From: Dehalococcoidia bacterium
GTDB lineage: Bacteria > Chloroflexota > Dehalococcoidia > SM23-28-2 > HRBIN24
Length of the DNA stretch: 49,999 nt
NCBI GenBank assembly: GCA_025062275.1
Contig: JANXAP010000034.1
Location: 1-49,999, forward strand
Direction of reading: 5' to 3'
Shown: piece after piece, positions 1-49,999 of the stretch
How positions within the stretch are numbered: the first letter of the stretch is position 1
Layout of the letters: the number at the start of each line of letters is the position of its first letter
Program-made: the position numbers and the translations under genes
Notes under the pieces: model-generated
Database searches by the model: none
The model's input: the letters and a program-made list of their open reading frames with translations, nothing else
What the model was told of the DNA's origin: nothing

Positions 1-2
1 CC

Positions 3-785
3 TCCATCCTCGAGGAGATCGTGGCCCACAAGCGGCAGGAGGTGGCCGCCGCCAGGGAGCGATTACCCCTGGCCGAGCTGGAGCGGCGGCTGACAGGGGC
101 GCCGCCCGTGCGGCCCTTCGCCGCCGCCTTACGCAGGCCAGGCCTGGCCCTTATCGCCGAGGTGAAGGCAAAAAGCCCGTCGCGGGGCGTGCTGCGGCCC
201 GGCCTGGAGCCGGTGTCCCTGGCCACCTGCTACGCCCGCGCCGGCGCCGCCGCCATTTCCGTCCTCACGGACGAAAAGTACTTCGCCGGCTCCCTGGACC
301 ATCTTCGCCAGGTGCGCAAAGCCCTGCCCGAGGGGCCGCCCCTGCTGCGCAAGGACTTCATCATCGACCCGTATCAGGTCTACGAGGCCCGGGGGGCGGG
401 GGCCGATGCCGTGTTGCTTATCGTCGCCGCTCTGGAACACCGGGAGCTGAAAGAGCTGCTGGAAGTGGCCCGAGCGGTCGGGATGGACGCCCTGGTAGAG
501 GTCCACCACGAGGCCGAACTGGAGGCGGCCCTCGAGGCCGGCGCCGACCTGGTGGGCATCAACAACCGCGACCTGCGCACCTTCCGGGTGGACCTGGAGA
601 CCACCGCTCGCCTGCGCCCCATGATCCCCCCGGGAGTCACGGTGGTGGCCGAGTCGGGCATCCACACGCGTGAGGACGCCGCCCGCCTCGCCGCCCTGGG
701 GGTGGACGCCATACTGGTGGGGGAGGCCCTGGTGACAGCCCCCGACCCAGCCCTGAAGGTGAGGGAGCTGTCCTGCCTCGATTGA
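3..785 (+). CDS. trpC: Indole-3-glycerol phosphate synthase (5' end cut by window)
   Basis: Closes the indole ring of tryptophan from CdRP, in the cytoplasm. The reading frame is open from base 3, and codons before the GTG at 21 read SILEEIVAHK, the usual TrpC N-terminus, so the true start lies just outside the window and the GTG is internal. Family signatures seen: AEVKAKSPSRG with the phosphate-binding and catalytic lysine, LLRKDFIIDPYQVYEARGAG, GINNRDLRTF and VAESGI near the C-terminus, all in TIM-barrel order. It is followed after 37 bases by trpF, as in many trp operons. The visible part is nearly full length (about 260 residues). Identity is very sure; only the start is unknown. Confidence 0.96.
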   Translation, partial: SILEEIVAHKRQEVAAARERLPLAELERRLTGAPPVRPFAAALRRPGLALIAEVKAKSPSRGVLRPGLEPVSLATCYARAGAAAISVLTDEKYFAGSLDHLRQVRKALPEGPPLLRKDFIIDPYQVYEARGAGADAVLLIVAALEHRELKELLEVARAVGMDALVEVHHEAELEAALEAGADLVGINNRDLRTFRVDLETTARLRPMIPPGVTVVAESGIHTREDAARLAALGVDAILVGEALVTAPDPALKVRELSCLD

Positions 786-822
786 TGATGGGCTGCTGTG
801 ACTGCGGCAGCGCCGCCGTTGT

Positions 823-1557
823 ATGATGGGCCTGCTCGAGGTGGAGGCGGTGGGCGCTGGCCCCTGTCTGGTCAAGATCTGCGGGGTTATGGAGCCCCAG
901 CACGCGCGGGCAGCGGCTGCCCTCGGCGCCGACTTCGTGGGCGTCGTCTTCGCCCCCAGTCGTCGCCAGGTCACCCTCGGCCAGGCCCAGAAGATCGCCA
1001 TCGCCCTCGGCAAACTGGACCGGCCCCCGATGCCGCTGACCGCCCCCGTCACCGCTGCCGATATCGAGCGGCTGCTGGCCCGTTCGCGCCCCCTGCTGGT
1101 TGGAGTCTTCGCCGACCAGGACGTGGACACCATCAACGCCATAGCCGACCAGTGCCGCCTGGACATCGTCCAGCTATCGGGGTCCGAGCCGTGGCAGATG
1201 TGCTTTCAGGTCCATCGGCCCGTGTTCAAGTGCCTGAAGGTCAGGCCCGGCCAGACGGCTGCCGAGGTGATGGCAGGCATCGGCGAGGGGGCGGTGCCGC
1301 TGCTGGACCCTTACGTGCCCGGCGCCTACGGGGGGACAGGGCAGTTGCTGGACTGGGACGTGGCGGCAGCGGTGGCCAGACAGGTGCCCATCGTCCTGGC
1401 GGGGGGCCTGACCCCCGACAACGTGGCCGAGGCGGTGCGCAAGGTGCGTCCCTGGGCGGTAGACGTATCCAGCGGCGTGGAGACGGAGGGTGTGAAAGAC
1501 CTGGAGAAGGTGCGGGCCTTCATCCTGGCTGCCAAGGGCGCCACCACAGCCCCATGA
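823..1557 (+). CDS. trpF: Phosphoribosylanthranilate isomerase
   Basis: Converts PRA to CdRP, the step just before TrpC. The KICGV motif carries the catalytic cysteine at residue 20, and the general acid is D162 in LLDPYVPGAYGGTG. The phosphate-binding turns LAGGLTPDNV and VDVSSGVET follow in the expected order. The protein is 244 residues, longer than the usual 200-210, because of about 15 extra N-terminal residues and an insertion near residues 62-88 before LLVGVFADQ. ATG codons at 823 and 826 are both possible starts; the spacing from trpC fits either. It lies in the same transcription direction as trpC and trpB. Confidence 0.95.
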   Translation: MMGLLEVEAVGAGPCLVKICGVMEPQHARAAAALGADFVGVVFAPSRRQVTLGQAQKIAIALGKLDRPPMPLTAPVTAADIERLLARSRPLLVGVFADQDVDTINAIADQCRLDIVQLSGSEPWQMCFQVHRPVFKCLKVRPGQTAAEVMAGIGEGAVPLLDPYVPGAYGGTGQLLDWDVAAAVARQVPIVLAGGLTPDNVAEAVRKVRPWAVDVSSGVETEGVKDLEKVRAFILAAKGATTAP

Positions 1558-1956
1558 CCCGTCCCAGGCCGGGCCCACAGCTGTATTTCTGAGACGTCTG
1601 TTGACTACTCAGTTTCCCCACCGCTAAGATGGCCGCGCGTGGGTGCCGGGCCATCGTCCCTGGCCGGATCCCTGACGTCATCGCCGAGGTCAGGGAGTTG
1701 CAAGGTCGGCTCCCAGCCTGCGCCGGCAATATAAAATATAGGCCAATCCGGACGTGGTGGCGCTCCTGGGCGACGGCAGCGAGCACCGTGGGCAGCCACC
1801 CGGCGACTGCCATACTTTGTGCAAATGCTAGCTTCATGCTCTACGAGGCCTTCCATATCCGTCTCGGCGCACTGCTGGGCTGCGAGGTCTGGGGCATGAG
1901 CCGCTGCCCGCGCGTCTGCGCCTGCCCCCACTTCCCGTTCCCGTGCAGAGCGAGTC
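1558..1956 (+). other. 399-base gap between trpF and trpB, candidate leader
   Basis: No convincing protein gene. It holds a good sigma-70 type promoter near its start (1601-1630), an inverted repeat CCCTGAC/GTCAGGG with a 12-base loop (1670-1676 and 1689-1695), and an AT-rich patch around 1727-1740 that stands out from the surrounding GC-rich DNA. A 113-codon frame from ATG 1629 runs through the gap into trpB by 14 bases. It contains three Trp codons within five (1755-1769, WWRSW). That frame has no recognisable protein family, and no hairpin with a T-run was seen, so a regulatory leader is possible but unproven. Confidence 0.4.
1601..1630 (+). promoter_or_regulatory. Candidate sigma-70 promoter upstream of trpB
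   Basis: TTGACT (1601-1606), 18-base spacer, TAAGAT (1625-1630). It would give trpB its own transcript with a leader of about 320 bases. Recognised by consensus match only. Confidence 0.5.
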
Positions 1957-3162
1957 ATGCCCGGGGCTAGCGACAGCCTGCCCGACTCCCTCGGCCGCTT
2001 CGGCCCCTTCGGGGGCCGCTACGTCCCCGAGACCCTGATGGCTGCCCTCCAGGAGCTGGAGGAGGCCTACCTGGCCGCCCGTGACGACCCCTCCTTTCAG
2101 GCCGAGCTGCAGTCCCTGCTGCGCGACTACGCCGGTCGTCCTACCCCTCTCTACTTCGCCCGTCGTCTGACGGAGCACGTCAAAGGCGCCAAGATATACC
2201 TCAAGCGGGAGGACTTGGCCCACACCGGCGCCCACAAGATCAACAACGCCCTGGGGCAAGGGCTGCTGGCCAAGCGCCTGGGCAAGCGACGCATCGTCGC
2301 CGAGACTGGCGCCGGTCAGCACGGGGTAGCCACCGCCACCGTCTGTGCCCTGCTGGGGCTGGAGTGCGTCGTCTACATGGGTGCTGAAGATGTGCGTCGG
2401 CAGGCCCCCAACGTGTTCCGCATGAGGCTCCTGGGGGCCGAGGTGCGGGCGGTGGAGTCGGGTACTCGCACCCTGAAGGACGCCATCAACGAGGCCCTGC
2501 GCGACTGGGTGACCAACGTCCGCACCACCCATTACCTGCTGGGGAGCGCCGTCGGCCCCCACCCTTACCCCATGCTGGTGCGAGATTTCCAGTCGGTAAT
2601 AGGTCGCGAGGCCCGGGAGCAGATGCTGGCCCGCGAGGGGCGCCTCCCGGACTACGCTGTAGCGTGCGTCGGCGGGGGGTCCAACGCTATCGGCCTCTTC
2701 CACCCCTTCTACAGGGACCGGGAGGTCCAGCTGGTGGGGGTGGAGGCAGCTGGCCGGGGCCTGGAGACGGGCCAGCACGCCGCCAGCCTGGTGGCCGGTC
2801 GCCCCGGCGTCCTTCACGGCGCTTACTCATACTTGCTGCAGGACGAGCACGGGCAGGTTCTGGGTACCCACTCTATCTCCGCCGGCCTGGACTATCCGGG
2901 GGTCGGCCCCGAACATGCCTACTTCAAGGAGACGGGCCGAGCCCGCTACGTGGCCGTGGGCGATGCCGAGGCGCTGGAGGGGTTCCGACTCCTGGCCGAG
3001 ACGGAGGGAATCCTGCCCGCCCTGGAGCCTGCCCACGCCATCTATTACGCGGCCCAGCTGGCGGGCCAGCTCCCGCCGGAGGCCATCGTCCTGGTCTGCC
3101 TATCGGGTCGAGGCGATAAGGACCTAGCGGTGGTGGCCGAGGCCCTGGGCGTGCGGATCTAG
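1957..3162 (+). CDS. trpB: Tryptophan synthase beta subunit
   Basis: Condenses indole with serine to give tryptophan, using PLP; normally works in an alpha2-beta2 complex with TrpA. The N-terminus has [14 protein letters not shown], the mark of the canonical TrpB1 group. The Schiff-base lysine is K94 in HTGAHKINN. The substrate loop ETGAGQHG and the PLP phosphate loop CVGGGSNA are intact, and LSGRGDKD closes the protein. Length, 401 residues, is normal. The ATG at 1957 puts the conserved N-terminus about 15 residues in, as expected. trpA does not follow; it is found on the other strand at 24402-25208. The 3' end overlaps the convergent gene by 39 bases. Confidence 0.97.
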
Positions 3163-3666
3163 CCCCCCCTGCGCTCGCCAGGCGGTGCGCACCTTGTAGA
3201 CCGGCAACCTGCTACCCACCGACTCCACCGCCAGCACCTCCAGGCCATCCATGTCGGCGCAGGTCGTGATGTGGCGCTGGGCCAGGCGACCCAGCGGCTG
3301 GGCCACCACCGTGGCCAGCATGGCAGCCAGCAGGGCCTGAGGCAGCCGCTCCCACCTGCCCGAACGGCGGGTGACCAGGAAAGCAGCGAGGCCCGTCAGC
3401 ACCCCCGTCAGGGAGAGGTTGGTCCCGCAGAGGGGGGATATGGCCAGATAGGTCTCCCCCCGTCGCAGCCGTGTCAGGGCCTCCAGGACCGATGCCCGCA
3501 GGTCTTCCGGCCCGACCCTGCCAACTATGTAGAAGCCGTCGGCGCTGGCTCGACCCAGGAGCTGGACCGGCCGCCCTACCCGCGAAAGCAGCACGGCAAT
3601 GGTCGCGTGCTCCAGAGCGTGGTTGCGACGCACCGCCCCCAGGTGACGCAGGAGAGCCTCGATCAC
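3124..3666 (-). CDS. DUF6391-like membrane protein
   Basis: 180 residues, GTG start whose bases overlap the stop of the DedA gene (GTGA). The N-terminal part has NHALEHATI, which I associate with the DUF6391 family of unknown function, followed by a short basic-acidic region with repeated Arg and a hydrophobic stretch (about residues 92-125) that could be one or two membrane segments. The C-terminus is soluble. The last 13 codons overlap the 3' end of trpB on the opposite strand. No catalytic motif is recognisable. Being coupled to a DedA-family gene suggests a membrane-related role, but that is inference. Confidence 0.75.
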
Positions 3667-4334
3667 TCCTTCACCTCCTCCACCGCTGCCCTTCGGCCTT
3701 CAGCGCCGCGGCCGAAGGCCTCTCGCAGGCGCCGTCCGTAGTAGAGGATGACGGCCAGGGCGAGCAGCGCGGCCAGCGGCAGGCTCACCGGGCGGAACCA
3801 GTCCATCAGCCGCTGCCAGTGCTCGCCCAGCAGGTAGCCGGCGGCCGCCAGCCCCAGGCACCAGGGAAAGGACCCCAGGAAGGTGAAGACGGCAAAACGG
3901 ATCGGATCGGCCCTCGCCACGCCCGCCGGCAGGCTGATGAAGGTCCGCACCACCGGCAGCAAGCGCGAGAAGAAGGCCGATGCCTCGCCGTGGCGACGGA
4001 AGAAGCGGTCCGCCAGGGCCAGCTCGCCGGGGGTAATGAGGAGATAACGACCGTAGCGCTCCAGGAAGGGCCGCCCCGCCCAGGCTCCGGCGACGTAGGC
4101 CAGCATCGAGCCCGCCAGGTTGCCCAAGGCGCCATAGAGGCCAGCCACGAGCAGCCATTCCGCTCCCAGCCCCCGCTCCTTCACCAGGAACCACCCTGCC
4201 AGAGGCATGATGACTTCGCTGGGGAAGGGGATGCAGGCGCTTTCGACGGCCATCAGCACCACCACCCCTGGCCAGCCGATGGCCTCATAGAGGTGGCGGG
4301 CCAGCTCCAGCAGCCGGTCCTCGATGCCGGACAT
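3663..4334 (-). CDS. DedA/SNARE-associated family membrane protein
   Basis: About 223 residues. Several hydrophobic helices, and the family region GWPGVVVLMAVESACIPFPS followed by EVIMPLAGW, the typical DedA N-terminal half (conserved acid E and the P-F-P-SE signature). The second half has FSRLLPVVRTFISLPAG, the conserved arginine-proline segment of DedA proteins. The family is linked to undecaprenyl-phosphate or phospholipid flipping at the cytoplasmic membrane. ATG at 4334 is directly preceded by an in-frame GTG at 4337; either may be used. First gene of a two-gene unit with the DUF6391-like protein. Confidence 0.9.
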   Translation of the reverse strand: MSGIEDRLLELARHLYEAIGWPGVVVLMAVESACIPFPSEVIMPLAGWFLVKERGLGAEWLLVAGLYGALGNLAGSMLAYVAGAWAGRPFLERYGRYLLITPGELALADRFFRRHGEASAFFSRLLPVVRTFISLPAGVARADPIRFAVFTFLGSFPWCLGLAAAGYLLGEHWQRLMDWFRPVSLPLAALLALAVILYYGRRLREAFGRGAEGRRAAVEEVKE

Positions 4335-4396
4335 CACCCTTCAGTATGCCATACGGCCCGGCGTCGGGCCGTCTGTGCCTTCCCTGCGGCAGCGGG

Positions 4397-4402
4397 TATA
4401 AT
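4397..4402 (+). promoter_or_regulatory. Candidate -10 box for the AAA-VWA operon
   Basis: Perfect TATAAT 64 bases before the GTG start at 4467, in the 130-base gap between divergent genes. The matching -35 (TGTGCC at 17-base spacing) is poor, so activator help or another sigma factor would be needed. Confidence 0.4.
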
Positions 4403-4466
4403 GGCTAAGTGCAATATCATGGCGCCGCCTGGTGGTGGACGGCGCTGGGAGGGTGAGGTCTAGATC

Positions 4467-5867
4467 GTGGACAGGAAGCCGCGCACTGTCGGAGAGCTGA
4501 GGGACTCCGGCTACAAGGTCCTCTCCGTCAAGGCCGAGATGCGCAAGAACCTGATCGAGAAAATGCGCCGCCGGGAGCCCCTCTTCCCGGGCATCATCGG
4601 CTACGACGAGACCGTCATCCCCCAGCTCCAGAACGCCATCCTGGCCGGGCAGGACATCATCTTCCTGGGCGAGAGGGGGCAGGCCAAGTCCCGCCTCATC
4701 CGCTCTCTGGTGCAGCTGCTGGACGAGGAGATACCCATCGTCGCCGGCTGCGAGATCAACGATAACCCCTTCGCCCCCATCTGCCGTCGTTGCCGCGAGT
4801 GGCTGGCCGAAGAAGGCGACAGCGTCGAAATAGAGTGGATCGACCGCGAGCGGCGCTACGGCGAGAAGCTGGCTACGCCCGACATCACCATCGCCGACCT
4901 CATCGGCGAGGTGGACCCCATCAAGGTGGCCGAGGGCCGCTACCTGGCCGACGAGCTGACCATCCACTACGGCCTCATCCCCCGCCACAACCGCGGCATC
5001 TTCTGCATCAACGAGCTGCCCGACCTGGCCGAGCGTATACAGGTGGGGCTGCTGAACATCATGGAGGAGCGCGACGTCCAGATCCGCGGCTACCGCATAC
5101 GCCTGCCTCTGGACGTCTTCGTGGTGGCCTCAGCCAACCCCGAGGACTACACCAACCGGGGTCGCATCATCACTCCTCTCAAGGACCGCTACGGCGCCCA
5201 GATCCGCACCCACTACCCCCGCACCGTGGAGCACGAGATCGCCATCATGGAGCAGGAGCGCACGGTGTTCGAGGGGGAGCACGAGCGGCCAGTGGTGGCG
5301 CCCCAGTTCATGAAGGAGATAGTGGCCGAAGTCACCCGGCTGGCCCGCCGCAGCCCGGACGTGAACCAGCGCTCGGGGGTGTCGGTGCGGGCATCCATCA
5401 CCAGTTACGAGGCCCTCCTGGCCAATGCCCTCCGCCGCTCCATCCTCCTGGAGGAGCCAGTGGCGGTGCCCAGGATCACCGACCTGCCCTACATCCTGCC
5501 GGCCCTCTCGGGCAAGCTCGAGTTCGAAACGGTGGAGGAGGGCCGCGAGGACCAGATCATGGAGCGGCTCCTGCAAGGGGCGGTGCTGGCCGTATTCAAC
5601 CGCTATTTCAGCATCGGCGAGCTAGACAAGGTGGTCTCCCGCTTCCGCGGCGGCTACGTGGTGGAGGTCTCCGACCTGGCCCCAGCCGATGCCTACGAGG
5701 CCATCGCCCACCAGGTGGAAGGGCTGCTGGAAGCGGCCAAGAAACTGGAATGCGATGGGAACCCCCATCTCCTGGCAGCGGCGGTAGAGTTCGTGCTGGA
5801 GGGTCTGCACCTCAGCAAGCGCCTCAATAAGGAGAGGCTGGCCGGTCGTGTCCAGTACCGGTCGTGA
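4467..5867 (+). CDS. MoxR/ChlI-type AAA+ ATPase
   Basis: 466-residue AAA+ ATPase of the magnesium-chelatase I/MoxR type. Walker A is GERGQAKS (residues 68-75), Walker B GIFCINEL (177-184) and sensor 1 is N224 in VASANPED. The Walker B region is followed by DLAERIQVGLLNIMEERDVQ, characteristic of the ChlI group. A cysteine cluster C95, C106, C109 (CRRC) between Walker A and B could bind metal. GTG start follows a strong GGGAGGGTGAGG ribosome site. It is partnered two genes later by a VWA/MIDAS protein, the usual pairing in which the ATPase remodels or loads a client or metal into it. The client is unknown. Confidence 0.9.
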   Translation: MDRKPRTVGELRDSGYKVLSVKAEMRKNLIEKMRRREPLFPGIIGYDETVIPQLQNAILAGQDIIFLGERGQAKSRLIRSLVQLLDEEIPIVAGCEINDNPFAPICRRCREWLAEEGDSVEIEWIDRERRYGEKLATPDITIADLIGEVDPIKVAEGRYLADELTIHYGLIPRHNRGIFCINELPDLAERIQVGLLNIMEERDVQIRGYRIRLPLDVFVVASANPEDYTNRGRIITPLKDRYGAQIRTHYPRTVEHEIAIMEQERTVFEGEHERPVVAPQFMKEIVAEVTRLARRSPDVNQRSGVSVRASITSYEALLANALRRSILLEEPVAVPRITDLPYILPALSGKLEFETVEEGREDQIMERLLQGAVLAVFNRYFSIGELDKVVSRFRGGYVVEVSDLAPADAYEAIAHQVEGLLEAAKKLECDGNPHLLAAAVEFVLEGLHLSKRLNKERLAGRVQYRS

Positions 5868-6384
5868 CCCCCTGGCGCCCATCGCCCAGCGGCCCTACAT
5901 GCCAGGCTACGGGCTCTCGCCTGACCTGGCCGGCCTGCTGCCCTGGAGCTGGGCCGAGGAGCGGCTGACGGCCAGCCGCAACTACTTCGTCAGCACCGTC
6001 TCCCCGGAGGGCCGGCCCCACTGCGTGCCCGTGTGGGGCGTGTGGCTGGAGGGGCGGTTCTTCTTCAGCACCGGCGCCCGGTCGCGCAAGGCCCGCAACC
6101 TGGCCCGGTCGCCCCGCTGCGTCGTCTGCACTGAAGGGGGCGGCGAGTCCGTCATCGTCGAGGGGGAGGCGCAAGTGCTCAGCGACGAGGCCCTGTTCGG
6201 GCGCTTCGCCGACGCCTATCATGCCAAGTACGCATTCAGGCCGGAGCCGAACGGCGACCCCGTGTTCGTGGTCAGTCCTGAAGTGGCCTTCGGGTTCATC
6301 GAGAGCGAGGAATTCATGGCCACCGCCACCCGTTGGCGCTTCTCCCACGGGCACGCGGAAGGACACCAGGGAAGGGGTGGATAG
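5848..6384 (+). CDS. Split-barrel flavin/F420-binding protein (PNPOx-like)
   Basis: 178 residues of the pyridoxamine-phosphate-oxidase-like split-barrel superfamily. Seen: FVSTVSPEGRPHCVPVWGVW (the beta-barrel entry common to FMN and F420 members), then FFFSTGARSRKARNLARSPR, where the basic R-K-ARNL segment is typical of cofactor phosphate contact, and a VIVEGEAQVLSD strand. This window encodes CofG and CofH, so F420 is a plausible cofactor, but FMN or heme use cannot be excluded. The GTG start at 5848 overlaps the ATPase gene by 20 bases and an AAGGAGAGG site lies just upstream. It is sandwiched between ATPase and VWA genes, which is unusual. Confidence 0.82.
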   Translation: MSSTGRDPLAPIAQRPYMPGYGLSPDLAGLLPWSWAEERLTASRNYFVSTVSPEGRPHCVPVWGVWLEGRFFFSTGARSRKARNLARSPRCVVCTEGGGESVIVEGEAQVLSDEALFGRFADAYHAKYAFRPEPNGDPVFVVSPEVAFGFIESEEFMATATRWRFSHGHAEGHQGRGG

Positions 6385-6385
6385 C

Positions 6386-8467
6386 ATGACCTGGCTCTAT
6401 CGCTATTCCGAGTGGGACGGCACGCAGGAGATACCGCCCCTGGACCCCGACGAGATCCTCTCGGCCATCACCGATGACCTGATGAACTTCGGCGACCTGC
6501 AGCACGCCCTTCGCAACTTGCTGCAGCGAGGCATGCGCGGCCCCATGGGCCAGCGCCTGCAGGGGCTGCGCGACCTCCTGCAGCGCCTGCGCCAGAACCG
6601 CCGTCAGATGCTGGACCGCTACAACCTCAGCTCCTTGTTCGAGGACCTGGAGAAGCGGGTACAGGAAGTGCTGGACCTGGAGCAAGAGACGCTGCGCCGC
6701 CGTCTGGAAGAGGCAGAGCGCCAGCTCCAGGGCCAGCCCGGTTCCCTCCAGCCATTCCATGAGGCCCTGGGACATAGCGGCCAGCAGGCCCAGGAGGGGG
6801 ACGACGCCCGCAACATGGCCCAGATGCTCAAGAACATCGTCCAGCGCAAGCAGGACTATCTCCAGAACCTGCCCCAGGACCTGGGCGGTCGCATCAAGGG
6901 CCTGCAGGACTACGAGTTCATGGATCCCGAGGCGGCGGCCAAGTTCCAAGAACTGATGGAGATGCTGCGCCAGGCGATGCTGGACGCCTTCTTCAAGGAC
7001 CTGTACAACCAGCTGGCTGGCCTCACCCCGGAACAGCTCCAGCGGCTCAAGGAGATGGTCCGCGACCTGAACCGCCTGCTGTCGGAGAAGATGGCTGGCG
7101 GCCAGCCCGACTACCAGTCCTTCCTCGACAAATACGGCGACCTGCTCGGGCCCAACCCGCCCCAGTCCCTGGAGGAGCTGATCCAGCGCATGCAGCAGCA
7201 GATGGCGGCCATGCAGAGCCTCCTGGACAGCCTGCCGCCGGAGATGCGCCGCCAGCTCCAGGACCTGCTCATGGACAAGGTGGGCGACCCGGAACTGATG
7301 CGGGAACTGCAGGAGCTGGCCATCAACCTGGACATCCTGGCGCCCCTGCGCGACCTGGAGAACCAGTACCCCTTCCGAGGCGACGAGACCCTGGACCTGC
7401 TCCAGGCCATGCGGCTCATGGAGCACATGCAGGGGCTGGACGAGCTGGAGCGTCAGCTAGAGCGCGTCCAGTATGGCGGCTCCCTGGACGACGTGGACGA
7501 GGAGCGGCTGCGGGAGCTGCTCGGCGAGGAGGCCTACCAGGCCTTCCGCCAGCTCAAGGAGATGCTGGAGATCCTGGAGAAGGCGGGATACATCCGCCGC
7601 CGCGGGCAGGAGTGGGAGCTGACGCCCAAGGCCATCCGCCGCATCGGCCAGAAGGCCCTGGGGGAGATCTACGCCCAGATCAAGAAGTCTTCCTATGGCA
7701 AGCACGCCACCCGCGAGCGCGGGCCGGGGACCGAGCGGACCGAGGACACCAAGCGCTACGAGTTCGGCGACCCCTTCCACCTGCATCTGGGCCAGACGGT
7801 GTTCAACGCCGTCCTGCGGGAGGGCCCGCAGGTGCCCGTTCGACTGGGCAAGGACGACTTCGAGGTCTATTCCACCGAGCACCTGAGCACTACGGCCACC
7901 GTCATGATGCTGGACCTGTCCTGGTCCATGGCCCTGCGCGGCTCCTTCCAGGCCGCCAAGCGGGTCGCCCTGGCCCTCTACAACCTCATCAAGACCCAGT
8001 TCCCCAAGGATGTCCTCTACATCCTGGGCTTCTCGGCCTACGCCCGTGAGCTCAAGCCCGAGGAATTGCCCTACGTGCGCTGGGACGAGTCGGTGCTGGG
8101 CACCAACATGCACCACGCCCTCATCCTGGCTCAGCAGCTCCTCTCGCGGCACCGGGCCGGCACCCGCCAGATAATCATGATCTCCGACGGCGAGCCGACG
8201 GCCCACCTGGAGCACGGGCGCTCATACTTCTCCTATCCGCCCAGCCCCATCACCATCCGCAAGACTCTACAGGAAGTGAAGCGCTGCACCCAAAAGGGCA
8301 TCGTCATCAATACCTTCATGCTCGACCGCAACTACTACCTGAAGGAATTCGTCAACCAGATCGCCAAGATGAACAAGGGGCGGGTCTTCTACACCACCCC
8401 CGACAAGCTGGGCCAGTATATCCTGGTGGACTACGTGGCCCAGAAGCGCAAGCGGGTCATGGGCTGA
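6386..8467 (+). CDS. VWA-domain protein with intact MIDAS, partner of the AAA+ ATPase
   Basis: 693 residues. The N-terminal two thirds are strongly helical, rich in Leu, Gln, Arg and Glu with coiled-coil character and several E-L-RQLQ-type runs. The C-terminal third is a von Willebrand A domain with a complete metal-ion-dependent adhesion site: D510-x-S512-x-S514 (DLSWSM), T573 in GTNMHH and D601 in SDGEPT. Start is the ATG at 6386, one base after the previous stop and preceded by GGAAGGGGTGG; longer upstream reading is an artefact. The MoxR-VWA pair resembles chelatase and chaperone systems. Cytoplasmic, since no signal peptide is seen. Confidence 0.9.
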   Translation: MTWLYRYSEWDGTQEIPPLDPDEILSAITDDLMNFGDLQHALRNLLQRGMRGPMGQRLQGLRDLLQRLRQNRRQMLDRYNLSSLFEDLEKRVQEVLDLEQETLRRRLEEAERQLQGQPGSLQPFHEALGHSGQQAQEGDDARNMAQMLKNIVQRKQDYLQNLPQDLGGRIKGLQDYEFMDPEAAAKFQELMEMLRQAMLDAFFKDLYNQLAGLTPEQLQRLKEMVRDLNRLLSEKMAGGQPDYQSFLDKYGDLLGPNPPQSLEELIQRMQQQMAAMQSLLDSLPPEMRRQLQDLLMDKVGDPELMRELQELAINLDILAPLRDLENQYPFRGDETLDLLQAMRLMEHMQGLDELERQLERVQYGGSLDDVDEERLRELLGEEAYQAFRQLKEMLEILEKAGYIRRRGQEWELTPKAIRRIGQKALGEIYAQIKKSSYGKHATRERGPGTERTEDTKRYEFGDPFHLHLGQTVFNAVLREGPQVPVRLGKDDFEVYSTEHLSTTATVMMLDLSWSMALRGSFQAAKRVALALYNLIKTQFPKDVLYILGFSAYARELKPEELPYVRWDESVLGTNMHHALILAQQLLSRHRAGTRQIIMISDGEPTAHLEHGRSYFSYPPSPITIRKTLQEVKRCTQKGIVINTFMLDRNYYLKEFVNQIAKMNKGRVFYTTPDKLGQYILVDYVAQKRKRVMG

Positions 8468-8501
8468 GAAGTCGCCGAGCGGGAGGCACGAGGACGAGAC
8501 G

Positions 8502-8828
8502 ATGGCCAGTGGCCGCCGCCTGCGCTGGCTGCAGATAGGGGCCTGGGTGGTGCTCCTGCTCTGCCTGCTACCCCAGGTCGCCTATGTGGGCCACTGGGAC
8601 GAGCACGAGAGGCCCATGACGCCCCAGGAGGCTCAGGAGCACGCGGCCCACTGCCACCTGGGGCCGTCTTCCTGCGCCGACGGGCCCGGCAAGGCCTTTC
8701 TGCAGTTGCCCGCTATAGCGACGGCCGTGGTCGCCCTGGCGACCCTGGTCTTGTCGCTGCCTCAGAGTCGCATCCTAGCCCCCGAATCGCCCCTCTATCG
8801 TCCCCACAAACCTCCTCGCGTCGCCTAG
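8502..8828 (+). CDS. Small two-helix membrane protein with His/Cys-rich loop
   Basis: 108 residues, not recognised. Two hydrophobic segments (about 10-28 and 66-86) flank a polar loop carrying H31, H35, H47, H50, C51, H52 and C58. The HCH triplet plus C58 suggests metal binding. It lies 34 bases after the VWA gene and ahead of secreted and CopC-CopD proteins, all on the same strand, so a role in copper or another metal at the membrane is an attractive inference. No named family could be assigned. Confidence 0.7.
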   Translation: MASGRRLRWLQIGAWVVLLLCLLPQVAYVGHWDEHERPMTPQEAQEHAAHCHLGPSSCADGPGKAFLQLPAIATAVVALATLVLSLPQSRILAPESPLYRPHKPPRVA

Positions 8829-8881
8829 CCGTATAGGTTAACAGAGCAAAAATCCAGCGACGCAGAGGAGGTATCTGCTCC

Positions 8882-9505
8882 ATGCGGAGACCATTCGTGC
8901 TGTTCGCCATCGGCGTACTGGCGCTGGCGCTGGGCGTCCTGGCGCCCCGGGAAGCGCTGGCCCACGAACGCCGCACCGTGGGCAACTACACGTTCATAGT
9001 GGGCTTCATGAACGAGCCGGCCCTGGCCTACTACCCCAACGCGCTAGACCTGCGCGTCCTGGACGCGGGTGGCCAGCCAGTGACAGGCCTCGAACAGACG
9101 CTGCGGGCCGAGGTCATCGTGGGCGGGGGCGCCCAGCGGCGGGAGCTAGAGCTGGAGCCCGCCTTCAACCAGCCGGGACGCTACTTCGGCTACTTCATCC
9201 CCACCCTGCCCGGCGATTACACCTTCCACATATACGGCCAGGTGGGGGGCCAGCAGGTGGACGAGACCTTCACCTCCGGCCCCGGCCGCTTCAGCGCCGC
9301 CGAAGATCCGGCCGAGCTGCAGTTCCCGCGACAGGTGCCTACCACCCTGGAACTGCTGGAGTCGCGCTCGCAGGAATCGGGCGGGGAGTCCAGCAACGAC
9401 GCCCTGGTCTTCGTCGCTCTGGGCATCGGCATCGCTGCCCTGGCCGTTGCCTCGGTGGACGCAGGTCTGCGCGTGCGCGACGCCATGCGGCGCCAAGGGA
9501 GCTAG
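8882..9505 (+). CDS. Secreted or membrane-anchored protein next to CopC-CopD
   Basis: 207 residues. Signal peptide of about 27 residues ending in ALA, so the mature protein starts with HERR, a His-first N-terminus like the one seen in CopC. A beta-rich domain follows (VGNYTFIVGFMNEPALAYYP; GRYFGYFIPTLPGDYTFHIY), Ig-like in character, and a C-terminal hydrophobic anchor lies at about 174-193. Similar small proteins often sit beside copper-resistance genes, but I cannot name the family. A GAGGAGGT ribosome site is placed about 10 bases before the ATG. Confidence 0.78.
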   Translation: MRRPFVLFAIGVLALALGVLAPREALAHERRTVGNYTFIVGFMNEPALAYYPNALDLRVLDAGGQPVTGLEQTLRAEVIVGGGAQRRELELEPAFNQPGRYFGYFIPTLPGDYTFHIYGQVGGQQVDETFTSGPGRFSAAEDPAELQFPRQVPTTLELLESRSQESGGESSNDALVFVALGIGIAALAVASVDAGLRVRDAMRRQGS

Positions 9506-9538
9506 TCAGGCAGCCACACGGAGGGAAGGTGTAAAGGG

Positions 9539-11290
9539 TTGAGGAAAGCGACTAGGGCTGTCCTGTTGCTGGTGGCCCTGGCTGCGGTCTGGGCCCTGGG
9601 CCAGCAAACGCCCAGGGCCCAGGCCCACGCCAACCTGGTGCGCTCCGACCCGCCGGCCAATGCGGTCCTGGCCCAGCCCCCGACCGAGGTCTTGCTGTGG
9701 TTCAGCGAGCCGGTGGACGCCCGCTTCAGCCGCATACAGGTGGTGGACAGCGGCCAGCGGCAGTGGGACAACGGCGACACCCACCTGCATTTCGACAACA
9801 CGAACCTCGGCATCACTCTGAAGGATGGCCTGCCCGAGGGGACCTACACCGTCATCTGGAGCGCCCTGTCCACGGTGGACGGGCACCGCACCTTCGGCAG
9901 CTTCGCCTTCACGGTCGGCTCCAGCGCAGCTCCCCCAGGCGCTGTCATCCCCGCAGAGCTGGCGGGGGCATCCGGGCCTCCGCGCGCCCTGCGCGTATCG
10001 GCCTCTTGGCTGGAGCTGGCGGCAGTGGTGGGGCTGGTGGGGGCGGTGGCCTTCCACCTCCTTGCAGCGAGGCGGGCCCTGGAGGCGATGGAGGTCGACC
10101 GCGAGAGGGCGGAGGAGGGGGCAGCGACCCTGGCACGGCGCTCGGCCATCGGCCTGGCCCTGCTCACCCTGGCAGCCTCGGCCTTCGTCCTCTGGGTGCG
10201 GGCCTGGGAGGCGGCCGGCACCCCCGGCGCCTGGGAGGCGGCGGGCCAGCTACTGTCCGATTCGTCCTACGGACGGGCGTTCATCGTGCGGCTGGCCCTG
10301 CTGGCCACCGTTGCCTACCTAGCGGGCATTCTCTTCCGGCCGGGGGCGGAGGTCGGCATCTACCACTGGATGCTCCTGGGGACGGCGGCGGCCGTGCCGG
10401 TCACCGTGAGCCTCAGCGGCCACGCCCCCGCCCAGGACCCCGCCGCCCTGCGGGTGGCCCTGGACTGGGCGCACCTGACGGCCGCTGGCGTTTGGGTGGG
10501 CGGTCTCCTGCAGCTGGCCCTCTTCCTGGCGCTGGTCCCCTCCGACGGTCGGTCGCGGCCGCGGCTGCTGGCGGCCCTGGTGCCCCGCTTCTCGCTGGTG
10601 GCCATCGCCTCGGTGGTGGCCATCGCTGTCACAGGCCTGGCCCAGGCGCTGCTGACGCTGGACAGCCCCAGCGAGCTGGTCAGCTCCGCCTACGGACGGG
10701 CGCTCCTGGCCAAGGGGGCCTTCTTCCTGCCCCTGCTGCTCCTGGGAGCCTTCAACCTGCTGCTGGTGCGACCGCGCCTCCAGTCTCTGGCGCGGTCGGC
10801 GCTGCAGGCGGTGCGAGTATGGGAGTGGCGGCTCCGCCGGGCCGTGGCGGCCGAAATCGCCCTGGCGACAGGGATCGTGGCCATCACCGCCTTCCTGGTG
10901 AACACATCGCCGCCCATCGGTTCCGGAGCGCTGGCCCAGTCGCCCGGGCAGCAGGAGCCGGTGGGCATCGACCTGCGGCAGCGCGCCGACGACCTCATGC
11001 TGACGCTGCTGGTGAACCCTGGGCGCGCCGGCCCCAACTGGGTGCAGCTATACCTGGTGGACACCAACGGCGACCCCCGCCCGGTGCAGGCGGTGCTGGT
11101 CCGCTGGCGCTACCTGGACCAGGACCTGGGCACGGTGGAGGAGCAGCTGGAGCCTTTGCACCCGCCAGAGCATTACATCTTGCAGACCCAGCAGCTCAGC
11201 CTGCCGGGACGGTACCAGGCGCAGGTCATCGTGCGCCGAGAGGGGCTGCTGGACACCCGCGCCACCTTCGAGGTGAGGATCGCACAGTAG
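9539..11290 (+). CDS. CopC-CopD fusion, copper uptake or resistance
   Basis: 583 residues. TTG start behind GGAGGGAAGG. A signal peptide (about residues 1-30) ends in AQA, leaving a mature N-terminus H-A-N-L, the copper-ligand histidine of CopC. The CopC beta-sandwich domain (SDPPANAVLAQPP to GSFAFTVGS) is followed by several hydrophobic helices with GHAPAQDP and DWAHLTAAGVWVGGL, which match CopD. A C-terminal periplasmic-type domain (about residues 460-583) closes it. CopC binds copper outside the membrane and CopD passes it in. Fused CopC-CopD proteins are known in Gram-positive type bacteria. Confidence 0.9.
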   Translation: MRKATRAVLLLVALAAVWALGQQTPRAQAHANLVRSDPPANAVLAQPPTEVLLWFSEPVDARFSRIQVVDSGQRQWDNGDTHLHFDNTNLGITLKDGLPEGTYTVIWSALSTVDGHRTFGSFAFTVGSSAAPPGAVIPAELAGASGPPRALRVSASWLELAAVVGLVGAVAFHLLAARRALEAMEVDRERAEEGAATLARRSAIGLALLTLAASAFVLWVRAWEAAGTPGAWEAAGQLLSDSSYGRAFIVRLALLATVAYLAGILFRPGAEVGIYHWMLLGTAAAVPVTVSLSGHAPAQDPAALRVALDWAHLTAAGVWVGGLLQLALFLALVPSDGRSRPRLLAALVPRFSLVAIASVVAIAVTGLAQALLTLDSPSELVSSAYGRALLAKGAFFLPLLLLGAFNLLLVRPRLQSLARSALQAVRVWEWRLRRAVAAEIALATGIVAITAFLVNTSPPIGSGALAQSPGQQEPVGIDLRQRADDLMLTLLVNPGRAGPNWVQLYLVDTNGDPRPVQAVLVRWRYLDQDLGTVEEQLEPLHPPEHYILQTQQLSLPGRYQAQVIVRREGLLDTRATFEVRIAQ

Positions 11291-11301
11291 GGGGGTATGA
11301 G

Positions 11302-11442
11302 TTGGGTTGGGAGACGGTCTTTCTGCACGCCATCGGCCACGAGTCCACCTTCGGGGTCATATTCCTGGGAGTAGTGGTGGGCGGCCTGGCCTTCCTGGCC
11401 TTCATGGCGTCGCGGGCCGAGAAGAAAAAGAAGGGCAGGTAG
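11302..11442 (+). CDS. 46-residue single-pass membrane protein
   Basis: TTG start 11 bases after the copCD stop, behind a G-rich purine run (AGTAGGGGGG). Residues 16-37 form one hydrophobic helix (FGVIFLGVVVGGLAFLAFM), followed by a basic tail, KKKKGR, that predicts a cytoplasmic C-terminus. The N-terminal part carries H9 and H13. It looks like a genuine last gene of the copper cluster, but it is short and no family is known to me. The frame is also the tail of a long out-of-frame ORF across copCD, which by itself is a shadow. Confidence 0.5.
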   Translation: MGWETVFLHAIGHESTFGVIFLGVVVGGLAFLAFMASRAEKKKKGR

Positions 11443-11474
11443 CGGCCGCCTCTCCTGCAGGCCGGGGTCGACCA

Positions 11475-12344
11475 CTACGCGCTGTCTGGGACAGCTCCGT
11501 CCAGCAGGAACTCCCGCACCACCCGGGCGAACTCCTCCGGTCGCAGCCGCGGCAGCGCGTGTCCTGCCCCTCGGAAGACATACAGGCGGCCATCGGGCAG
11601 GGAGGAGACCATGCGAGCCGCTATCTCCTCGTCCAGGATGGGGCTTTCCTCGCCCCGCAGCACCAGGGTGGGACAGCGGATGCGCGTCAGGGAGTCCCAG
11701 AGGTAGTCGATCTCGACGATGGCCGCCTTGGTGGTGATGTCGGCCAGGCGGCGGTCGTAGCGGAAGACATAGGCGCCATCGTCGTTGGGAACGAAGGCGT
11801 TCTGCAGGTAGCGCTCCAGGGAGGGGGCATCCAGGCTGGGCCATTGCTGGCGCAGGAAGCCCAGGGCGTCGTCCCGACTGAAGACGGAGGGAGGGCGGGC
11901 GGCGCTGCTCGTCATGTCCTCCTTCAGGCCCACGGCGCCCCGCCGCGCCATCTGCGGCCCCATGTCCACCAACACAAGATGGGCCAGGCGAGGCCAGTTC
12001 TCTCGGGCGTAGGCCATAGCGCAACGGGAGCCCAGCGACAGCCCCACCAGGTCGAAGCGCTCCAGCCCCAGCTCCCTCACGAAGGCGGCCAGGTCGGCAG
12101 CGAAGGCCCACACCAGATAACCGCCGGGCGCATGCTCGCTCTCGCCATGGCCCCTCTGGTCGTAGGCGAAGATGTGGAACTCGTCCAGCATGCGGTTGGC
12201 AAAGTCCTGCCAGTAGTAAGCGCTGTCGCGCAACCCGTGCAGCAGGACCAGGGGCCTCTCGCCCTTCCCCTTCCACTCGAAGTAGTGGATGCGAAGGCCG
12301 TTGAGCTTCAGCTCGCCCTCCCTGGGCTGCACCAGGGCGCTCAC
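11475..12344 (-). CDS. Alpha/beta-fold hydrolase
   Basis: 289 residues. Oxyanion segment LVLLHGLRDS, nucleophile elbow GLSLGS (G-x-S-x-G with the serine), acid candidate in ESPILDEE and catalytic histidine in GAGHALPRL, in the right order for a soluble esterase or C-C hydrolase. The GTG start overlaps the stop of the VOC gene by four bases (GTGA), so the longer upstream reading is not used. Substrate unknown. Coupling with a VOC-fold protein hints at a small catabolic or detoxifying pair. Confidence 0.88.
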   Translation of the reverse strand: MSALVQPREGELKLNGLRIHYFEWKGKGERPLVLLHGLRDSAYYWQDFANRMLDEFHIFAYDQRGHGESEHAPGGYLVWAFAADLAAFVRELGLERFDLVGLSLGSRCAMAYARENWPRLAHLVLVDMGPQMARRGAVGLKEDMTSSAARPPSVFSRDDALGFLRQQWPSLDAPSLERYLQNAFVPNDDGAYVFRYDRRLADITTKAAIVEIDYLWDSLTRIRCPTLVLRGEESPILDEEIAARMVSSLPDGRLYVFRGAGHALPRLRPEEFARVVREFLLDGAVPDSA

Positions 12345-12787
12345 TTGGCGGCCCCCTCCCCGTGGTCGTGGCCCATCTCGGTGTAGAACTGGAAAAGCAC
12401 TCCCCCAGAGTCCCTGGGGTGGATGAACGTCTCGCCCCAGTCGTGTCGGCGTCGGACTCCTCCCCACGGCTCGATGCCGAACGCCCGGATGGCCTCGGCC
12501 GCGCGGTCGGCATCTTCGACGATGAAGGTGACGTGGTGAAGGCCTGGGCCGCGCTCCCGCAGGAAGCGAACCAGGAAGGAGTCCTCGCCGACAGGCTCCA
12601 GCACCTCGAACTCGGTGTTGGTCCCCGGCACCCGCAGGGCCACGCCGGCATAGCCCTGCTCCTCGTCGCGGAAGCGGGCCACTACCTCCATACCCATGAG
12701 CTGGGTCAGGAGGGGAAGGACGTCGTCTATCTTCCAGACGGCCCAGCTGACGTGGTCCATGCGCTTGATGCCCATAGGGTTGGCCAT
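12341..12787 (-). CDS. VOC (glyoxalase/epimerase-like) family protein
   Basis: 148 residues, two beta-alpha-beta-beta-beta modules as in methylmalonyl-CoA epimerase: MDHVSWAVWKIDDVLP in the first, GLHHVTFIVEDADRAAE in the second, with an E in FEVLEP and a C-terminal VLFQFY. The histidines and glutamate fit metal ligands, though the last ligand position carries Q rather than E. The C-terminus ends GHDHGE, two more His. The ATG at 12787 follows an AGGAGGG site; earlier in-frame starts are not needed. Methylmalonyl-CoA epimerase is possible but not sure. Confidence 0.8.
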   Translation of the reverse strand: MANPMGIKRMDHVSWAVWKIDDVLPLLTQLMGMEVVARFRDEEQGYAGVALRVPGTNTEFEVLEPVGEDSFLVRFLRERGPGLHHVTFIVEDADRAAEAIRAFGIEPWGGVRRRHDWGETFIHPRDSGGVLFQFYTEMGHDHGEGAAK

Positions 12788-12901
12788 GCTGCGTCCCTCC
12801 TGAATCGCTCCCACATTAGGAATGATAAGGGCCTAGCTCGCGGCCGTCATCCGCGCCCGTGGCCCTGGCCCGTCCATCGCCCTATGATAGCCTTTGGCGC
12901 C

Positions 12902-13840
12902 ATGCAGGCCCCCGACGGCCCTCCCTGCGCCCTGGTCATCGTCAACCCCGTGGCCCGCAACCTGCCGTCGCGGCGGGCGCTGGCACGGGCCGCCGCGCTG
13001 CTGACCGAGGCTGGCTGGCAGGCCCGCTGGCAGGAGACGGAGGCCCCAGGCCACGCCACCGAACTGGCTGCCCGCGCTGCCCATGAAGGCCACCGCCTGG
13101 TGCTGGTGTGCGGCGGCGACGGCACCCTGCGGGAGGCAGCCTGCGGCCTGGCCGGGACGGACACCGCTCTGGCGCCCATCCCCGCCGGCACCGTCAACAT
13201 CTGGGCAAGGGAGACCGGCATACCCCTCCGGGCAGAGGCGGCAGTGAGGACAGTGCTGACAGGCGAGCGCAGGCGGGTGGACCTGGGCCGCGCGGATGGT
13301 CGCCATTTCCTGCTGATGGCAGGGGTGGGGCTGGACGGTCGCATAGCCGCCCGGGTAGATCCCAGGGCCAAGCGCCGCTTGGGGGCCACGGCCTACGCCA
13401 TCACGGCCGTCCTGGAATCCCTGCGGTGGCGCCCCCTGCCAGTGACGGTGCGGGCCGATGGCGAGCTGGTCTCCCGAGACGCCCTGATGCTGGTGGCAGC
13501 CAACACCCGCAACTACGCCGGCCTGGTCCACGTGACGCCCCTGGCCCGCGCCGACGACGGCCTGCTGGACCTGTGCCTGTTCCGAGGCGATGGCCTGCGG
13601 GACATAGTGCTCCACGCGCTGATGGTGGCCCTCGGCCGCCACCTGCGCTCGCCGAAGGTGCTCTACAGGCAGGTGCAACGCCTGGAGCTAGAGGCCGCGA
13701 GCCCCCTGCCCATGCAGCTGGACGGCGATCCCTTCGCCTTGGATGGCGGGGTCATCGAAGCGGCGCCCGCTTCCCTCTGGGCCGTAGTCCGCCGTGGCCT
13801 CCGCAGCCCGCTGTTCTTGCGCAGCGCGACGCCGCCCTGA
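12902..13840 (+). CDS. Diacylglycerol/lipid kinase family protein
   Basis: 312 residues. Opens with ALVIVNPVARN, has CGGDGTLREAACGL (the GGDGT nucleotide motif) and PIPAGTVNIWARE, the DAGK catalytic fold. The C-terminal beta-rich half has MLVAANTRNYAGLVHVTPLARADDGLL. Members phosphorylate membrane lipids or sphingoid bases at the cytoplasmic face. ATG 12902 is chosen; an in-frame ATG at 12884 lies inside a TATGAT sequence that could be the promoter -10. The gene stands alone between divergent and convergent neighbours. Confidence 0.9.
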   Translation: MQAPDGPPCALVIVNPVARNLPSRRALARAAALLTEAGWQARWQETEAPGHATELAARAAHEGHRLVLVCGGDGTLREAACGLAGTDTALAPIPAGTVNIWARETGIPLRAEAAVRTVLTGERRRVDLGRADGRHFLLMAGVGLDGRIAARVDPRAKRRLGATAYAITAVLESLRWRPLPVTVRADGELVSRDALMLVAANTRNYAGLVHVTPLARADDGLLDLCLFRGDGLRDIVLHALMVALGRHLRSPKVLYRQVQRLELEAASPLPMQLDGDPFALDGGVIEAAPASLWAVVRRGLRSPLFLRSATPP

Positions 13841-13949
13841 CCACCCGTCCTCGCCACGGCCTTTGGTCGCATGACGCACCGAGTGGCAGACCAATCCCAT
13901 TCTTGTTTATGTCAACTCGGCACCCGCTCCGACGTCGGGCGAAGGGCCA

Positions 13950-15140
13950 TCACGCATCCTCGCGCCGGGCCGGAGCGGCGTCGAGGGCGGGGACCACCTG
14001 CCCGTTGGCCACGTGATAGAGGCGCGCGCGTGCCAGGAAGTGGGGAGGGAAGGCGTCCAGATCGGCAGCCGTCACCAGCACCTGCTCATAGCCAGCGACG
14101 GCCCCCATCACCCGTCGCCTGCGGCCAGCGTCCATCTCCGACAGGACGTCGTCCAGCAGGAGCACGGGAGCCTCGCCCCGACGCTCCCGCAGGAGGGACG
14201 CCTCCGCCAGGCGAAGGGCGAGGGCGATGGTCCGCTGCTGGGCTCGAGAGGCGTAGCCGGCAGCGGGCTGTCCCCCCAGCAAGAACTCCAGGTCGTCACG
14301 GTGAGGGCCGATGGTGGTGGCGCCGGCGGCTATGTCCTGCGCCAGGCCTCGCCTCAGGTCGTCGAGGAAGGCTGTGGCCAGGGCCTCTATCGACTGGCCC
14401 AGGGCATCCATCCCCTGTGCTCCCAGGCGCGGCCGGTAAGCGATGCCCAGGGAGTCGCCACCGGCCAGGTCCTCGTGGGCACGTGCCGCCAGACCTGCCA
14501 GCTCCGACACAGCCTTCGCCCGTGCCCAGACGATGCTGGCGGCATCCTGCGCGAGCACTTCGTCCCAGAACTGGAGCTCGTCCCTTCTGGCCACCCCCTC
14601 GCGGATGCGACGCAAAAGGTGGTTGCGCTGCAACAGAACCTTCTCCAGGCGCTGACGGGCCAGCAGGTAGCCCCTGTCCACCTGCCCCAGCAGGGTGTCC
14701 AGGTAGCGACGACGCAGGGCGGGCGGCCCCTCCAACAGCTCCAGGTCCTGGACGGTGAACAGGACGGCCAGGAACAGGCCCACCGCCTCGCTCAGGCGGC
14801 GGGGGACGCCATTGACCCGGACGGTCTTGGTGGCCAGGCTGCCCGAAGGGCCGTCCCGGAGGGCGACCACCACCTCCAGGCGCAAGGGGCCGCCAGCGGT
14901 GTCCACCTCGGCGGCGACGCGGGCGGCGGGGAACCCCTCAGCCCGGGCGTCGTGGTTCACCAGCTGGGCATCGTTCTCGGCACGAAAGGCCCGGAGGGTG
15001 GAAAGGAGATAGACAGCCTCCAGCAGGTTGGTCTTCCCCTGGGCGTTCTCGCCCACCAGCAGATGGCTGCCAGGGCCGAAGGAGAGGTCGAGACGGCGGA
15101 AGTTGCGGAAATTGACCAGCTGCAGTCGCCCTAACTTCAC
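13950..15140 (-). CDS. recF: DNA replication and repair protein RecF
   Basis: 396 residues. N-terminus LQLVNFRNFRRLDL, Walker A GENAQGKTN, a coiled-coil-like middle, ABC signature SRAQQRTIALALRLAEASLL, Walker B PVLLLDDVLSEMD. Loads RecA at gaps together with RecO and RecR. Start is GTG at 15140. It is the last gene of the reverse-strand run and lies 14 bases after recJ, so a DNA-repair pair is formed. It is not next to dnaN or gyrB as in many bacteria. Confidence 0.96.
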   Translation of the reverse strand: MKLGRLQLVNFRNFRRLDLSFGPGSHLLVGENAQGKTNLLEAVYLLSTLRAFRAENDAQLVNHDARAEGFPAARVAAEVDTAGGPLRLEVVVALRDGPSGSLATKTVRVNGVPRRLSEAVGLFLAVLFTVQDLELLEGPPALRRRYLDTLLGQVDRGYLLARQRLEKVLLQRNHLLRRIREGVARRDELQFWDEVLAQDAASIVWARAKAVSELAGLAARAHEDLAGGDSLGIAYRPRLGAQGMDALGQSIEALATAFLDDLRRGLAQDIAAGATTIGPHRDDLEFLLGGQPAAGYASRAQQRTIALALRLAEASLLRERRGEAPVLLLDDVLSEMDAGRRRRVMGAVAGYEQVLVTAADLDAFPPHFLARARLYHVANGQVVPALDAAPARREDA

Positions 15141-15154
15141 AGACCGATTATAGC

Positions 15155-16849
15155 CTAGGGGGCAGCCCTGGCCGACGGCCGCAGGTCGTGCAGGCGCAGC
15201 TCCAGGGCGACGTCATCGCCGCGCTCCCTCACCACCGAGTAGACCACGTCCACCCGCTGGCCGACCTCGGGGGCCTTGCCACCCAACCGCGGGCCGAAGG
15301 CGGGCCAGGTGACGGAACCGTCCTTCAGCTTCAGACGCAGGTGCTGTCCCTCGGGGCCGGCGAGGCGGACGTCGGCGACGGTCACGCCGGTCGCCACGAA
15401 CACCGGTTCCGGGTTGCCGGGGCCGTGGGGGCGGAAGCGGTCCAGCCAGCCTAGCAGCTCCCCTCGCAGGGCACGCAGGGGCAACACGGCATCTATCTCC
15501 AGACAGGGCGAGAGGTCGGCGCCCTCCATCTCCCGAGCGGCCCGTTCCGTGAGCATGCGCGCCAGGGCCTCCAGGTTTTGGGTGGGAGCGGTAAAGCCCG
15601 CCGCCTGGGGATGTCCGCCGTGCTTGATCAGGAGGCCGCTGCAGGACTGCAGGGCTGCCGCCACATCGAAGCCCGGTATGCTGCGGGCGCTGCCCCGACT
15701 CAGGGCCTCGCCCCGCTCGCAGACGAAGGCGGGGCGATGATACTCCTCGGCCAGGCGGCTCGCCACCAGCCCGACGATGCCGGCCGGGGTGTCCGGGTCG
15801 GCTACGAAGATCAGGTGTCCTCCAGGTCCCGATTCCACAGCCTCGCGGGCACGGGCCAGAGCCGCCTCCGTGAGCCGCTGTCGCTCGCGGTTCAGCGACG
15901 AGAGGGAGCGGGCCAGCTCTCGAGCCTCCCCTTCGTCGCGACAGAGGAGCAGGTCGAAGGCCTGACGGGCATGGGCCAGACGACCGGCGGCGTTGAGGCG
16001 TGGGCCCAGGACCCAGCCCACGGCCCAGGTGTCCACCTCCCTCCCGTCCAGGCCTGCCTCCTGGACCAAGGCACGCAGGCCCGGGCGTTCGCTTCGAGAA
16101 AGGGCCTTCAGCCCTTCTCGCACCAGCCAGCGGTTCTCGTCCAGGAGGGGCACCAGATCGGTGACGGTCCCCAGGGCCACCAGCTCCAGGAAGCGATGGC
16201 GCGGAAAGGGGCGGCCCAGCGCCTCGTAGAGGGCCGCAGCCAGCTTGTAGGCGAGACCTACCGAGGCCAGCTCCGACTGGGGATAGCGGCTGTCGGGCCG
16301 GCGCGGGTTCACCAGGGCGGCCGTCGGAGGCAGGTGGGGCGAGAGGGAGTGGTGGTCCAGCACCAGCACGTCCATGCCCAGCCGTAGGGCCTCCTCTACT
16401 TCGGCCACAGCGGTGGTGCCACAGTCGGCAGCCAGCAGGACCCGGGCGCCCTGGGCCGCCAGCCGCCTCAGGGCCTCTATATTCAGGCCATAGCCCTCGG
16501 CATAGCGGTCGGGGATATAGGGCAGGACGTGGGCGCCCAGCCCGGCGAGGGCCTCGGTGAGGAGGGCAGCCGCCGTAACGCCGTCCACATCGAAGTCTCC
16601 GAAGACGGCCACCGCCTCGCCGTCCGCCACCGCCCGTCGCAGACGGGCCACCGCCGCTCCCATCTCGGGCAGCAGGAGCGGGTCGTGCTCGGCCGGTGCC
16701 TCGCCGAAAAAGCGTCGGGCATCGGCCTCGCTGCGCACGCCACGGTGCCAGAGAAGCTGCCTCACCAGGGACGGGTAGCCCGTGCGCGCGAGGAAAGAGG
16801 GAGGGGCCTGCTCCCGCAGACGCCAACGGCCGCCCGCCGGTGCCGCCAT
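15155..16849 (-). CDS. recJ: Single-stranded-DNA-specific exonuclease RecJ
   Basis: 564 residues. DHH phosphoesterase motifs in order: FGDFDVDGVTAA (D-x-D-x-D), AADCGTTAV, LVLDHHSLSP, then GPRLNAAGRLAHA, and the DHHA1 signature HGGHPQAAGF with an OB-fold C-terminus. Degrades ssDNA 5' to 3' in recombination and base-excision repair, with Mn2+ or Mg2+. The ATG at 16849 is two bases after the nnr stop. The upstream frame in nnr is a shadow. No obvious defect. Confidence 0.95.
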   Translation of the reverse strand: MAAPAGGRWRLREQAPPSFLARTGYPSLVRQLLWHRGVRSEADARRFFGEAPAEHDPLLLPEMGAAVARLRRAVADGEAVAVFGDFDVDGVTAAALLTEALAGLGAHVLPYIPDRYAEGYGLNIEALRRLAAQGARVLLAADCGTTAVAEVEEALRLGMDVLVLDHHSLSPHLPPTAALVNPRRPDSRYPQSELASVGLAYKLAAALYEALGRPFPRHRFLELVALGTVTDLVPLLDENRWLVREGLKALSRSERPGLRALVQEAGLDGREVDTWAVGWVLGPRLNAAGRLAHARQAFDLLLCRDEGEARELARSLSSLNRERQRLTEAALARAREAVESGPGGHLIFVADPDTPAGIVGLVASRLAEEYHRPAFVCERGEALSRGSARSIPGFDVAAALQSCSGLLIKHGGHPQAAGFTAPTQNLEALARMLTERAAREMEGADLSPCLEIDAVLPLRALRGELLGWLDRFRPHGPGNPEPVFVATGVTVADVRLAGPEGQHLRLKLKDGSVTWPAFGPRLGGKAPEVGQRVDVVYSVVRERGDDVALELRLHDLRPSARAAP

Positions 16850-16851
16850 GG

Positions 16852-18405
16852 CTACTCTCGCAGGGACTTGATGGCCCTGGGAAGCTCCGGCAGGAGGTCG
16901 CCGGCCAGCATTCCAGCCTCGCCCAGCTCGCGACGCACCTGCTCGCCGGCCAGGCCGTGCAGGTAGACGCCCAGGGAAGCGGCATCGAAGGGCGCCAGGC
17001 CCTGGGCGGCCAGCCCGACGATGGCCCCGGCCAGCACGTCGCCGGTGCCACCCGATGCCAGGCCAGGGTTGACGAAGGGGCTGATGCGCACACGGCCATC
17101 GGGCGAGGCCACCACCGTATGAGCGCCCTTCAGCACTACCACGGCGCCCCATTCGCGGGCATGCTCCCGGGCGACCCGCACCCGGTCGGCCTGCACTTCA
17201 TCCACCGTTAGGCCGCACAGGCGGGACATCTCTCCCGGATGAGGCGTGAGGACGGCGTTCGAGGGCAGCCGCGATGGCCAGTCGGCCAGGCCGGCCAGGT
17301 TGTTGAGGGCATCGGCATCCACCACCACCGCCCGCAGCGAGCGCCCCTTGAGGGAAGGCAGCAGCTCCCCCACCATCCCCTGCACGTAACCTCCCAGGCC
17401 CAGCCCGGGCCCCACCAGCAGGGCGTCGACCCCCTCGTCCACGGCCTGCAGGACGGGGCTGACCGCCTCGGCCGAGAGGTGGCCGTCATGGTCGGGCAGG
17501 GGAAGGAAGGTCGGCTCGTTCATGCCCGCCGCCAGGAGCGGCTGCAGGCTGCGGGGACAGGCCAGCACGGCCAGGCCAGCCCCCACCCGCAGGGCGCCCA
17601 GGGCCGCCAGCCGTGCCGCCCCGATATAGCGAGGCGAGGCGGCCACGATCATTGCTCGCCCGAAGGTGCCCTTGTGGGCGCCGGGCGGGCGCGGGGGCAG
17701 CAGTTCGCGCGCCCAGCGACGATCCATCAGCTCCGTGGCAAAGGAGGACTCCAGTTCCCTGGGAATGCCTATGTCCACCACCTCCAGCCGCCCCACCAGG
17801 GCCGAGGCCGGGAGCTGGTGCAGGCCCACCTTGCTCCACTGGAGGGACACCGTCACGTCGGCGGCCACGGCATGGGGGTCGGCCGCGCCGGTGTCGGCGT
17901 CCACCCCCGAGGGCAGGTCCAGGGCGATGAGCCTGGGGCCGTAGGGACGGCGGCGCACGGCCGCCAGCCGGTCCAGAACCTCGGCCATCTCCCCTTCCAG
18001 CGGACGGGCTCGGCCCGTGCCCAGGATGGCGTCGATCACCACCTCCGCTCTGCCCAGGGCCTCCTCCAGTCGCCGGAAGCCCTCCTGCGCATCGTCCTGG
18101 GCAAGGCATACAGGTATATCCCGCTGTCGCACCTGGGCGAAGACGGGGTCGTCCTCGGGACGGGGCCGCAGCAGGTATACCTCCACCTGGGCACCCCAGT
18201 CGTGCAGATGGCGGGCGGCCACCAGGCCATCGCCGCCGTTGTTCCCCGGCCCCACCAGCACCAGGATGCGGCGGTCGGCCACCTCGCCCAGGAGCAGCCA
18301 GACCTCCTGGGCCACCGCCAGGCCGGCGTTCTCCATGAGCTGAGAAACGGGAACGCCGGCGCGGGCCTCCGCCTCACGCATCTCGGCGACAGTGACCAGC
18401 TTCAA
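16852..18405 (-). CDS. nnr: Bifunctional NAD(P)H-hydrate repair enzyme
   Basis: 517 residues. N-terminal epimerase (YjeF_N, about 1-215) with VGPGNNGGDGLVAARHL and ALDLPSGVDADTG; C-terminal ADP-dependent dehydratase (about 225-510) with LTPHPGEMSRLCG, VVLKGAHTVVASPDG and NPGLASGGTGDVLAGAI, the catalytic ribokinase-like loop. Repairs damaged NAD(P)HX. TTG start shares bases with the acpS stop (TTGA overlap). acpS followed by nnr is a common bacterial gene order, so the neighbourhood supports the call. Confidence 0.94.
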   Translation of the reverse strand: MKLVTVAEMREAEARAGVPVSQLMENAGLAVAQEVWLLLGEVADRRILVLVGPGNNGGDGLVAARHLHDWGAQVEVYLLRPRPEDDPVFAQVRQRDIPVCLAQDDAQEGFRRLEEALGRAEVVIDAILGTGRARPLEGEMAEVLDRLAAVRRRPYGPRLIALDLPSGVDADTGAADPHAVAADVTVSLQWSKVGLHQLPASALVGRLEVVDIGIPRELESSFATELMDRRWARELLPPRPPGAHKGTFGRAMIVAASPRYIGAARLAALGALRVGAGLAVLACPRSLQPLLAAGMNEPTFLPLPDHDGHLSAEAVSPVLQAVDEGVDALLVGPGLGLGGYVQGMVGELLPSLKGRSLRAVVVDADALNNLAGLADWPSRLPSNAVLTPHPGEMSRLCGLTVDEVQADRVRVAREHAREWGAVVVLKGAHTVVASPDGRVRISPFVNPGLASGGTGDVLAGAIVGLAAQGLAPFDAASLGVYLHGLAGEQVRRELGEAGMLAGDLLPELPRAIKSLRE

Positions 18406-18848
18406 GACGCCAGCAGCCCCCTTTCGCGCAGCGTAGCGCCCAGGTGCAGGCGCCAGCGCTCGCGCTCGCCCTCGTCGTCAGGGTGGGAGTGGCCCACAGC
18501 CATGGCCACAGCATAGTGGCGGGAATGGGACATGCTCACGTCCAGGCCCGTGAGCCCCAGGGCGCGGGCGCGTTCGCGGGCGCGACCGTGCAGGAAGACC
18601 AGCGGCTTGCCGCGGCGGTTGGGCAGCACCTCGATCTCTCTCCAGGCTACCCCCTGGGCTCCGGTGCCCAGGGCCTTCATGACCGCCTCCTTGGCAGCGA
18701 AACGGGCCGCCAGTTCGTGCGGCTTGCGGCCATAAAGGGCGGCCTCCATGGGCGTGAACACACGGCGCAGGAAGCGGTCGCCGAAGCGGGCCAGGGCCTG
18801 GGCCACCCGCTCGATCTCGATGATGTCGACGCCTACGGCGTTGTCCAT
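18402..18848 (-). CDS. acpS: Holo-[acyl-carrier-protein] synthase
   Basis: 148 residues, ending in a charged tail. N-terminal VGVDIIEIERV with the catalytic D, then RFAAKEAVMKALGTG (the KEA motif with E) and SMSHSRHYAVAMAV. Transfers phosphopantetheine from CoA to acyl carrier protein. The ATG directly abuts the tyrS stop and the stop overlaps nnr by four bases. Slightly longer than the usual 120-130 residues because of about 30 residues at the C-terminus. Confidence 0.94.
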   Translation of the reverse strand: MDNAVGVDIIEIERVAQALARFGDRFLRRVFTPMEAALYGRKPHELAARFAAKEAVMKALGTGAQGVAWREIEVLPNRRGKPLVFLHGRARERARALGLTGLDVSMSHSRHYAVAMAVGHSHPDDEGERERWRLHLGATLRERGLLAS

Positions 18849-20069
18849 CTAGTGCTGGTCGGCGTCCACGATGCGAAGGAAACGGTGCTTGCCAACCCGC
18901 ACGAGGGCGCCATCGCGGATGGTGGCCTGAGGATCCCGCACCGTTCGACCGTCCACCTCGATAGCTCCCTGGGCCAGCAGACGCCGCGCCTCGGAGCGGC
19001 TGCGAACCATCCCCGCTTCCACCAGCACCTCTACCAGGTCCACCGGCCCCGCGCGCAGCGGCAGGCGTGCTTCGGGCACCTGGGCCGGCGCCTCCCGGCG
19101 GCGGAAGACGCGCTCGAACTCCTCCTGCGCTGCCCGCGCTGCCTCGGGGCCGTGGAACTGGGCCACCACCTCCCGCGCCATGCGCATCTTCGCCTCCATG
19201 GGGTTCAGCGACCGCTCCTGCAGCCCCCTGGCGATGGCCTCCACCTCTTCCTCGGGCACGTCCGTGAGCAGCTCCAGATACTGCACGATGAGGTGGTCGG
19301 GCAGGGACATGAGCTTGCCGAACATGTCGTGGGGAAGCGCGTCTATAGCGATGTAGTTGCCCAGCGACTGACTCATCTTGCGCTCGCCGTCCAGCCCCAC
19401 CAGCAACGGCATCAGAAAGGCGCACTGCGGCTGCTGGCCGAAGCGGGGCTGAAGCTCGCGGCCCATGAGGATGTTGAACTTCTGGTCGGTGCCGCCGAAC
19501 TCCACGTCGGCCCGCACCGCCACCGAGTCGTAGGCCTGCAGCAGGGGGTAGATGAACTCGTGCAGGCCGATGGGCCGCCCCTGCTCGTACCGCTGGGCGA
19601 AGTCCTCCCGCTGCAGCAACTGGGCCACGGTGGCGTGGGCCGCCAGGCGCACCACGTCGCCCAGGCGGAAATCGGCGAACCATTCGCTCTGGCGGCGAAC
19701 CTCGGTGCGCTCGGGATCCAGCACGCGGAAGAACTGGCGCAGCACGGCCTCGGCATTGGCCTCGACCTCCTCGGCAGTGAGCATGGGGCGAGTCTCCGAC
19801 TGTCCCGAAGGGTCGCCGATCTGGGCAGTGACGTCGCCGATGATGAGGACGACGGTGTGGCCCAGTTCCTGGAACTGTCGCAGCTTGCGCAGCCCCACTG
19901 CCCAGCCGAGAGTCACCACCGGGCGGGTAGGGTCGAAGCCCATCTTCAGGCGCAGGGGACGGCCGGAGCTTAGACGCTGCACCAGCTCCCCTTCCGGGAT
20001 GACCTCGGCCACCCCGCGGCGCAGCAGCCGTCGCAGCTCGGCCGCGTCGGGCACTCTCGCCTGCTCCAC
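18849..20069 (-). CDS. tyrS: Tyrosyl-tRNA synthetase with altered HIGH motif
   Basis: 406 residues, class I, with a C-terminal S4 RNA-binding domain (about 345-404). Canonical elements: LKMGFDPTRP, then GDPSGQSETR, ADVEFGGTDQKFNILMGR and GERKMSQSLGNYI. At the HIGH position the sequence reads TLGW (residues 53-56) where TyrRS usually has HLGH, and the signature loop is KMSQS instead of KMSKS. The reading was checked codon by codon. The rest of the fold is intact, so it may still be active, but the ATP-binding histidines are absent. GTG start; directly upstream is ribF, two bases away. Confidence 0.9.
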   Translation of the reverse strand: MEQARVPDAAELRRLLRRGVAEVIPEGELVQRLSSGRPLRLKMGFDPTRPVVTLGWAVGLRKLRQFQELGHTVVLIIGDVTAQIGDPSGQSETRPMLTAEEVEANAEAVLRQFFRVLDPERTEVRRQSEWFADFRLGDVVRLAAHATVAQLLQREDFAQRYEQGRPIGLHEFIYPLLQAYDSVAVRADVEFGGTDQKFNILMGRELQPRFGQQPQCAFLMPLLVGLDGERKMSQSLGNYIAIDALPHDMFGKLMSLPDHLIVQYLELLTDVPEEEVEAIARGLQERSLNPMEAKMRMAREVVAQFHGPEAARAAQEEFERVFRRREAPAQVPEARLPLRAGPVDLVEVLVEAGMVRSRSEARRLLAQGAIEVDGRTVRDPQATIRDGALVRVGKHRFLRIVDADQH

Positions 20070-20071
20070 CG

Positions 20072-21022
20072 CTACGCGCCTCCGGCGTGAGCGAAGTACT
20101 CGCGCGTCCTCTCCACGTCGCCGTGCATGGCCGTCATCAGCTCCTCCACCGTGGTGAACTTCAGCTCGTCCCGCAAGCGGTGCAGGAACTCCAGGGCTAT
20201 GGTGCGCCCGTAAAGGTCTCCCTCGTAGTCCAGGATGTAGGCCTCTACCGTGACGGAAGGCCGCTCATCGGCGAAGGTCGGTCGGACTCCCACGTTGGTG
20301 CAGGAAGGCAGCCAGCGGCCGTCCACCAGGGCGCGGGTGACGTAGACGCCGTAGGCCGGCAGGGCGAGGTCCGGTGCCACAGCCACGTTGGCAGTCGGAA
20401 AGCCCAGGATGCGGCCCCTGCCCGCCCCCCGCACCACCGGCCCCCTGAGGCGATACGGGCGGCCCAGCAGGCGGGCCACCTCCTCCATCTGCCCCTGGGC
20501 CAGGGCCTCCCGCAGGGCCGAGGAGCCCACCTTGCGCCCGTCCTCCCTCAGCATTGGCGCCGGCTCAACCCGGAAGCCCATCTCCCGCCCTAGGGCCGAC
20601 AGCACCTCCATGGTCCCTTCCCTGTCGCGGCCCACGGCCATATCGGGGCCACCCACCAGCAGACGCATGCGCAGCGTCTCCACCAGCAGGGCCATGAACT
20701 CGCGGGCCGAAAGCAGCGCCAGCTCCGAAGTGAAGGTGAGGACCCCTACCCGGTCCGGCCCCAGGGAGCGCAGCATCTCCAGCCGTTCCTCCAGGGTGCA
20801 GAGATAAGTGACGGGCATGCCAGGCCTCAGCACCGTCAGGGGGTTAGGGTGCAAGCTGATGACCACGGAGGCCAGGCCATCGCGACGGGCCCGCGAGACC
20901 AGCCAGGAGATGAGGTGCTGGTGGCCACGGTGGACGCCATCGAACTTGCCGATGGTCACGGCGCTGTCGCGCCCGGGGTCGAGGCGCAGCAGCTCCTCCC
21001 GGGCCAGGGCGGGGACCGTCAT
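20072..21022 (-). CDS. ribF: Bifunctional riboflavin kinase/FAD synthetase
   Basis: 316 residues. N-terminal FAD synthetase domain with VTIGKFDGVHRGHQHLI (the GxFDGVHxGH motif, K in place of the usual N), C-terminal riboflavin kinase with GRGRILGFPTANV and RPTFADERPSVTVEAYILDY. Makes FMN and FAD from riboflavin. The ATG at 21022 overlaps the stop of the upstream URO-D-family gene (ATGA); an earlier in-frame start is not needed. It would supply the flavin used by many enzymes here. Confidence 0.95.
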   Translation of the reverse strand: MTVPALAREELLRLDPGRDSAVTIGKFDGVHRGHQHLISWLVSRARRDGLASVVISLHPNPLTVLRPGMPVTYLCTLEERLEMLRSLGPDRVGVLTFTSELALLSAREFMALLVETLRMRLLVGGPDMAVGRDREGTMEVLSALGREMGFRVEPAPMLREDGRKVGSSALREALAQGQMEEVARLLGRPYRLRGPVVRGAGRGRILGFPTANVAVAPDLALPAYGVYVTRALVDGRWLPSCTNVGVRPTFADERPSVTVEAYILDYEGDLYGRTIALEFLHRLRDELKFTTVEELMTAMHGDVERTREYFAHAGGA

Positions 21023-22011
21023 GCAGCCACCTCCGCCGCCTGTCTGAGGGCCCGCAGACATTCCGCCGGGGCCGATGGGGGCACGGAACAACCCGGAGCG
21101 AGCAGAAAGCGCCGCCCTCCGCTGCGGCGGATGGCCTCCAGCGCCTGGGCCATGACCCCTTCAGGGTCACCGTTGGCCAGGGCGCCATCGTGGGCCACCC
21201 CGCCGGATACGGCGACGCCCACCCTGGCCTTCACCTCCTCCAGGGCAGGGTTGGACTCCTCGTGGGCCGCCCAGTGGAAGCAGGACACAGGGTAGTCCAG
21301 CAACCACAGCAGCAGGTTGCGGGTGCGGCACACGTGCAGGATGTTGAACGGCGCCTCGGCCACCGCCGCCAGCACCCGCAGGTCGTAGGGGCGGCCGAAG
21401 CGGGCGTACTCCTGGGGCGAGATGAGATCGCGGCTGCCCCACTCCACCGTGGCATAAAAGATGCCGCTGGCGCCGGCCTCGATGCAGGCCCGGGCGTAGT
21501 CGGCCAGGGTGATGGCGACAGCCCCCAGCGCCCGCTCCAGCGCCTCGGGCGCCTTAGCCATCATCTCCTTGACCGATCCCGGCCCCCCGGCCATGCGCGA
21601 CAGGACCGCCAGGGGGGCAAAGACAGTCTGCACGAAGGGCGCCTCGCCGCCGAGCCGACGGGCGATAAGGCGCAGCGCCTGCAGTTGCTCGCCGAAGGGC
21701 CCCCGCCGTGGGTCGACGGGCTCGATGCGGGCCAGGTCGGCCTCCCCCCGCAGGCCGGGCTCCACCAGCCTGGGCCCCTCGCTGCCATCGGCGGACGGCT
21801 CGAAGCGGGCGCCCCAGGCCTCGGCGTAGTAGGTGGCGCGAGGGTTGACCTTGATGAAGTCCCAGTCGTACCTCTCGTAGGCTTCCAGGGTGGCCTCCGC
21901 CAGCCCTTCCGGCGACCACTCGCGACGGAAGTCGTGGCCCCATGCCGAGACCGGCACTCTGTCCACCGCCAGTCCCGACAGGGCAGCCAGAACGCGCCGC
22001 GTCTTGTCCAT
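21019..22011 (-). CDS. Uroporphyrinogen decarboxylase superfamily protein, probably not HemE
   Basis: 330 residues of the URO-D/MtaA fold. Seen: DFIKVNPRATYYAEAWGARF, APLAVLSRMAGGPG, GASGIFYATVEW, PYDLRVLAAVAEAPFNILHVC and VSGGVAHDG. The N-terminal RQAGRYLPEYR-type substrate-binding segment of HemE is missing, so a corrinoid-dependent methyltransferase-like role is more likely than heme synthesis. The window's heme operon lacks a separate hemE. ATG start; the 47-base gap to scpA is short. Function is open. Confidence 0.75.
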   Translation of the reverse strand: MDKTRRVLAALSGLAVDRVPVSAWGHDFRREWSPEGLAEATLEAYERYDWDFIKVNPRATYYAEAWGARFEPSADGSEGPRLVEPGLRGEADLARIEPVDPRRGPFGEQLQALRLIARRLGGEAPFVQTVFAPLAVLSRMAGGPGSVKEMMAKAPEALERALGAVAITLADYARACIEAGASGIFYATVEWGSRDLISPQEYARFGRPYDLRVLAAVAEAPFNILHVCRTRNLLLWLLDYPVSCFHWAAHEESNPALEEVKARVGVAVSGGVAHDGALANGDPEGVMAQALEAIRRSGGRRFLLAPGCSVPPSAPAECLRALRQAAEVAA

Positions 22012-22058
22012 GACGCCACATCACAGTCTATCAGGGCGCGAAAAGAGGCGGCAGGGGG

Positions 22059-22808
22059 CTAAGGGGGAGGAGGCTCCGCCTCCACCAGCAATATCTCGCC
22101 GAAGGGCTGCTCTTGCTGCGCCCAGAGCTTTCCCTGCTTGATCAGCTCCAGAACGGCCAGGAACACGGCTACCACTTCGCGACGGGTGCGGCAGTCTTCC
22201 AGCACGCGCCGAAAGGGCAGGGGGCCACCGGTGGCACGCACCGCCCAGAGCAATTCGTCCATCTTGGCCTCGATACGGGGAATGTCCTCCTCGAAGCGCA
22301 GAGGGACCGGCTCCGGAGGCCTCTGGGCCAGCACCTCCTGGACGAGCCTGACCAGGTCGTCCAGGGTGACGCCCCGCAGCCCGCTGGGCATGGGCACGCC
22401 CCTGGGAGGCGCCTGGCGGGTGTAGGCGCGACGACGGGCCTCCTCCCACGCCCGCAGGAGCTGGGCCGCCTCGCGGAACGGCTCCAATCGCTCCAGGGCA
22501 GTGGCCAGGTCCTCCTCCTGCCCCGGGTGGGCCTCCCTCTCGGTCGCAGCTGATGCCGACGACTGGGGCCTGGGCAGGAGGGCTGCTGCCTTCAGCTCCA
22601 GCAGGCGAGCGAGGGCAGCGATGAACTCCACCAGATCTTCCGGGTCCAGGTGGCCGTCGCCCTCGGCGCGGGCCCACACCTGCCGTGCCACCTGCTCCAG
22701 CGATACCTGGGACAGGTCCACCTCCCCCCGCTCGGCTGCCTCCACCAGCCCCCTCAGGGAGCCGCGGTAGGCAGGCAGGTCCAGCTCCAGCGTGCCCTGG
22801 TCTTCCAC
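22059..22808 (-). CDS. scpA: Segregation and condensation protein A
   Basis: 249 residues. N-terminal YRGSLRGLVEAAERGEVDLSQVSL, the kleisin signature with the invariant helix-turn, central LVEFIAALARLLELKAAALLP, and C-terminal winged helix with VVAVFLAVLELIKQGKLWAQQ. Partner of SMC and ScpB in chromosome organisation. GTG start 7 bases after aroF; scpB is not adjacent. The middle (about 80-105) is low-complexity and charged. Confidence 0.9.
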   Translation of the reverse strand: MEDQGTLELDLPAYRGSLRGLVEAAERGEVDLSQVSLEQVARQVWARAEGDGHLDPEDLVEFIAALARLLELKAAALLPRPQSSASAATEREAHPGQEEDLATALERLEPFREAAQLLRAWEEARRRAYTRQAPPRGVPMPSGLRGVTLDDLVRLVQEVLAQRPPEPVPLRFEEDIPRIEAKMDELLWAVRATGGPLPFRRVLEDCRTRREVVAVFLAVLELIKQGKLWAQQEQPFGEILLVEAEPPPP

Positions 22809-22815
22809 CGCTCTC

Positions 22816-23883
22816 TCAGGGCTTCTGGCCGTCGCCGCGAGCAGGGGCCGGCTGCTGGCCCACCGCCGGGTGGAGAGGTCTGCCCAGCGCCTGACAGAGC
22901 ACCTCGAGCCTCTGCATCAGGCGGGCGAAGTTCTGCGGCGTCAGGGACTGGGCGCCGTCGGACAGGGCGTGGTCGGGGCTGACGTGCACCTCGATGATGA
23001 GCCCATCGGCCCCGGCAGCTATGGCCGCCAGCGCCACAGGCTCCACCAGGTACCAGCGGCCCGTCCCGTGGCTGGGGTCCGCTATCACCGGCAGATGGCT
23101 TTCCCGCTTCACAAAGGGGATGGCGTTGACATCGAAGGTGAAGCGGGTGGCCGTCTCGAAGGTGCGAATGCCCCGCTCGCACAGGATGACGTTGTGATTG
23201 CCCTGGGTCATGATATGCTCGGCCGCCAGCAACCACTCCTCCACGGTGGCCCACATGCCGCGCTTCAGCAACACCGGCTTGTTGGTGCGCCCCACTTCCT
23301 TCAGCAGAGCGAAGTTCTGGCCGTTGCGGGAACCGATCTGGAGGATGTCCGCGGTCTCGGCCACCAGCTCCACGTCGCGGGGGTCCATGACCTCGGTGAT
23401 GATGGGCAGGCCGGTGATGGCCCTGGCCTTGGCCAGCAACTCCAGGCCCTTGGCCCCGTGGCCCTCGAAGGAGTGGGGGCTGGTGCGCGGCTTGAAGGCG
23501 CCTCCCCGCAGGACGTGGGCGCCGGCCTCCTTCACCGCGCGGGCCGTGGCCAGGGTGTACTCCTCCGTGTCCACCGAGCACTGGCCGGCCATCACCACCA
23601 CCCGGCCAGCGCCGATCTCGAGGTCGCCCACCCGTATGACGGTGTCCATGGGATGCACCTCGCGACTGGCCAGCTTGTACGGCTTGCTCACCCTGAGCAC
23701 TGTCTCTACTCCGTCCAGCACCGACAGCTCGTCCATCATCTCGGGATAGACCTGGCCCAGCACACAGACGACGGTCCGCTCGACACCCTCGATAGGGCGG
23801 TCCTGATAGCCCAGCTCGCGAATCTTGGCCCGCACAGCCTCTATCTGCTGCTTGGTGGCATCGGTCCTCATGACCACGATCAT
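22816..23883 (-). CDS. aroF: 3-deoxy-7-phosphoheptulonate (DAHP) synthase
   Basis: 355 residues. First step of the shikimate pathway. N-terminal ferredoxin-like regulatory domain (residues 1-70), then GQCSVD with the metal cysteine, [31 protein letters not shown] with the metal His and [15 protein letters not shown] with metal Glu and Asp. This is the AroA type I-beta form seen in Thermotoga. ATG 23883 sits behind GGGAGGAATGCACC; upstream reading is shadow. Lies with aroH and trpA. Confidence 0.95.
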
Positions 23884-23948
23884 GGTGCATTCCTCCCTTT
23901 CTGGGATATCTGACGACGCGGCAGAGTTCTCTGGCGGCACCGGGGGCG

Positions 23949-24317
23949 TCAGCCCCCGAACACGAACTCGGGCCGCAGGACGCTGGCCCCGCGCAGATAG
24001 ACGTGGACGATCTCGCCCTGTGACTTGTCGGTGTTGACGTGCAGGAGCACACGCAGGCACATGGGCAGGGAGCCGGGAACGCTCATCTCGTGTCCGCAGA
24101 GAAGGGCCACGTGAGTCCAGCCCAGCTCCCTGGCAGCCACCGCAGGGAACTCTGCCGTCAGGTCGGGGGTGGTAGTGAAGATGGCCGAGGCGATGTCCTC
24201 GGTGCGGATGCCATTGGCCTCCACCATGGCCAGAAGCAGCTCCTTGGTGGCCTCCAGAATGGCCTCGCGGGTATTAGCCGGCACCGTCGTCGCGCCCCTT
24301 ATGCCGCGGCAGAGCAT
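23949..24317 (-). CDS. aroH: Chorismate mutase, AroH type
   Basis: 122 residues, monofunctional trimeric class. CRGIRGATT holds the first active-site arginine; [21 protein letters not shown] matches the C75/E78/R90 region of the Bacillus enzyme. Converts chorismate to prephenate, toward phenylalanine and tyrosine. ATG 24317 gives the usual length; a longer frame to 24362 is rejected. 65 bases before aroF. Confidence 0.93.
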
Positions 24318-24401
24318 CCCTGGACCCCTGCATCGCCCTGGCGGGGCCTGCCCTGCCCTCAACGGCCATACGCACCGGCCGGGGGCAGGACGCGTCCCCG
24401 G

Positions 24402-25208
24402 TCAGGACTCGTCTTCGCCCCGACGGCCGGCCAGCACCTCCACATACGCCTTCACCCGCTCTTCCCGCTGATGGGGAGGGGCCCCGTCCAGGCACTGGAC
24501 TATGGCACTCCCGACCACGACGGCCTCCGCCCAGGGGCGGAGGGACTCGACGTGTTTACGCTTAGATATACCAAATCCTACCGCCAAAGGCAACCGGCTG
24601 CGTGCCCGCACTCGCTGCAGCAGCCCCGGCAGGTCGGGGGGCAGCTCCTCCCGAACACCCGTCACCCCGGTGACGCTGACGCAGTATATGAAGCCGCTCG
24701 CCTCGCGACCGATGCGCTCCAGGCGGTCGTCAGAGGTAGTCGGCGCCACCAGCGGCACCAGGTCCAGCCTCTCCCGCCGACAGGCAGACAGCAACGGCCC
24801 TGCCTCCTCCCAAGGCAGGTCGACGACGATGAGGCCATCGGCACCGGCCGCTGCGGCATCGGCCGCAAATCGCTCCAGACCATAGGCCAGCACCGGATTG
24901 TAGTAGGTCATGAGCACCAGGGGGGCCTCCACTCTCCGCTCCCGCAGCCGGGCCACCGTCTCCAGGCACAGGCGCGGGGTCACCCCTCGCTCCAGGGCCA
25001 TCTGGGTGGCCCGCTGGATGGTGGCCCCATCGGCCAGGGGGTCTGAAAAGGGGACGCCCAGCTCCACCATGTGGGCGCCGCCAGCCAGCAAGGCCGGCAC
25101 CAGGCCCAGGGTGGCCTCGATGTCGGGATAGCCCACCGGCAGGTAGGCGATCAGGCCCATCTCGCCCCGCCGCCGCAGCCCCTCGAAGCACGCCTCTATG
25201 CGTCCCAC
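24402..25208 (-). CDS. trpA: Tryptophan synthase alpha subunit
   Basis: 268 residues. Cleaves indole glycerol phosphate to indole and glyceraldehyde 3-phosphate. Catalytic E49 and D60 fall exactly at the residues known from the E. coli enzyme (MVELGVPFSDPLADG). YYNPVLAYG and VGFGISKRKHV follow. GTG start at 25208 leaves only two bases after the stop of the CPBP gene, suggesting translational coupling. It is 22 kb from trpB and on the opposite strand. Confidence 0.95.
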   Translation of the reverse strand: MGRIEACFEGLRRRGEMGLIAYLPVGYPDIEATLGLVPALLAGGAHMVELGVPFSDPLADGATIQRATQMALERGVTPRLCLETVARLRERRVEAPLVLMTYYNPVLAYGLERFAADAAAAGADGLIVVDLPWEEAGPLLSACRRERLDLVPLVAPTTSDDRLERIGREASGFIYCVSVTGVTGVREELPPDLPGLLQRVRARSRLPLAVGFGISKRKHVESLRPWAEAVVVGSAIVQCLDGAPPHQREERVKAYVEVLAGRRGEDES

Positions 25209-25210
25209 CT

Positions 25211-25936
25211 TCAGCCTACCCCCGCCACTGCCAGCGTGAAGCTGATCGCGTTGAAGGCTAGGTGGGCCAACACTGTGGGCACGATGGAGCCGCTGTAGGC
25301 ATAGGCGAGAGCGAAGACGATGCCGATGCCGGCAAAGGGCACGATGACCTGCGGCTGGAAGTGGACCACGGCGAACAGCAACCCCGAGGCCAGCGCCGCC
25401 AAAGGCAACCCCCAACGACCCCTGAGGCCCCCGAAGACAAAGCCGCGGAAAAAGGTCTCTTCGGCGACGGGGGCCATGGCCATCACGGTGATGCCGGTGA
25501 GGACGGCCAGGGAGCGCTCGCGAAAGGCGACGTCCGGCAGCTGCTCCTGGGGCAGGGCGTCCCTGACGCCCAGGGCCTCCACGACGGCGGCATACACGCC
25601 CAGCAGCAGGTAGGCCCCCACCAGTGCAGCCAGGGGCACCCAGAGGCCACCGCGCCAGCGCAGTCGCCACCCCAGCTGGGCGGGGTGAGCACGGTGCTTC
25701 CCCACCGTCAGGGCCAGGGCCACCGCCAGCAGGGCCACTTCCACCCCCATGCTGGCCCCCAGCAGAAGGCCTGTGGCGAGAGGGTCATCGGTCAGGTCAC
25801 GCCCCTCGCTGGCCACGGCAGCAGCGATGCCCAACGGTATGGCCAGGAAGACGGCCGACAGGGCTGCCAGCCCGATCCCCATCAGGATGTCGCCCACGCC
25901 CCAGGGAGTGCGCTCCCTGACCACGACCTCTCCCAT
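25211..25936 (-). CDS. CPBP-family intramembrane metalloprotease-like protein
   Basis: 241 residues, about six to eight hydrophobic helices. The CPBP/CAAX-protease motifs are present: EETFFRGFVFGGL (EExxxR), FAVVHF (His) and VLAHLAFNAIS (second His with N). Member of a family including bacterial CAAX-like proteases; substrate unknown. ATG start, first gene of the reverse-strand run; trpA follows two bases after the stop, a functional link I cannot explain. Confidence 0.88.
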   Translation of the reverse strand: MGEVVVRERTPWGVGDILMGIGLAALSAVFLAIPLGIAAAVASEGRDLTDDPLATGLLLGASMGVEVALLAVALALTVGKHRAHPAQLGWRLRWRGGLWVPLAALVGAYLLLGVYAAVVEALGVRDALPQEQLPDVAFRERSLAVLTGITVMAMAPVAEETFFRGFVFGGLRGRWGLPLAALASGLLFAVVHFQPQVIVPFAGIGIVFALAYAYSGSIVPTVLAHLAFNAISFTLAVAGVG

Positions 25937-26006
25937 ACTTCGCCCTCGGCTACAGTGTAGGGCACGGAGCTAGATGCAGGCCACCAGGCCCACGCGTCGG
26001 CTTTAG

Positions 26007-26036
26007 TTGACAATTCCTCATGAAAAGGTCGATAAT
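26007..26036 (+). promoter_or_regulatory. Strong sigma-70 promoter for the TusA-DsrE pair
   Basis: TTGACA (26007-26012), 18-base spacer, GATAAT (26031-26036), then an AGGAGGG site and the ATG at 26058. One of the best consensus matches in the window. Confidence 0.75.
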
Positions 26037-26057
26037 AGCGCCCAGGAGGGCGAAGGG

Positions 26058-26300
26058 ATGACCGTCGAGACGCAGGCCGACAAGGTGCTGGACACGCGCG
26101 GACAGTTCTGCCCCGGGCCGGTGCTGGCGGCCCGCAAGGCCGTGGACGAGCTGGCGGAGGGACAGGTGCTGGCCGTCCTGGCCACCGACCCTGCTGCCGA
26201 GTCGGACTTGCAGGCCTGGGCCAAATGGGCCGGCCACACGGTCCTGGCTGTCGACAAGTCCGAAGGCTACCTCAGGGTGCTGCTGCGAAAGGGAGGCTAG
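26058..26300 (+). CDS. TusA-family sulfur carrier protein
   Basis: 80 residues. The GQFCPGPVL stretch carries the Cys-Pro-x-Pro motif of TusA/SirA proteins, which hold sulfur as persulfide. The rest is the beta-alpha-beta fold typical of the family. AGGAGGG ribosome site. The next gene, four bases on, encodes a DsrE-type protein, and TusA with DsrE partners is a recurring sulfur-transfer pair. Electron or sulfur acceptor not visible. Confidence 0.92.
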   Translation: MTVETQADKVLDTRGQFCPGPVLAARKAVDELAEGQVLAVLATDPAAESDLQAWAKWAGHTVLAVDKSEGYLRVLLRKGG

Positions 26301-26303
26301 GCC

Positions 26304-26672
26304 ATGGCCGAACGAAAGAAGATCGTTTACCTGCTCACCAGCGGCACCGACACGCCGGAGCGGCTTTACGCGCCCTTCATACTGGCCGCCACAGCCGCCG
26401 CCATGGGCCAGGAGCCGACCATCTACGCCTTCATCAAGGGCATCACCGCCTTCAAGAAGGGCGAGGCCGAGAAGGTGAAGGTGGGCGCCTTCCCCAGCCT
26501 CAAGGAGGTCATGGAGCAGGCACGGCAGGCAGGGGTCCGCTTCCTGGTCTGCGAGCAGTCCTGCATGCTCTTGGGGCTCGACAGGGGCGACTTCGTGGAG
26601 GGCGCCGAAGTGGTGGGCGCCGCCACCCTCAACGACGTCGTCCTCTCCGCCGACGCCGTCGTCAGCATCTAG
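26304..26672 (+). CDS. DsrE-like sulfur-transfer family protein
   Basis: 122 residues, DsrE/DsrF-like fold: N-terminal KIVYLLTSGTDTPERLYAPF, AATAAAMGQEPTIYAF and CEQSCMLLGLDRGDF with two cysteines (one likely the persulfide carrier). Likely works with the TusA protein directly upstream. ATG four bases after the TusA stop. Confidence 0.85.
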   Translation: MAERKKIVYLLTSGTDTPERLYAPFILAATAAAMGQEPTIYAFIKGITAFKKGEAEKVKVGAFPSLKEVMEQARQAGVRFLVCEQSCMLLGLDRGDFVEGAEVVGAATLNDVVLSADAVVSI

Positions 26673-26717
26673 TCCCCCCAGCGACAGAGCAGAAGGCCTC
26701 CAGATACCTGTGCAGGG

Positions 26718-26737
26718 GACGCGGCCGACGCCGCGTC
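26718..26737 (+). terminator. GC hairpin after the DsrE-like gene, possible terminator
   Basis: GACGCGGC and GCCGCGTC (26718-26725, 26730-26737) with a 4-base loop. No T-run follows, so intrinsic termination is doubtful. Confidence 0.3.
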
Positions 26738-26806
26738 AGCTACGTCCTGTCCGACCGGAGCGGGGAGGCCTGCGCCCGACACGGCAAGGGTATCCCTGGG
26801 TGGCGG

Positions 26807-26835
26807 TGGACACGGGCGAGGGGCCACTGTATTAT
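26807..26835 (+). promoter_or_regulatory. Promoter for rpsT
   Basis: TGGACA (26807-26812), 17-base spacer, TATTAT (26830-26835). Puts the start of transcription near 26842, about 80 bases before the GTG start of rpsT, with a tandem repeat in the leader. Confidence 0.6.
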
Positions 26836-26866
26836 GGATGCGGGCCGACGGATTGCCCTGTCTGGC

Positions 26867-26910
26867 CTCGACGGGTCTCTACGGCAAGCTCGACGGGTCT
26901 CTACGGCAAG
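26867..26910 (+). repeat. Perfect 22-base tandem duplication in rpsT leader
   Basis: Two identical 22-base copies back to back (26867-26888 and 26889-26910), the unit beginning CTCGACGGG and ending TACGGCAAG. The second copy runs into the AAGGAGGAG ribosome site of rpsT, which lies directly behind it. Confidence 0.9.
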
Positions 26911-26922
26911 GAGGAGTAGAGG

Positions 26923-27210
26923 GTGGCTACCAGGTCGGCGGCAAAGGCCCACCGCAAATCGCTCAAGCGGCGACTGCGAAACCGCGCCGTCAAGAGTTAC
27001 ACCAAGACAGCCATCAAGAAGGCCGAGACGGCCATCGCTAGCGGCGACCCCCAGGCGGCCCGGGAGGCGGTCAGGGCTGCCATCAGTGCCCTGGACCGGG
27101 CGGCCAAGAAGGGCGTCCTGCACCCCAACAACGTTGCCAGGCGCAAGTCGCGCCTCATGCTGCGCTTCAACGCCATGGTAGCCTCCAAGCAGGCCAGCAG
27201 CTCGAGCTGA
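26923..27210 (+). CDS. rpsT: Small ribosomal subunit protein bS20
   Basis: 95 residues, strongly basic and helical: SAAKAHRKSLKRRLRNRAVK, KTAIKKAETAI and HPNNVARRKSRLMLRFNAM, all S20 hallmarks. GTG start right after AAGGAGGAG. Single-gene unit with its own promoter and a duplicated leader. The C-terminus ends in a Ser-rich tail. Confidence 0.96.
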   Translation: MATRSAAKAHRKSLKRRLRNRAVKSYTKTAIKKAETAIASGDPQAAREAVRAAISALDRAAKKGVLHPNNVARRKSRLMLRFNAMVASKQASSSS

Positions 27211-27339
27211 CGGGCCTCCAGCCCGGCCTAGGGTTGCTATTGGGCCTCTTTCACCCTCGTTACGGCTAGACGACGGCGGCAGCAGGTGCTATCCTATGGG
27301 CGCTTTAGACGAGCACATGCTCAACTAAGGAGGTGGCGC

Positions 27340-27678
27340 ATGACCCAGCAGCAACTGCCCTCTTCCATCCGCGAGCTGATGGAGGGGATGCCCAACGCCT
27401 TCCGTCCCGAGCGGGCACAGGGCGTAAAGGCCGTCATCCAGTTCAACTTCAGCGGTCAGGAGCCGGGCAACTGGGTAGTGACCATCGACCAGGGCAAGTG
27501 CGAGGTCCGCGAGGGCACCGCTGACAGCCCCAACGTGACCATCAACGCCCCGTCGGAGGTCTGGCTCAAGATCGTGCGCCGGGAGCTGGACGGCGCCTCG
27601 GCCTTCATGAGCGGCCAGTTCACCTTCACCGGCGACATGGGCATCCTGATGCAGTTGCCCAACTGGTTCCAGCAGTAA
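27340..27678 (+). CDS. SCP2 sterol-binding domain protein
   Basis: 112 residues, essentially one SCP2-like domain: GVKAVIQFNFSGQEPGNWVV, CEVREGTADSPNVTINAPSE and FMSGQFTFTGDMGILMQL. The fold binds hydrophobic ligands such as lipids or acyl-CoA. Start chosen at ATG 27340 behind AAGGAGGTGG; an earlier ATG upstream in frame lacks a good ribosome site. Converges with the LCP gene. Confidence 0.88.
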   Translation: MTQQQLPSSIRELMEGMPNAFRPERAQGVKAVIQFNFSGQEPGNWVVTIDQGKCEVREGTADSPNVTINAPSEVWLKIVRRELDGASAFMSGQFTFTGDMGILMQLPNWFQQ

Positions 27679-27693
27679 GCGGAGCAGGCGCGC

Positions 27694-29073
27694 TCAGCTG
27701 CGCTGGACGAGAGTGCGGGCGTCGCGCCCCGCGACGATGATGATATCGGCCGGGCCATTGACGGGGGCGACGCCCGCACAATTGCCGTTCACAACCCTCG
27801 TCTCGGGCAAGCTCAGCCACTCGGCCAGCTTCTTGGCCGTGTAAGACTTCCCCGCCAGGTCACATATGGTGGTCTCGGCCAAACGGGGGCCGGGCGCGGT
27901 AGCCACCGACAGCCTGTCCTCGGGCAGCCCCTGGCTGGCCAGGAAGTTCTTGATCTGGGTGGCGAGCCCCGGCACATCGCTCCCGTTCTGGACCTCGATG
28001 CGCGCCGCTTCCTGGTCCACCTTGCCGTCCAGGAAGAACTGCCGCACCACCAGCTTCATCTTGTCGGGGTCCCAGCCCAGGACGGCGGCGCCATCTTCCG
28101 TGGTCATGGGGTAGACCACATCCCGCAGAGAGAAGGTCTTTATCTGCTCGCGAGGCACGTCCCTCAGCTTCAGGGCCAGCCCTAGCGCCCGGGCCGGGCT
28201 GACGTCGGTGTTCACCGACCGCCGGAAGCGATCGTAGAGCTCCCTCAGGCGCACCGGGTTGAGAAGAATGCCGGCGCTGGTGGCCTTGTCCAGGACCGCC
28301 ATCATCACCTGCTGCTGCCTCTCGATACGGTCCAGGTCATCGGAGCCGTAGCGGATGCGCACGTAGGCCAGGGCACGCCGACCGTCCATGTGCTGGCGTC
28401 CAGGGCGGAACAGGACCTCCTGGTACGGGCAGCGGTTGCATTCGTTGTAGGCCGGGTCGTAGACCGTCTCCTGCACGTCCACATCGATGCCGCCCAGGGT
28501 ATCGATGATCTGCACGAAGGTGGACCAATCCATCACCACGTAGTGGTCGATGTTGATGCCGAAGTTGTTCTTGATGGTGTCCTTCACCAAGGCGACGCCT
28601 CCGCCCGGATAGCGCACGTCGGGCCAGTCGGCCGCCTCGTAGGCCACGTTGATGCGCTGGTAGAAGTAGCCGCCGCGGGCGGTGGGGATCTGCACCCACA
28701 GGTCGCGAGGGATGCTCAGCACCCCGCCCGTGTTGCTGTAGGGGTCGAGGGTGAGAATGGCGATGCTGTCGGTACGGGCAGGCGTGCCGGGCGGGTCATC
28801 GGGACGCAGGTCCAGGCCCAGGAGCAGGATGTTTATCCGCTGCTCCGGCGTGGCCGCTTCGGGCATCTGGCCGCTATCGATGCCCGGGAGGTTGCCCAGG
28901 GGGCCCAGTCGCAACTCGTTGCCGGGCAGGAAGTAGTCGTCCAGTTGCGAGGCGACGGCCAGCAGGCCGTAGAACGATGCCACAGCGAAGAGGGCGATCC
29001 CGAAGACCAGGAGAGGGCTGTAGCGGCCACCGCCGGCCCGCCCTGGACGGCCGCCCCGGTCCTCCCTACTCAT
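27694..29073 (-). CDS. LytR-CpsA-Psr (LCP) family cell-wall ligase
   Basis: 459 residues. N-terminal cytoplasmic basic segment and one membrane helix (LLVFGIALFAVASFYGLLAV), then the LCP catalytic domain with INILLLGLDLRPDD, RTDSIAILTLDP, GVLSIPRDLWVQIP, GGIDVDVQETVYDP and LAYVRIRYGSDDLDRIERQQ (key Asp/Arg residues), then a LytR_C-like domain from about 350. Attaches anionic glycopolymers to peptidoglycan at the outer face of the membrane. ATG 29073 overlaps the alr stop by a few bases; a GTG at 29088 is an alternative. Confidence 0.92.
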   Translation of the reverse strand: MSREDRGGRPGRAGGGRYSPLLVFGIALFAVASFYGLLAVASQLDDYFLPGNELRLGPLGNLPGIDSGQMPEAATPEQRINILLLGLDLRPDDPPGTPARTDSIAILTLDPYSNTGGVLSIPRDLWVQIPTARGGYFYQRINVAYEAADWPDVRYPGGGVALVKDTIKNNFGINIDHYVVMDWSTFVQIIDTLGGIDVDVQETVYDPAYNECNRCPYQEVLFRPGRQHMDGRRALAYVRIRYGSDDLDRIERQQQVMMAVLDKATSAGILLNPVRLRELYDRFRRSVNTDVSPARALGLALKLRDVPREQIKTFSLRDVVYPMTTEDGAAVLGWDPDKMKLVVRQFFLDGKVDQEAARIEVQNGSDVPGLATQIKNFLASQGLPEDRLSVATAPGPRLAETTICDLAGKSYTAKKLAEWLSLPETRVVNGNCAGVAPVNGPADIIIVAGRDARTLVQRS

Positions 29074-30280
29074 GGGCCTCGGCGACACGGGCGGCAGCGG
29101 TCCGGCCCAGCTCTCCCTGCAGATGAGGTCGACGCAGCTCCCTTCCCACCACCCGGCCCCCGCGCACGAAGAGCCTCGGCACCCTGGGACCGATGCCGCA
29201 CAGGATCTCGTAGCTGATGGTGTCGCAGAGGGCAGCCATCTCCTCGGCCCGCAGCTCCTCCTCGCCCTGGCGGCCTATGATGACCACCTCGTCGCCCACG
29301 GCCACGTCGGGGACTTCCGTCACGTCTACCATGCACATGTCCATGCACACTCGGCCTATGACGGGCACGCGACGCCCCCTGACCAGCATCCACCCGCGGT
29401 TGGACAGGACGCGGGGGAGGCCGTCGGCGTATCCGCAGGTGACCAGCCCCACGAGACTGCGCCGGCGAGCCCGCCATGTCCGACCGTAGCTCACCGACTC
29501 CCCTGGCTCCAGCCAGGTGAGGCGCACGATACGGGACTTGAGGGAGAGGACCGGCCGCAACTCCACGTCCGAGCGGGGGCCGGCGGGATAGCAGCCGTAG
29601 ATCCCCACTCCCGGGCGCACCATCTCCAGGCTCATCTCGGGGGTGTCCAATATGGTAGCGGTATTAGAGACGTGGCGCACGGGCACCCAGTCCAGCTCAG
29701 CCGCCACCGACAGGAAAAGCCTGTATTGCTCCAGGGTGTAGGTCTTGTCGCCGTCCTCAGCGCTGGCGAAGTGGGTGAACAGGCCCTCCAGCCTCAGGGT
29801 GGGCACCTGGCGCAGATAGTGGGCCAGGGCGATGGCCTCGCGGGGCGGCAGGCCGAAGCGGTGCAGGCCCGTGTCTACTTTCAGGTGCACCGGCTGCACA
29901 ACCCCCAGGGCGGCAGCGGCATCGGCCAGGGCCAGCGCCAGCTCGCGACTGGCCACGGTGGGTATGACACTCAGCTCCACCAGCCGACGGGCCTGTGCAG
30001 GCTCGCTGGGCCCCATGACCAGGATAGGGGCCTGGATGCCGCCAGCCCGCAGCTCCTCCGCCTCCTCCAGGCAGACCACGCACAGGCCATCGGCCCCTGC
30101 CTCCAGGGCAGCGCGGGAGACCGCCAGGGCGCCGTGACCGTAAGCGTTGGCCTTCACCACCGCCCACAGCTGGGCACCCTGGGCACGGGCCTTCAGGACG
30201 CGCACATTGTGCTCCAGGGCATCCAGGTCGATCTCTGCCCAGAGGGGACGGCCCTGCCAGAGCCCTAGCTCGCTGATCAC
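29066..30280 (-). CDS. alr: Alanine racemase
   Basis: 404 residues. PLP lysine in VVKANAYGHGA, second-domain catalytic tyrosine region ESVSYGRTW, and CMDMCMVDVT plus ISYEILCGIGPRVPR. Provides D-alanine for peptidoglycan. Adjacent LCP ligase also acts on the wall, so a wall operon. The stop overlaps the LCP start. Start ATG at 30280. Confidence 0.95.
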   Translation of the reverse strand: MISELGLWQGRPLWAEIDLDALEHNVRVLKARAQGAQLWAVVKANAYGHGALAVSRAALEAGADGLCVVCLEEAEELRAGGIQAPILVMGPSEPAQARRLVELSVIPTVASRELALALADAAAALGVVQPVHLKVDTGLHRFGLPPREAIALAHYLRQVPTLRLEGLFTHFASAEDGDKTYTLEQYRLFLSVAAELDWVPVRHVSNTATILDTPEMSLEMVRPGVGIYGCYPAGPRSDVELRPVLSLKSRIVRLTWLEPGESVSYGRTWRARRRSLVGLVTCGYADGLPRVLSNRGWMLVRGRRVPVIGRVCMDMCMVDVTEVPDVAVGDEVVIIGRQGEEELRAEEMAALCDTISYEILCGIGPRVPRLFVRGGRVVGRELRRPHLQGELGRTAAARVAEAHE

Positions 30281-30337
30281 CCTCTTTTCCCCTCGTTCTA
30301 TAACAACGGACGGGACAACCCGCCGGTTCCTCTCGCG

Positions 30338-30820
30338 TCAGGGCACCAGGGACCACTCTTCCGGCAGACGGTAGCGGAACACCTTTCCCGTGAAGGCCTC
30401 GCCATCGAAGACGCGGGCCATGCCCGATCGCCGGATCTCGCGGTAAGTGTTGATGATCTGGATGATGCGCTTGTCGCGCAGGTTGAAGACCACTGCCCCC
30501 GCCTTGACCGGCTGGAGGCTCGCCTCTCGGGTCACCTCGTCCACGACCCTGAACACAGGGTGCTGGTAGGGAGGCTTCTGTTCCAGTTCCTGCCGGATGG
30601 CCGAGAACTCGTCGCTGGTATTGTGCTCGTCGAACACCGCCAGGCCCGACAGGACGTAGTCCTTCAGGGTGCGGTAGTAAGGGTCGGCCCTGTCCAGCAG
30701 CTCCTCCAGGGAGGAGGGATTGGTGGCGCAAGCGGCTACCAGGGCCGGGAGGGCATCGGCATGGGCAATGAAGCTCACCGCACCCTTCTGGTCGATGACG
30801 GTGCAGCGGATGACATTCAT
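30338..30820 (-). CDS. Unrecognised conserved-looking soluble protein
   Basis: 160 residues, no family recognised. Mixed alpha/beta composition, no signal peptide or membrane segment. Blocks that look structured: VIRCTVIDQKGAVSFIAH, LDRADPYYRTLKDYVLSGL, FRVVDEVTREASL, GAVVFNLRDKRIIQIINTY and VFRYRLPEEWSLVP. ATG 30820 lies 12 bases from a GGAGGTGA site. It has its own promoter and shares a 213-base divergent region with cofG. Lies ahead of alr by 57 bases. Function unknown. Confidence 0.7.
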   Translation of the reverse strand: MNVIRCTVIDQKGAVSFIAHADALPALVAACATNPSSLEELLDRADPYYRTLKDYVLSGLAVFDEHNTSDEFSAIRQELEQKPPYQHPVFRVVDEVTREASLQPVKAGAVVFNLRDKRIIQIINTYREIRRSGMARVFDGEAFTGKVFRYRLPEEWSLVP

Positions 30821-30852
30821 GCCCGGCAGGCGTCACCTCCGGCCCTTCCTTG

Positions 30853-30881
30853 AGGGTAGCAACGGCCCCAGGGGCTGTCAA
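30853..30881 (-). promoter_or_regulatory. Promoter for the 160-residue protein gene
   Basis: On the reverse strand: TTGACA (30881-30876), 17-base spacer, TACCCT (30858-30853) with the extended TGC. Transcription start near 30846. Confidence 0.6.
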
Positions 30882-30930
30882 CGCGGGAGCAGATACGCCC
30901 CCGGCCCCCACGACGGGGGCACTCGAGCTC

Positions 30931-30969
30931 TGTCCACACTCCATGAACATGTTGTCCAACGGTTGTCCA
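30931..30969 (+). repeat. Three TGTCCA direct repeats in helical phase upstream of cofG
   Basis: TGTCCA at 30931, 30953 and 30964, i.e. spaced 22 and 11 bases. The last two are extended to GTTGTCCA. All lie on the same face of the helix and end six bases before the TTGACA of the cofG promoter, a typical activator position. Confidence 0.55.
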
Positions 30970-30974
30970 TGTCG

Positions 30975-31003
30975 TTGACAGGGAGACCAGCCGCAGGTAA
31001 GTT
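30975..31003 (+). promoter_or_regulatory. Candidate cofG promoter
   Basis: TTGACA (30975-30980), 17-base spacer, TAAGTT (30998-31003). The -10 is weak, consistent with activation from the TGTCCA repeats just upstream. Confidence 0.45.
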
Positions 31004-31033
31004 GGAGGATGCGCTCGATCGCGCGGAGAGACG

Positions 31034-32236
31034 ATGCCCCTCGTCCGCAGGGCCCCCAGCTCGAGCACTCGCGAGGCCCTGGCCAGGGCCCTGGACGGCA
31101 CGCCGCCCACCCCTGAGCAGTGCTACGCCCTCATGACTGCCGAGGGGCCCGACCTGGACGCCCTCCTGGAGGCCGCCTCGGCCCTGCGCGACCGCTACAA
31201 GGGGCGGGCCGTCACCTACTCGCGCAAGGTCTTCATACCCCTCACCAACCTCTGCCGCGACGTCTGCGCCTACTGCACCTTCGTCAAGCAGCCGGGGGAG
31301 GCAGGCGCCCACACCATGACCCCCGACGAGGTGGTGGCTGTGGCCAGGGCTGGCCAGCTCCTGGGCTGCAAGGAGGCCCTCTTCTCCCTGGGAGACAAGC
31401 CCGAGCTCAAGTACCCCACCTACCGCCGCTGGCTACAGGAGCACGGCTACCGCACGACGCTGGAATACCTGCGGGACATGTGCCAGCTGGTCCTGCGACG
31501 CACGGGCCTCCTGCCCCACGCCAACCCGGGCCTCATGACCGAGGACGACATCGCCATGCTGCGGCCCTGCAACGCCTCCATGGGCATCATGCTGGAGAAC
31601 GTGTCGACGCGGCTGCTGCGCCCCGGCATGCCCCATCACCGCTGCCCCGACAAGGTGCCCGCCCGCCGCCTGGAGACCGTCGAGGCGGCCGGGAGGCAGC
31701 GGGTGGCCTTCACCACCGGCATCCTCATCGGCATCGGCGAGACGCCCGAGGAGCGAGTGGACTCCCTCTTCGCCATCCGCCAGCTACACGAGCGTCATGG
31801 CCACATCCAGGAGGTCATCGTCCAGAACTTCCGCGCCAAGCCTGACATCCCCATGTGGGAGCATCCCGAGCCAGGCCTGGAGGACATGCTGCGGACCATC
31901 GCCGTGGCGCGCCTGGTGCTGCAGGACATAAACCTGCAGGCTCCTCCCAACCTGGCGCCGCGGGAGTACCGCTGGTACCTGCGAGCGGGCATCAACGACT
32001 GGGGCGGCATCTCGCCCCTGACACAGGACTTCATCAACCCCGAGGCGCCCTGGCCCAAGCTGCGGGAGCTGCGAGACGTGTGCCGTCAGGAGGGGTTCGA
32101 GCTGAGGGAGCGACTGCCCATCTACCCCGAGTATGTGCGGCGGCCCGAGTTCGTGCCCGACGGGCTGCGGCAGCGAGTGGAATCGCTGGTGGACGAGGTC
32201 GGCCTGGTGCGGCCCGACAGGGAAGGCCCATACTGA
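31034..32236 (+). CDS. cofG: Fo synthase subunit 1 (radical SAM)
   Basis: 400 residues. Radical-SAM cluster cysteines C74-x3-C78-x2-C81 (NLCRDVCAYCTF), then GCKEALFSLGDKPE, LPHANPGLM, MGIMLENVSTRL and IQEVIVQNFRAKPD, close to known CofG proteins. With CofH it makes 7,8-didemethyl-8-hydroxy-5-deazariboflavin from tyrosine and a pyrimidine for F420. ATG start with a GGAGAG site a few bases upstream. In actinobacteria the two are fused as FbiC; here they are separate. cofH follows 17 bases on. Confidence 0.95.
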   Translation: MPLVRRAPSSSTREALARALDGTPPTPEQCYALMTAEGPDLDALLEAASALRDRYKGRAVTYSRKVFIPLTNLCRDVCAYCTFVKQPGEAGAHTMTPDEVVAVARAGQLLGCKEALFSLGDKPELKYPTYRRWLQEHGYRTTLEYLRDMCQLVLRRTGLLPHANPGLMTEDDIAMLRPCNASMGIMLENVSTRLLRPGMPHHRCPDKVPARRLETVEAAGRQRVAFTTGILIGIGETPEERVDSLFAIRQLHERHGHIQEVIVQNFRAKPDIPMWEHPEPGLEDMLRTIAVARLVLQDINLQAPPNLAPREYRWYLRAGINDWGGISPLTQDFINPEAPWPKLRELRDVCRQEGFELRERLPIYPEYVRRPEFVPDGLRQRVESLVDEVGLVRPDREGPY

Positions 32237-32253
32237 GCCAGGAGGCGTGAGCC

Positions 32254-33606
32254 ATGGCCATAGAAGCCCGAGGGACAGCGGGGCTGCAGCAGATGCGGGG
32301 CCTCTGGGAGCGGATGCTGGCCCTGCTGGACCGAGAGGTGGCCCGCATCCTGGAGAAGGCCCTGGCGGGCGATGACATCGACGTGGACGAGGGCACCCGG
32401 CTTCTGGAGGCCCAGGGACCGGAGCTGAACGCTATCGTGCTGGTGGCCGACGAGCTGCGCCGGCGACGCGTCGGCGACATCGTCACTTATGTCATCAACC
32501 GCAACATCAACTTCACCAACGTCTGCATCAAGCACTGCGGCTTCTGCGCCTTCTCGCGCGACCACCGCGAGGAAGAGGGCTACTTCCTGCCAGTGGAGGA
32601 GGTGGTCCGGCGTGCCCGCGAGGCCTGGGAGCTGGGCGCCACCGAGGTGTGCATTCAGGCCGGCCTGCCGCCCAAGATGGACGGCTACTACTACGTGGAG
32701 CTGACCAAGGCCATAAAGCGGGAGCTGCCCGATATCCACATCCACGGCTTCTCGCCGGAGGAAGTCCTGTACGGGTCCATCCGCGCTGGCTGCTCCATCG
32801 AGGACTACCTGAAGGCCCTCAAAGAGGCAGGGGTGGGCTCCCTGCCCGGCACCTCGGCCGAGATCCTCGACGACGAGGTGCGGCGGCGCATCTCGCCCGG
32901 GCGCATCAGCGTGGCCCAGTGGGTGGAGGTCATCACCACCGCCCACCGCCTGGGCATTCCCACTACGGCCACCATCATGTACGGCCACGTGGAGACGGCA
33001 CGGCACCAGGCGGCCCACATCGCCCTCATTCGCGACATCCAGCGCCAGACGGGCGGCTTCACCGAGTTCGTGCCCCTGTCCTTCGTGCACGAAGAGGCGC
33101 CCATGTGGCGCAAGGGGCTGGTGCCCGGCGTGCGCCCGGGCGCCACCGGCGCCGAGGTCGTGAAGATGTACGCCGTCTCCCGCATCATGCTCAACAACTG
33201 GATACCCAACCTGCAGGTGTCATGGGTGAAGGAGGGGCCCAAGCTGGCCCAGATCTGCCTCAACGCTGGCTGTAACGACTTCATGGGCACCCTCATCAAC
33301 GAGTCCATCTCCACGGCGGCGGGCGCCCAGTACGGGCAGCGGATGCGGCCACGGGAGATGCGTCGCCTCATCCGCGACATCGGCCGCATCCCGGCCGAAC
33401 GGACCACCACCTACCAGATACGCCGCCTCTTCCCGCCCGACCAGGACGATCACTACGACCCGCTGGACCTGCTGGAAGATGACAAGGCAGAGGAGCGGTT
33501 CGGCTCCTATCATGCCCTGGTGCGGCGGCAGGACTACCGGTTCCGCGACCTCCGGGAGCTGATCCAGGTGCAGGCGGTGGACAGGCCGCCGCGGCGACAG
33601 GGCTGA
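32254..33606 (+). CDS. cofH: Fo synthase subunit 2 (radical SAM)
   Basis: 450 residues. Radical-SAM motif C91-x3-C95-x2-C98 (NVCIKHCGFCAF), then EVCIQAGLPPKMDGYYY, IHIHGFSPEEV, GSLPGTSAEILDDEVRRRI and TTATIMYGHVET, the CofH/MqnE-like group. It acts on tyrosine to pass a radical fragment to CofG. SAM and [4Fe-4S] needed. ATG start. Stop one base from the convergent EF-Tu-like gene. Confidence 0.94.
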   Translation: MAIEARGTAGLQQMRGLWERMLALLDREVARILEKALAGDDIDVDEGTRLLEAQGPELNAIVLVADELRRRRVGDIVTYVINRNINFTNVCIKHCGFCAFSRDHREEEGYFLPVEEVVRRAREAWELGATEVCIQAGLPPKMDGYYYVELTKAIKRELPDIHIHGFSPEEVLYGSIRAGCSIEDYLKALKEAGVGSLPGTSAEILDDEVRRRISPGRISVAQWVEVITTAHRLGIPTTATIMYGHVETARHQAAHIALIRDIQRQTGGFTEFVPLSFVHEEAPMWRKGLVPGVRPGATGAEVVKMYAVSRIMLNNWIPNLQVSWVKEGPKLAQICLNAGCNDFMGTLINESISTAAGAQYGQRMRPREMRRLIRDIGRIPAERTTTYQIRRLFPPDQDDHYDPLDLLEDDKAEERFGSYHALVRRQDYRFRDLRELIQVQAVDRPPRRQG

Positions 33607-33607
33607 G

Positions 33608-33871
33608 CTAGGCCAGCACTCGGTAGACGCGGTCGCCAGGCCGACAGCGGTCGATGACCTTGATGCCCACCCTGGCCCCGGGGCCCGCCTCGGCCACATC
33701 TCGACGGTCTATCTGCATGCTCTCCACCACCTGCTCCAGGTCGGTGGTGTGGCCGCGAATGCGGATGCGGTCGCCCACGCGCAAGGGGGCCGTCAGCTCG
33801 ACGCCGGCGACGCCGATGCGGGCGAAATAGTCCATCACCCTCCCTACCTCTTCCTCCGTCTCCCTTGTCAT
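33608..33871 (-). CDS. EF-Tu domain-2-like orphan protein
   Basis: 87 residues. Matches the beta-barrel domain II of translation GTPases alone: MDYFARIGVAGVELTAPL, RVGDRIRIRGHTTDLEQ and VVESMQIDRRDVAEAGPG, and GIKVIDRCRPGDRVYRV, without any GTPase domain. Annotated elsewhere as translation elongation factor-like protein; role unclear. Of two ATGs, 33871 is preferred because the GAGGGGG site is eight bases away, versus two from 33877. Convergent with cofH. Confidence 0.8.
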   Translation of the reverse strand: MTRETEEEVGRVMDYFARIGVAGVELTAPLRVGDRIRIRGHTTDLEQVVESMQIDRRDVAEAGPGARVGIKVIDRCRPGDRVYRVLA

Positions 33872-33903
33872 AGGCATCGCCCCCTCGGCAGAACTGCACT
33901 AGC

Positions 33904-33909
33904 AGTATA
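33904..33909 (-). promoter_or_regulatory. Candidate -10 for EF-Tu-like gene
   Basis: TATACT on the reverse strand with a start of transcription near 33897. The -35 is not clear. Confidence 0.35.
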
Positions 33910-33940
33910 GCGGTGCCATCTCGTCGTTGCACCAATGGGA

Positions 33941-33952
33941 GAACATATGTTC
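33941..33952 (+). promoter_or_regulatory. LexA (SOS) box, Gram-positive type, before dinB
   Basis: GAACATATGTTC, a perfect 12-bp palindrome and an exact match to the Bacillus-type LexA core GAAC-N4-GTTC, extended imperfectly by AATGG and CCATT on the sides. It lies 20 bases before the start of the polymerase IV gene, where repression would block transcription or elongation, and 45 bases upstream of the divergent -10. Very probable SOS operator. Confidence 0.85.
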
Positions 33953-33972
33953 CATTGCTGGCGGTGGTGGCG

Positions 33973-35199
33973 ATGCTGGTGCTCGCCCGTCGGCCGAGGC
34001 CCATCCTGCACGTCGATCTGGACTGCTTCTTTGCCGCTGCCGAGGTGGCCCGTCGCCCCCACCTGCGGGGGCAGCCGGTGGTGGTGGGTGGCGGGCCGAG
34101 GGGCACCGAGCGCGGCGTCGTGTGTAGCGCTACCTACGAGGCCCGCGCCCTGGGTGTGCGCACGGCCATGCCTTTGGCCCAAGCCCGACGCCTCTGCCCC
34201 CAGGCGGTCTTCCTGCCGGCCGATATCCCCTATTACGAGTCCCTCTCCCGGCGCTTCCACGCCATCCTCCAGGACTACACCCCCGACGTGGAGCCTCTGG
34301 GACTGGACGAGGCCTTCCTGGACCTCACCGGCTGCGACGGCCTCTGGGGAGGGCCGGAGGAGGTGGCGAGGGAGATACGCAGACGGGTGCGCGACGAGCT
34401 GTCGCTGACCTGCTCGGTGGGGGTAGCCTCCTCCAAGGTGGTGGCCAAGGTGGCGTCGGACATGTCCAAGCCCGACGGCCTGCTGGCGGTGCCCATGGGC
34501 CAGGAGGCGGCCTTCCTCGCGCTCCTGCCCGTGGCCGCGCTGCCCGGCGTGGGCAGAAAGACGGAGCAGGCCCTGGCCGCCCTGGGCGTCGCCACGGTGG
34601 GCGACCTGGCCCGGCTCCCTCGCGAGCTGCTGGTGCGTCGCTTCGGCGTCCGCGGGCACGTCCTGTGGCTGCACGCCCGCGGCCTGGACCCCGGGCCGGT
34701 GCAGCCCCTGCCAGCAGCCAAGTCCATGGGGCGAGAGGCCACCCTGCCCTACGACGTCTCCTCGGCCGCAGCGGTCAAGGCGGTGCTGCGCCTGCACGCC
34801 GAACGCATCGGCGCCCGCTTGCGGGAGGAGGGGCAGAAGGCCCGCTGCCTCACCCTGAAGCTGCGCTTCTCCGACATGGCCTCGGCCTCCGCCTCCCTCT
34901 CCCTGGCCACACCCACCTACGCGGACCAGGTCCTGTTCGAGGCCGCCTGTCGCCTGCTGCCCCGCGTGTGGCGACCGCCTGGCCGACCCGTTCGACTGGT
35001 AGGCCTCAGCGCCTCGCAACTGGTCTCCGCCTCGCAATTGCTGCTCCCCCTGGCCGTGGACGGCGCTCGCGACCCCGTATGGAGGTGGGAGAGCCTGTCC
35101 CGCTGGACCGACTGGCTGCGTCAGCGCCACGGCGATGGGGTCCTGCAGACGGGACATACGCGCTTCGCGCCCATCCTGGCCCGCCTGCAAGTCCGCTGA
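33973..35199 (+). CDS. dinB: DNA polymerase IV (Y family)
   Basis: 408 residues. N-terminal HVDLDCFFAAAE with the first catalytic Asp, VVGGGPRGTERGVVCSATYEAR, LGLDEAFLDLTG with the second acidic pair, then SVGVASSKVVAKVASDMSKPDG and LPGVGRKTEQALAALG (helix-hairpin-helix). Translesion synthesis polymerase, error-prone and induced by damage. ATG 33973 is chosen since the upstream 20 codons run through the SOS box region; a GTG at 33964 is possible. LexA box directly upstream supports SOS control. Confidence 0.94.
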   Translation: MLVLARRPRPILHVDLDCFFAAAEVARRPHLRGQPVVVGGGPRGTERGVVCSATYEARALGVRTAMPLAQARRLCPQAVFLPADIPYYESLSRRFHAILQDYTPDVEPLGLDEAFLDLTGCDGLWGGPEEVAREIRRRVRDELSLTCSVGVASSKVVAKVASDMSKPDGLLAVPMGQEAAFLALLPVAALPGVGRKTEQALAALGVATVGDLARLPRELLVRRFGVRGHVLWLHARGLDPGPVQPLPAAKSMGREATLPYDVSSAAAVKAVLRLHAERIGARLREEGQKARCLTLKLRFSDMASASASLSLATPTYADQVLFEAACRLLPRVWRPPGRPVRLVGLSASQLVSASQLLLPLAVDGARDPVWRWESLSRWTDWLRQRHGDGVLQTGHTRFAPILARLQVR

Positions 35200-35234
35200 C
35201 GCAGCCCTGGCCCGCCCCTGCTTCAGGCGCCATA

Positions 35235-36545
35235 ATGGGAAACAGACGCCTTATGCAGCACTGGCGGTACCTCCATCGGGCCCTGCGGGTGGCTCTCCTG
35301 GCGGCCCGCATCTACCTGGGCTACAAACTGATCTCCCTTCGGCAGAGGTGGCTGGGGCTGGGAGAGGAGGCGGCCGAAGCGCTGCGCCGCGCCCACCACA
35401 CCGCCAGCGCCCGACGCATCTACGAGCTGGCCGTACGCCTGCAAGGCCCCACCATCAAGCTGGCACAGGTCATAGGCAGCCGGCCCGACCTGGTACCCGA
35501 CGAGTACGTGCAGGTGCTGTCGCGACTGCAGGACAAGGTGCCACCGCGGCCCTACGCCGTGGTGCGCCAGGTCCTGGAGCGGGAGCTGGGCCGCCCGGAA
35601 GAGGTCTTCGCCGAGTTCGATCCCGAGCCCATCGCCGCCGCCACCTGGGCACAGGTGCACCGCGCTCGCCTGCATGACGGGCGCCAGGTGGCGGTGAAGG
35701 TGCAGTACCCCGACCTGGACGGCGTCGTCGCCGTGGACATGTCCACCCTGCGCTTCCTGCTGTCAGTGCTCAACCGCCTGGAGCGAGGCCTGGACTTCAT
35801 GCCCATCGTCGACGAGCTGCAGGAGTTCATCCCCCTCGAGCTGGACTTCCGGCGGGAAGCCGAGAACGCCGAGACCATGGCCAGCATCTTCGCCGACTGG
35901 CCCAACGTCGTGGTGCCGTCCGTGTTCCGGGACTACAGCACCCGCCGCGTTCTGGTGCTGGAGTACGTGGAGGGGACCAAGGTCAGCGATGTAGCCGCCA
36001 TGCAGCGGGCCGGCGTCGACCCTCAGGAGGTAGCCCAGCTCCTGCTGGAGGTCTACTGCCACCAGATCCTGGTGCATGGTTTCTTCAACGCCGATCCCCA
36101 CCCGGGCAACTTCCTGGTCCAGCCCGGCCCCAGGCTGGTGCTGCTGGACTTCGGGCTCTGCCGTCGCCTTCCCCCCGAGTTCCACCGCGGCTACCTGCGG
36201 CTGACCAGGGCCATGCTGACGGGGGAGAGCGAGGAGCTGGTGCAGGCCTTCGCCGACCTGGGCTTCCGCACCCAGCGCTGGGACCCGTCCCTGCTGCTGG
36301 CCTTTCGCGAGGCCTTCCTCGCTGGAGCGCGCCCCGGCTATGCCTACGCCGACGGCGAGCTGGTGGCCGAGGCCAACGCCCGCCTGCTGCGCCTCTTCCG
36401 CCAGAACCCGCTGGTGAGCTACCCGCGGGAGGTGGTGCTGATAATGCGAGCGGTGGGACTATTGAGCGGCCTGGGGCGCTACCTGGACTCGCGGGCCGAC
36501 TGGATCGGCCTCACCCTGCGCTATCTCCCGTCAGAGGCGGCATGA
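35235..36545 (+). CDS. ABC1/UbiB-family atypical kinase
   Basis: 436 residues. Family blocks: LQGPTIKLAQVIGSRPDLVP, AAATWAQVHRARL (Ala-rich loop), VAVKVQYPD with the ATP-binding K155, LELDFRREAENAE, FFNADPHPGNF (HxDxxPGN equivalent) and LLDFGLCRRL. The usual KxGQ is here KLAQ (residues 75-78), Ala for Gly. Members support quinone or lipid metabolism at membranes. ATG 35235 overlaps a CATAAT -10-like sequence; ATG 35253 is an alternative. N-terminal helix may be membrane-associated. Confidence 0.88.
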   Translation: MGNRRLMQHWRYLHRALRVALLAARIYLGYKLISLRQRWLGLGEEAAEALRRAHHTASARRIYELAVRLQGPTIKLAQVIGSRPDLVPDEYVQVLSRLQDKVPPRPYAVVRQVLERELGRPEEVFAEFDPEPIAAATWAQVHRARLHDGRQVAVKVQYPDLDGVVAVDMSTLRFLLSVLNRLERGLDFMPIVDELQEFIPLELDFRREAENAETMASIFADWPNVVVPSVFRDYSTRRVLVLEYVEGTKVSDVAAMQRAGVDPQEVAQLLLEVYCHQILVHGFFNADPHPGNFLVQPGPRLVLLDFGLCRRLPPEFHRGYLRLTRAMLTGESEELVQAFADLGFRTQRWDPSLLLAFREAFLAGARPGYAYADGELVAEANARLLRLFRQNPLVSYPREVVLIMRAVGLLSGLGRYLDSRADWIGLTLRYLPSEAA

Positions 36546-36586
36546 TACGGCAGTCCCTGCCCCAGGACGTCACGAGGCCCGTCCCT

Positions 36587-36600
36587 GCCCCATATGGGGC
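36587..36600 (+). repeat. 14-bp perfect palindrome after the ABC1 gene
   Basis: GCCCCATATGGGGC followed by TTT. Could be a weak terminator for the kinase gene (5-bp stem, 4-base loop) or an operator before the heme-operon promoter. Confidence 0.5.
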
Positions 36601-36635
36601 TTTGGCGGGGCCGCGACAACGGCCATTTGTGACGC

Positions 36636-36665
36636 TTGACACGAGCGCCTATGCGGTTGTAATAT
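36636..36665 (+). promoter_or_regulatory. Promoter for the HTH-heme operon
   Basis: TTGACA (36636-36641) with TGTAAT (36658-36663, 16-base spacer) or TAATAT (36660-36665, 18-base spacer). A TCATATGA palindrome (36667-36674) sits at the expected transcription start. Confidence 0.6.
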
Positions 36666-36719
36666 CTCATATGACCTGGTGACGAAGGATAAATTCTGGA
36701 GGATTGGCGAGGTTTTGTC

Positions 36720-37379
36720 GTGGCGACTAAGACGGCGAGCGAAGCTACCGAGACCAGGCCCACGCGCTGGCTGACCCTGGGCGAGGCCTGCAAGCTGCTG
36801 GGCGTCAACGAGTCCACCCTGCGGCGCTGGGCAGACGCCGGCCATGTGCGCTCCTTCCGCACACCGGGCGGCCACCGCCGTTTCTCGGAGGAGGACCTGC
36901 GCGCCCTGATCGAGGGTCACACGGCCGAGCGCCGCGCCTCCTATCGCGACCTGGGGCAGCTGGCCCTGGCCCGCATACGCCGCCGGCTGCAGAGGGGTCG
37001 CGCCCAGGCCGCCGAGTGGTACACCAACTTGCCCGAGGCCGCCCGCGAGCGGCTGCGGCCTCTCGGCCGCCGCCTGGTGGCACTGGTATCGGACTACCTG
37101 GGCCGAGGCTCCCAGAGGGGCCGCCTGCTGGAGGAGGCGCGAGAGGTAGCCCTGGAATACGGGCGCGAGCTCAAAGGGGAAGGGGTTCCCCTCAGGGCTG
37201 CTCTGGAGGCCTTCGTCTTCTTCCGTCGCGGCCTCACCGACTCGGCAGTGGAGCTGTGCCAGCGCAACAACCTCTCGGCCGAGGAGGCAGTGGAGGTCTG
37301 GGACCTCCTCTCCACCCTGGCCGACCAGGTGCTGCTGGCGCTGGCCGATGCCTATTCCCAGGACGGCCAGCAGGGCTAG
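36720..37379 (+). CDS. MerR-like helix-turn-helix regulator before the heme genes
   Basis: 219 residues. Residues 15-65 form an excisionase/MerR-type winged helix: LTLGEACKLLGVNESTLRRW, AGHVRSFRTPGGHRRFSEED. The rest is helical and Arg-rich with a final block GYGREL-like to FRRGLTDSAVELCQ and SAEEAVEVWDLLSTLADQV, resembling sensor or RsbR-like four-helix regions. No B12 or heme motif is obvious. GTG start after GAGG. First gene of the heme operon, so a regulator of it is the simplest inference. Confidence 0.8.
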   Translation: MATKTASEATETRPTRWLTLGEACKLLGVNESTLRRWADAGHVRSFRTPGGHRRFSEEDLRALIEGHTAERRASYRDLGQLALARIRRRLQRGRAQAAEWYTNLPEAARERLRPLGRRLVALVSDYLGRGSQRGRLLEEAREVALEYGRELKGEGVPLRAALEAFVFFRRGLTDSAVELCQRNNLSAEEAVEVWDLLSTLADQVLLALADAYSQDGQQG

Positions 37380-37390
37380 GGGCAGCCGCC

Positions 37391-38044
37391 ATGGGCACGC
37401 CCTACTATCCCGTCTATCTCGACCTGCGCGGCCGTCCGGTGGTGGTCATAGGTGGCGGCACGGTAGCCCTGGGCAAGGTCCGGGGCCTGCTGGAGGCGGG
37501 CGCCCGCGTGACCGTCATCAGTCCCGAACTGCACCCCGAGCTGGCCGAGCTGGCCTCTCGGGGCGAGCTCCACTACCTGCCCCGCGAGTACCAGCCGGGC
37601 GACCTGGAGGGGTATGTCCTGGCCTTCGTGGCCACCGACGACCGTTCCGTCAACGCCCAGGTGGCCCGAGAAGGCAAAGAGCGGCGGGTCTGGGTCAATG
37701 CCGTGGACGACCCTCCCAACTGTGACTTCATCATGCCCGCCATCGTTCGCAAGGGCAACATCACCATCGCCATCTCCACCGGCGGGGGCAGCCCTGCGGC
37801 CGCCCGCAAGCTGCGGGAGGAGCTGGAGCGAATGCTGGGCGACGAGTACGCCCTGATGCTGGACGTGGCCAGCGAGGTGCGCCAGGAGCTGCGTGCCCGC
37901 GGCATCATGCCCGACCCCGAGGTCTGGAACCGCGCCCTGGACGAGACCCTCCTCTCCCTCCTGCGGGAAGGCCGACGGGAGGAGGCCAAAGAGCGCCTGC
38001 GCCGCTCACTGCTATCGGCGGCGGAGGCGGTCCATGAAAGTTAA
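37391..38044 (+). CDS. Precorrin-2 dehydrogenase (siroheme synthase, Met8-like)
   Basis: 217 residues. N-terminal Rossmann motif VVVIGGGTVALGKVRGLLEAG, then FVATDDRSVNAQVAREGK, VNAVDDPPNCDFIMPAIV and ITIAISTGGGSPAAARKLRE, as in CysG N-terminal/Met8. Oxidises precorrin-2 to sirohydrochlorin and may insert iron. ATG 37391 is 11 bases after the regulator stop; the longer frame over it is a shadow. Overlaps hemA by 11 bases. Confidence 0.92.
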   Translation: MGTPYYPVYLDLRGRPVVVIGGGTVALGKVRGLLEAGARVTVISPELHPELAELASRGELHYLPREYQPGDLEGYVLAFVATDDRSVNAQVAREGKERRVWVNAVDDPPNCDFIMPAIVRKGNITIAISTGGGSPAAARKLREELERMLGDEYALMLDVASEVRQELRARGIMPDPEVWNRALDETLLSLLREGRREEAKERLRRSLLSAAEAVHES

Positions 38045-39302
38045 GGCGCCCGTCATCGCCCTGGCCGGCATAAGCCACCACACCGCCCCGGTGGAGGAGC
38101 GGGAGGCCCTGGCCTTCTCCACCGGCGAGCTACGAGCTGCCCTCCCTCGCCTCAAGCAGGAGCTGGGGGCCGCCGTCATCCTGTCCACCTGCAACCGCAC
38201 CGAACTCTACACCGTCGTCGGCGCCGCCGAGGACGCCTGCCGTCTGGTGCCCCTGCTTTTGAGGCTGCGCGGGGCCCGCGTGGACCCCTCCCGCTTCTAC
38301 GTGCTCACAGGGCTGGAGGCGGTCCGACACCTCTACCGGGTGGCCGCCGGCCTGGACTCGATGGTGGTTGGCGAGAGCCAGATCCAGGGGCAGGTGAGGG
38401 ACGCCTTCTCCCTGGCCACCGACGCCGACTGCGTCAACGGCCTCCTCTCGCGCCTGTTCCACACGGCCCTGGCAGTGGGGAAGCGAGCCCGCCGCGAGAC
38501 GTCCATCGGCCGTTGGGCGGCCTCGGTGGGTAGCGCCGCCGTGGCCCTGGCCCGACAGGTCCTGATGGGGCTGGAGGGCCGCACGGTCCTGGTGGTTAGC
38601 GCTGGAGCCACCGGCAAGCTGGCGGCCCGTGCCCTGACCGAGGCCGGGGCCGCCCGGGTGCTGGTGACCAACCGTACCTATGCCCGGGCGGTGGAGGTTG
38701 CACGGTCCCTGGGGGGCCAGCCGGTCCCCTTTTCGCGACTGCCGGAGGCCCTGGCCCAGGCCGACATAGTCATCAGCGCCACCGGTGCCCAGGGCTTCGT
38801 GCTGGGACCCCAGCAGGTAGCTCCCGCCCTGGCCGGACGGGATGGACGCCCCCTGGTGTTCATCGACCTGGCTGTGCCCCGGGACGTGGATCCGGCTGTG
38901 GGCGAACTGGAAGGAGTCCACCTCTACGACATCGACGACTTGCAGGAGGTGGCGGCCCCCCAGGGCACCCACCTGCGCGACCTGCGCAGGGCCGAGGCCA
39001 TCGTCGAGGAGGAGGTGGCCCGCTTCCAGGAATGGTGGCAGTCGCTGGACGTGGTGCCTGTCATCGCCGCCCTCCGCCAGCGGGCCGAAGAGATAAGGCA
39101 ACGAGAGCTGGAGCGGACCCTGCGACGCCTGCCCGACCTGTCGCCGGAGGAGCGTCAGCGCATAGAGGCCATGACCATGGCCATCGTCAACAAGCTGCTG
39201 CACCGCCCCATCGCCCGCCTCAAGGACGGCGCCGACATCGCCCTCTACCGCGAGGTGCTGTCGGACCTGTTCGGCCTGTCGTCCGAGCAGCCCAGGAAGT
39301 GA
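38034..39302 (+). CDS. hemA: Glutamyl-tRNA reductase
   Basis: 422 residues. Catalytic C53 in ILSTCNRTELY, GESQIQGQVRDAF, AVGKRARRETSIG and nucleotide-binding VVSAGATGKLAARALTEAG. C-terminal dimerisation region LHRPIARLKDGADIALYRE. First committed step of C5 tetrapyrrole synthesis, paired with hemL at the end of this operon. The NADPH loop reads SAGATGK where GAGEMGK is usual, a mild deviation. Confidence 0.95.
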   Translation: MKVKAPVIALAGISHHTAPVEEREALAFSTGELRAALPRLKQELGAAVILSTCNRTELYTVVGAAEDACRLVPLLLRLRGARVDPSRFYVLTGLEAVRHLYRVAAGLDSMVVGESQIQGQVRDAFSLATDADCVNGLLSRLFHTALAVGKRARRETSIGRWAASVGSAAVALARQVLMGLEGRTVLVVSAGATGKLAARALTEAGAARVLVTNRTYARAVEVARSLGGQPVPFSRLPEALAQADIVISATGAQGFVLGPQQVAPALAGRDGRPLVFIDLAVPRDVDPAVGELEGVHLYDIDDLQEVAAPQGTHLRDLRRAEAIVEEEVARFQEWWQSLDVVPVIAALRQRAEEIRQRELERTLRRLPDLSPEERQRIEAMTMAIVNKLLHRPIARLKDGADIALYREVLSDLFGLSSEQPRK

Positions 39303-39303
39303 G

Positions 39304-40236
39304 GTGCCCGCTTTGGCGGGTCGCACCTTCCGCATCGGCACCCGCGGCTCCCCCCTGGCCCTGGCCCAGACAGAGCTGGCCCTGGCGGCGCTACGCGCTG
39401 CCCGACCTGGCCTCTCCTGCCAGGTGACCGTCGTGCGCACTCGGGGCGACCGCGACCAGAGTACCCCCCTCTCGCGGATGGGCGGTCGCGGCGTCTTCGT
39501 GGCCGAACTGGAGCAGGCCCTGCTGCGGGGCGAGGTCGATATCGCCGTCCATAGCCTGAAAGACCTGCCCTCGCAGCCTGCCGACGGCCTGGTCATCGCC
39601 GCCGTCCCCCGGCGCGACGATCCTCGCGACTGCCTGGTCTCCCGTCACGGGTCGACGCTGGACTCCCTGCCGCCGGGCGCCGTTGTGGGCACCGGCAGCC
39701 CCCGGCGTGCCGCCCAGCTCCGAGCCCTGCGGCCCGACCTCAGGGTGGCCGACATTCGCGGCAACGTGGACACCCGCCTGCGCAAGGTCCTGCAGGGCGA
39801 ATACGATGCCGCCGTGCTGGCCCTGGCCGGACTCCTTCGCCTGGGCCTGGCCGAGGAGACGTTTCAACCTTTGGAGCCAGAAACGATGCTCCCCGCCCCC
39901 GGGCAGGGAGCCATCGCCCTGGAGGTGCGCGAGGACGATGCCGAGGCCCTGGCCCTCTGCCGCTCCGCCGACGACCCTGTCGCCCATGCCTGCGTGAGAG
40001 CCGAACGGGCCTTCGAGGCCCGCTTCGGCGGGGGATGCAGCGCGGTGGTCGCTGCCCTGGCCGTGGCCGAAGGCGATTCGCTCTGGCTGCGAGGGCTGGT
40101 CGCCGATGCCACGGGCGAGGCCTTCTTCCGCGGCGAGGCCAGCGGCCCCCTGTCCCAGGCGGAGGCCGTGGGGCGAGGTCTGGCCGAGGAGCTGCTGCGG
40201 CAGGCCGCCGGGGCCATCAAGGCGCGGGACGTGTGA
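39304..40236 (+). CDS. hemC: Hydroxymethylbilane synthase
   Basis: 310 residues. RIGTRGSPLALAQTELA, IAVHSLKDLPSQ, GTGSPRRAAQL, DIRGNVDTRLRKV and C245 in FGGGCSAVVA, which carries the dipyrromethane cofactor. Makes hydroxymethylbilane from porphobilinogen. GTG start one base after hemA; the stop overlaps cobA-hemD (GTGA). Confidence 0.95.
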   Translation: MPALAGRTFRIGTRGSPLALAQTELALAALRAARPGLSCQVTVVRTRGDRDQSTPLSRMGGRGVFVAELEQALLRGEVDIAVHSLKDLPSQPADGLVIAAVPRRDDPRDCLVSRHGSTLDSLPPGAVVGTGSPRRAAQLRALRPDLRVADIRGNVDTRLRKVLQGEYDAAVLALAGLLRLGLAEETFQPLEPETMLPAPGQGAIALEVREDDAEALALCRSADDPVAHACVRAERAFEARFGGGCSAVVAALAVAEGDSLWLRGLVADATGEAFFRGEASGPLSQAEAVGRGLAEELLRQAAGAIKARDV

Positions 40237-41798
40237 CAGTGGACGTGGCCAACGGCAAGGTCTGGTTGGTAGGGGCTGGGCCTGGCGACCCGGGCCTCAT
40301 CACCGTCGCCGGCCTGGAGGCCCTTCGTCAGGCCGATGTAGTGGTCTACGACCGCCTGGTTTCGCCCCTGCTCCTCTCCCACGCCCGTCCCGATGCCGAG
40401 CTGGTGTTCGTCGGCAAGGAGGGTGGCGGCGAGTCCTTCCCCCAGCGAGACATCGAGCGCCTGCTGATAGAGAAAGCCCGTCAGGGGAAGCGGGTGGTGC
40501 GGCTCAAGGGCGGCGACCCCTTCGTCTTCGGCCGCGGCGGAGAGGAGTGCCTCGCTCTGGCGGAAGCAGGGGTCCCTTACGAGGTGGTGCCGGGAGTGAC
40601 CTCGGCGGTGGCCGCCCCGGCCTATGCCGGCATCCCGGTCACCCATCGCGGCCTCTCGTCGTCGCTGGCCATCGTCACCGGCCACGAGGACCCTACCAAG
40701 GAGGAATCCGCCCTGCGGTGGGAGTCCCTGGCCACAGCCACCGACACCCTGGTGGTCCTCATGGGCACCCGCACCATGCCGGAGCTGGTGCAGCGACTGC
40801 AGTCCCACGGCCGCCCGCCCGACACGCCGGTGGCCGTTGTGCGCTGGGGCACCACCCCCGAGCAGGAGACGGTGACGGGCACGCTGGCCGACATCGTAGC
40901 CAGGGTGGAGAAGGCAGGGTTGAGGCCGCCCACGGTGGTGGTGGTGGGGGAGGTGGTGCGCCTCCGGCGGCAGCTCCTGTGGTTCGAGCGGCGCCCCCTG
41001 TTCGGCCGACGAGTGCTGGTGACCCGCGCCCGCCACCAGGCCGGGGAGCTGTCGCGGCTCTTGCTCGAGGCAGGTGCCCTGCCCGTGGAGGTGCCCGTGA
41101 TCGAGATCGAGCCGCTGGACGAGGGCCCGGCCGCCGCCGAGGCCCTGGAGGGCCTGTCGCGCGGGGCCTACCGCTGGCTCCTGTTCACCAGCGCCAACGC
41201 CGTGGACCACTTCTTCCGTCTGCTGGAGGCCCGCGGGCGCGACGCCCGCGCCCTGGCCGGGGTGAAAGTGGCAGCCATCGGCCCTGGCACCGCCCAGGCG
41301 CTGAAGGCCCGCGGCATCCGTCCCGATCTGCTGCCAGGAGAATACGTCGCCGAGGGTCTGGCCGCGGCCCTCTCGCCCCACCTGCGGCCCGGCGACGGGG
41401 TGCTGCTGCCGAGGGCAGAGGAGGCCCGCCCGGCCCTGGTGGAGGCCCTGGCCGCCCTGGGGGCGAGAGTGCAGGTGCTGCCCCTCTACCGGGCCCGCCT
41501 GCCGGACCGGGTGCCCCCGGAGGCCCTGGACATGCTGCGCCGGGGCGAGATAGACGTCGTGGCCTTCACCGCCTCGTCCACCGTGCGGAACCTGGTCGCC
41601 ATTCTGGGCGGCGAGGCCGACTGCCTGCAGCGGGTGGCCATCGCCTGCATCGGCCCCATCACCGCCAGAACGGTGCGTGAGGTGCTGGGCCGCTCGCCCG
41701 ACGTAGTGGCCGAAGAGTATACTATGGCCGGACTGGTGGAGGCCCTGTGCCGTCGGCTGGGGCCTGCCCGCGCCCCCGAAGGGAGCTGGGAAACGTGA
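40233..41798 (+). CDS. cobA-hemD: Uroporphyrinogen-III C-methyltransferase / uroporphyrinogen-III synthase fusion
   Basis: 521 residues. First half is Cob[51 protein letters not shown] and [20 protein letters not shown]. Second half (from about 255) is Hem[56 protein letters not shown] and [13 protein letters not shown]. So one polypeptide makes uroporphyrinogen III and methylates it to precorrin-2 for the neighbouring dehydrogenase. GTG start overlaps the hemC stop; the stop overlaps hemB. Confidence 0.95.
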
Positions 41799-42784
41799 CC
41801 ACGCGCATCGCTACCGAGGCCTTTCAACGCTTTCGCCGGTTGCGGCGCACCGAGGGGCTGCGCGCCCTGGTGCGCGAGACGACCCTCGACCCGGGCGACT
41901 TCGTTTACCCCATCTTCATCGCTCACGGCCACGGCCTGCGCGAGGAGATTCCCTCCATGCCCGGTCAGTTCCGCCTCTCGCCCGATATGCTGGCCGCCGA
42001 GGCGAAGGAGCTCCGCTCCCTGGGCATCGGTGCCGTCCTCCTCTTCGGCATCCCCAAGGCCAAGGACGACGTGGGAAGCGAGGCCTACGCGCCCGATGGC
42101 ATCGTGCAGCAGGCCATCCGCGCCCTGAAGGACGCCGACCCCGACCTGGTGGTCATCACCGACGTCTGCCTGTGCGAATACACCGACCACGGCCATTGCG
42201 GCGTGGTGGTGGACGGGGAAGTGGACAACGACCGAACTCTGCCGCTGCTAGCCCGCATGGCCCTCTCCCACGTCGAGGCGGGGGCGGACATGGTGGCGCC
42301 CTCGGACATGATGGACGGGCGGGTGGCGGCCATTCGCCACGCCCTGGACGAGGCGGGCTACGCCCACATACCCATCATGGCCTACTCGGCCAAGGCAGCC
42401 TCCGCCTTCTACGGCCCCTTCCGCGAGGCGGCCGAATCGGCCCCCCAGTTCGGCGACCGCCGCGGCTATCAGATGGACCCGGCCAACGGCCGCGAGGCCC
42501 TGCGGGAGATCGAGGCCGACGTCGCCGAGGGCGCCGACATCGTTATGGTCAAGCCCGCCCTGCCCAACCTGGACATCATCGTCCGGGCGCGCCAGCGCTT
42601 CGACCTGCCCATCGCTGCCTACAACGTCAGCGGGGAATACGCCATGGTCAAGGCGGCAGCACGCATGGGCTGGCTGGACGAGCGGCGCATCACCCTGGAG
42701 GTGTTGACGGCCATCCGGCGCGCAGGGGCCGACATCGTCATCACCTACCACGCCAAGGAGGCAGCCCGCTGGCTGGCGGGCTGA
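41795..42784 (+). CDS. hemB: Porphobilinogen synthase (delta-aminolevulinate dehydratase)
   Basis: 329 residues. Zinc-cysteine motif [14 protein letters not shown], Schiff-base lysines in [16 protein letters not shown] and [10 protein letters not shown]. Condenses two 5-aminolevulinates. GTG start shares bases with the previous stop (GTGA). Metal type: cysteine-rich, so Zn-dependent rather than Mg-only. Confidence 0.95.
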
Positions 42785-42797
42785 CGCTCCCCCGGCC

Positions 42798-43538
42798 ATG
42801 CCAGTCACCAGGCTTCGGCGACGACGCCAGCCCCTGCTGGAGGGCGTGGAGGCCGTGGCCTTCGATGGCTACGGCACCATCTTCGACTACTCGGAGGCCG
42901 ACTTCATAGCCACCTTCGCCGAGCTGCTGGCCGCCCAGGGCATCGAGGCCGATGCCGCCGAGCTGTGGCGCTACTTCCTGCAGGCCGCCCGTCGCCTCCG
43001 CAGCGAGAACCACCACCGGCCCGTTTACCTGCGCTTCTTGGAGGCCTGGACACGACAGTTCGAGGACTCCTTTCGCCGCCTGGGTGTGCAGGGCGATGCG
43101 CGCGCGGCCGCCCTCTTCGTGCGGCAGCGCCTGTCGGAAGCGAGAGTCCACCCCGAGGTGCCGCAAGTGCTGTCGGCCCTGGCCCCCCGCTATCGCCTCG
43201 CTCTCCTGTCCAATGCCGACAACGATTTCCTGACAGCAGCGCTGGAGCGCAACGGACTCCACTTCGACATCGTCGTCACCTCGGAGCTGGCGGGCGCGCT
43301 GAAGCCGGACCCGCGCATCTTCCAGGTCCTTCTGGACCGGCTGGGACTGCCTCCCCAGGCAGTGCTCTATGTGGGCGATAATCCCCTGCCCGATGTGCTG
43401 GGGGCGCGCAGGGCAGGCCTGCGTGTGGCCTGGCTGGACCGGGAGGGGAGACGACGCCCCCGCAGCGTGCCTGCTCCCGACTTGAAGGTCCGTTCCCTGC
43501 TGGAGCTGCTGCCAGCCCTGGGACTGGGGAATGGCTGA
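42798..43538 (+). CDS. HAD-superfamily hydrolase
   Basis: 246 residues. Motif I FDGYGTIFD (the Asp-Gly-Tyr-Gly-Thr form of haloacid-type HADs), motif II LLSNAD, motif III lysine in LKPDPRIFQ and motif IV VGDNPLPDVLGARRAG. Cytoplasmic phosphatase or dehalogenase; substrate unknown. ATG start 13 bases after hemB; overlaps hemL by 8 bases, so it belongs to the heme operon, where it may remove a phosphate from a side product. Confidence 0.87.
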   Translation: MPVTRLRRRRQPLLEGVEAVAFDGYGTIFDYSEADFIATFAELLAAQGIEADAAELWRYFLQAARRLRSENHHRPVYLRFLEAWTRQFEDSFRRLGVQGDARAAALFVRQRLSEARVHPEVPQVLSALAPRYRLALLSNADNDFLTAALERNGLHFDIVVTSELAGALKPDPRIFQVLLDRLGLPPQAVLYVGDNPLPDVLGARRAGLRVAWLDREGRRRPRSVPAPDLKVRSLLELLPALGLGNG

Positions 43539-44811
43539 GGGCAATCGCCTGCTGATGGAACGGGCGCGGGGGCTGATGCCGGGCGGCGTCTCCAGCCCCG
43601 CGCGCTCCTTTAGGGCAGTCGCTACCGAGCCTGTCGTGGCCGTGCGCGGCGCTGGCTCCCGGCTGTGGGATGCCGACGGCCGCGAATACATCGACTACCT
43701 GATGGCCTTCGGCCCGCTCATTCTGGGCCACGCCCATCCCCGGGTGGTGGCTGCCGTCCAGGAGGCAGCGGCCCACGGCACCGCCTACGGACTCACCAAC
43801 GAGCTGGAGGTGGAGCTGGCATCGCTGTTGCGAGAGGCGCTGCCTTCGCTGGAGTTGGTCCGTTTCGTCAACTCGGGCACCGAGGCCACCATGTCGGCCT
43901 TGCGGCTGGCCCGGGCCTACACCGGCCGCACCAAGATAATCAAGTTCGAGGGCTGCTACCACGGCCATGCCGACGGACTGCTGGCCAGGGCGGGCTCGGG
44001 CGCTGCCACCCTCTCCCTGCCCGACAGCCCTGGCGTGCCTCCCTCCTATGCCGCCGAGACCATCGTCCTGCCCTACAACGACCTGGCGGCCGTATCCGCC
44101 CTCTTTGCCGAACGGGGCGAGGAGATAGCGGCGGTCATCGTGGAGCCAGTGGCAGCCAACATGGGCGTGGTGCCGCCGGAGCCCGGCTTCCTGGAGGGGC
44201 TGCGGCAAGTGACCCAGCGCTACGGCGCGCTGCTGGTGTTCGATGAGGTGGTGACGGGCTTCCGACTCTGCTGGGGGGGCGCCCAGACGGTCTACGGCGT
44301 CACGCCCGACCTGACCTGCCTGGGAAAGGTCATCGGCGGCGGCCTGCCGGTGGGGGCCTACGGCGGCCGCCGCGACGTCATGGAGATGGTGGCCCCTCTG
44401 GGCCCTGTCTACCAGGCGGGGACGCTGGCTGGCAACCCGCTGGCCATGGCCGCTGGCGTGGCCACCTTGCGCTTGCTGCGAGACGAAGCCCCTTACGGGC
44501 GGCTGGAGGACCTCTCGGCGCGGCTCGAGTCGGGGCTGGTTGCGGCCCTAGCCGAGCTGGGGGTAACCGCCACGGTGCAGAGGGTGGCCTCCATGCTCAC
44601 CGTCTTCTTTGCGGCGGGGCCGGTGCGCGACTACGCCTCGGCGAGGAAGTCCGATACGGGCCTCTTCGGCCGCTTCTTTGCCGCCATGCTGGAGCAGGGG
44701 GTGCTGCTGCCGCCGTCCCAGTTCGAGGCCTGGTTCGTCTCCCTGGCCCACAGCGAGGACGACATCGAGGCCACAGTGGCAGCTGCCCGCCGGGCTCTGG
44801 CCAGCCTGTAG
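43531..44811 (+). CDS. hemL: Glutamate-1-semialdehyde 2,1-aminomutase
   Basis: 426 residues. GGVSSPARSF start, RFVNSGTEATMSALRLAR, KFEGCYHGHADGLLA and PLP lysine K266 in CLGKVIGGGLPVGAYGG. Makes 5-aminolevulinate from the product of HemA. Last gene of the heme operon; tRNA-Sec follows 66 bases after it. PLP-dependent. Confidence 0.95.
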   Translation: MAEGNRLLMERARGLMPGGVSSPARSFRAVATEPVVAVRGAGSRLWDADGREYIDYLMAFGPLILGHAHPRVVAAVQEAAAHGTAYGLTNELEVELASLLREALPSLELVRFVNSGTEATMSALRLARAYTGRTKIIKFEGCYHGHADGLLARAGSGAATLSLPDSPGVPPSYAAETIVLPYNDLAAVSALFAERGEEIAAVIVEPVAANMGVVPPEPGFLEGLRQVTQRYGALLVFDEVVTGFRLCWGGAQTVYGVTPDLTCLGKVIGGGLPVGAYGGRRDVMEMVAPLGPVYQAGTLAGNPLAMAAGVATLRLLRDEAPYGRLEDLSARLESGLVAALAELGVTATVQRVASMLTVFFAAGPVRDYASARKSDTGLFGRFFAAMLEQGVLLPPSQFEAWFVSLAHSEDDIEATVAAARRALASL

Positions 44812-44866
44812 AGGGGGCTAGGGGGCCTGGCCGAGCCTCTGCTGTGTCAGCGGTCAGGCGCTAAAG

Positions 44867-44872
44867 TATAGA
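44867..44872 (+). promoter_or_regulatory. -10 box for tRNA-Sec
   Basis: TATAGA ending five bases before the tRNA, with GTGTCA (44844-44849) as weak -35. This would start transcription at the first base of the tRNA. Confidence 0.4.
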
Positions 44873-44877
44873 CGGGC

Positions 44878-44974
44878 GGGAGTGGCAGGGGCCCGGTGGC
44901 CCTCCCGGTCTTCAAAACCGTGGCGGGGCGGCGTGCCCGTCCCGGGTGGGTTCGACTCCCATACACTCCCGCCA
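44878..44974 (+). tRNA. selC: tRNA-Sec, anticodon TCA, with encoded CCA
   Basis: 97 bases, not the usual 76. Anticodon loop CTTCAAA with TCA at 44912-44914 matches the E. coli selC loop. Acceptor GGGAGTGG pairs with ACACTCCC (7 pairs plus one G-A mismatch), discriminator G and encoded CCA. A 6-bp D stem with a CGGT loop, a long G/C-rich variable arm and a T arm GTGGG-TTCGACT-CCCAT. The extended acceptor, long D stem and variable arm are the selenocysteine hallmarks. No selA, selB or selD lies in the window. Its 3' end abuts a mobile element. Confidence 0.92.
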
Positions 44975-45026
44975 ATACGATTTCGCCCCCGGGCGGCCTC
45001 CCGAACCTGCCTCAGGCCCCTCCACC

Positions 45027-45052
45027 AATTGTCGGCAAATTGTCGGGCGACA
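45027..45052 (+). promoter_or_regulatory. Operator-like repeats before the integrase
   Basis: AATTGTCGG at 45027-45035 and again at 45038-45046, spaced 11 bases, and an inverted TGTCG-GG-CGACA at 45041-45052. A possible promoter TTGTCG (45029-45034)-N18-CTTTAT (45053-45058) overlaps them, so a repressor could control integrase expression. Confidence 0.45.
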
Positions 45053-45084
45053 CTTTATGGGCCCTCGGCAGGGAGGGATGGCCC

Positions 45085-46155
45085 ATGCCGAGGCGGGCCC
45101 GCCACGAGGGGACAGTCTACAAGCGCCCTGACAGGAGCTACTGGGAGGGAGGCGTCTCCCTGGGCGGCAAGCGCTACTGGGTGACGGGCAAGACCCGCTC
45201 GGAGGTGGTCGCCAAGCTCAGGGCCCTCGTCTCCCGCTACCAGGAGGGGAACCTAGCGCCCCCCTCTCGCCTTACCGTAGCCGACTGGGTAGCCGAATAC
45301 CTGGCCGATGCCGAGGGGAGGCTGAAGCCCAAGACTCTGGACACCTACCGGGCCGAGCTGGCGGCCCTCCTCCCCCACCTGGGGCGGGTGCGGCTAGTGC
45401 GCCTCTCGCCATTGCACATCCAGCGGGCCCTCCTGGAGCTCTCGGCCCAGGGGAAGGGGACCAGGCGGCTGCAGCTGTGCTGGGCTGCCCTCCATGCCTG
45501 CCTGGAGAGGGCGAGGCGCCTGGGGCTCCTGGGCAGCAACCCCTGCGACCAGGTGCCAAAGCCCGCCCATCAGAGGCGGGAGGCCAGGGAGTGGGGTATC
45601 GAGGAGATGAGACGGTTCCTGGCCGAGGCCGCCGCCGACCCTCACCCCCTGTCGAAGATGCTGGGCCTGGCGCTCCTGACGGGCATGAGGGTGGGGGAGC
45701 TCCTGGGCCTGGAATGGGGAGACGTGGACTGGCAGGACGCCGTGTTGAGGGTCAGGCGCAGCGTGGTCTGGGCCAGCGACGGCTGGCACCTGGGCGGGCC
45801 GAAGAGCAGGGCGGGCGAGCGGGCCATCACCCTTCCCGCCCTGGCTCTACGCCTCCTGGAGGGGCTGCCCCGGGACTCGGTGCACTTGTTCTGGCGGGCG
45901 AGGCCCCCCCGTTCCCGCACCATCAGCGAGGCCATGGCCACTTTGTGCGAGCGGGCGGGGGTGCCCAGGCGCCCCGCCCACTATTTGCGCCACTGCCATG
46001 CAGCGCTGCTTGCCGCCCAAGGCCTCGATATCAAGACCCTCCAGAGGCGCCTTGGCCATGCCCAAGCGTCCCTCACCCTGGACGTCTACGCCCACGCCCT
46101 CTCGGAGATGGACAGGAGGGCGGCGGAGCTGGTGGATGAGGCGCTGGCCACGTGA
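45085..46155 (+). CDS. Tyrosine-type site-specific integrase
   Basis: 356 residues. N-terminal arm-binding-like domain (GTVYKRPDRSYWEGGV, KTRSEVVAKLRAL), core SAM-like domain from about 62, then the catalytic domain: R202 in LTGMRVGEL, K240 in GGPKSRAG, H299-x-x-R302 in AHYLRHCH, H325 in RLGHAQ and nucleophile Y335 in LDVYAHAL. All catalytic residues are intact. ATG 45085 has GGGAGGG seven bases upstream; the longer frame starts inside the tRNA and is rejected. Integrates the element, likely at selC. Confidence 0.95.
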   Translation: MPRRARHEGTVYKRPDRSYWEGGVSLGGKRYWVTGKTRSEVVAKLRALVSRYQEGNLAPPSRLTVADWVAEYLADAEGRLKPKTLDTYRAELAALLPHLGRVRLVRLSPLHIQRALLELSAQGKGTRRLQLCWAALHACLERARRLGLLGSNPCDQVPKPAHQRREAREWGIEEMRRFLAEAAADPHPLSKMLGLALLTGMRVGELLGLEWGDVDWQDAVLRVRRSVVWASDGWHLGGPKSRAGERAITLPALALRLLEGLPRDSVHLFWRARPPRSRTISEAMATLCERAGVPRRPAHYLRHCHAALLAAQGLDIKTLQRRLGHAQASLTLDVYAHALSEMDRRAAELVDEALAT

Positions 46156-46174
46156 TGTTTTTTCGTCTACACCC

Positions 46175-46203
46175 TTGACTGTTTCGCTTGGCCATGCTAT
46201 ATT
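46175..46203 (+). promoter_or_regulatory. Strong promoter for the element's early genes
   Basis: TTGACT (46175-46180), 17-base spacer, TATATT (46198-46203) with extended TGC. The best promoter in the element, for the excisionase-like gene and, probably, the replication operon. Confidence 0.7.
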
Positions 46204-46238
46204 GGTAAGACGAACACACTTGCTGAGGAGGGACTACA

Positions 46239-46454
46239 ATGCTGCGCACGGACACCGAACATGTCAGTGTCTCACAGGCCGCCCGGCGGCTCGGGCTAAG
46301 CCATATCCGTATTCGTCAGCTCATCGCCGAGGGCAGGCTCACCGCAGTTCGCACGGTGTTGGGCCACCTAATATCGGCGGACTCGGTTGAAGCGCTGGCG
46401 GCAGAAAGAGAGAGACGGCAGCGAGAAAGGAGGGCAAATGGCGAAAAGGCTTAA
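46239..46454 (+). CDS. Excisionase-like helix-turn-helix protein
   Basis: 71 residues. VSVSQAARRLGLSHIRIRQL, IAEGRLTAVRTVLGHLISAD is the winged-helix DNA-binding pattern of Xis/excisionase-type proteins; the C-terminus is a basic-acidic helix. Placed directly after the integrase, with its own promoter and a GAGGAGGG ribosome site. Could be the recombination directionality factor or a transcription regulator. Confidence 0.8.
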   Translation: MLRTDTEHVSVSQAARRLGLSHIRIRQLIAEGRLTAVRTVLGHLISADSVEALAAERERRQRERRANGEKA

Positions 46455-46470
46455 GCATTCATTGGTTGCG

Positions 46471-46507
46471 GGGCCCTGCCGACTGCTTGGCGGGCGGGGC
46501 AGGGCCC
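46471..46507 (+). terminator. 10-bp perfect hairpin after the excisionase-like gene
   Basis: GGGCCCTGCC (46471-46480) and GGCAGGGCCC (46498-46507), 17-base loop. No T-run after it, so it may be a processing or attenuation structure rather than a classical terminator; it lies in the 98-base gap between genes. Confidence 0.5.
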
Positions 46508-46552
46508 TGGAGGCACCGGTAAACCCGAGACAGGTAGAAGGAGGGCAGAGCT

Positions 46553-47005
46553 TTGGCGCCTCACAATGATTTTACTGCTACCCGCTCAACAACGCAAGCT
46601 TTAACGGTCTACCGCCCTTCACTAGGGCGATGGGCCGTCATCGGCAAGCTAACGCAAGTCGATGGCGAGACTGTCCTAGCCGTGCCGTACAGGCGCCGCC
46701 AGCGCTTAGAAGGCCGCATCAGCCTGCCTGCCGTAGCCCTTCATTACGCCGCCGAGCAAGGTGCCACCGCCATTATTGTGCGACTCGACAGCGAGCGGCT
46801 GGCCTACCGCCTGCCACTGGCCGAGGCCCTTCGCATCGGCAGCCCGGGGACAGTAGACGGGCAGGCAGAAATCTGGCTCCGGCTCGATGACTTCACCGAG
46901 GTAGGCTGGCCCGATTGGCCCTTCGCCACACGAGAGGTAAAGCTTGGGCCGGGGCCTGAGAGTTTCCCACGGCAGTTGGCGCTCATGGCGGAGGTGGCAG
47001 GATGA
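46553..47005 (+). CDS. Unrecognised small protein of the element
   Basis: 150 residues, TTG start after AGAAGGAGGG. No family recognised. Has a beta-rich look: [58 protein letters not shown] and [16 protein letters not shown]. Ends by ATGA overlap with the primase gene, so it probably acts in replication. Confidence 0.6.
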
Positions 47006-49065
47006 CTGCCGCCGACCGCCTCTCCCCCGTTTTGGCCCGCCTGGAGGAGCTGACCTGCCGTCCCGTGCGCTACCGCAACGGCACGTGGGCTGCCCTATGT
47101 CCGGCCCACGATGACCAGCACCGGAGCCTGTCGCTCAGCGAAGGCGAGGACGGGAGAGTCCTCATTCGCTGCCACGCAGGGTGCGACACCGAGGCGGTGC
47201 TGGAGCGCCTCGGCCTGTCTTGGGCCGACCTGTTTCCACCAGGCGAGCGTCGCAATGGCCACCAGCCGGACAAGCGCCAGGCCCAACAGCCGGGTGTAGC
47301 AGACCCGCTGACCTGGTGGGCAGAACGTTGCGGTGTGCCTCGGGAGTGGTTGCGCAGGCTGCCCATCGAGGCCAAGGACGGGGCCATAGCTTTTACCTGG
47401 CCTACCCTGGGCGTGGCTAAGCTGCGTTCGCCCGAGGCTAAGGGATACTGGGCCGGTGATGGCCCACGTCCCCCCTTTTGGCCCGCCCTGGCTGAGGCCA
47501 TGCCGCCGGTGCTGGTGCTGTGCGAGGGAGAGAGTGACGCCACAGTGGCCCTCTACGCCCTGGAAGCAGCAGGGCTACGGGAGGTAGCATCCGCCCATGC
47601 AGTGACGAAGGGGGCCGCCGCAAAGCCCGACGGCGCCATTCTGCGAGAAGTGATGGCCAGGGGTGCCCGGGCGCTCCTGGTGGTGGCCGACGCTGACGAG
47701 GCCGGGGAGAGGGCAGCCCGCCACTGGGTGAACGTTGCCCAGGAAGTAGGCCTGGCCGCCGCCACATTCGACCTGGTAGGTAGGGGCCTGGTGGCCCCCT
47801 CCCTGGGCGAAAAAGACCTGCGGGACGCATTCCGCCGCCAGTCCGTGGGGGTCATGGCCGCCCTCAAGGAAGCGGTGGAGGCCCTGGCCGACGGTGCCGC
47901 TGGCCCAGTGCCCTGGCGCACGTTGGACGAGGCCGAGGGTGACACCCATGTCACGTGGGCGTGGGAGGGCTACATTGGCTATGGGTGCGTCACGCTTTTG
48001 TCGGCGAGACCCAAATGGGGCAAGTCCACGCTGATATGGCACCTGCTGCGAGCCCTGGCGAGCGGGGCCGGCGAGTTTCTAGGGCAGGAGGCTTCCTTGC
48101 CCGAAGGCGCCTGGGCCCTCGTGGCCACGGAGGAGCCCCCCGCCGTCGTCATAGAGCGGGCCCAGGCCCTGGGCCTGCCCGCAGACGGCCCCGTGCGAGT
48201 GCTCTACAGGAAGGACGTGCCCACCTGGGCGCAGGCGCTTTCCGTCTTCGAGCGAGCCGCCAATGAGGGGGCCCGCCTGTTGGTGGTGGACACGTTCTCG
48301 GCCTGGGCAGGCGTGGAGGATGAAAACGCAGCCAGCCATGTTGAGGCCGCCATTCGCCCGCTGGTGAACCTGGCGCAGCGCTGGGGCCTGGCCGTTGTCA
48401 TCCTCCATCACCGGCGCAAGGCCGACGGGGCCGAGGGCACCGGGCACCGGGGTTCATCAGCCTTAGTCGGGGCAGTGGACATCGCCATCGAGATGAAAGG
48501 CGAGGAAGGGGGGCCCAACCGCCGCAAGCTTGAAGCGCTCTCCCGCTTTGAGGCGACGCCCCGTGACTTGGTCATTGAGCTGCAAGGCGGTGACTACGTC
48601 GCCATCGGTAGTGGGGAGCGGGCCGCCTTCAGACGGGCGTTGCGCATCATTCATGACCTTTTGCCCGGCCCTGACGACGAGCCCACCAGCGCCTACAAGC
48701 TGGCCCAGTTGGCCCGGGAGGCCGGGGCCAGCGGGGCAGCCGCCACGACTCTGGCCCGTGTCCTTCGTTGGCTTGCCGAGAAGGGAGAGGTCCAGGCCAT
48801 CCAGCTGCCCGGGAAGGCTGGAGTGGCCTACAGGTGGGCGGCGGCGGGGGGGCAGGGGCGAGGTGGAAAGTTAGTGTCGGTTCGTCCATCCAAGCATAAG
48901 TATAGGGGGTGGATGGATGAACCTTCGTCCAACCAAGCACCTATATATATGCTTGGTGGACGAAACGAACGGCCCGGCCGCCCCCCTGAAGCTCCCCCAC
49001 CTGCCGCCCCCGCCGACCCCGATGACGACCTGCTGTTGTTTGAGCCAGAGGAGGGGACAGCATGA
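47002..49065 (+). CDS. Primase-helicase (zinc finger, TOPRIM, RepA/DnaB-like ATPase)
   Basis: 687 residues. Zinc finger of CHC2 type: C33-x2-H36 (LCPAHDD), C57 and C61 (RCHAGC). TOPRIM: E175 in LCEGESDA, D230 and D232 in [13 protein letters not shown]. RecA-like ATPase: [10 protein letters not shown] (residues 335-343), a Walker B LLVVDTF and VVILHHRRK. Winged-helix-like region after about 540, and a Pro-rich tail. Replicates mobile DNA. ATG overlaps the previous stop; the 3' end contains an unusual repeat cluster. Confidence 0.92.
48879..48964 (+). repeat. Interleaved direct and inverted repeats inside the primase gene
   Basis: TTCGTCCAtCCAAGCA at 48881-48896 and TTCGTCCAaCCAAGCA at 48924-48939 (15 of 16 identical, 43 bases apart), and the reverse complement TGCTTGGTGGACGAA at 48950-48964. 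The first also pairs with GGATGGATGAACC (48911-48923) through GGTTCGTCCATCC (48879-48891), 12 of 13. Two neighbouring hairpins with loops of 19 and 10 bases, the second loop being the AT-rich CCTATATATA. The repeat lies in a low-complexity part of the protein. Confidence 0.85.
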
Positions 49066-49532
49066 CCGCCACACTCGACCTGTTGCGCCGTGCCCGTCAA
49101 CTTGGCCTAACGCTGCGGGTTGATGGCGGCCGCCTGGTTGTGCGGGGCAAGCGGACGCCCGAGGTGGATGCACTCCTGCGGGATATGCGGCCCCATGCAG
49201 CCGAGCTGGTTCGGTTGCTCCAACCACCCCGCTCCGCCTCCCCCCTCGTGGCAGCGGCCCTGGAGCTGGGCGCTAGGCCGCCGCTGAAGTTCACAGTGCT
49301 GGAGACCTCGGACGAGGCCGCCGATTCCAGGTTCATGGCCAGGGTCGCCGCCTTGCTCGCTGAGTTTCCTGGACAAGATGCGGTCGTGATGACTGTGCGG
49401 ACGCTAGACGGCCGCCGCCGTCGCTTCTTATGGCGGGCCGCCGCCTGCCCTGGCCTCCGCCGGGCCTTGGCGGGGCTCCTACGGGAGCGGGCCCTGCGGC
49501 CACCTGCGCCGACGGGAGGGGGGCGGCCATGA
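49062..49532 (+). CDS. TubC-docking-like protein of the element
   Basis: 156 residues. The first 50 residues, [20 protein letters not shown] and [21 protein letters not shown], look like the TubC N-terminal docking fold common in phage and integrative-element proteins. The C-terminus ([20 protein letters not shown]) is not assigned. ATGA overlap with the primase, ATGA overlap with the next gene. Arg-rich end. Confidence 0.6.
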
Positions 49533-49657
49533 GGCGTGAGAGGCGTGAGACGATCGTCTCACACAGGCGCCGGTGCCGGCGGTGTGGGGAGCCTCTGCCG
49601 CCGAGGTGGCTGCCATACCTGTGCCCTGCTTGCCTCCTTGAGGAGTTCCTGAAATGA
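49529..49657 (+). CDS. 42-residue zinc-ribbon microprotein
   Basis: C16-x2-C19 (CRRCGE) and C32-x2-C35 (CPAC) make a four-cysteine zinc ribbon with a strongly basic N-terminus. Too short for most automated annotation, but ATGA overlaps at both ends tie it to the operon. Its codons 6-12 contain an 18-bp perfect palindrome. May bind DNA or RNA. Confidence 0.6.
   Translation: MRRERRETIVSHRRRCRRCGEPLPPRWLPYLCPACLLEEFLK
49545..49562 (+). repeat. 18-bp perfect palindrome
   Basis: GTGAGACGATCGTCTCAC, fully symmetric, preceded by an overlapping GAGGCGTGA repeated twice (49531-49548). It lies inside the microprotein gene and resembles a dimer-binding site. Confidence 0.85.
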
Positions 49658-49999
49658 CCGCCATCCCGACCCTCCGGGCCCGCCGCCTAAACGTCGGTGG
49701 GCAGAGGCTCTACGAGGTGGACGGCAAGCTTTACCCCAGTGTCACGACTATCCTGGCGGTGGTCAGTAAGCCAAACGTGGCCGCCTGGGCCCGCAGGACC
49801 ACGTTGGCGGCCGTGCGGGAGATGCTCAACGACGGCCTGACGGTAGACCAAGCCCTAGCCCTCGCAGCGGAAGAGCCAGAGAGGGTGCGGGATGCGGCTG
49901 CCACCAGGGGCACAGCTATCCACGATGCGGTTGCCGCCGCCCTCGCTGGCGGCCCCTATCCGCCAGAGGCCGAACCCTACGTCAGGGCGGCCCTGGGCT
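49654..49999 (+). CDS. PD-(D/E)XK-type nuclease-like protein (3' end cut)
   Basis: First 115 residues, open to the window end. YPSVTTIL (27-34), KPNVAAWARR and ATRGTAIHD (84-91) match the N-terminal pattern of phage and element nucleases of the RecB/Cas4-like PD-(D/E)XK group; the catalytic core should lie beyond the window. Starts with ATG overlapping the previous stop, so the operon goes on. Confidence 0.6.
   Translation, partial: MTAIPTLRARRLNVGGQRLYEVDGKLYPSVTTILAVVSKPNVAAWARRTTLAAVREMLNDGLTVDQALALAAEEPERVRDAAATRGTAIHDAVAAALAGGPYPPEAEPYVRAALG

Follow-up and report, generated by a model that had tools for sequence, protein, structure and literature searches.

A phage-like element very probably integrated at the selenocysteine tRNA gene of a Dehalococcoidia bacterium

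Results and discussion

In the DNA analysed here, the selenocysteine tRNA gene (selC) and the genes after it are very probably the left end (attL) of an integrative element, a prophage or phage-like, that a tyrosine integrase recombined into selC. The window (the whole stretch of DNA analysed) is the complete contig C34, 49,999 bp long, of a genome designated G000 (1.81 Mb, 41 contigs, 95% complete). It shows the following features in and around the insertion point:

43531..44811, + strand: hemL-type aminotransferase (class III), chromosomal, left of selC (PF00202, 4.9e-80)
44878..44974, + strand: selC, tRNA-Sec(TCA), complete, CCA encoded, attL side (ARAGORN; RF01852, 74.9 bits)
44890..44978, + strand: att core, 89 bp (tRNA nt 13-97 plus ATAC); second copy at G000:C9:1188-1276
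45029..45047, + strand: putative arm-type integrase sites, TTGTCGGC AAA TTGTCGGG, 11-bp period; partner pair on the attR side at C9 1139 and 1150
45085..46155, + strand: tyrosine integrase, 356 aa, reading away from selC (PF00589, 2e-21; PF14659, 4e-7; PHROG phrog_1, 2.4e-63)
46239..46454, + strand: helix-turn-helix (HTH) protein, 71 aa (PF21531, 1.9e-6; phrog_57, terminase small subunit, 7.5e-7; phrog_66, excisionase/regulator, 3.6e-5)
46553..47005, + strand: element gene without match in Pfam or PHROG
47002..49065, + strand: primase-helicase, N-terminal part primase-like, C-terminal part RepA-like AAA_25 (PF13481, 1.1e-21; phrog_6088, DNA primase, 7.6e-16; phrog_239; phage RepA/primase matches)
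49062..49532, + strand: element gene without match in Pfam or PHROG
49654..49999, + strand: phage exonuclease-like gene, truncated where the contig ends (phrog_298, 2.5e-15)

The two ends of the element

The only tRNA gene in the window is tRNA-Sec (anticodon tca, 44878-44974 on the + strand according to ARAGORN), which scores 74.9 bits against Rfam family RF01852 (gathering score 47). Both programs thus agree with the preliminary description of this DNA, which had named a full selC gene with a TCA anticodon. Between the hemL stop codon and the start of the gene are 66 bp, and 110 bp separate its end from the integrase ATG. It is the sole intact selC copy of the genome and is 100% identical over 100 bp to selC of the congener G001. 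A separate observation concerns the eighth acceptor pair of tRNA-Sec (window 44885 and 44963; tRNA position 8 and its partner), which looks unpaired across most of the order: by eye it is G-A in the window and G-G in many relatives, with C-G possible in G046.

A search of the whole genome with window 44867-45100 yields exactly two places, the window itself and G000:C9:1188-1276. The latter is the second copy of the tRNA 3' end (attR) that had been proposed as a check: its 89 bp are identical (100%, E 1.4e-40) to window 44890-44978, in the same orientation, and span tRNA nt 13 to 4 bp past the CCA; beyond this both copies diverge. The C9 copy has small, co-oriented element ORFs to its left, one of which encodes a SWIM zinc finger, and dgt (HD domain, 1323-2399) followed by dnaG to its right. 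The genome therefore shows an intact tRNA gene at one end and a same-orientation 3' fragment at the other, on contigs (C34 and C9) that are not physically joined. The visible parts of the element, whose middle is missing from the assembly, measure at least 5.0 kb (C34) and 1.2 kb (C9), against a range of 2-200 kb for Islander-type elements.

It might be argued that the C9 copy is a duplicated selC (a segmental duplication or second tRNA gene) with the integrase as a chance neighbour. The copy keeps 85 of the 97 tRNA nt, still scores 62.1 bits against RF01852 (over the cut-off) and is called tRNA-Sec by ARAGORN; moreover, relative G043 has two diverged selC copies with duplicated flanks. However, the C9 copy lacks the acceptor strand on the 5' side and is predicted to fold with an unclosed acceptor stem, the identity ends 4 bp past the CCA, the same rare doublet lies on the element side of both copies (see below), and the gene adjoining attL is an integrase, with element genes present. 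We give duplication almost no credence.

The doublet belongs to a two-copy repeat with an 11-bp period (TTGTCGGC) that flanks the core on both sides, as TTGTCGGCAAATTGTCGG at 45029 on the attL side and as TTGTCGGCAATTTGTCGG at C9:1139, on the same strand, on the attR side. In 1.56 million strand-bases of the main compared loci, TTGTCG-N5-TTGTCG occurs 4 times: at attL and attR in G000, and once each beside selC in the relatives G010 and G021. The number expected in the window, allowing up to 2 mismatches, is 0.02. Pairs of putative arm-type sites accompany the integrases of tRNA-targeting phages (PMC10865867), and we infer the same role for the repeats seen here, with the N-terminal domain of the integrase as the part that binds them. 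In viral contigs the doublet gives 57 matches, one of which adjoins an integrase (of low identity, 20-26%, with the doublet just past the stop); outside this group of bacteria the doublet is therefore mostly due to chance. Similar 10-12-bp spacing, with another repeat sequence, is found at Thermus phage integrases, so a repeat pair near an integrase is ordinary even if the TTGTCG sequence is not.

These repeats also bear on the possibility that the window element and the C9 element are two different, partly lost insertions at two places. C34 and C9 are indeed separate contigs, between whose ends we found no overlap and which the assembly does not join, and tandem or decayed elements at selC occur in relatives (G021). 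Nonetheless, the genome has only these two near-identical selC copies, their orientation is right, and TTGTCGGCAAATTGTCGG and TTGTCGGCAATTTGTCGG are closer to each other than to the version of G010 and G021, TTGTCGCCC. Two separate insertions are in our view improbable.

Element genes and proposed integration

The preliminary description had placed a tyrosine integrase directly after selC, followed by replication genes, and the family searches listed above uphold both assignments. The integrase is best read from the ATG at 45085 to 46155. Its catalytic motifs are all present (R in TGMRVGE at 199, HxxR at 299, H in LGHA at 323, Y in DVYAH at 333), and Pfam recognizes a catalytic and a SAM-like domain. 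A tyrosine integrase gene thus lies inside the element, a mark of tDNA-integrated elements. The 71-aa HTH protein is a candidate excisionase or regulator, judging from its family matches. Together with the primase-helicase and the exonuclease-like gene it is encoded on the integrase strand, up to the contig end. Portal protein family PF04860, the one portal family searched for, gave no match in G000, in which the element sequence is incomplete. The element may be a phage or a phage satellite.

Relatives of these proteins are distant. With a back-translated query the integrase finds two loci in genome contigs and one in viral contigs (27-29% identity), and the primase finds eight distant loci in viral contigs. 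The nearest named phage matches to the integrase are Thermus phage integrases, at about 32%.

If a single element was integrated here, its attP would have included 85 nt of tRNA-Sec (nt 13-97). Because attP brought these nucleotides, a complete and usable selC would be present at attL, with the host's own 3' tRNA segment displaced to attR on C9, beside dgt-dnaG. Strand exchange may have taken place in or near the anticodon loop, since the cores of G000 and of relative G021 both span the whole anticodon arm. Excision would be possible with help from the HTH gene. The core of 89 bp is unusually long; mycobacteriophage cores typically measure 30-45 bp (PMC10865867).

Selenocysteine utilization

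G000 encodes SelA (573.7 bits), SelB (over the cut-off) and SelD (364.8 bits). The selD gene has one in-frame TGA in the context SCAG-TGA-AGKLG (U at TGA), at a position which we take to be the SelD active site. SelD is accordingly very likely a selenoprotein, which means that selenocysteine is used and that tRNA-Sec is required for making SelD. A TGA-bearing formate dehydrogenase, sought in G000 as a second selenoprotein, gave no match. The genome thus has selA, selB, selC and selD and at least one gene with an in-frame TGA, the combination that characterizes a selenocysteine-utilizing organism. It had been predicted from the tRNA gene that the organism makes selenoproteins, to be checked through selA/selB/selD and in-frame TGA codons; all are found, the TGA being that of SelD.

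Integration at selC in related genomes

A search with RF01852 gave some match in 120 of 120 genomes, and only those above about 60 bits were counted as selC; weaker matches, at about 47-55 bits, probably represent long-arm tRNAs of other kinds. The neighbourhoods of 40 selC loci were compared, the relatives being draft genomes. In genera g3, g5 and g9 the upstream flank aligns over about 1.8-4 kb, and the alignment breaks downstream at or just after the tRNA. Empty selC sites in relatives, suggested earlier as a comparison, turn up for two occupied loci. G020 has 2.8 kb extra compared to the empty sites of G016 and G014, and the tRNA tail recurs over 27 nt at the end of this segment; G006 has 1.7 kb extra compared to those of G009 and G019, with no tail copy detectable.

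Two further relatives have an integrase close to selC. In G021 a 76-nt copy of the tRNA (97%) lies 181 bp downstream, past a run of N, and is followed by the integrase; in G010 the integrase lies 104 bp downstream of selC. The two integrases are 69% identical, but each is only 30-36% identical to that of the window, and they face the tRNA whereas the window integrase leads away from it. At least two integrase lineages therefore use selC. The cores of G000 and G021 cover the whole anticodon arm, whereas the 27-nt core of G020 is confined to the 3' part of the T arm plus the acceptor strand; these spans fit two crossover classes described in PMC4383910, anticodon and T/junction. These comparisons show that selC is a recurrent insertion point across the order, hit repeatedly.

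Some loci stand apart. G004 and G008 (L053, L057) have selC-holA segments of 1.2 and 3.0 kb, each with a GGDEF-like gene (by eye); no integrase was found in these segments. Although selC is usually single-copy, G043 has two diverged tRNA-Sec genes 4.4 kb apart (L084:7942-8039 and 12423-12520) with duplicated flanks, while G115 (L085, L086) and G011 (L060, L087) each show two identical or near-identical copies at contig ends. The contig-end pairs point to repeats at which the assembly broke, and possibly to further selC-flanked elements.

Chromosomal position of selC

Most of the other genera in the order have selC between trxA/trxB upstream and holA downstream (gene names assigned from sequence). 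In the family of G000-G003, trxB and holA are still adjacent in 4 of 4 genomes and selC is elsewhere in each: G000 has it between hemL and dgt, G001 next to an SDR gene, G002 close to tRNA-Pro and tilS, and G003 close to tRNA-Ile/Ala. Six relatives (G001, G002, G003, G005, G007, G011) have dnaN after hemL, where G000 has selC. The gene therefore sits at a rearrangement seam, namely window 44811-44878 and G000:C9:1268-1323, with dgt on the other side. Integrase action at selC fails to explain the move, because recombination within the tRNA core would, on its own, leave the upstream flank in place. For the selC flanks of G001 no clear counterpart was found in G000 (2,376 of 5,349 nt searched: the left flank plus some of the right-hand one).

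The closest relative of the window integrase is an internally deleted copy (75% over 71 aa) right after tRNA-Pro in G002 (L130:7829-8488), 1.5 kb from the selC of that genome. This suggests that near-relative integrases can use different tRNA genes. That selC itself is mobile in the family, with almost the whole tRNA-Sec gene riding on integrative elements and moved between chromosomal sites, is an idea we regard as unlikely.

Comparison with known elements

The selC gene is the classical integration site of enterobacterial islands such as LEE, and the element of G000 shares this site with them. Host and cargo differ: the visible end holds phage-type replication genes, and searches of both visible ends with Pfam and PHROG gave no LEE or pathogenicity island cargo genes. 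Outside the Enterobacteriaceae, tRNA-Sec also serves as attB for Burkholderia phage PhiE067 (19 bp shared; PMC7266877), the Pseudomonas Pf-tRNA-Sec phages (27 bp; PMC7549136) and a Paracoccus yeei prophage (15 nt; PMC6209633). These are in other hosts, and their shared sequence, at the 3' end of the tRNA, is just 15-27 bp long, compared to 89 bp in G000. The preliminary description was right about selC integration in a non-enterobacterial lineage, although the novelty it implied was overstated in view of these three cases.

In its architecture the element resembles Islander class A (PMC4383910): a tyrosine integrase, an intact tDNA at one end, a same-orientation 3' fragment at the other and a core over the anticodon arm. 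What sets it apart is the target, tRNA-Sec, and the core of 89 bp. The phages with tRNA-dependent lysogeny (PMC10865867) likewise have paired putative arm sites and an attB in a single-copy tRNA gene. There, however, the host tRNA is destroyed and not rebuilt, the core measures about 10 bp and the phages carry their own tRNA; in G000 selC is rebuilt and complete at attL.

In Dehalococcoides, probably of the same class, RNA genes are integration hotspots as well, with islands described at ssrA, tRNA-Ala, tRNA-Val and tRNA-Lys (PMC2764846, PMC3146451); selC is not among the sites named in the available portions of these two papers. We found no report in the literature of selC integration in this bacterial group.

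Conclusions

The results extend selC as a landing site of phages and islands to a lineage of uncultured bacteria. A copy of the tRNA-Sec tail together with the TTGTCG doublet provides a ready marker for mobile elements in the group. Finally, selC is single-copy, yet no two sampled genomes of the family have it in the same neighbourhood; the cause of this is a testable question.

Follow-up and report, generated by a model that had tools for sequence, protein, structure and literature searches.

A candidate replication origin within the 3′ end of a fused primase-helicase gene in a Dehalococcoidia prophage-like element

Replication origins can lie inside the genes of replication proteins, as do the ori2 site in the alpha primase-helicase gene of P4 and the origin within rep1 of the Streptomyces plasmid pSLA2. 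The origin of phage lambda lies within gene O and carries inverted repeats for O dimers (PMC5043065), and oriL of SPP1 lies within gene 38 (PMC6316719). In the Sulfolobus plasmid pRN1, a 100-nt stem-loop behind a gene for a primase, helicase and winged helix is necessary and, together with the operon, sufficient; its sequence diverges while its shape and place are kept, and the same has been proposed for some phages (PMC4234260). In the pri-rep-ori modules of PICIs, the primase and the initiator are sometimes fused, and a repeat-bearing, A+T-rich origin directly follows rep or pri-rep (PMC6092414). The RSF1010 origin, oriV, has been described along with the RepA helicase (PMC4234260, PMC4434180), and the primase of this plasmid uses ssi sites, which are 40-nt hairpins (PMC4434180).

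Here we describe palindromic DNA in the coding tail of a primase-helicase gene. Judged from sequence, we think it likely that positions 48877-48968 of the window (the whole stretch analyzed, 49,999 nt of contig JANXAP010000034.1) form the core of the replication origin of a mobile element, placed inside the gene of its own initiator; this assessment covers the explanation as a whole. The observations behind it are the palindromes, their conservation at the DNA level, their fixed spacing, the concentration of repeat clusters in relatives at the gene's 3′ end, and the order of the encoded domains.

The element is prophage-like and begins at a tRNA-Sec gene. Its features up to and including the primase-helicase are as follows.

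44878-44974, + strand: tRNA-Sec gene (ARAGORN; Rfam RF01852, 74.9 bits)
45085-46155, + strand: tyrosine integrase, predicted start codon (Pfam PF00589, PHROG 1)
46239-46454, + strand: small helix-turn-helix/excisionase-like protein (Pfam PF21531, PHROG 66)
47002-49065, + strand: primase-helicase with a zinc/Toprim-like primase half, a RepA-type RecA-fold helicase, a C-terminal winged helix and a disordered tail
48613-48843, + strand: winged-helix-like domain, amino acids 538-614, candidate site-binding domain (AlphaFold)
48850-49062, + strand: disordered tail, amino acids 617-687, which hosts the palindromes (pLDDT <50 throughout 617-687)

An uncharacterized protein is encoded between the helix-turn-helix protein and the primase-helicase. 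Downstream of the latter lie genes for a 156-aa protein and a small zinc-ribbon-like ORF, then the start of a phage-type exonuclease gene (PHROG 298). The contig stops 0.9 kb past the primase-helicase gene; the right part of the element is therefore absent, and the truncated element could be either a phage or a satellite. The tRNA-Sec gene is likely the attachment site, with the integrase encoded directly downstream.

The two proteins nearest to the primase-helicase are encoded by a second element in the same genome (L042) and by an element in a sister genus (L043). The window element borders tRNA-Sec on its integrase side, L042 borders tRNA-Lys/tRNA-Leu and L043 tRNA-Met, so that the target tRNA gene seems to vary among related integrases. 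The contigs bearing the window element and L042 break off at one and the same position in the exonuclease gene (window 49999; G000:C25:54594), although they are only 85% identical there, and the assembly lacks the right part of each element. A perfect 18-bp palindrome, GTGAGACGATCGTCTCAC, lies at 49545-49562, 480 bp downstream of the primase-helicase gene, and is preceded by the direct repeat GGCGTGAGA. L042 has an identical copy (G000:C25:54122-54139), and a search of four related genomes found no further one; the palindrome may serve as an operator or belong to a two-site origin.

Sequence searches with the primase-helicase returned Pfam AAA_25, the PHROG 6088 primase family and, in the PDB, RSF1010 RepA (1g8y, E=1.8e-6). 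The N-terminus is of phage-primase type, and the helicase domain is homologous to RSF1010 RepA. An AlphaFold model built from a 12-sequence input is consistent with this assignment, matching the T7 replisome (5ikn) and RepA (1nlf). Searches of annotated phages and plasmids gave no closer homologue spanning the whole protein. In the model, amino acids 538-614 form helices at 538-553, 567-576 and 581-593 and strands at 597-600 and 611-614. Both closest homologues have weak HTH_IclR matches in addition, and we assign a winged helix here with the moderate confidence that the model allows. The palindromes start at amino acid 626, just past this domain, in a tail that had been described as low-complexity from its sequence and that the model predicts to be disordered. 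Beyond the palindromes, the extreme C-terminal end (window 49022-49065; EADVVFEPEEGAAA in the comparison) is alike in the window and L042 proteins and is perhaps a short docking peptide.

The repeats themselves comprise the following.

48877-48968, no strand: whole inverted repeat, able to form one ~90-nt hairpin; candidate origin
48879-48923, no strand: palindrome 1, half-sites 48881-48888 and 48914-48921
48924-48964, no strand: palindrome 2, half-sites 48924-48931 and 48957-48964, with TATATATA at 48942-48949

The preliminary description had listed nearly exact 16-base repeats, an inverted copy with a loop, a second hairpin sharing the same core, and four occurrences of TGGAYGAA, and all of these are present. 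The 16-mer TTCGTCCAWCCAAGCA lies at 48881-48896 and 48924-48939; the search for it elsewhere, proposed in that description, found only these two occurrences in the 50-kb window, even with up to three mismatches tolerated. The inverted copy TGCTTGGTGGACGAA occupies 48950-48964 and its loop TATATATA 48942-48949, the second hairpin is formed by GGTTCGTCCATCCA and TGGATGGATGAACC (48879-48892/48910-48923), and the TGGAYGAA core occurs twice in each orientation. The term "iterons" is a loose one; what the repeats form is not an array of direct repeats but two palindromic sites of the kind bound by dimers. Positions 48879-48964 thus resolve into two tandem 41-bp palindromes, TTCGTCCATCCAAGCATAAGTATAGGGGGTGGATGGATGAA and TTCGTCCAACCAAGCACCTATATATATGCTTGGTGGACGAA, whose starts are 43 bp apart. 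Their outer half-sites, TTCGTCCA/TGGAYGAA (48881+, 48914-, 48924+ and 48957-), are 33 bp apart in both, with a spacer of 27 nt when measured between TTCGTCC and GGAYGAA, and their interiors largely differ. The left arm of palindrome 1 also pairs with the right arm of palindrome 2, which makes a single hairpin of ~90 nt possible.

Folded as a whole, the stretch forms one hairpin of -31.7 kcal/mol (z = -8.65), matched by none of 200 shuffles. When 255 windows were scanned across the element, the most extreme fold fell at the palindromes (z = -12.7). Apart from the tRNA-Sec gene, Rfam returned no RNA family match. The palindrome stretch had also been called far richer in A+T than its surroundings, and its G+C content of 45.6% is indeed the lowest of any 90-mer in the 50-kb window, tied with one intergenic stretch. 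In 1000 synonymous-codon shuffles that held the protein fixed, the A+T content was never reached and the fold energy was reached six times. The A+T-rich part, a candidate for the unwinding element that accompanies initiator sites, has TATATATA at its center and is short relative to that of lambda. By the plain short-repeat count that we applied to relatives, the window copy is weak and not significant (at k=7, 4 of 40 shuffles reach its count); its case rests on palindromy, A+T content, reading frames and homologues. A search for the exact 16-mer in viral contigs gave 67 single, scattered matches and none doubled, which is the level expected by chance.

The genes of L042 and L043 carry palindromes in the corresponding tail, and each has a further copy in the primase-helicase linker (L042:12611-12649; L043:1129-1167), where the window gene has none. 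Their half-site, GTTTCGTTYC, differs from that of the window, and its spacer is 19 nt in all five L042 and L043 palindromes while the spacer sequence varies; one right half-site in L043 is degenerate. Within the window gene the half-site is read once in codon phase 1 and once in codon phase 2, and the homologues use both phases. The resulting peptides are unrelated (GFVPT, PFRFD, RPS and SSN), and it is therefore the DNA that is kept and not the protein sequence.

To look beyond these close homologues, we scored 9-mers that recur on either strand in windows of 250 nt, covering every gene with its flanks, relative to 60 dinucleotide shuffles, a score that precisely recovers the annotated lambda ori (39033-39153). 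Of 47 relatives, 25 have a cluster that no shuffle reaches, and in 19 of these the cluster center falls between -505 and +350 nt of the stop codon, against an expectation of about one quarter (binomial p = 1e-7, for a zone picked post hoc on this first set). With the zone fixed beforehand, all seven significant clusters in a new set of relatives fell inside it, compared with 3 of 13 for other ORFs on the same contigs. Some cluster-bearing relatives are not independent of one another (L197 and L202; L204 and Synechococcus phage S-CBS3), and several relatives have no cluster. The clusters sit in the tail, straddle the stop codon or follow closely after it, a distribution expected of a DNA element but not of a protein motif, and their repeat cores vary from group to group. 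When codons were shuffled, the observed count was unreached by all 100 shuffles in 11 of the 47 relatives, mostly in the tail. A first test for inverted repeats across all relatives under the same kind of null gave only weak enrichment, because most relatives have scattered repeats instead of one palindrome; the short-repeat count was more telling.

Selection on the DNA is visible in the S-CBS3 RepA gene. In comparison with an 81%-identical relative, the codons of conserved residues are unchanged at 87% within the repeat block and at 57% and 51% outside it, a suppression of synonymous change with p = 4.6e-5. The block, made of TTTGTCAC/GGGACAAAC repeats in the 3′ part of the gene (L205:31530-31703; GU936715), has no origin annotation in its record. 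In the small Stutzerimonas plasmid pPSEST02, a dense cluster directly follows a gene for a VapE-domain primase (L206:4179-4427), close to where the raw cumulative GC skew peaks (4290). Across three complete relatives (S-CBS3, pPSEST02 and pSINAC02), GC skew showed no consistent switch at the repeats.

Two outcomes had been named in advance as speaking against the site, namely absence of the repeats from related primase genes and conservation as protein sequence only. Related genes carry repeats at the same place, and the reading frames, the synonymous constraint and the clusters that cross stop codons all point to conservation of DNA. Three properties of origins inside initiator genes are found here: a replication gene has palindromic sites in its coding sequence, these are conserved as DNA but not as protein, and A+T-rich DNA accompanies them. 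A more general result than the window site is the 3′-end pattern. A possible rule is that, in many bacterial phyla, phages, satellites and plasmids with a fused primase-helicase gene keep their origin at the 3′ end of that gene. Such a site would slide freely across the stop codon, change quickly in sequence along with the adjacent DNA-binding domain, and be able to duplicate into the primase-helicase linker; we regard the case for and against this rule as evenly balanced. A search of the literature, largely in open-access journals, returned no paper that states such a rule for helicases of this family.

Palindromic or repeated A+T-rich DNA at the 3′ end, selection at the DNA level and an adjoining winged helix are together best read as an initiator and its origin. 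The earlier proposal of a candidate origin is supported in part: DNA-level repeats do lie in a replication gene, and that they are an origin is the best reading because of homology to origin-carrying replication genes and published precedents. We propose that each 41-bp palindrome is bound by a dimer of the C-terminal winged helix, encoded just upstream, the 33 bp between half-sites corresponding to about three helical turns. The A+T-rich center would then melt or extrude as a hairpin, the fused helicase ring would load there, and the fused primase would make the first primers. The disordered tail of the protein may be present largely so that the palindrome DNA can be coding.

Palindromes of fixed spacing that suit dimers are also typical of operators, and these might bind the element's repressor, or an autoregulating primase-helicase, and block transcription within the gene with no role in initiation. 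The second palindrome just downstream, perfectly conserved in both elements of this genome, is in keeping with such control, and could be the true control site, which we count against an origin at 48877-48968. However, promoters are not where the sites occur: they occupy the gene's end and, in homologues, also the linker in mid-gene. Nor did the rest of the element yield a half-site pair, and an origin better accounts for why such clusters recur specifically near the 3′ ends of replication genes. We therefore consider an operator unlikely.

Quite unlikely, in our estimation, is a primase start site, at which single-stranded hairpins would start primers as RSF1010 ssiA and ssiB do while the initiator bound elsewhere. 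The helicase domain is a RepA homologue and the region folds into a strong hairpin, but the half-sites keep a constant distance despite variation in loop sequence and pairing length, which fits binding to duplex DNA better. Moreover, many relatives have scattered iteron-like repeats and not one hairpin, and the primase halves come from unrelated families, that of the window protein differing from the RepB′ type.

That L042 and L043 each carry the same palindrome twice within a single gene recalls palindromic mobile elements inserted in frame, such as Rickettsia RPE or REP sequences, yet here the sequence differs between elements while the position stays, and we rejected this very improbable explanation after finding no other copies in the host genome or in 60 related genomes. 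That the repeats are a protein-level or compositional by-product of a disordered tail free to drift is just as improbable, and was rejected as the sole cause given the different reading frames, the failure of codon shuffles to account for A+T content and fold, the synonymous constraint in S-CBS3 and the clusters that cross stop codons.

For phages and satellites of uncultured bacteria, the origin is hardly ever known. If this 3′-tail rule is true, origins and initiator specificities could be read from sequence alone for thousands of uncultured elements, minimal replicons could be tested in laboratory strains, and the co-evolution of initiator and site could be traced within one gene. Odd repeated peptides in replication proteins would then be explained as the shadow of DNA sites.

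Among known systems, pRN1 is the closest precedent for the candidate origin. Its stem-loop lies 54 bp after the stop codon, whereas the window palindromes are inside the coding tail, and its protein joins an archaeo-eukaryotic primase to an SF3 helicase; matches to neither family were found for the window protein, which instead resembles AAA_25/RepA and T7 proteins, with a RepA-type RecA-fold helicase and a DnaG/T7-like primase. As in PICIs, a primase and initiator would be followed by an A+T-rich, repeat-bearing origin, but in PICIs two sets of iterons flank an A+T-rich stretch outside the gene, while here the A+T-rich part lies within two intragenic palindromes. Lambda offers a parallel in its inverted-repeat sites for a dimeric initiator within the initiator's coding sequence; O, however, is an initiator only and has four sites in mid-gene, whereas the window gene seems to fuse initiator, helicase and primase and has its sites in the tail. 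SPP1 likewise has origin repeats in the gene of its origin-binding protein, beside an A+T-rich stretch, but they are direct repeats, and its loader and DnaB-type helicase are separate proteins. RSF1010 offers the homologous helicase domain and hairpins near the origin, and differs in using three separate proteins, iterons bound by RepC and an origin outside repA. By analogy, the window locus would follow the same working principle as these precedents, inside a reading frame and in a different protein lineage, since the families of its helicase and primase are not theirs.
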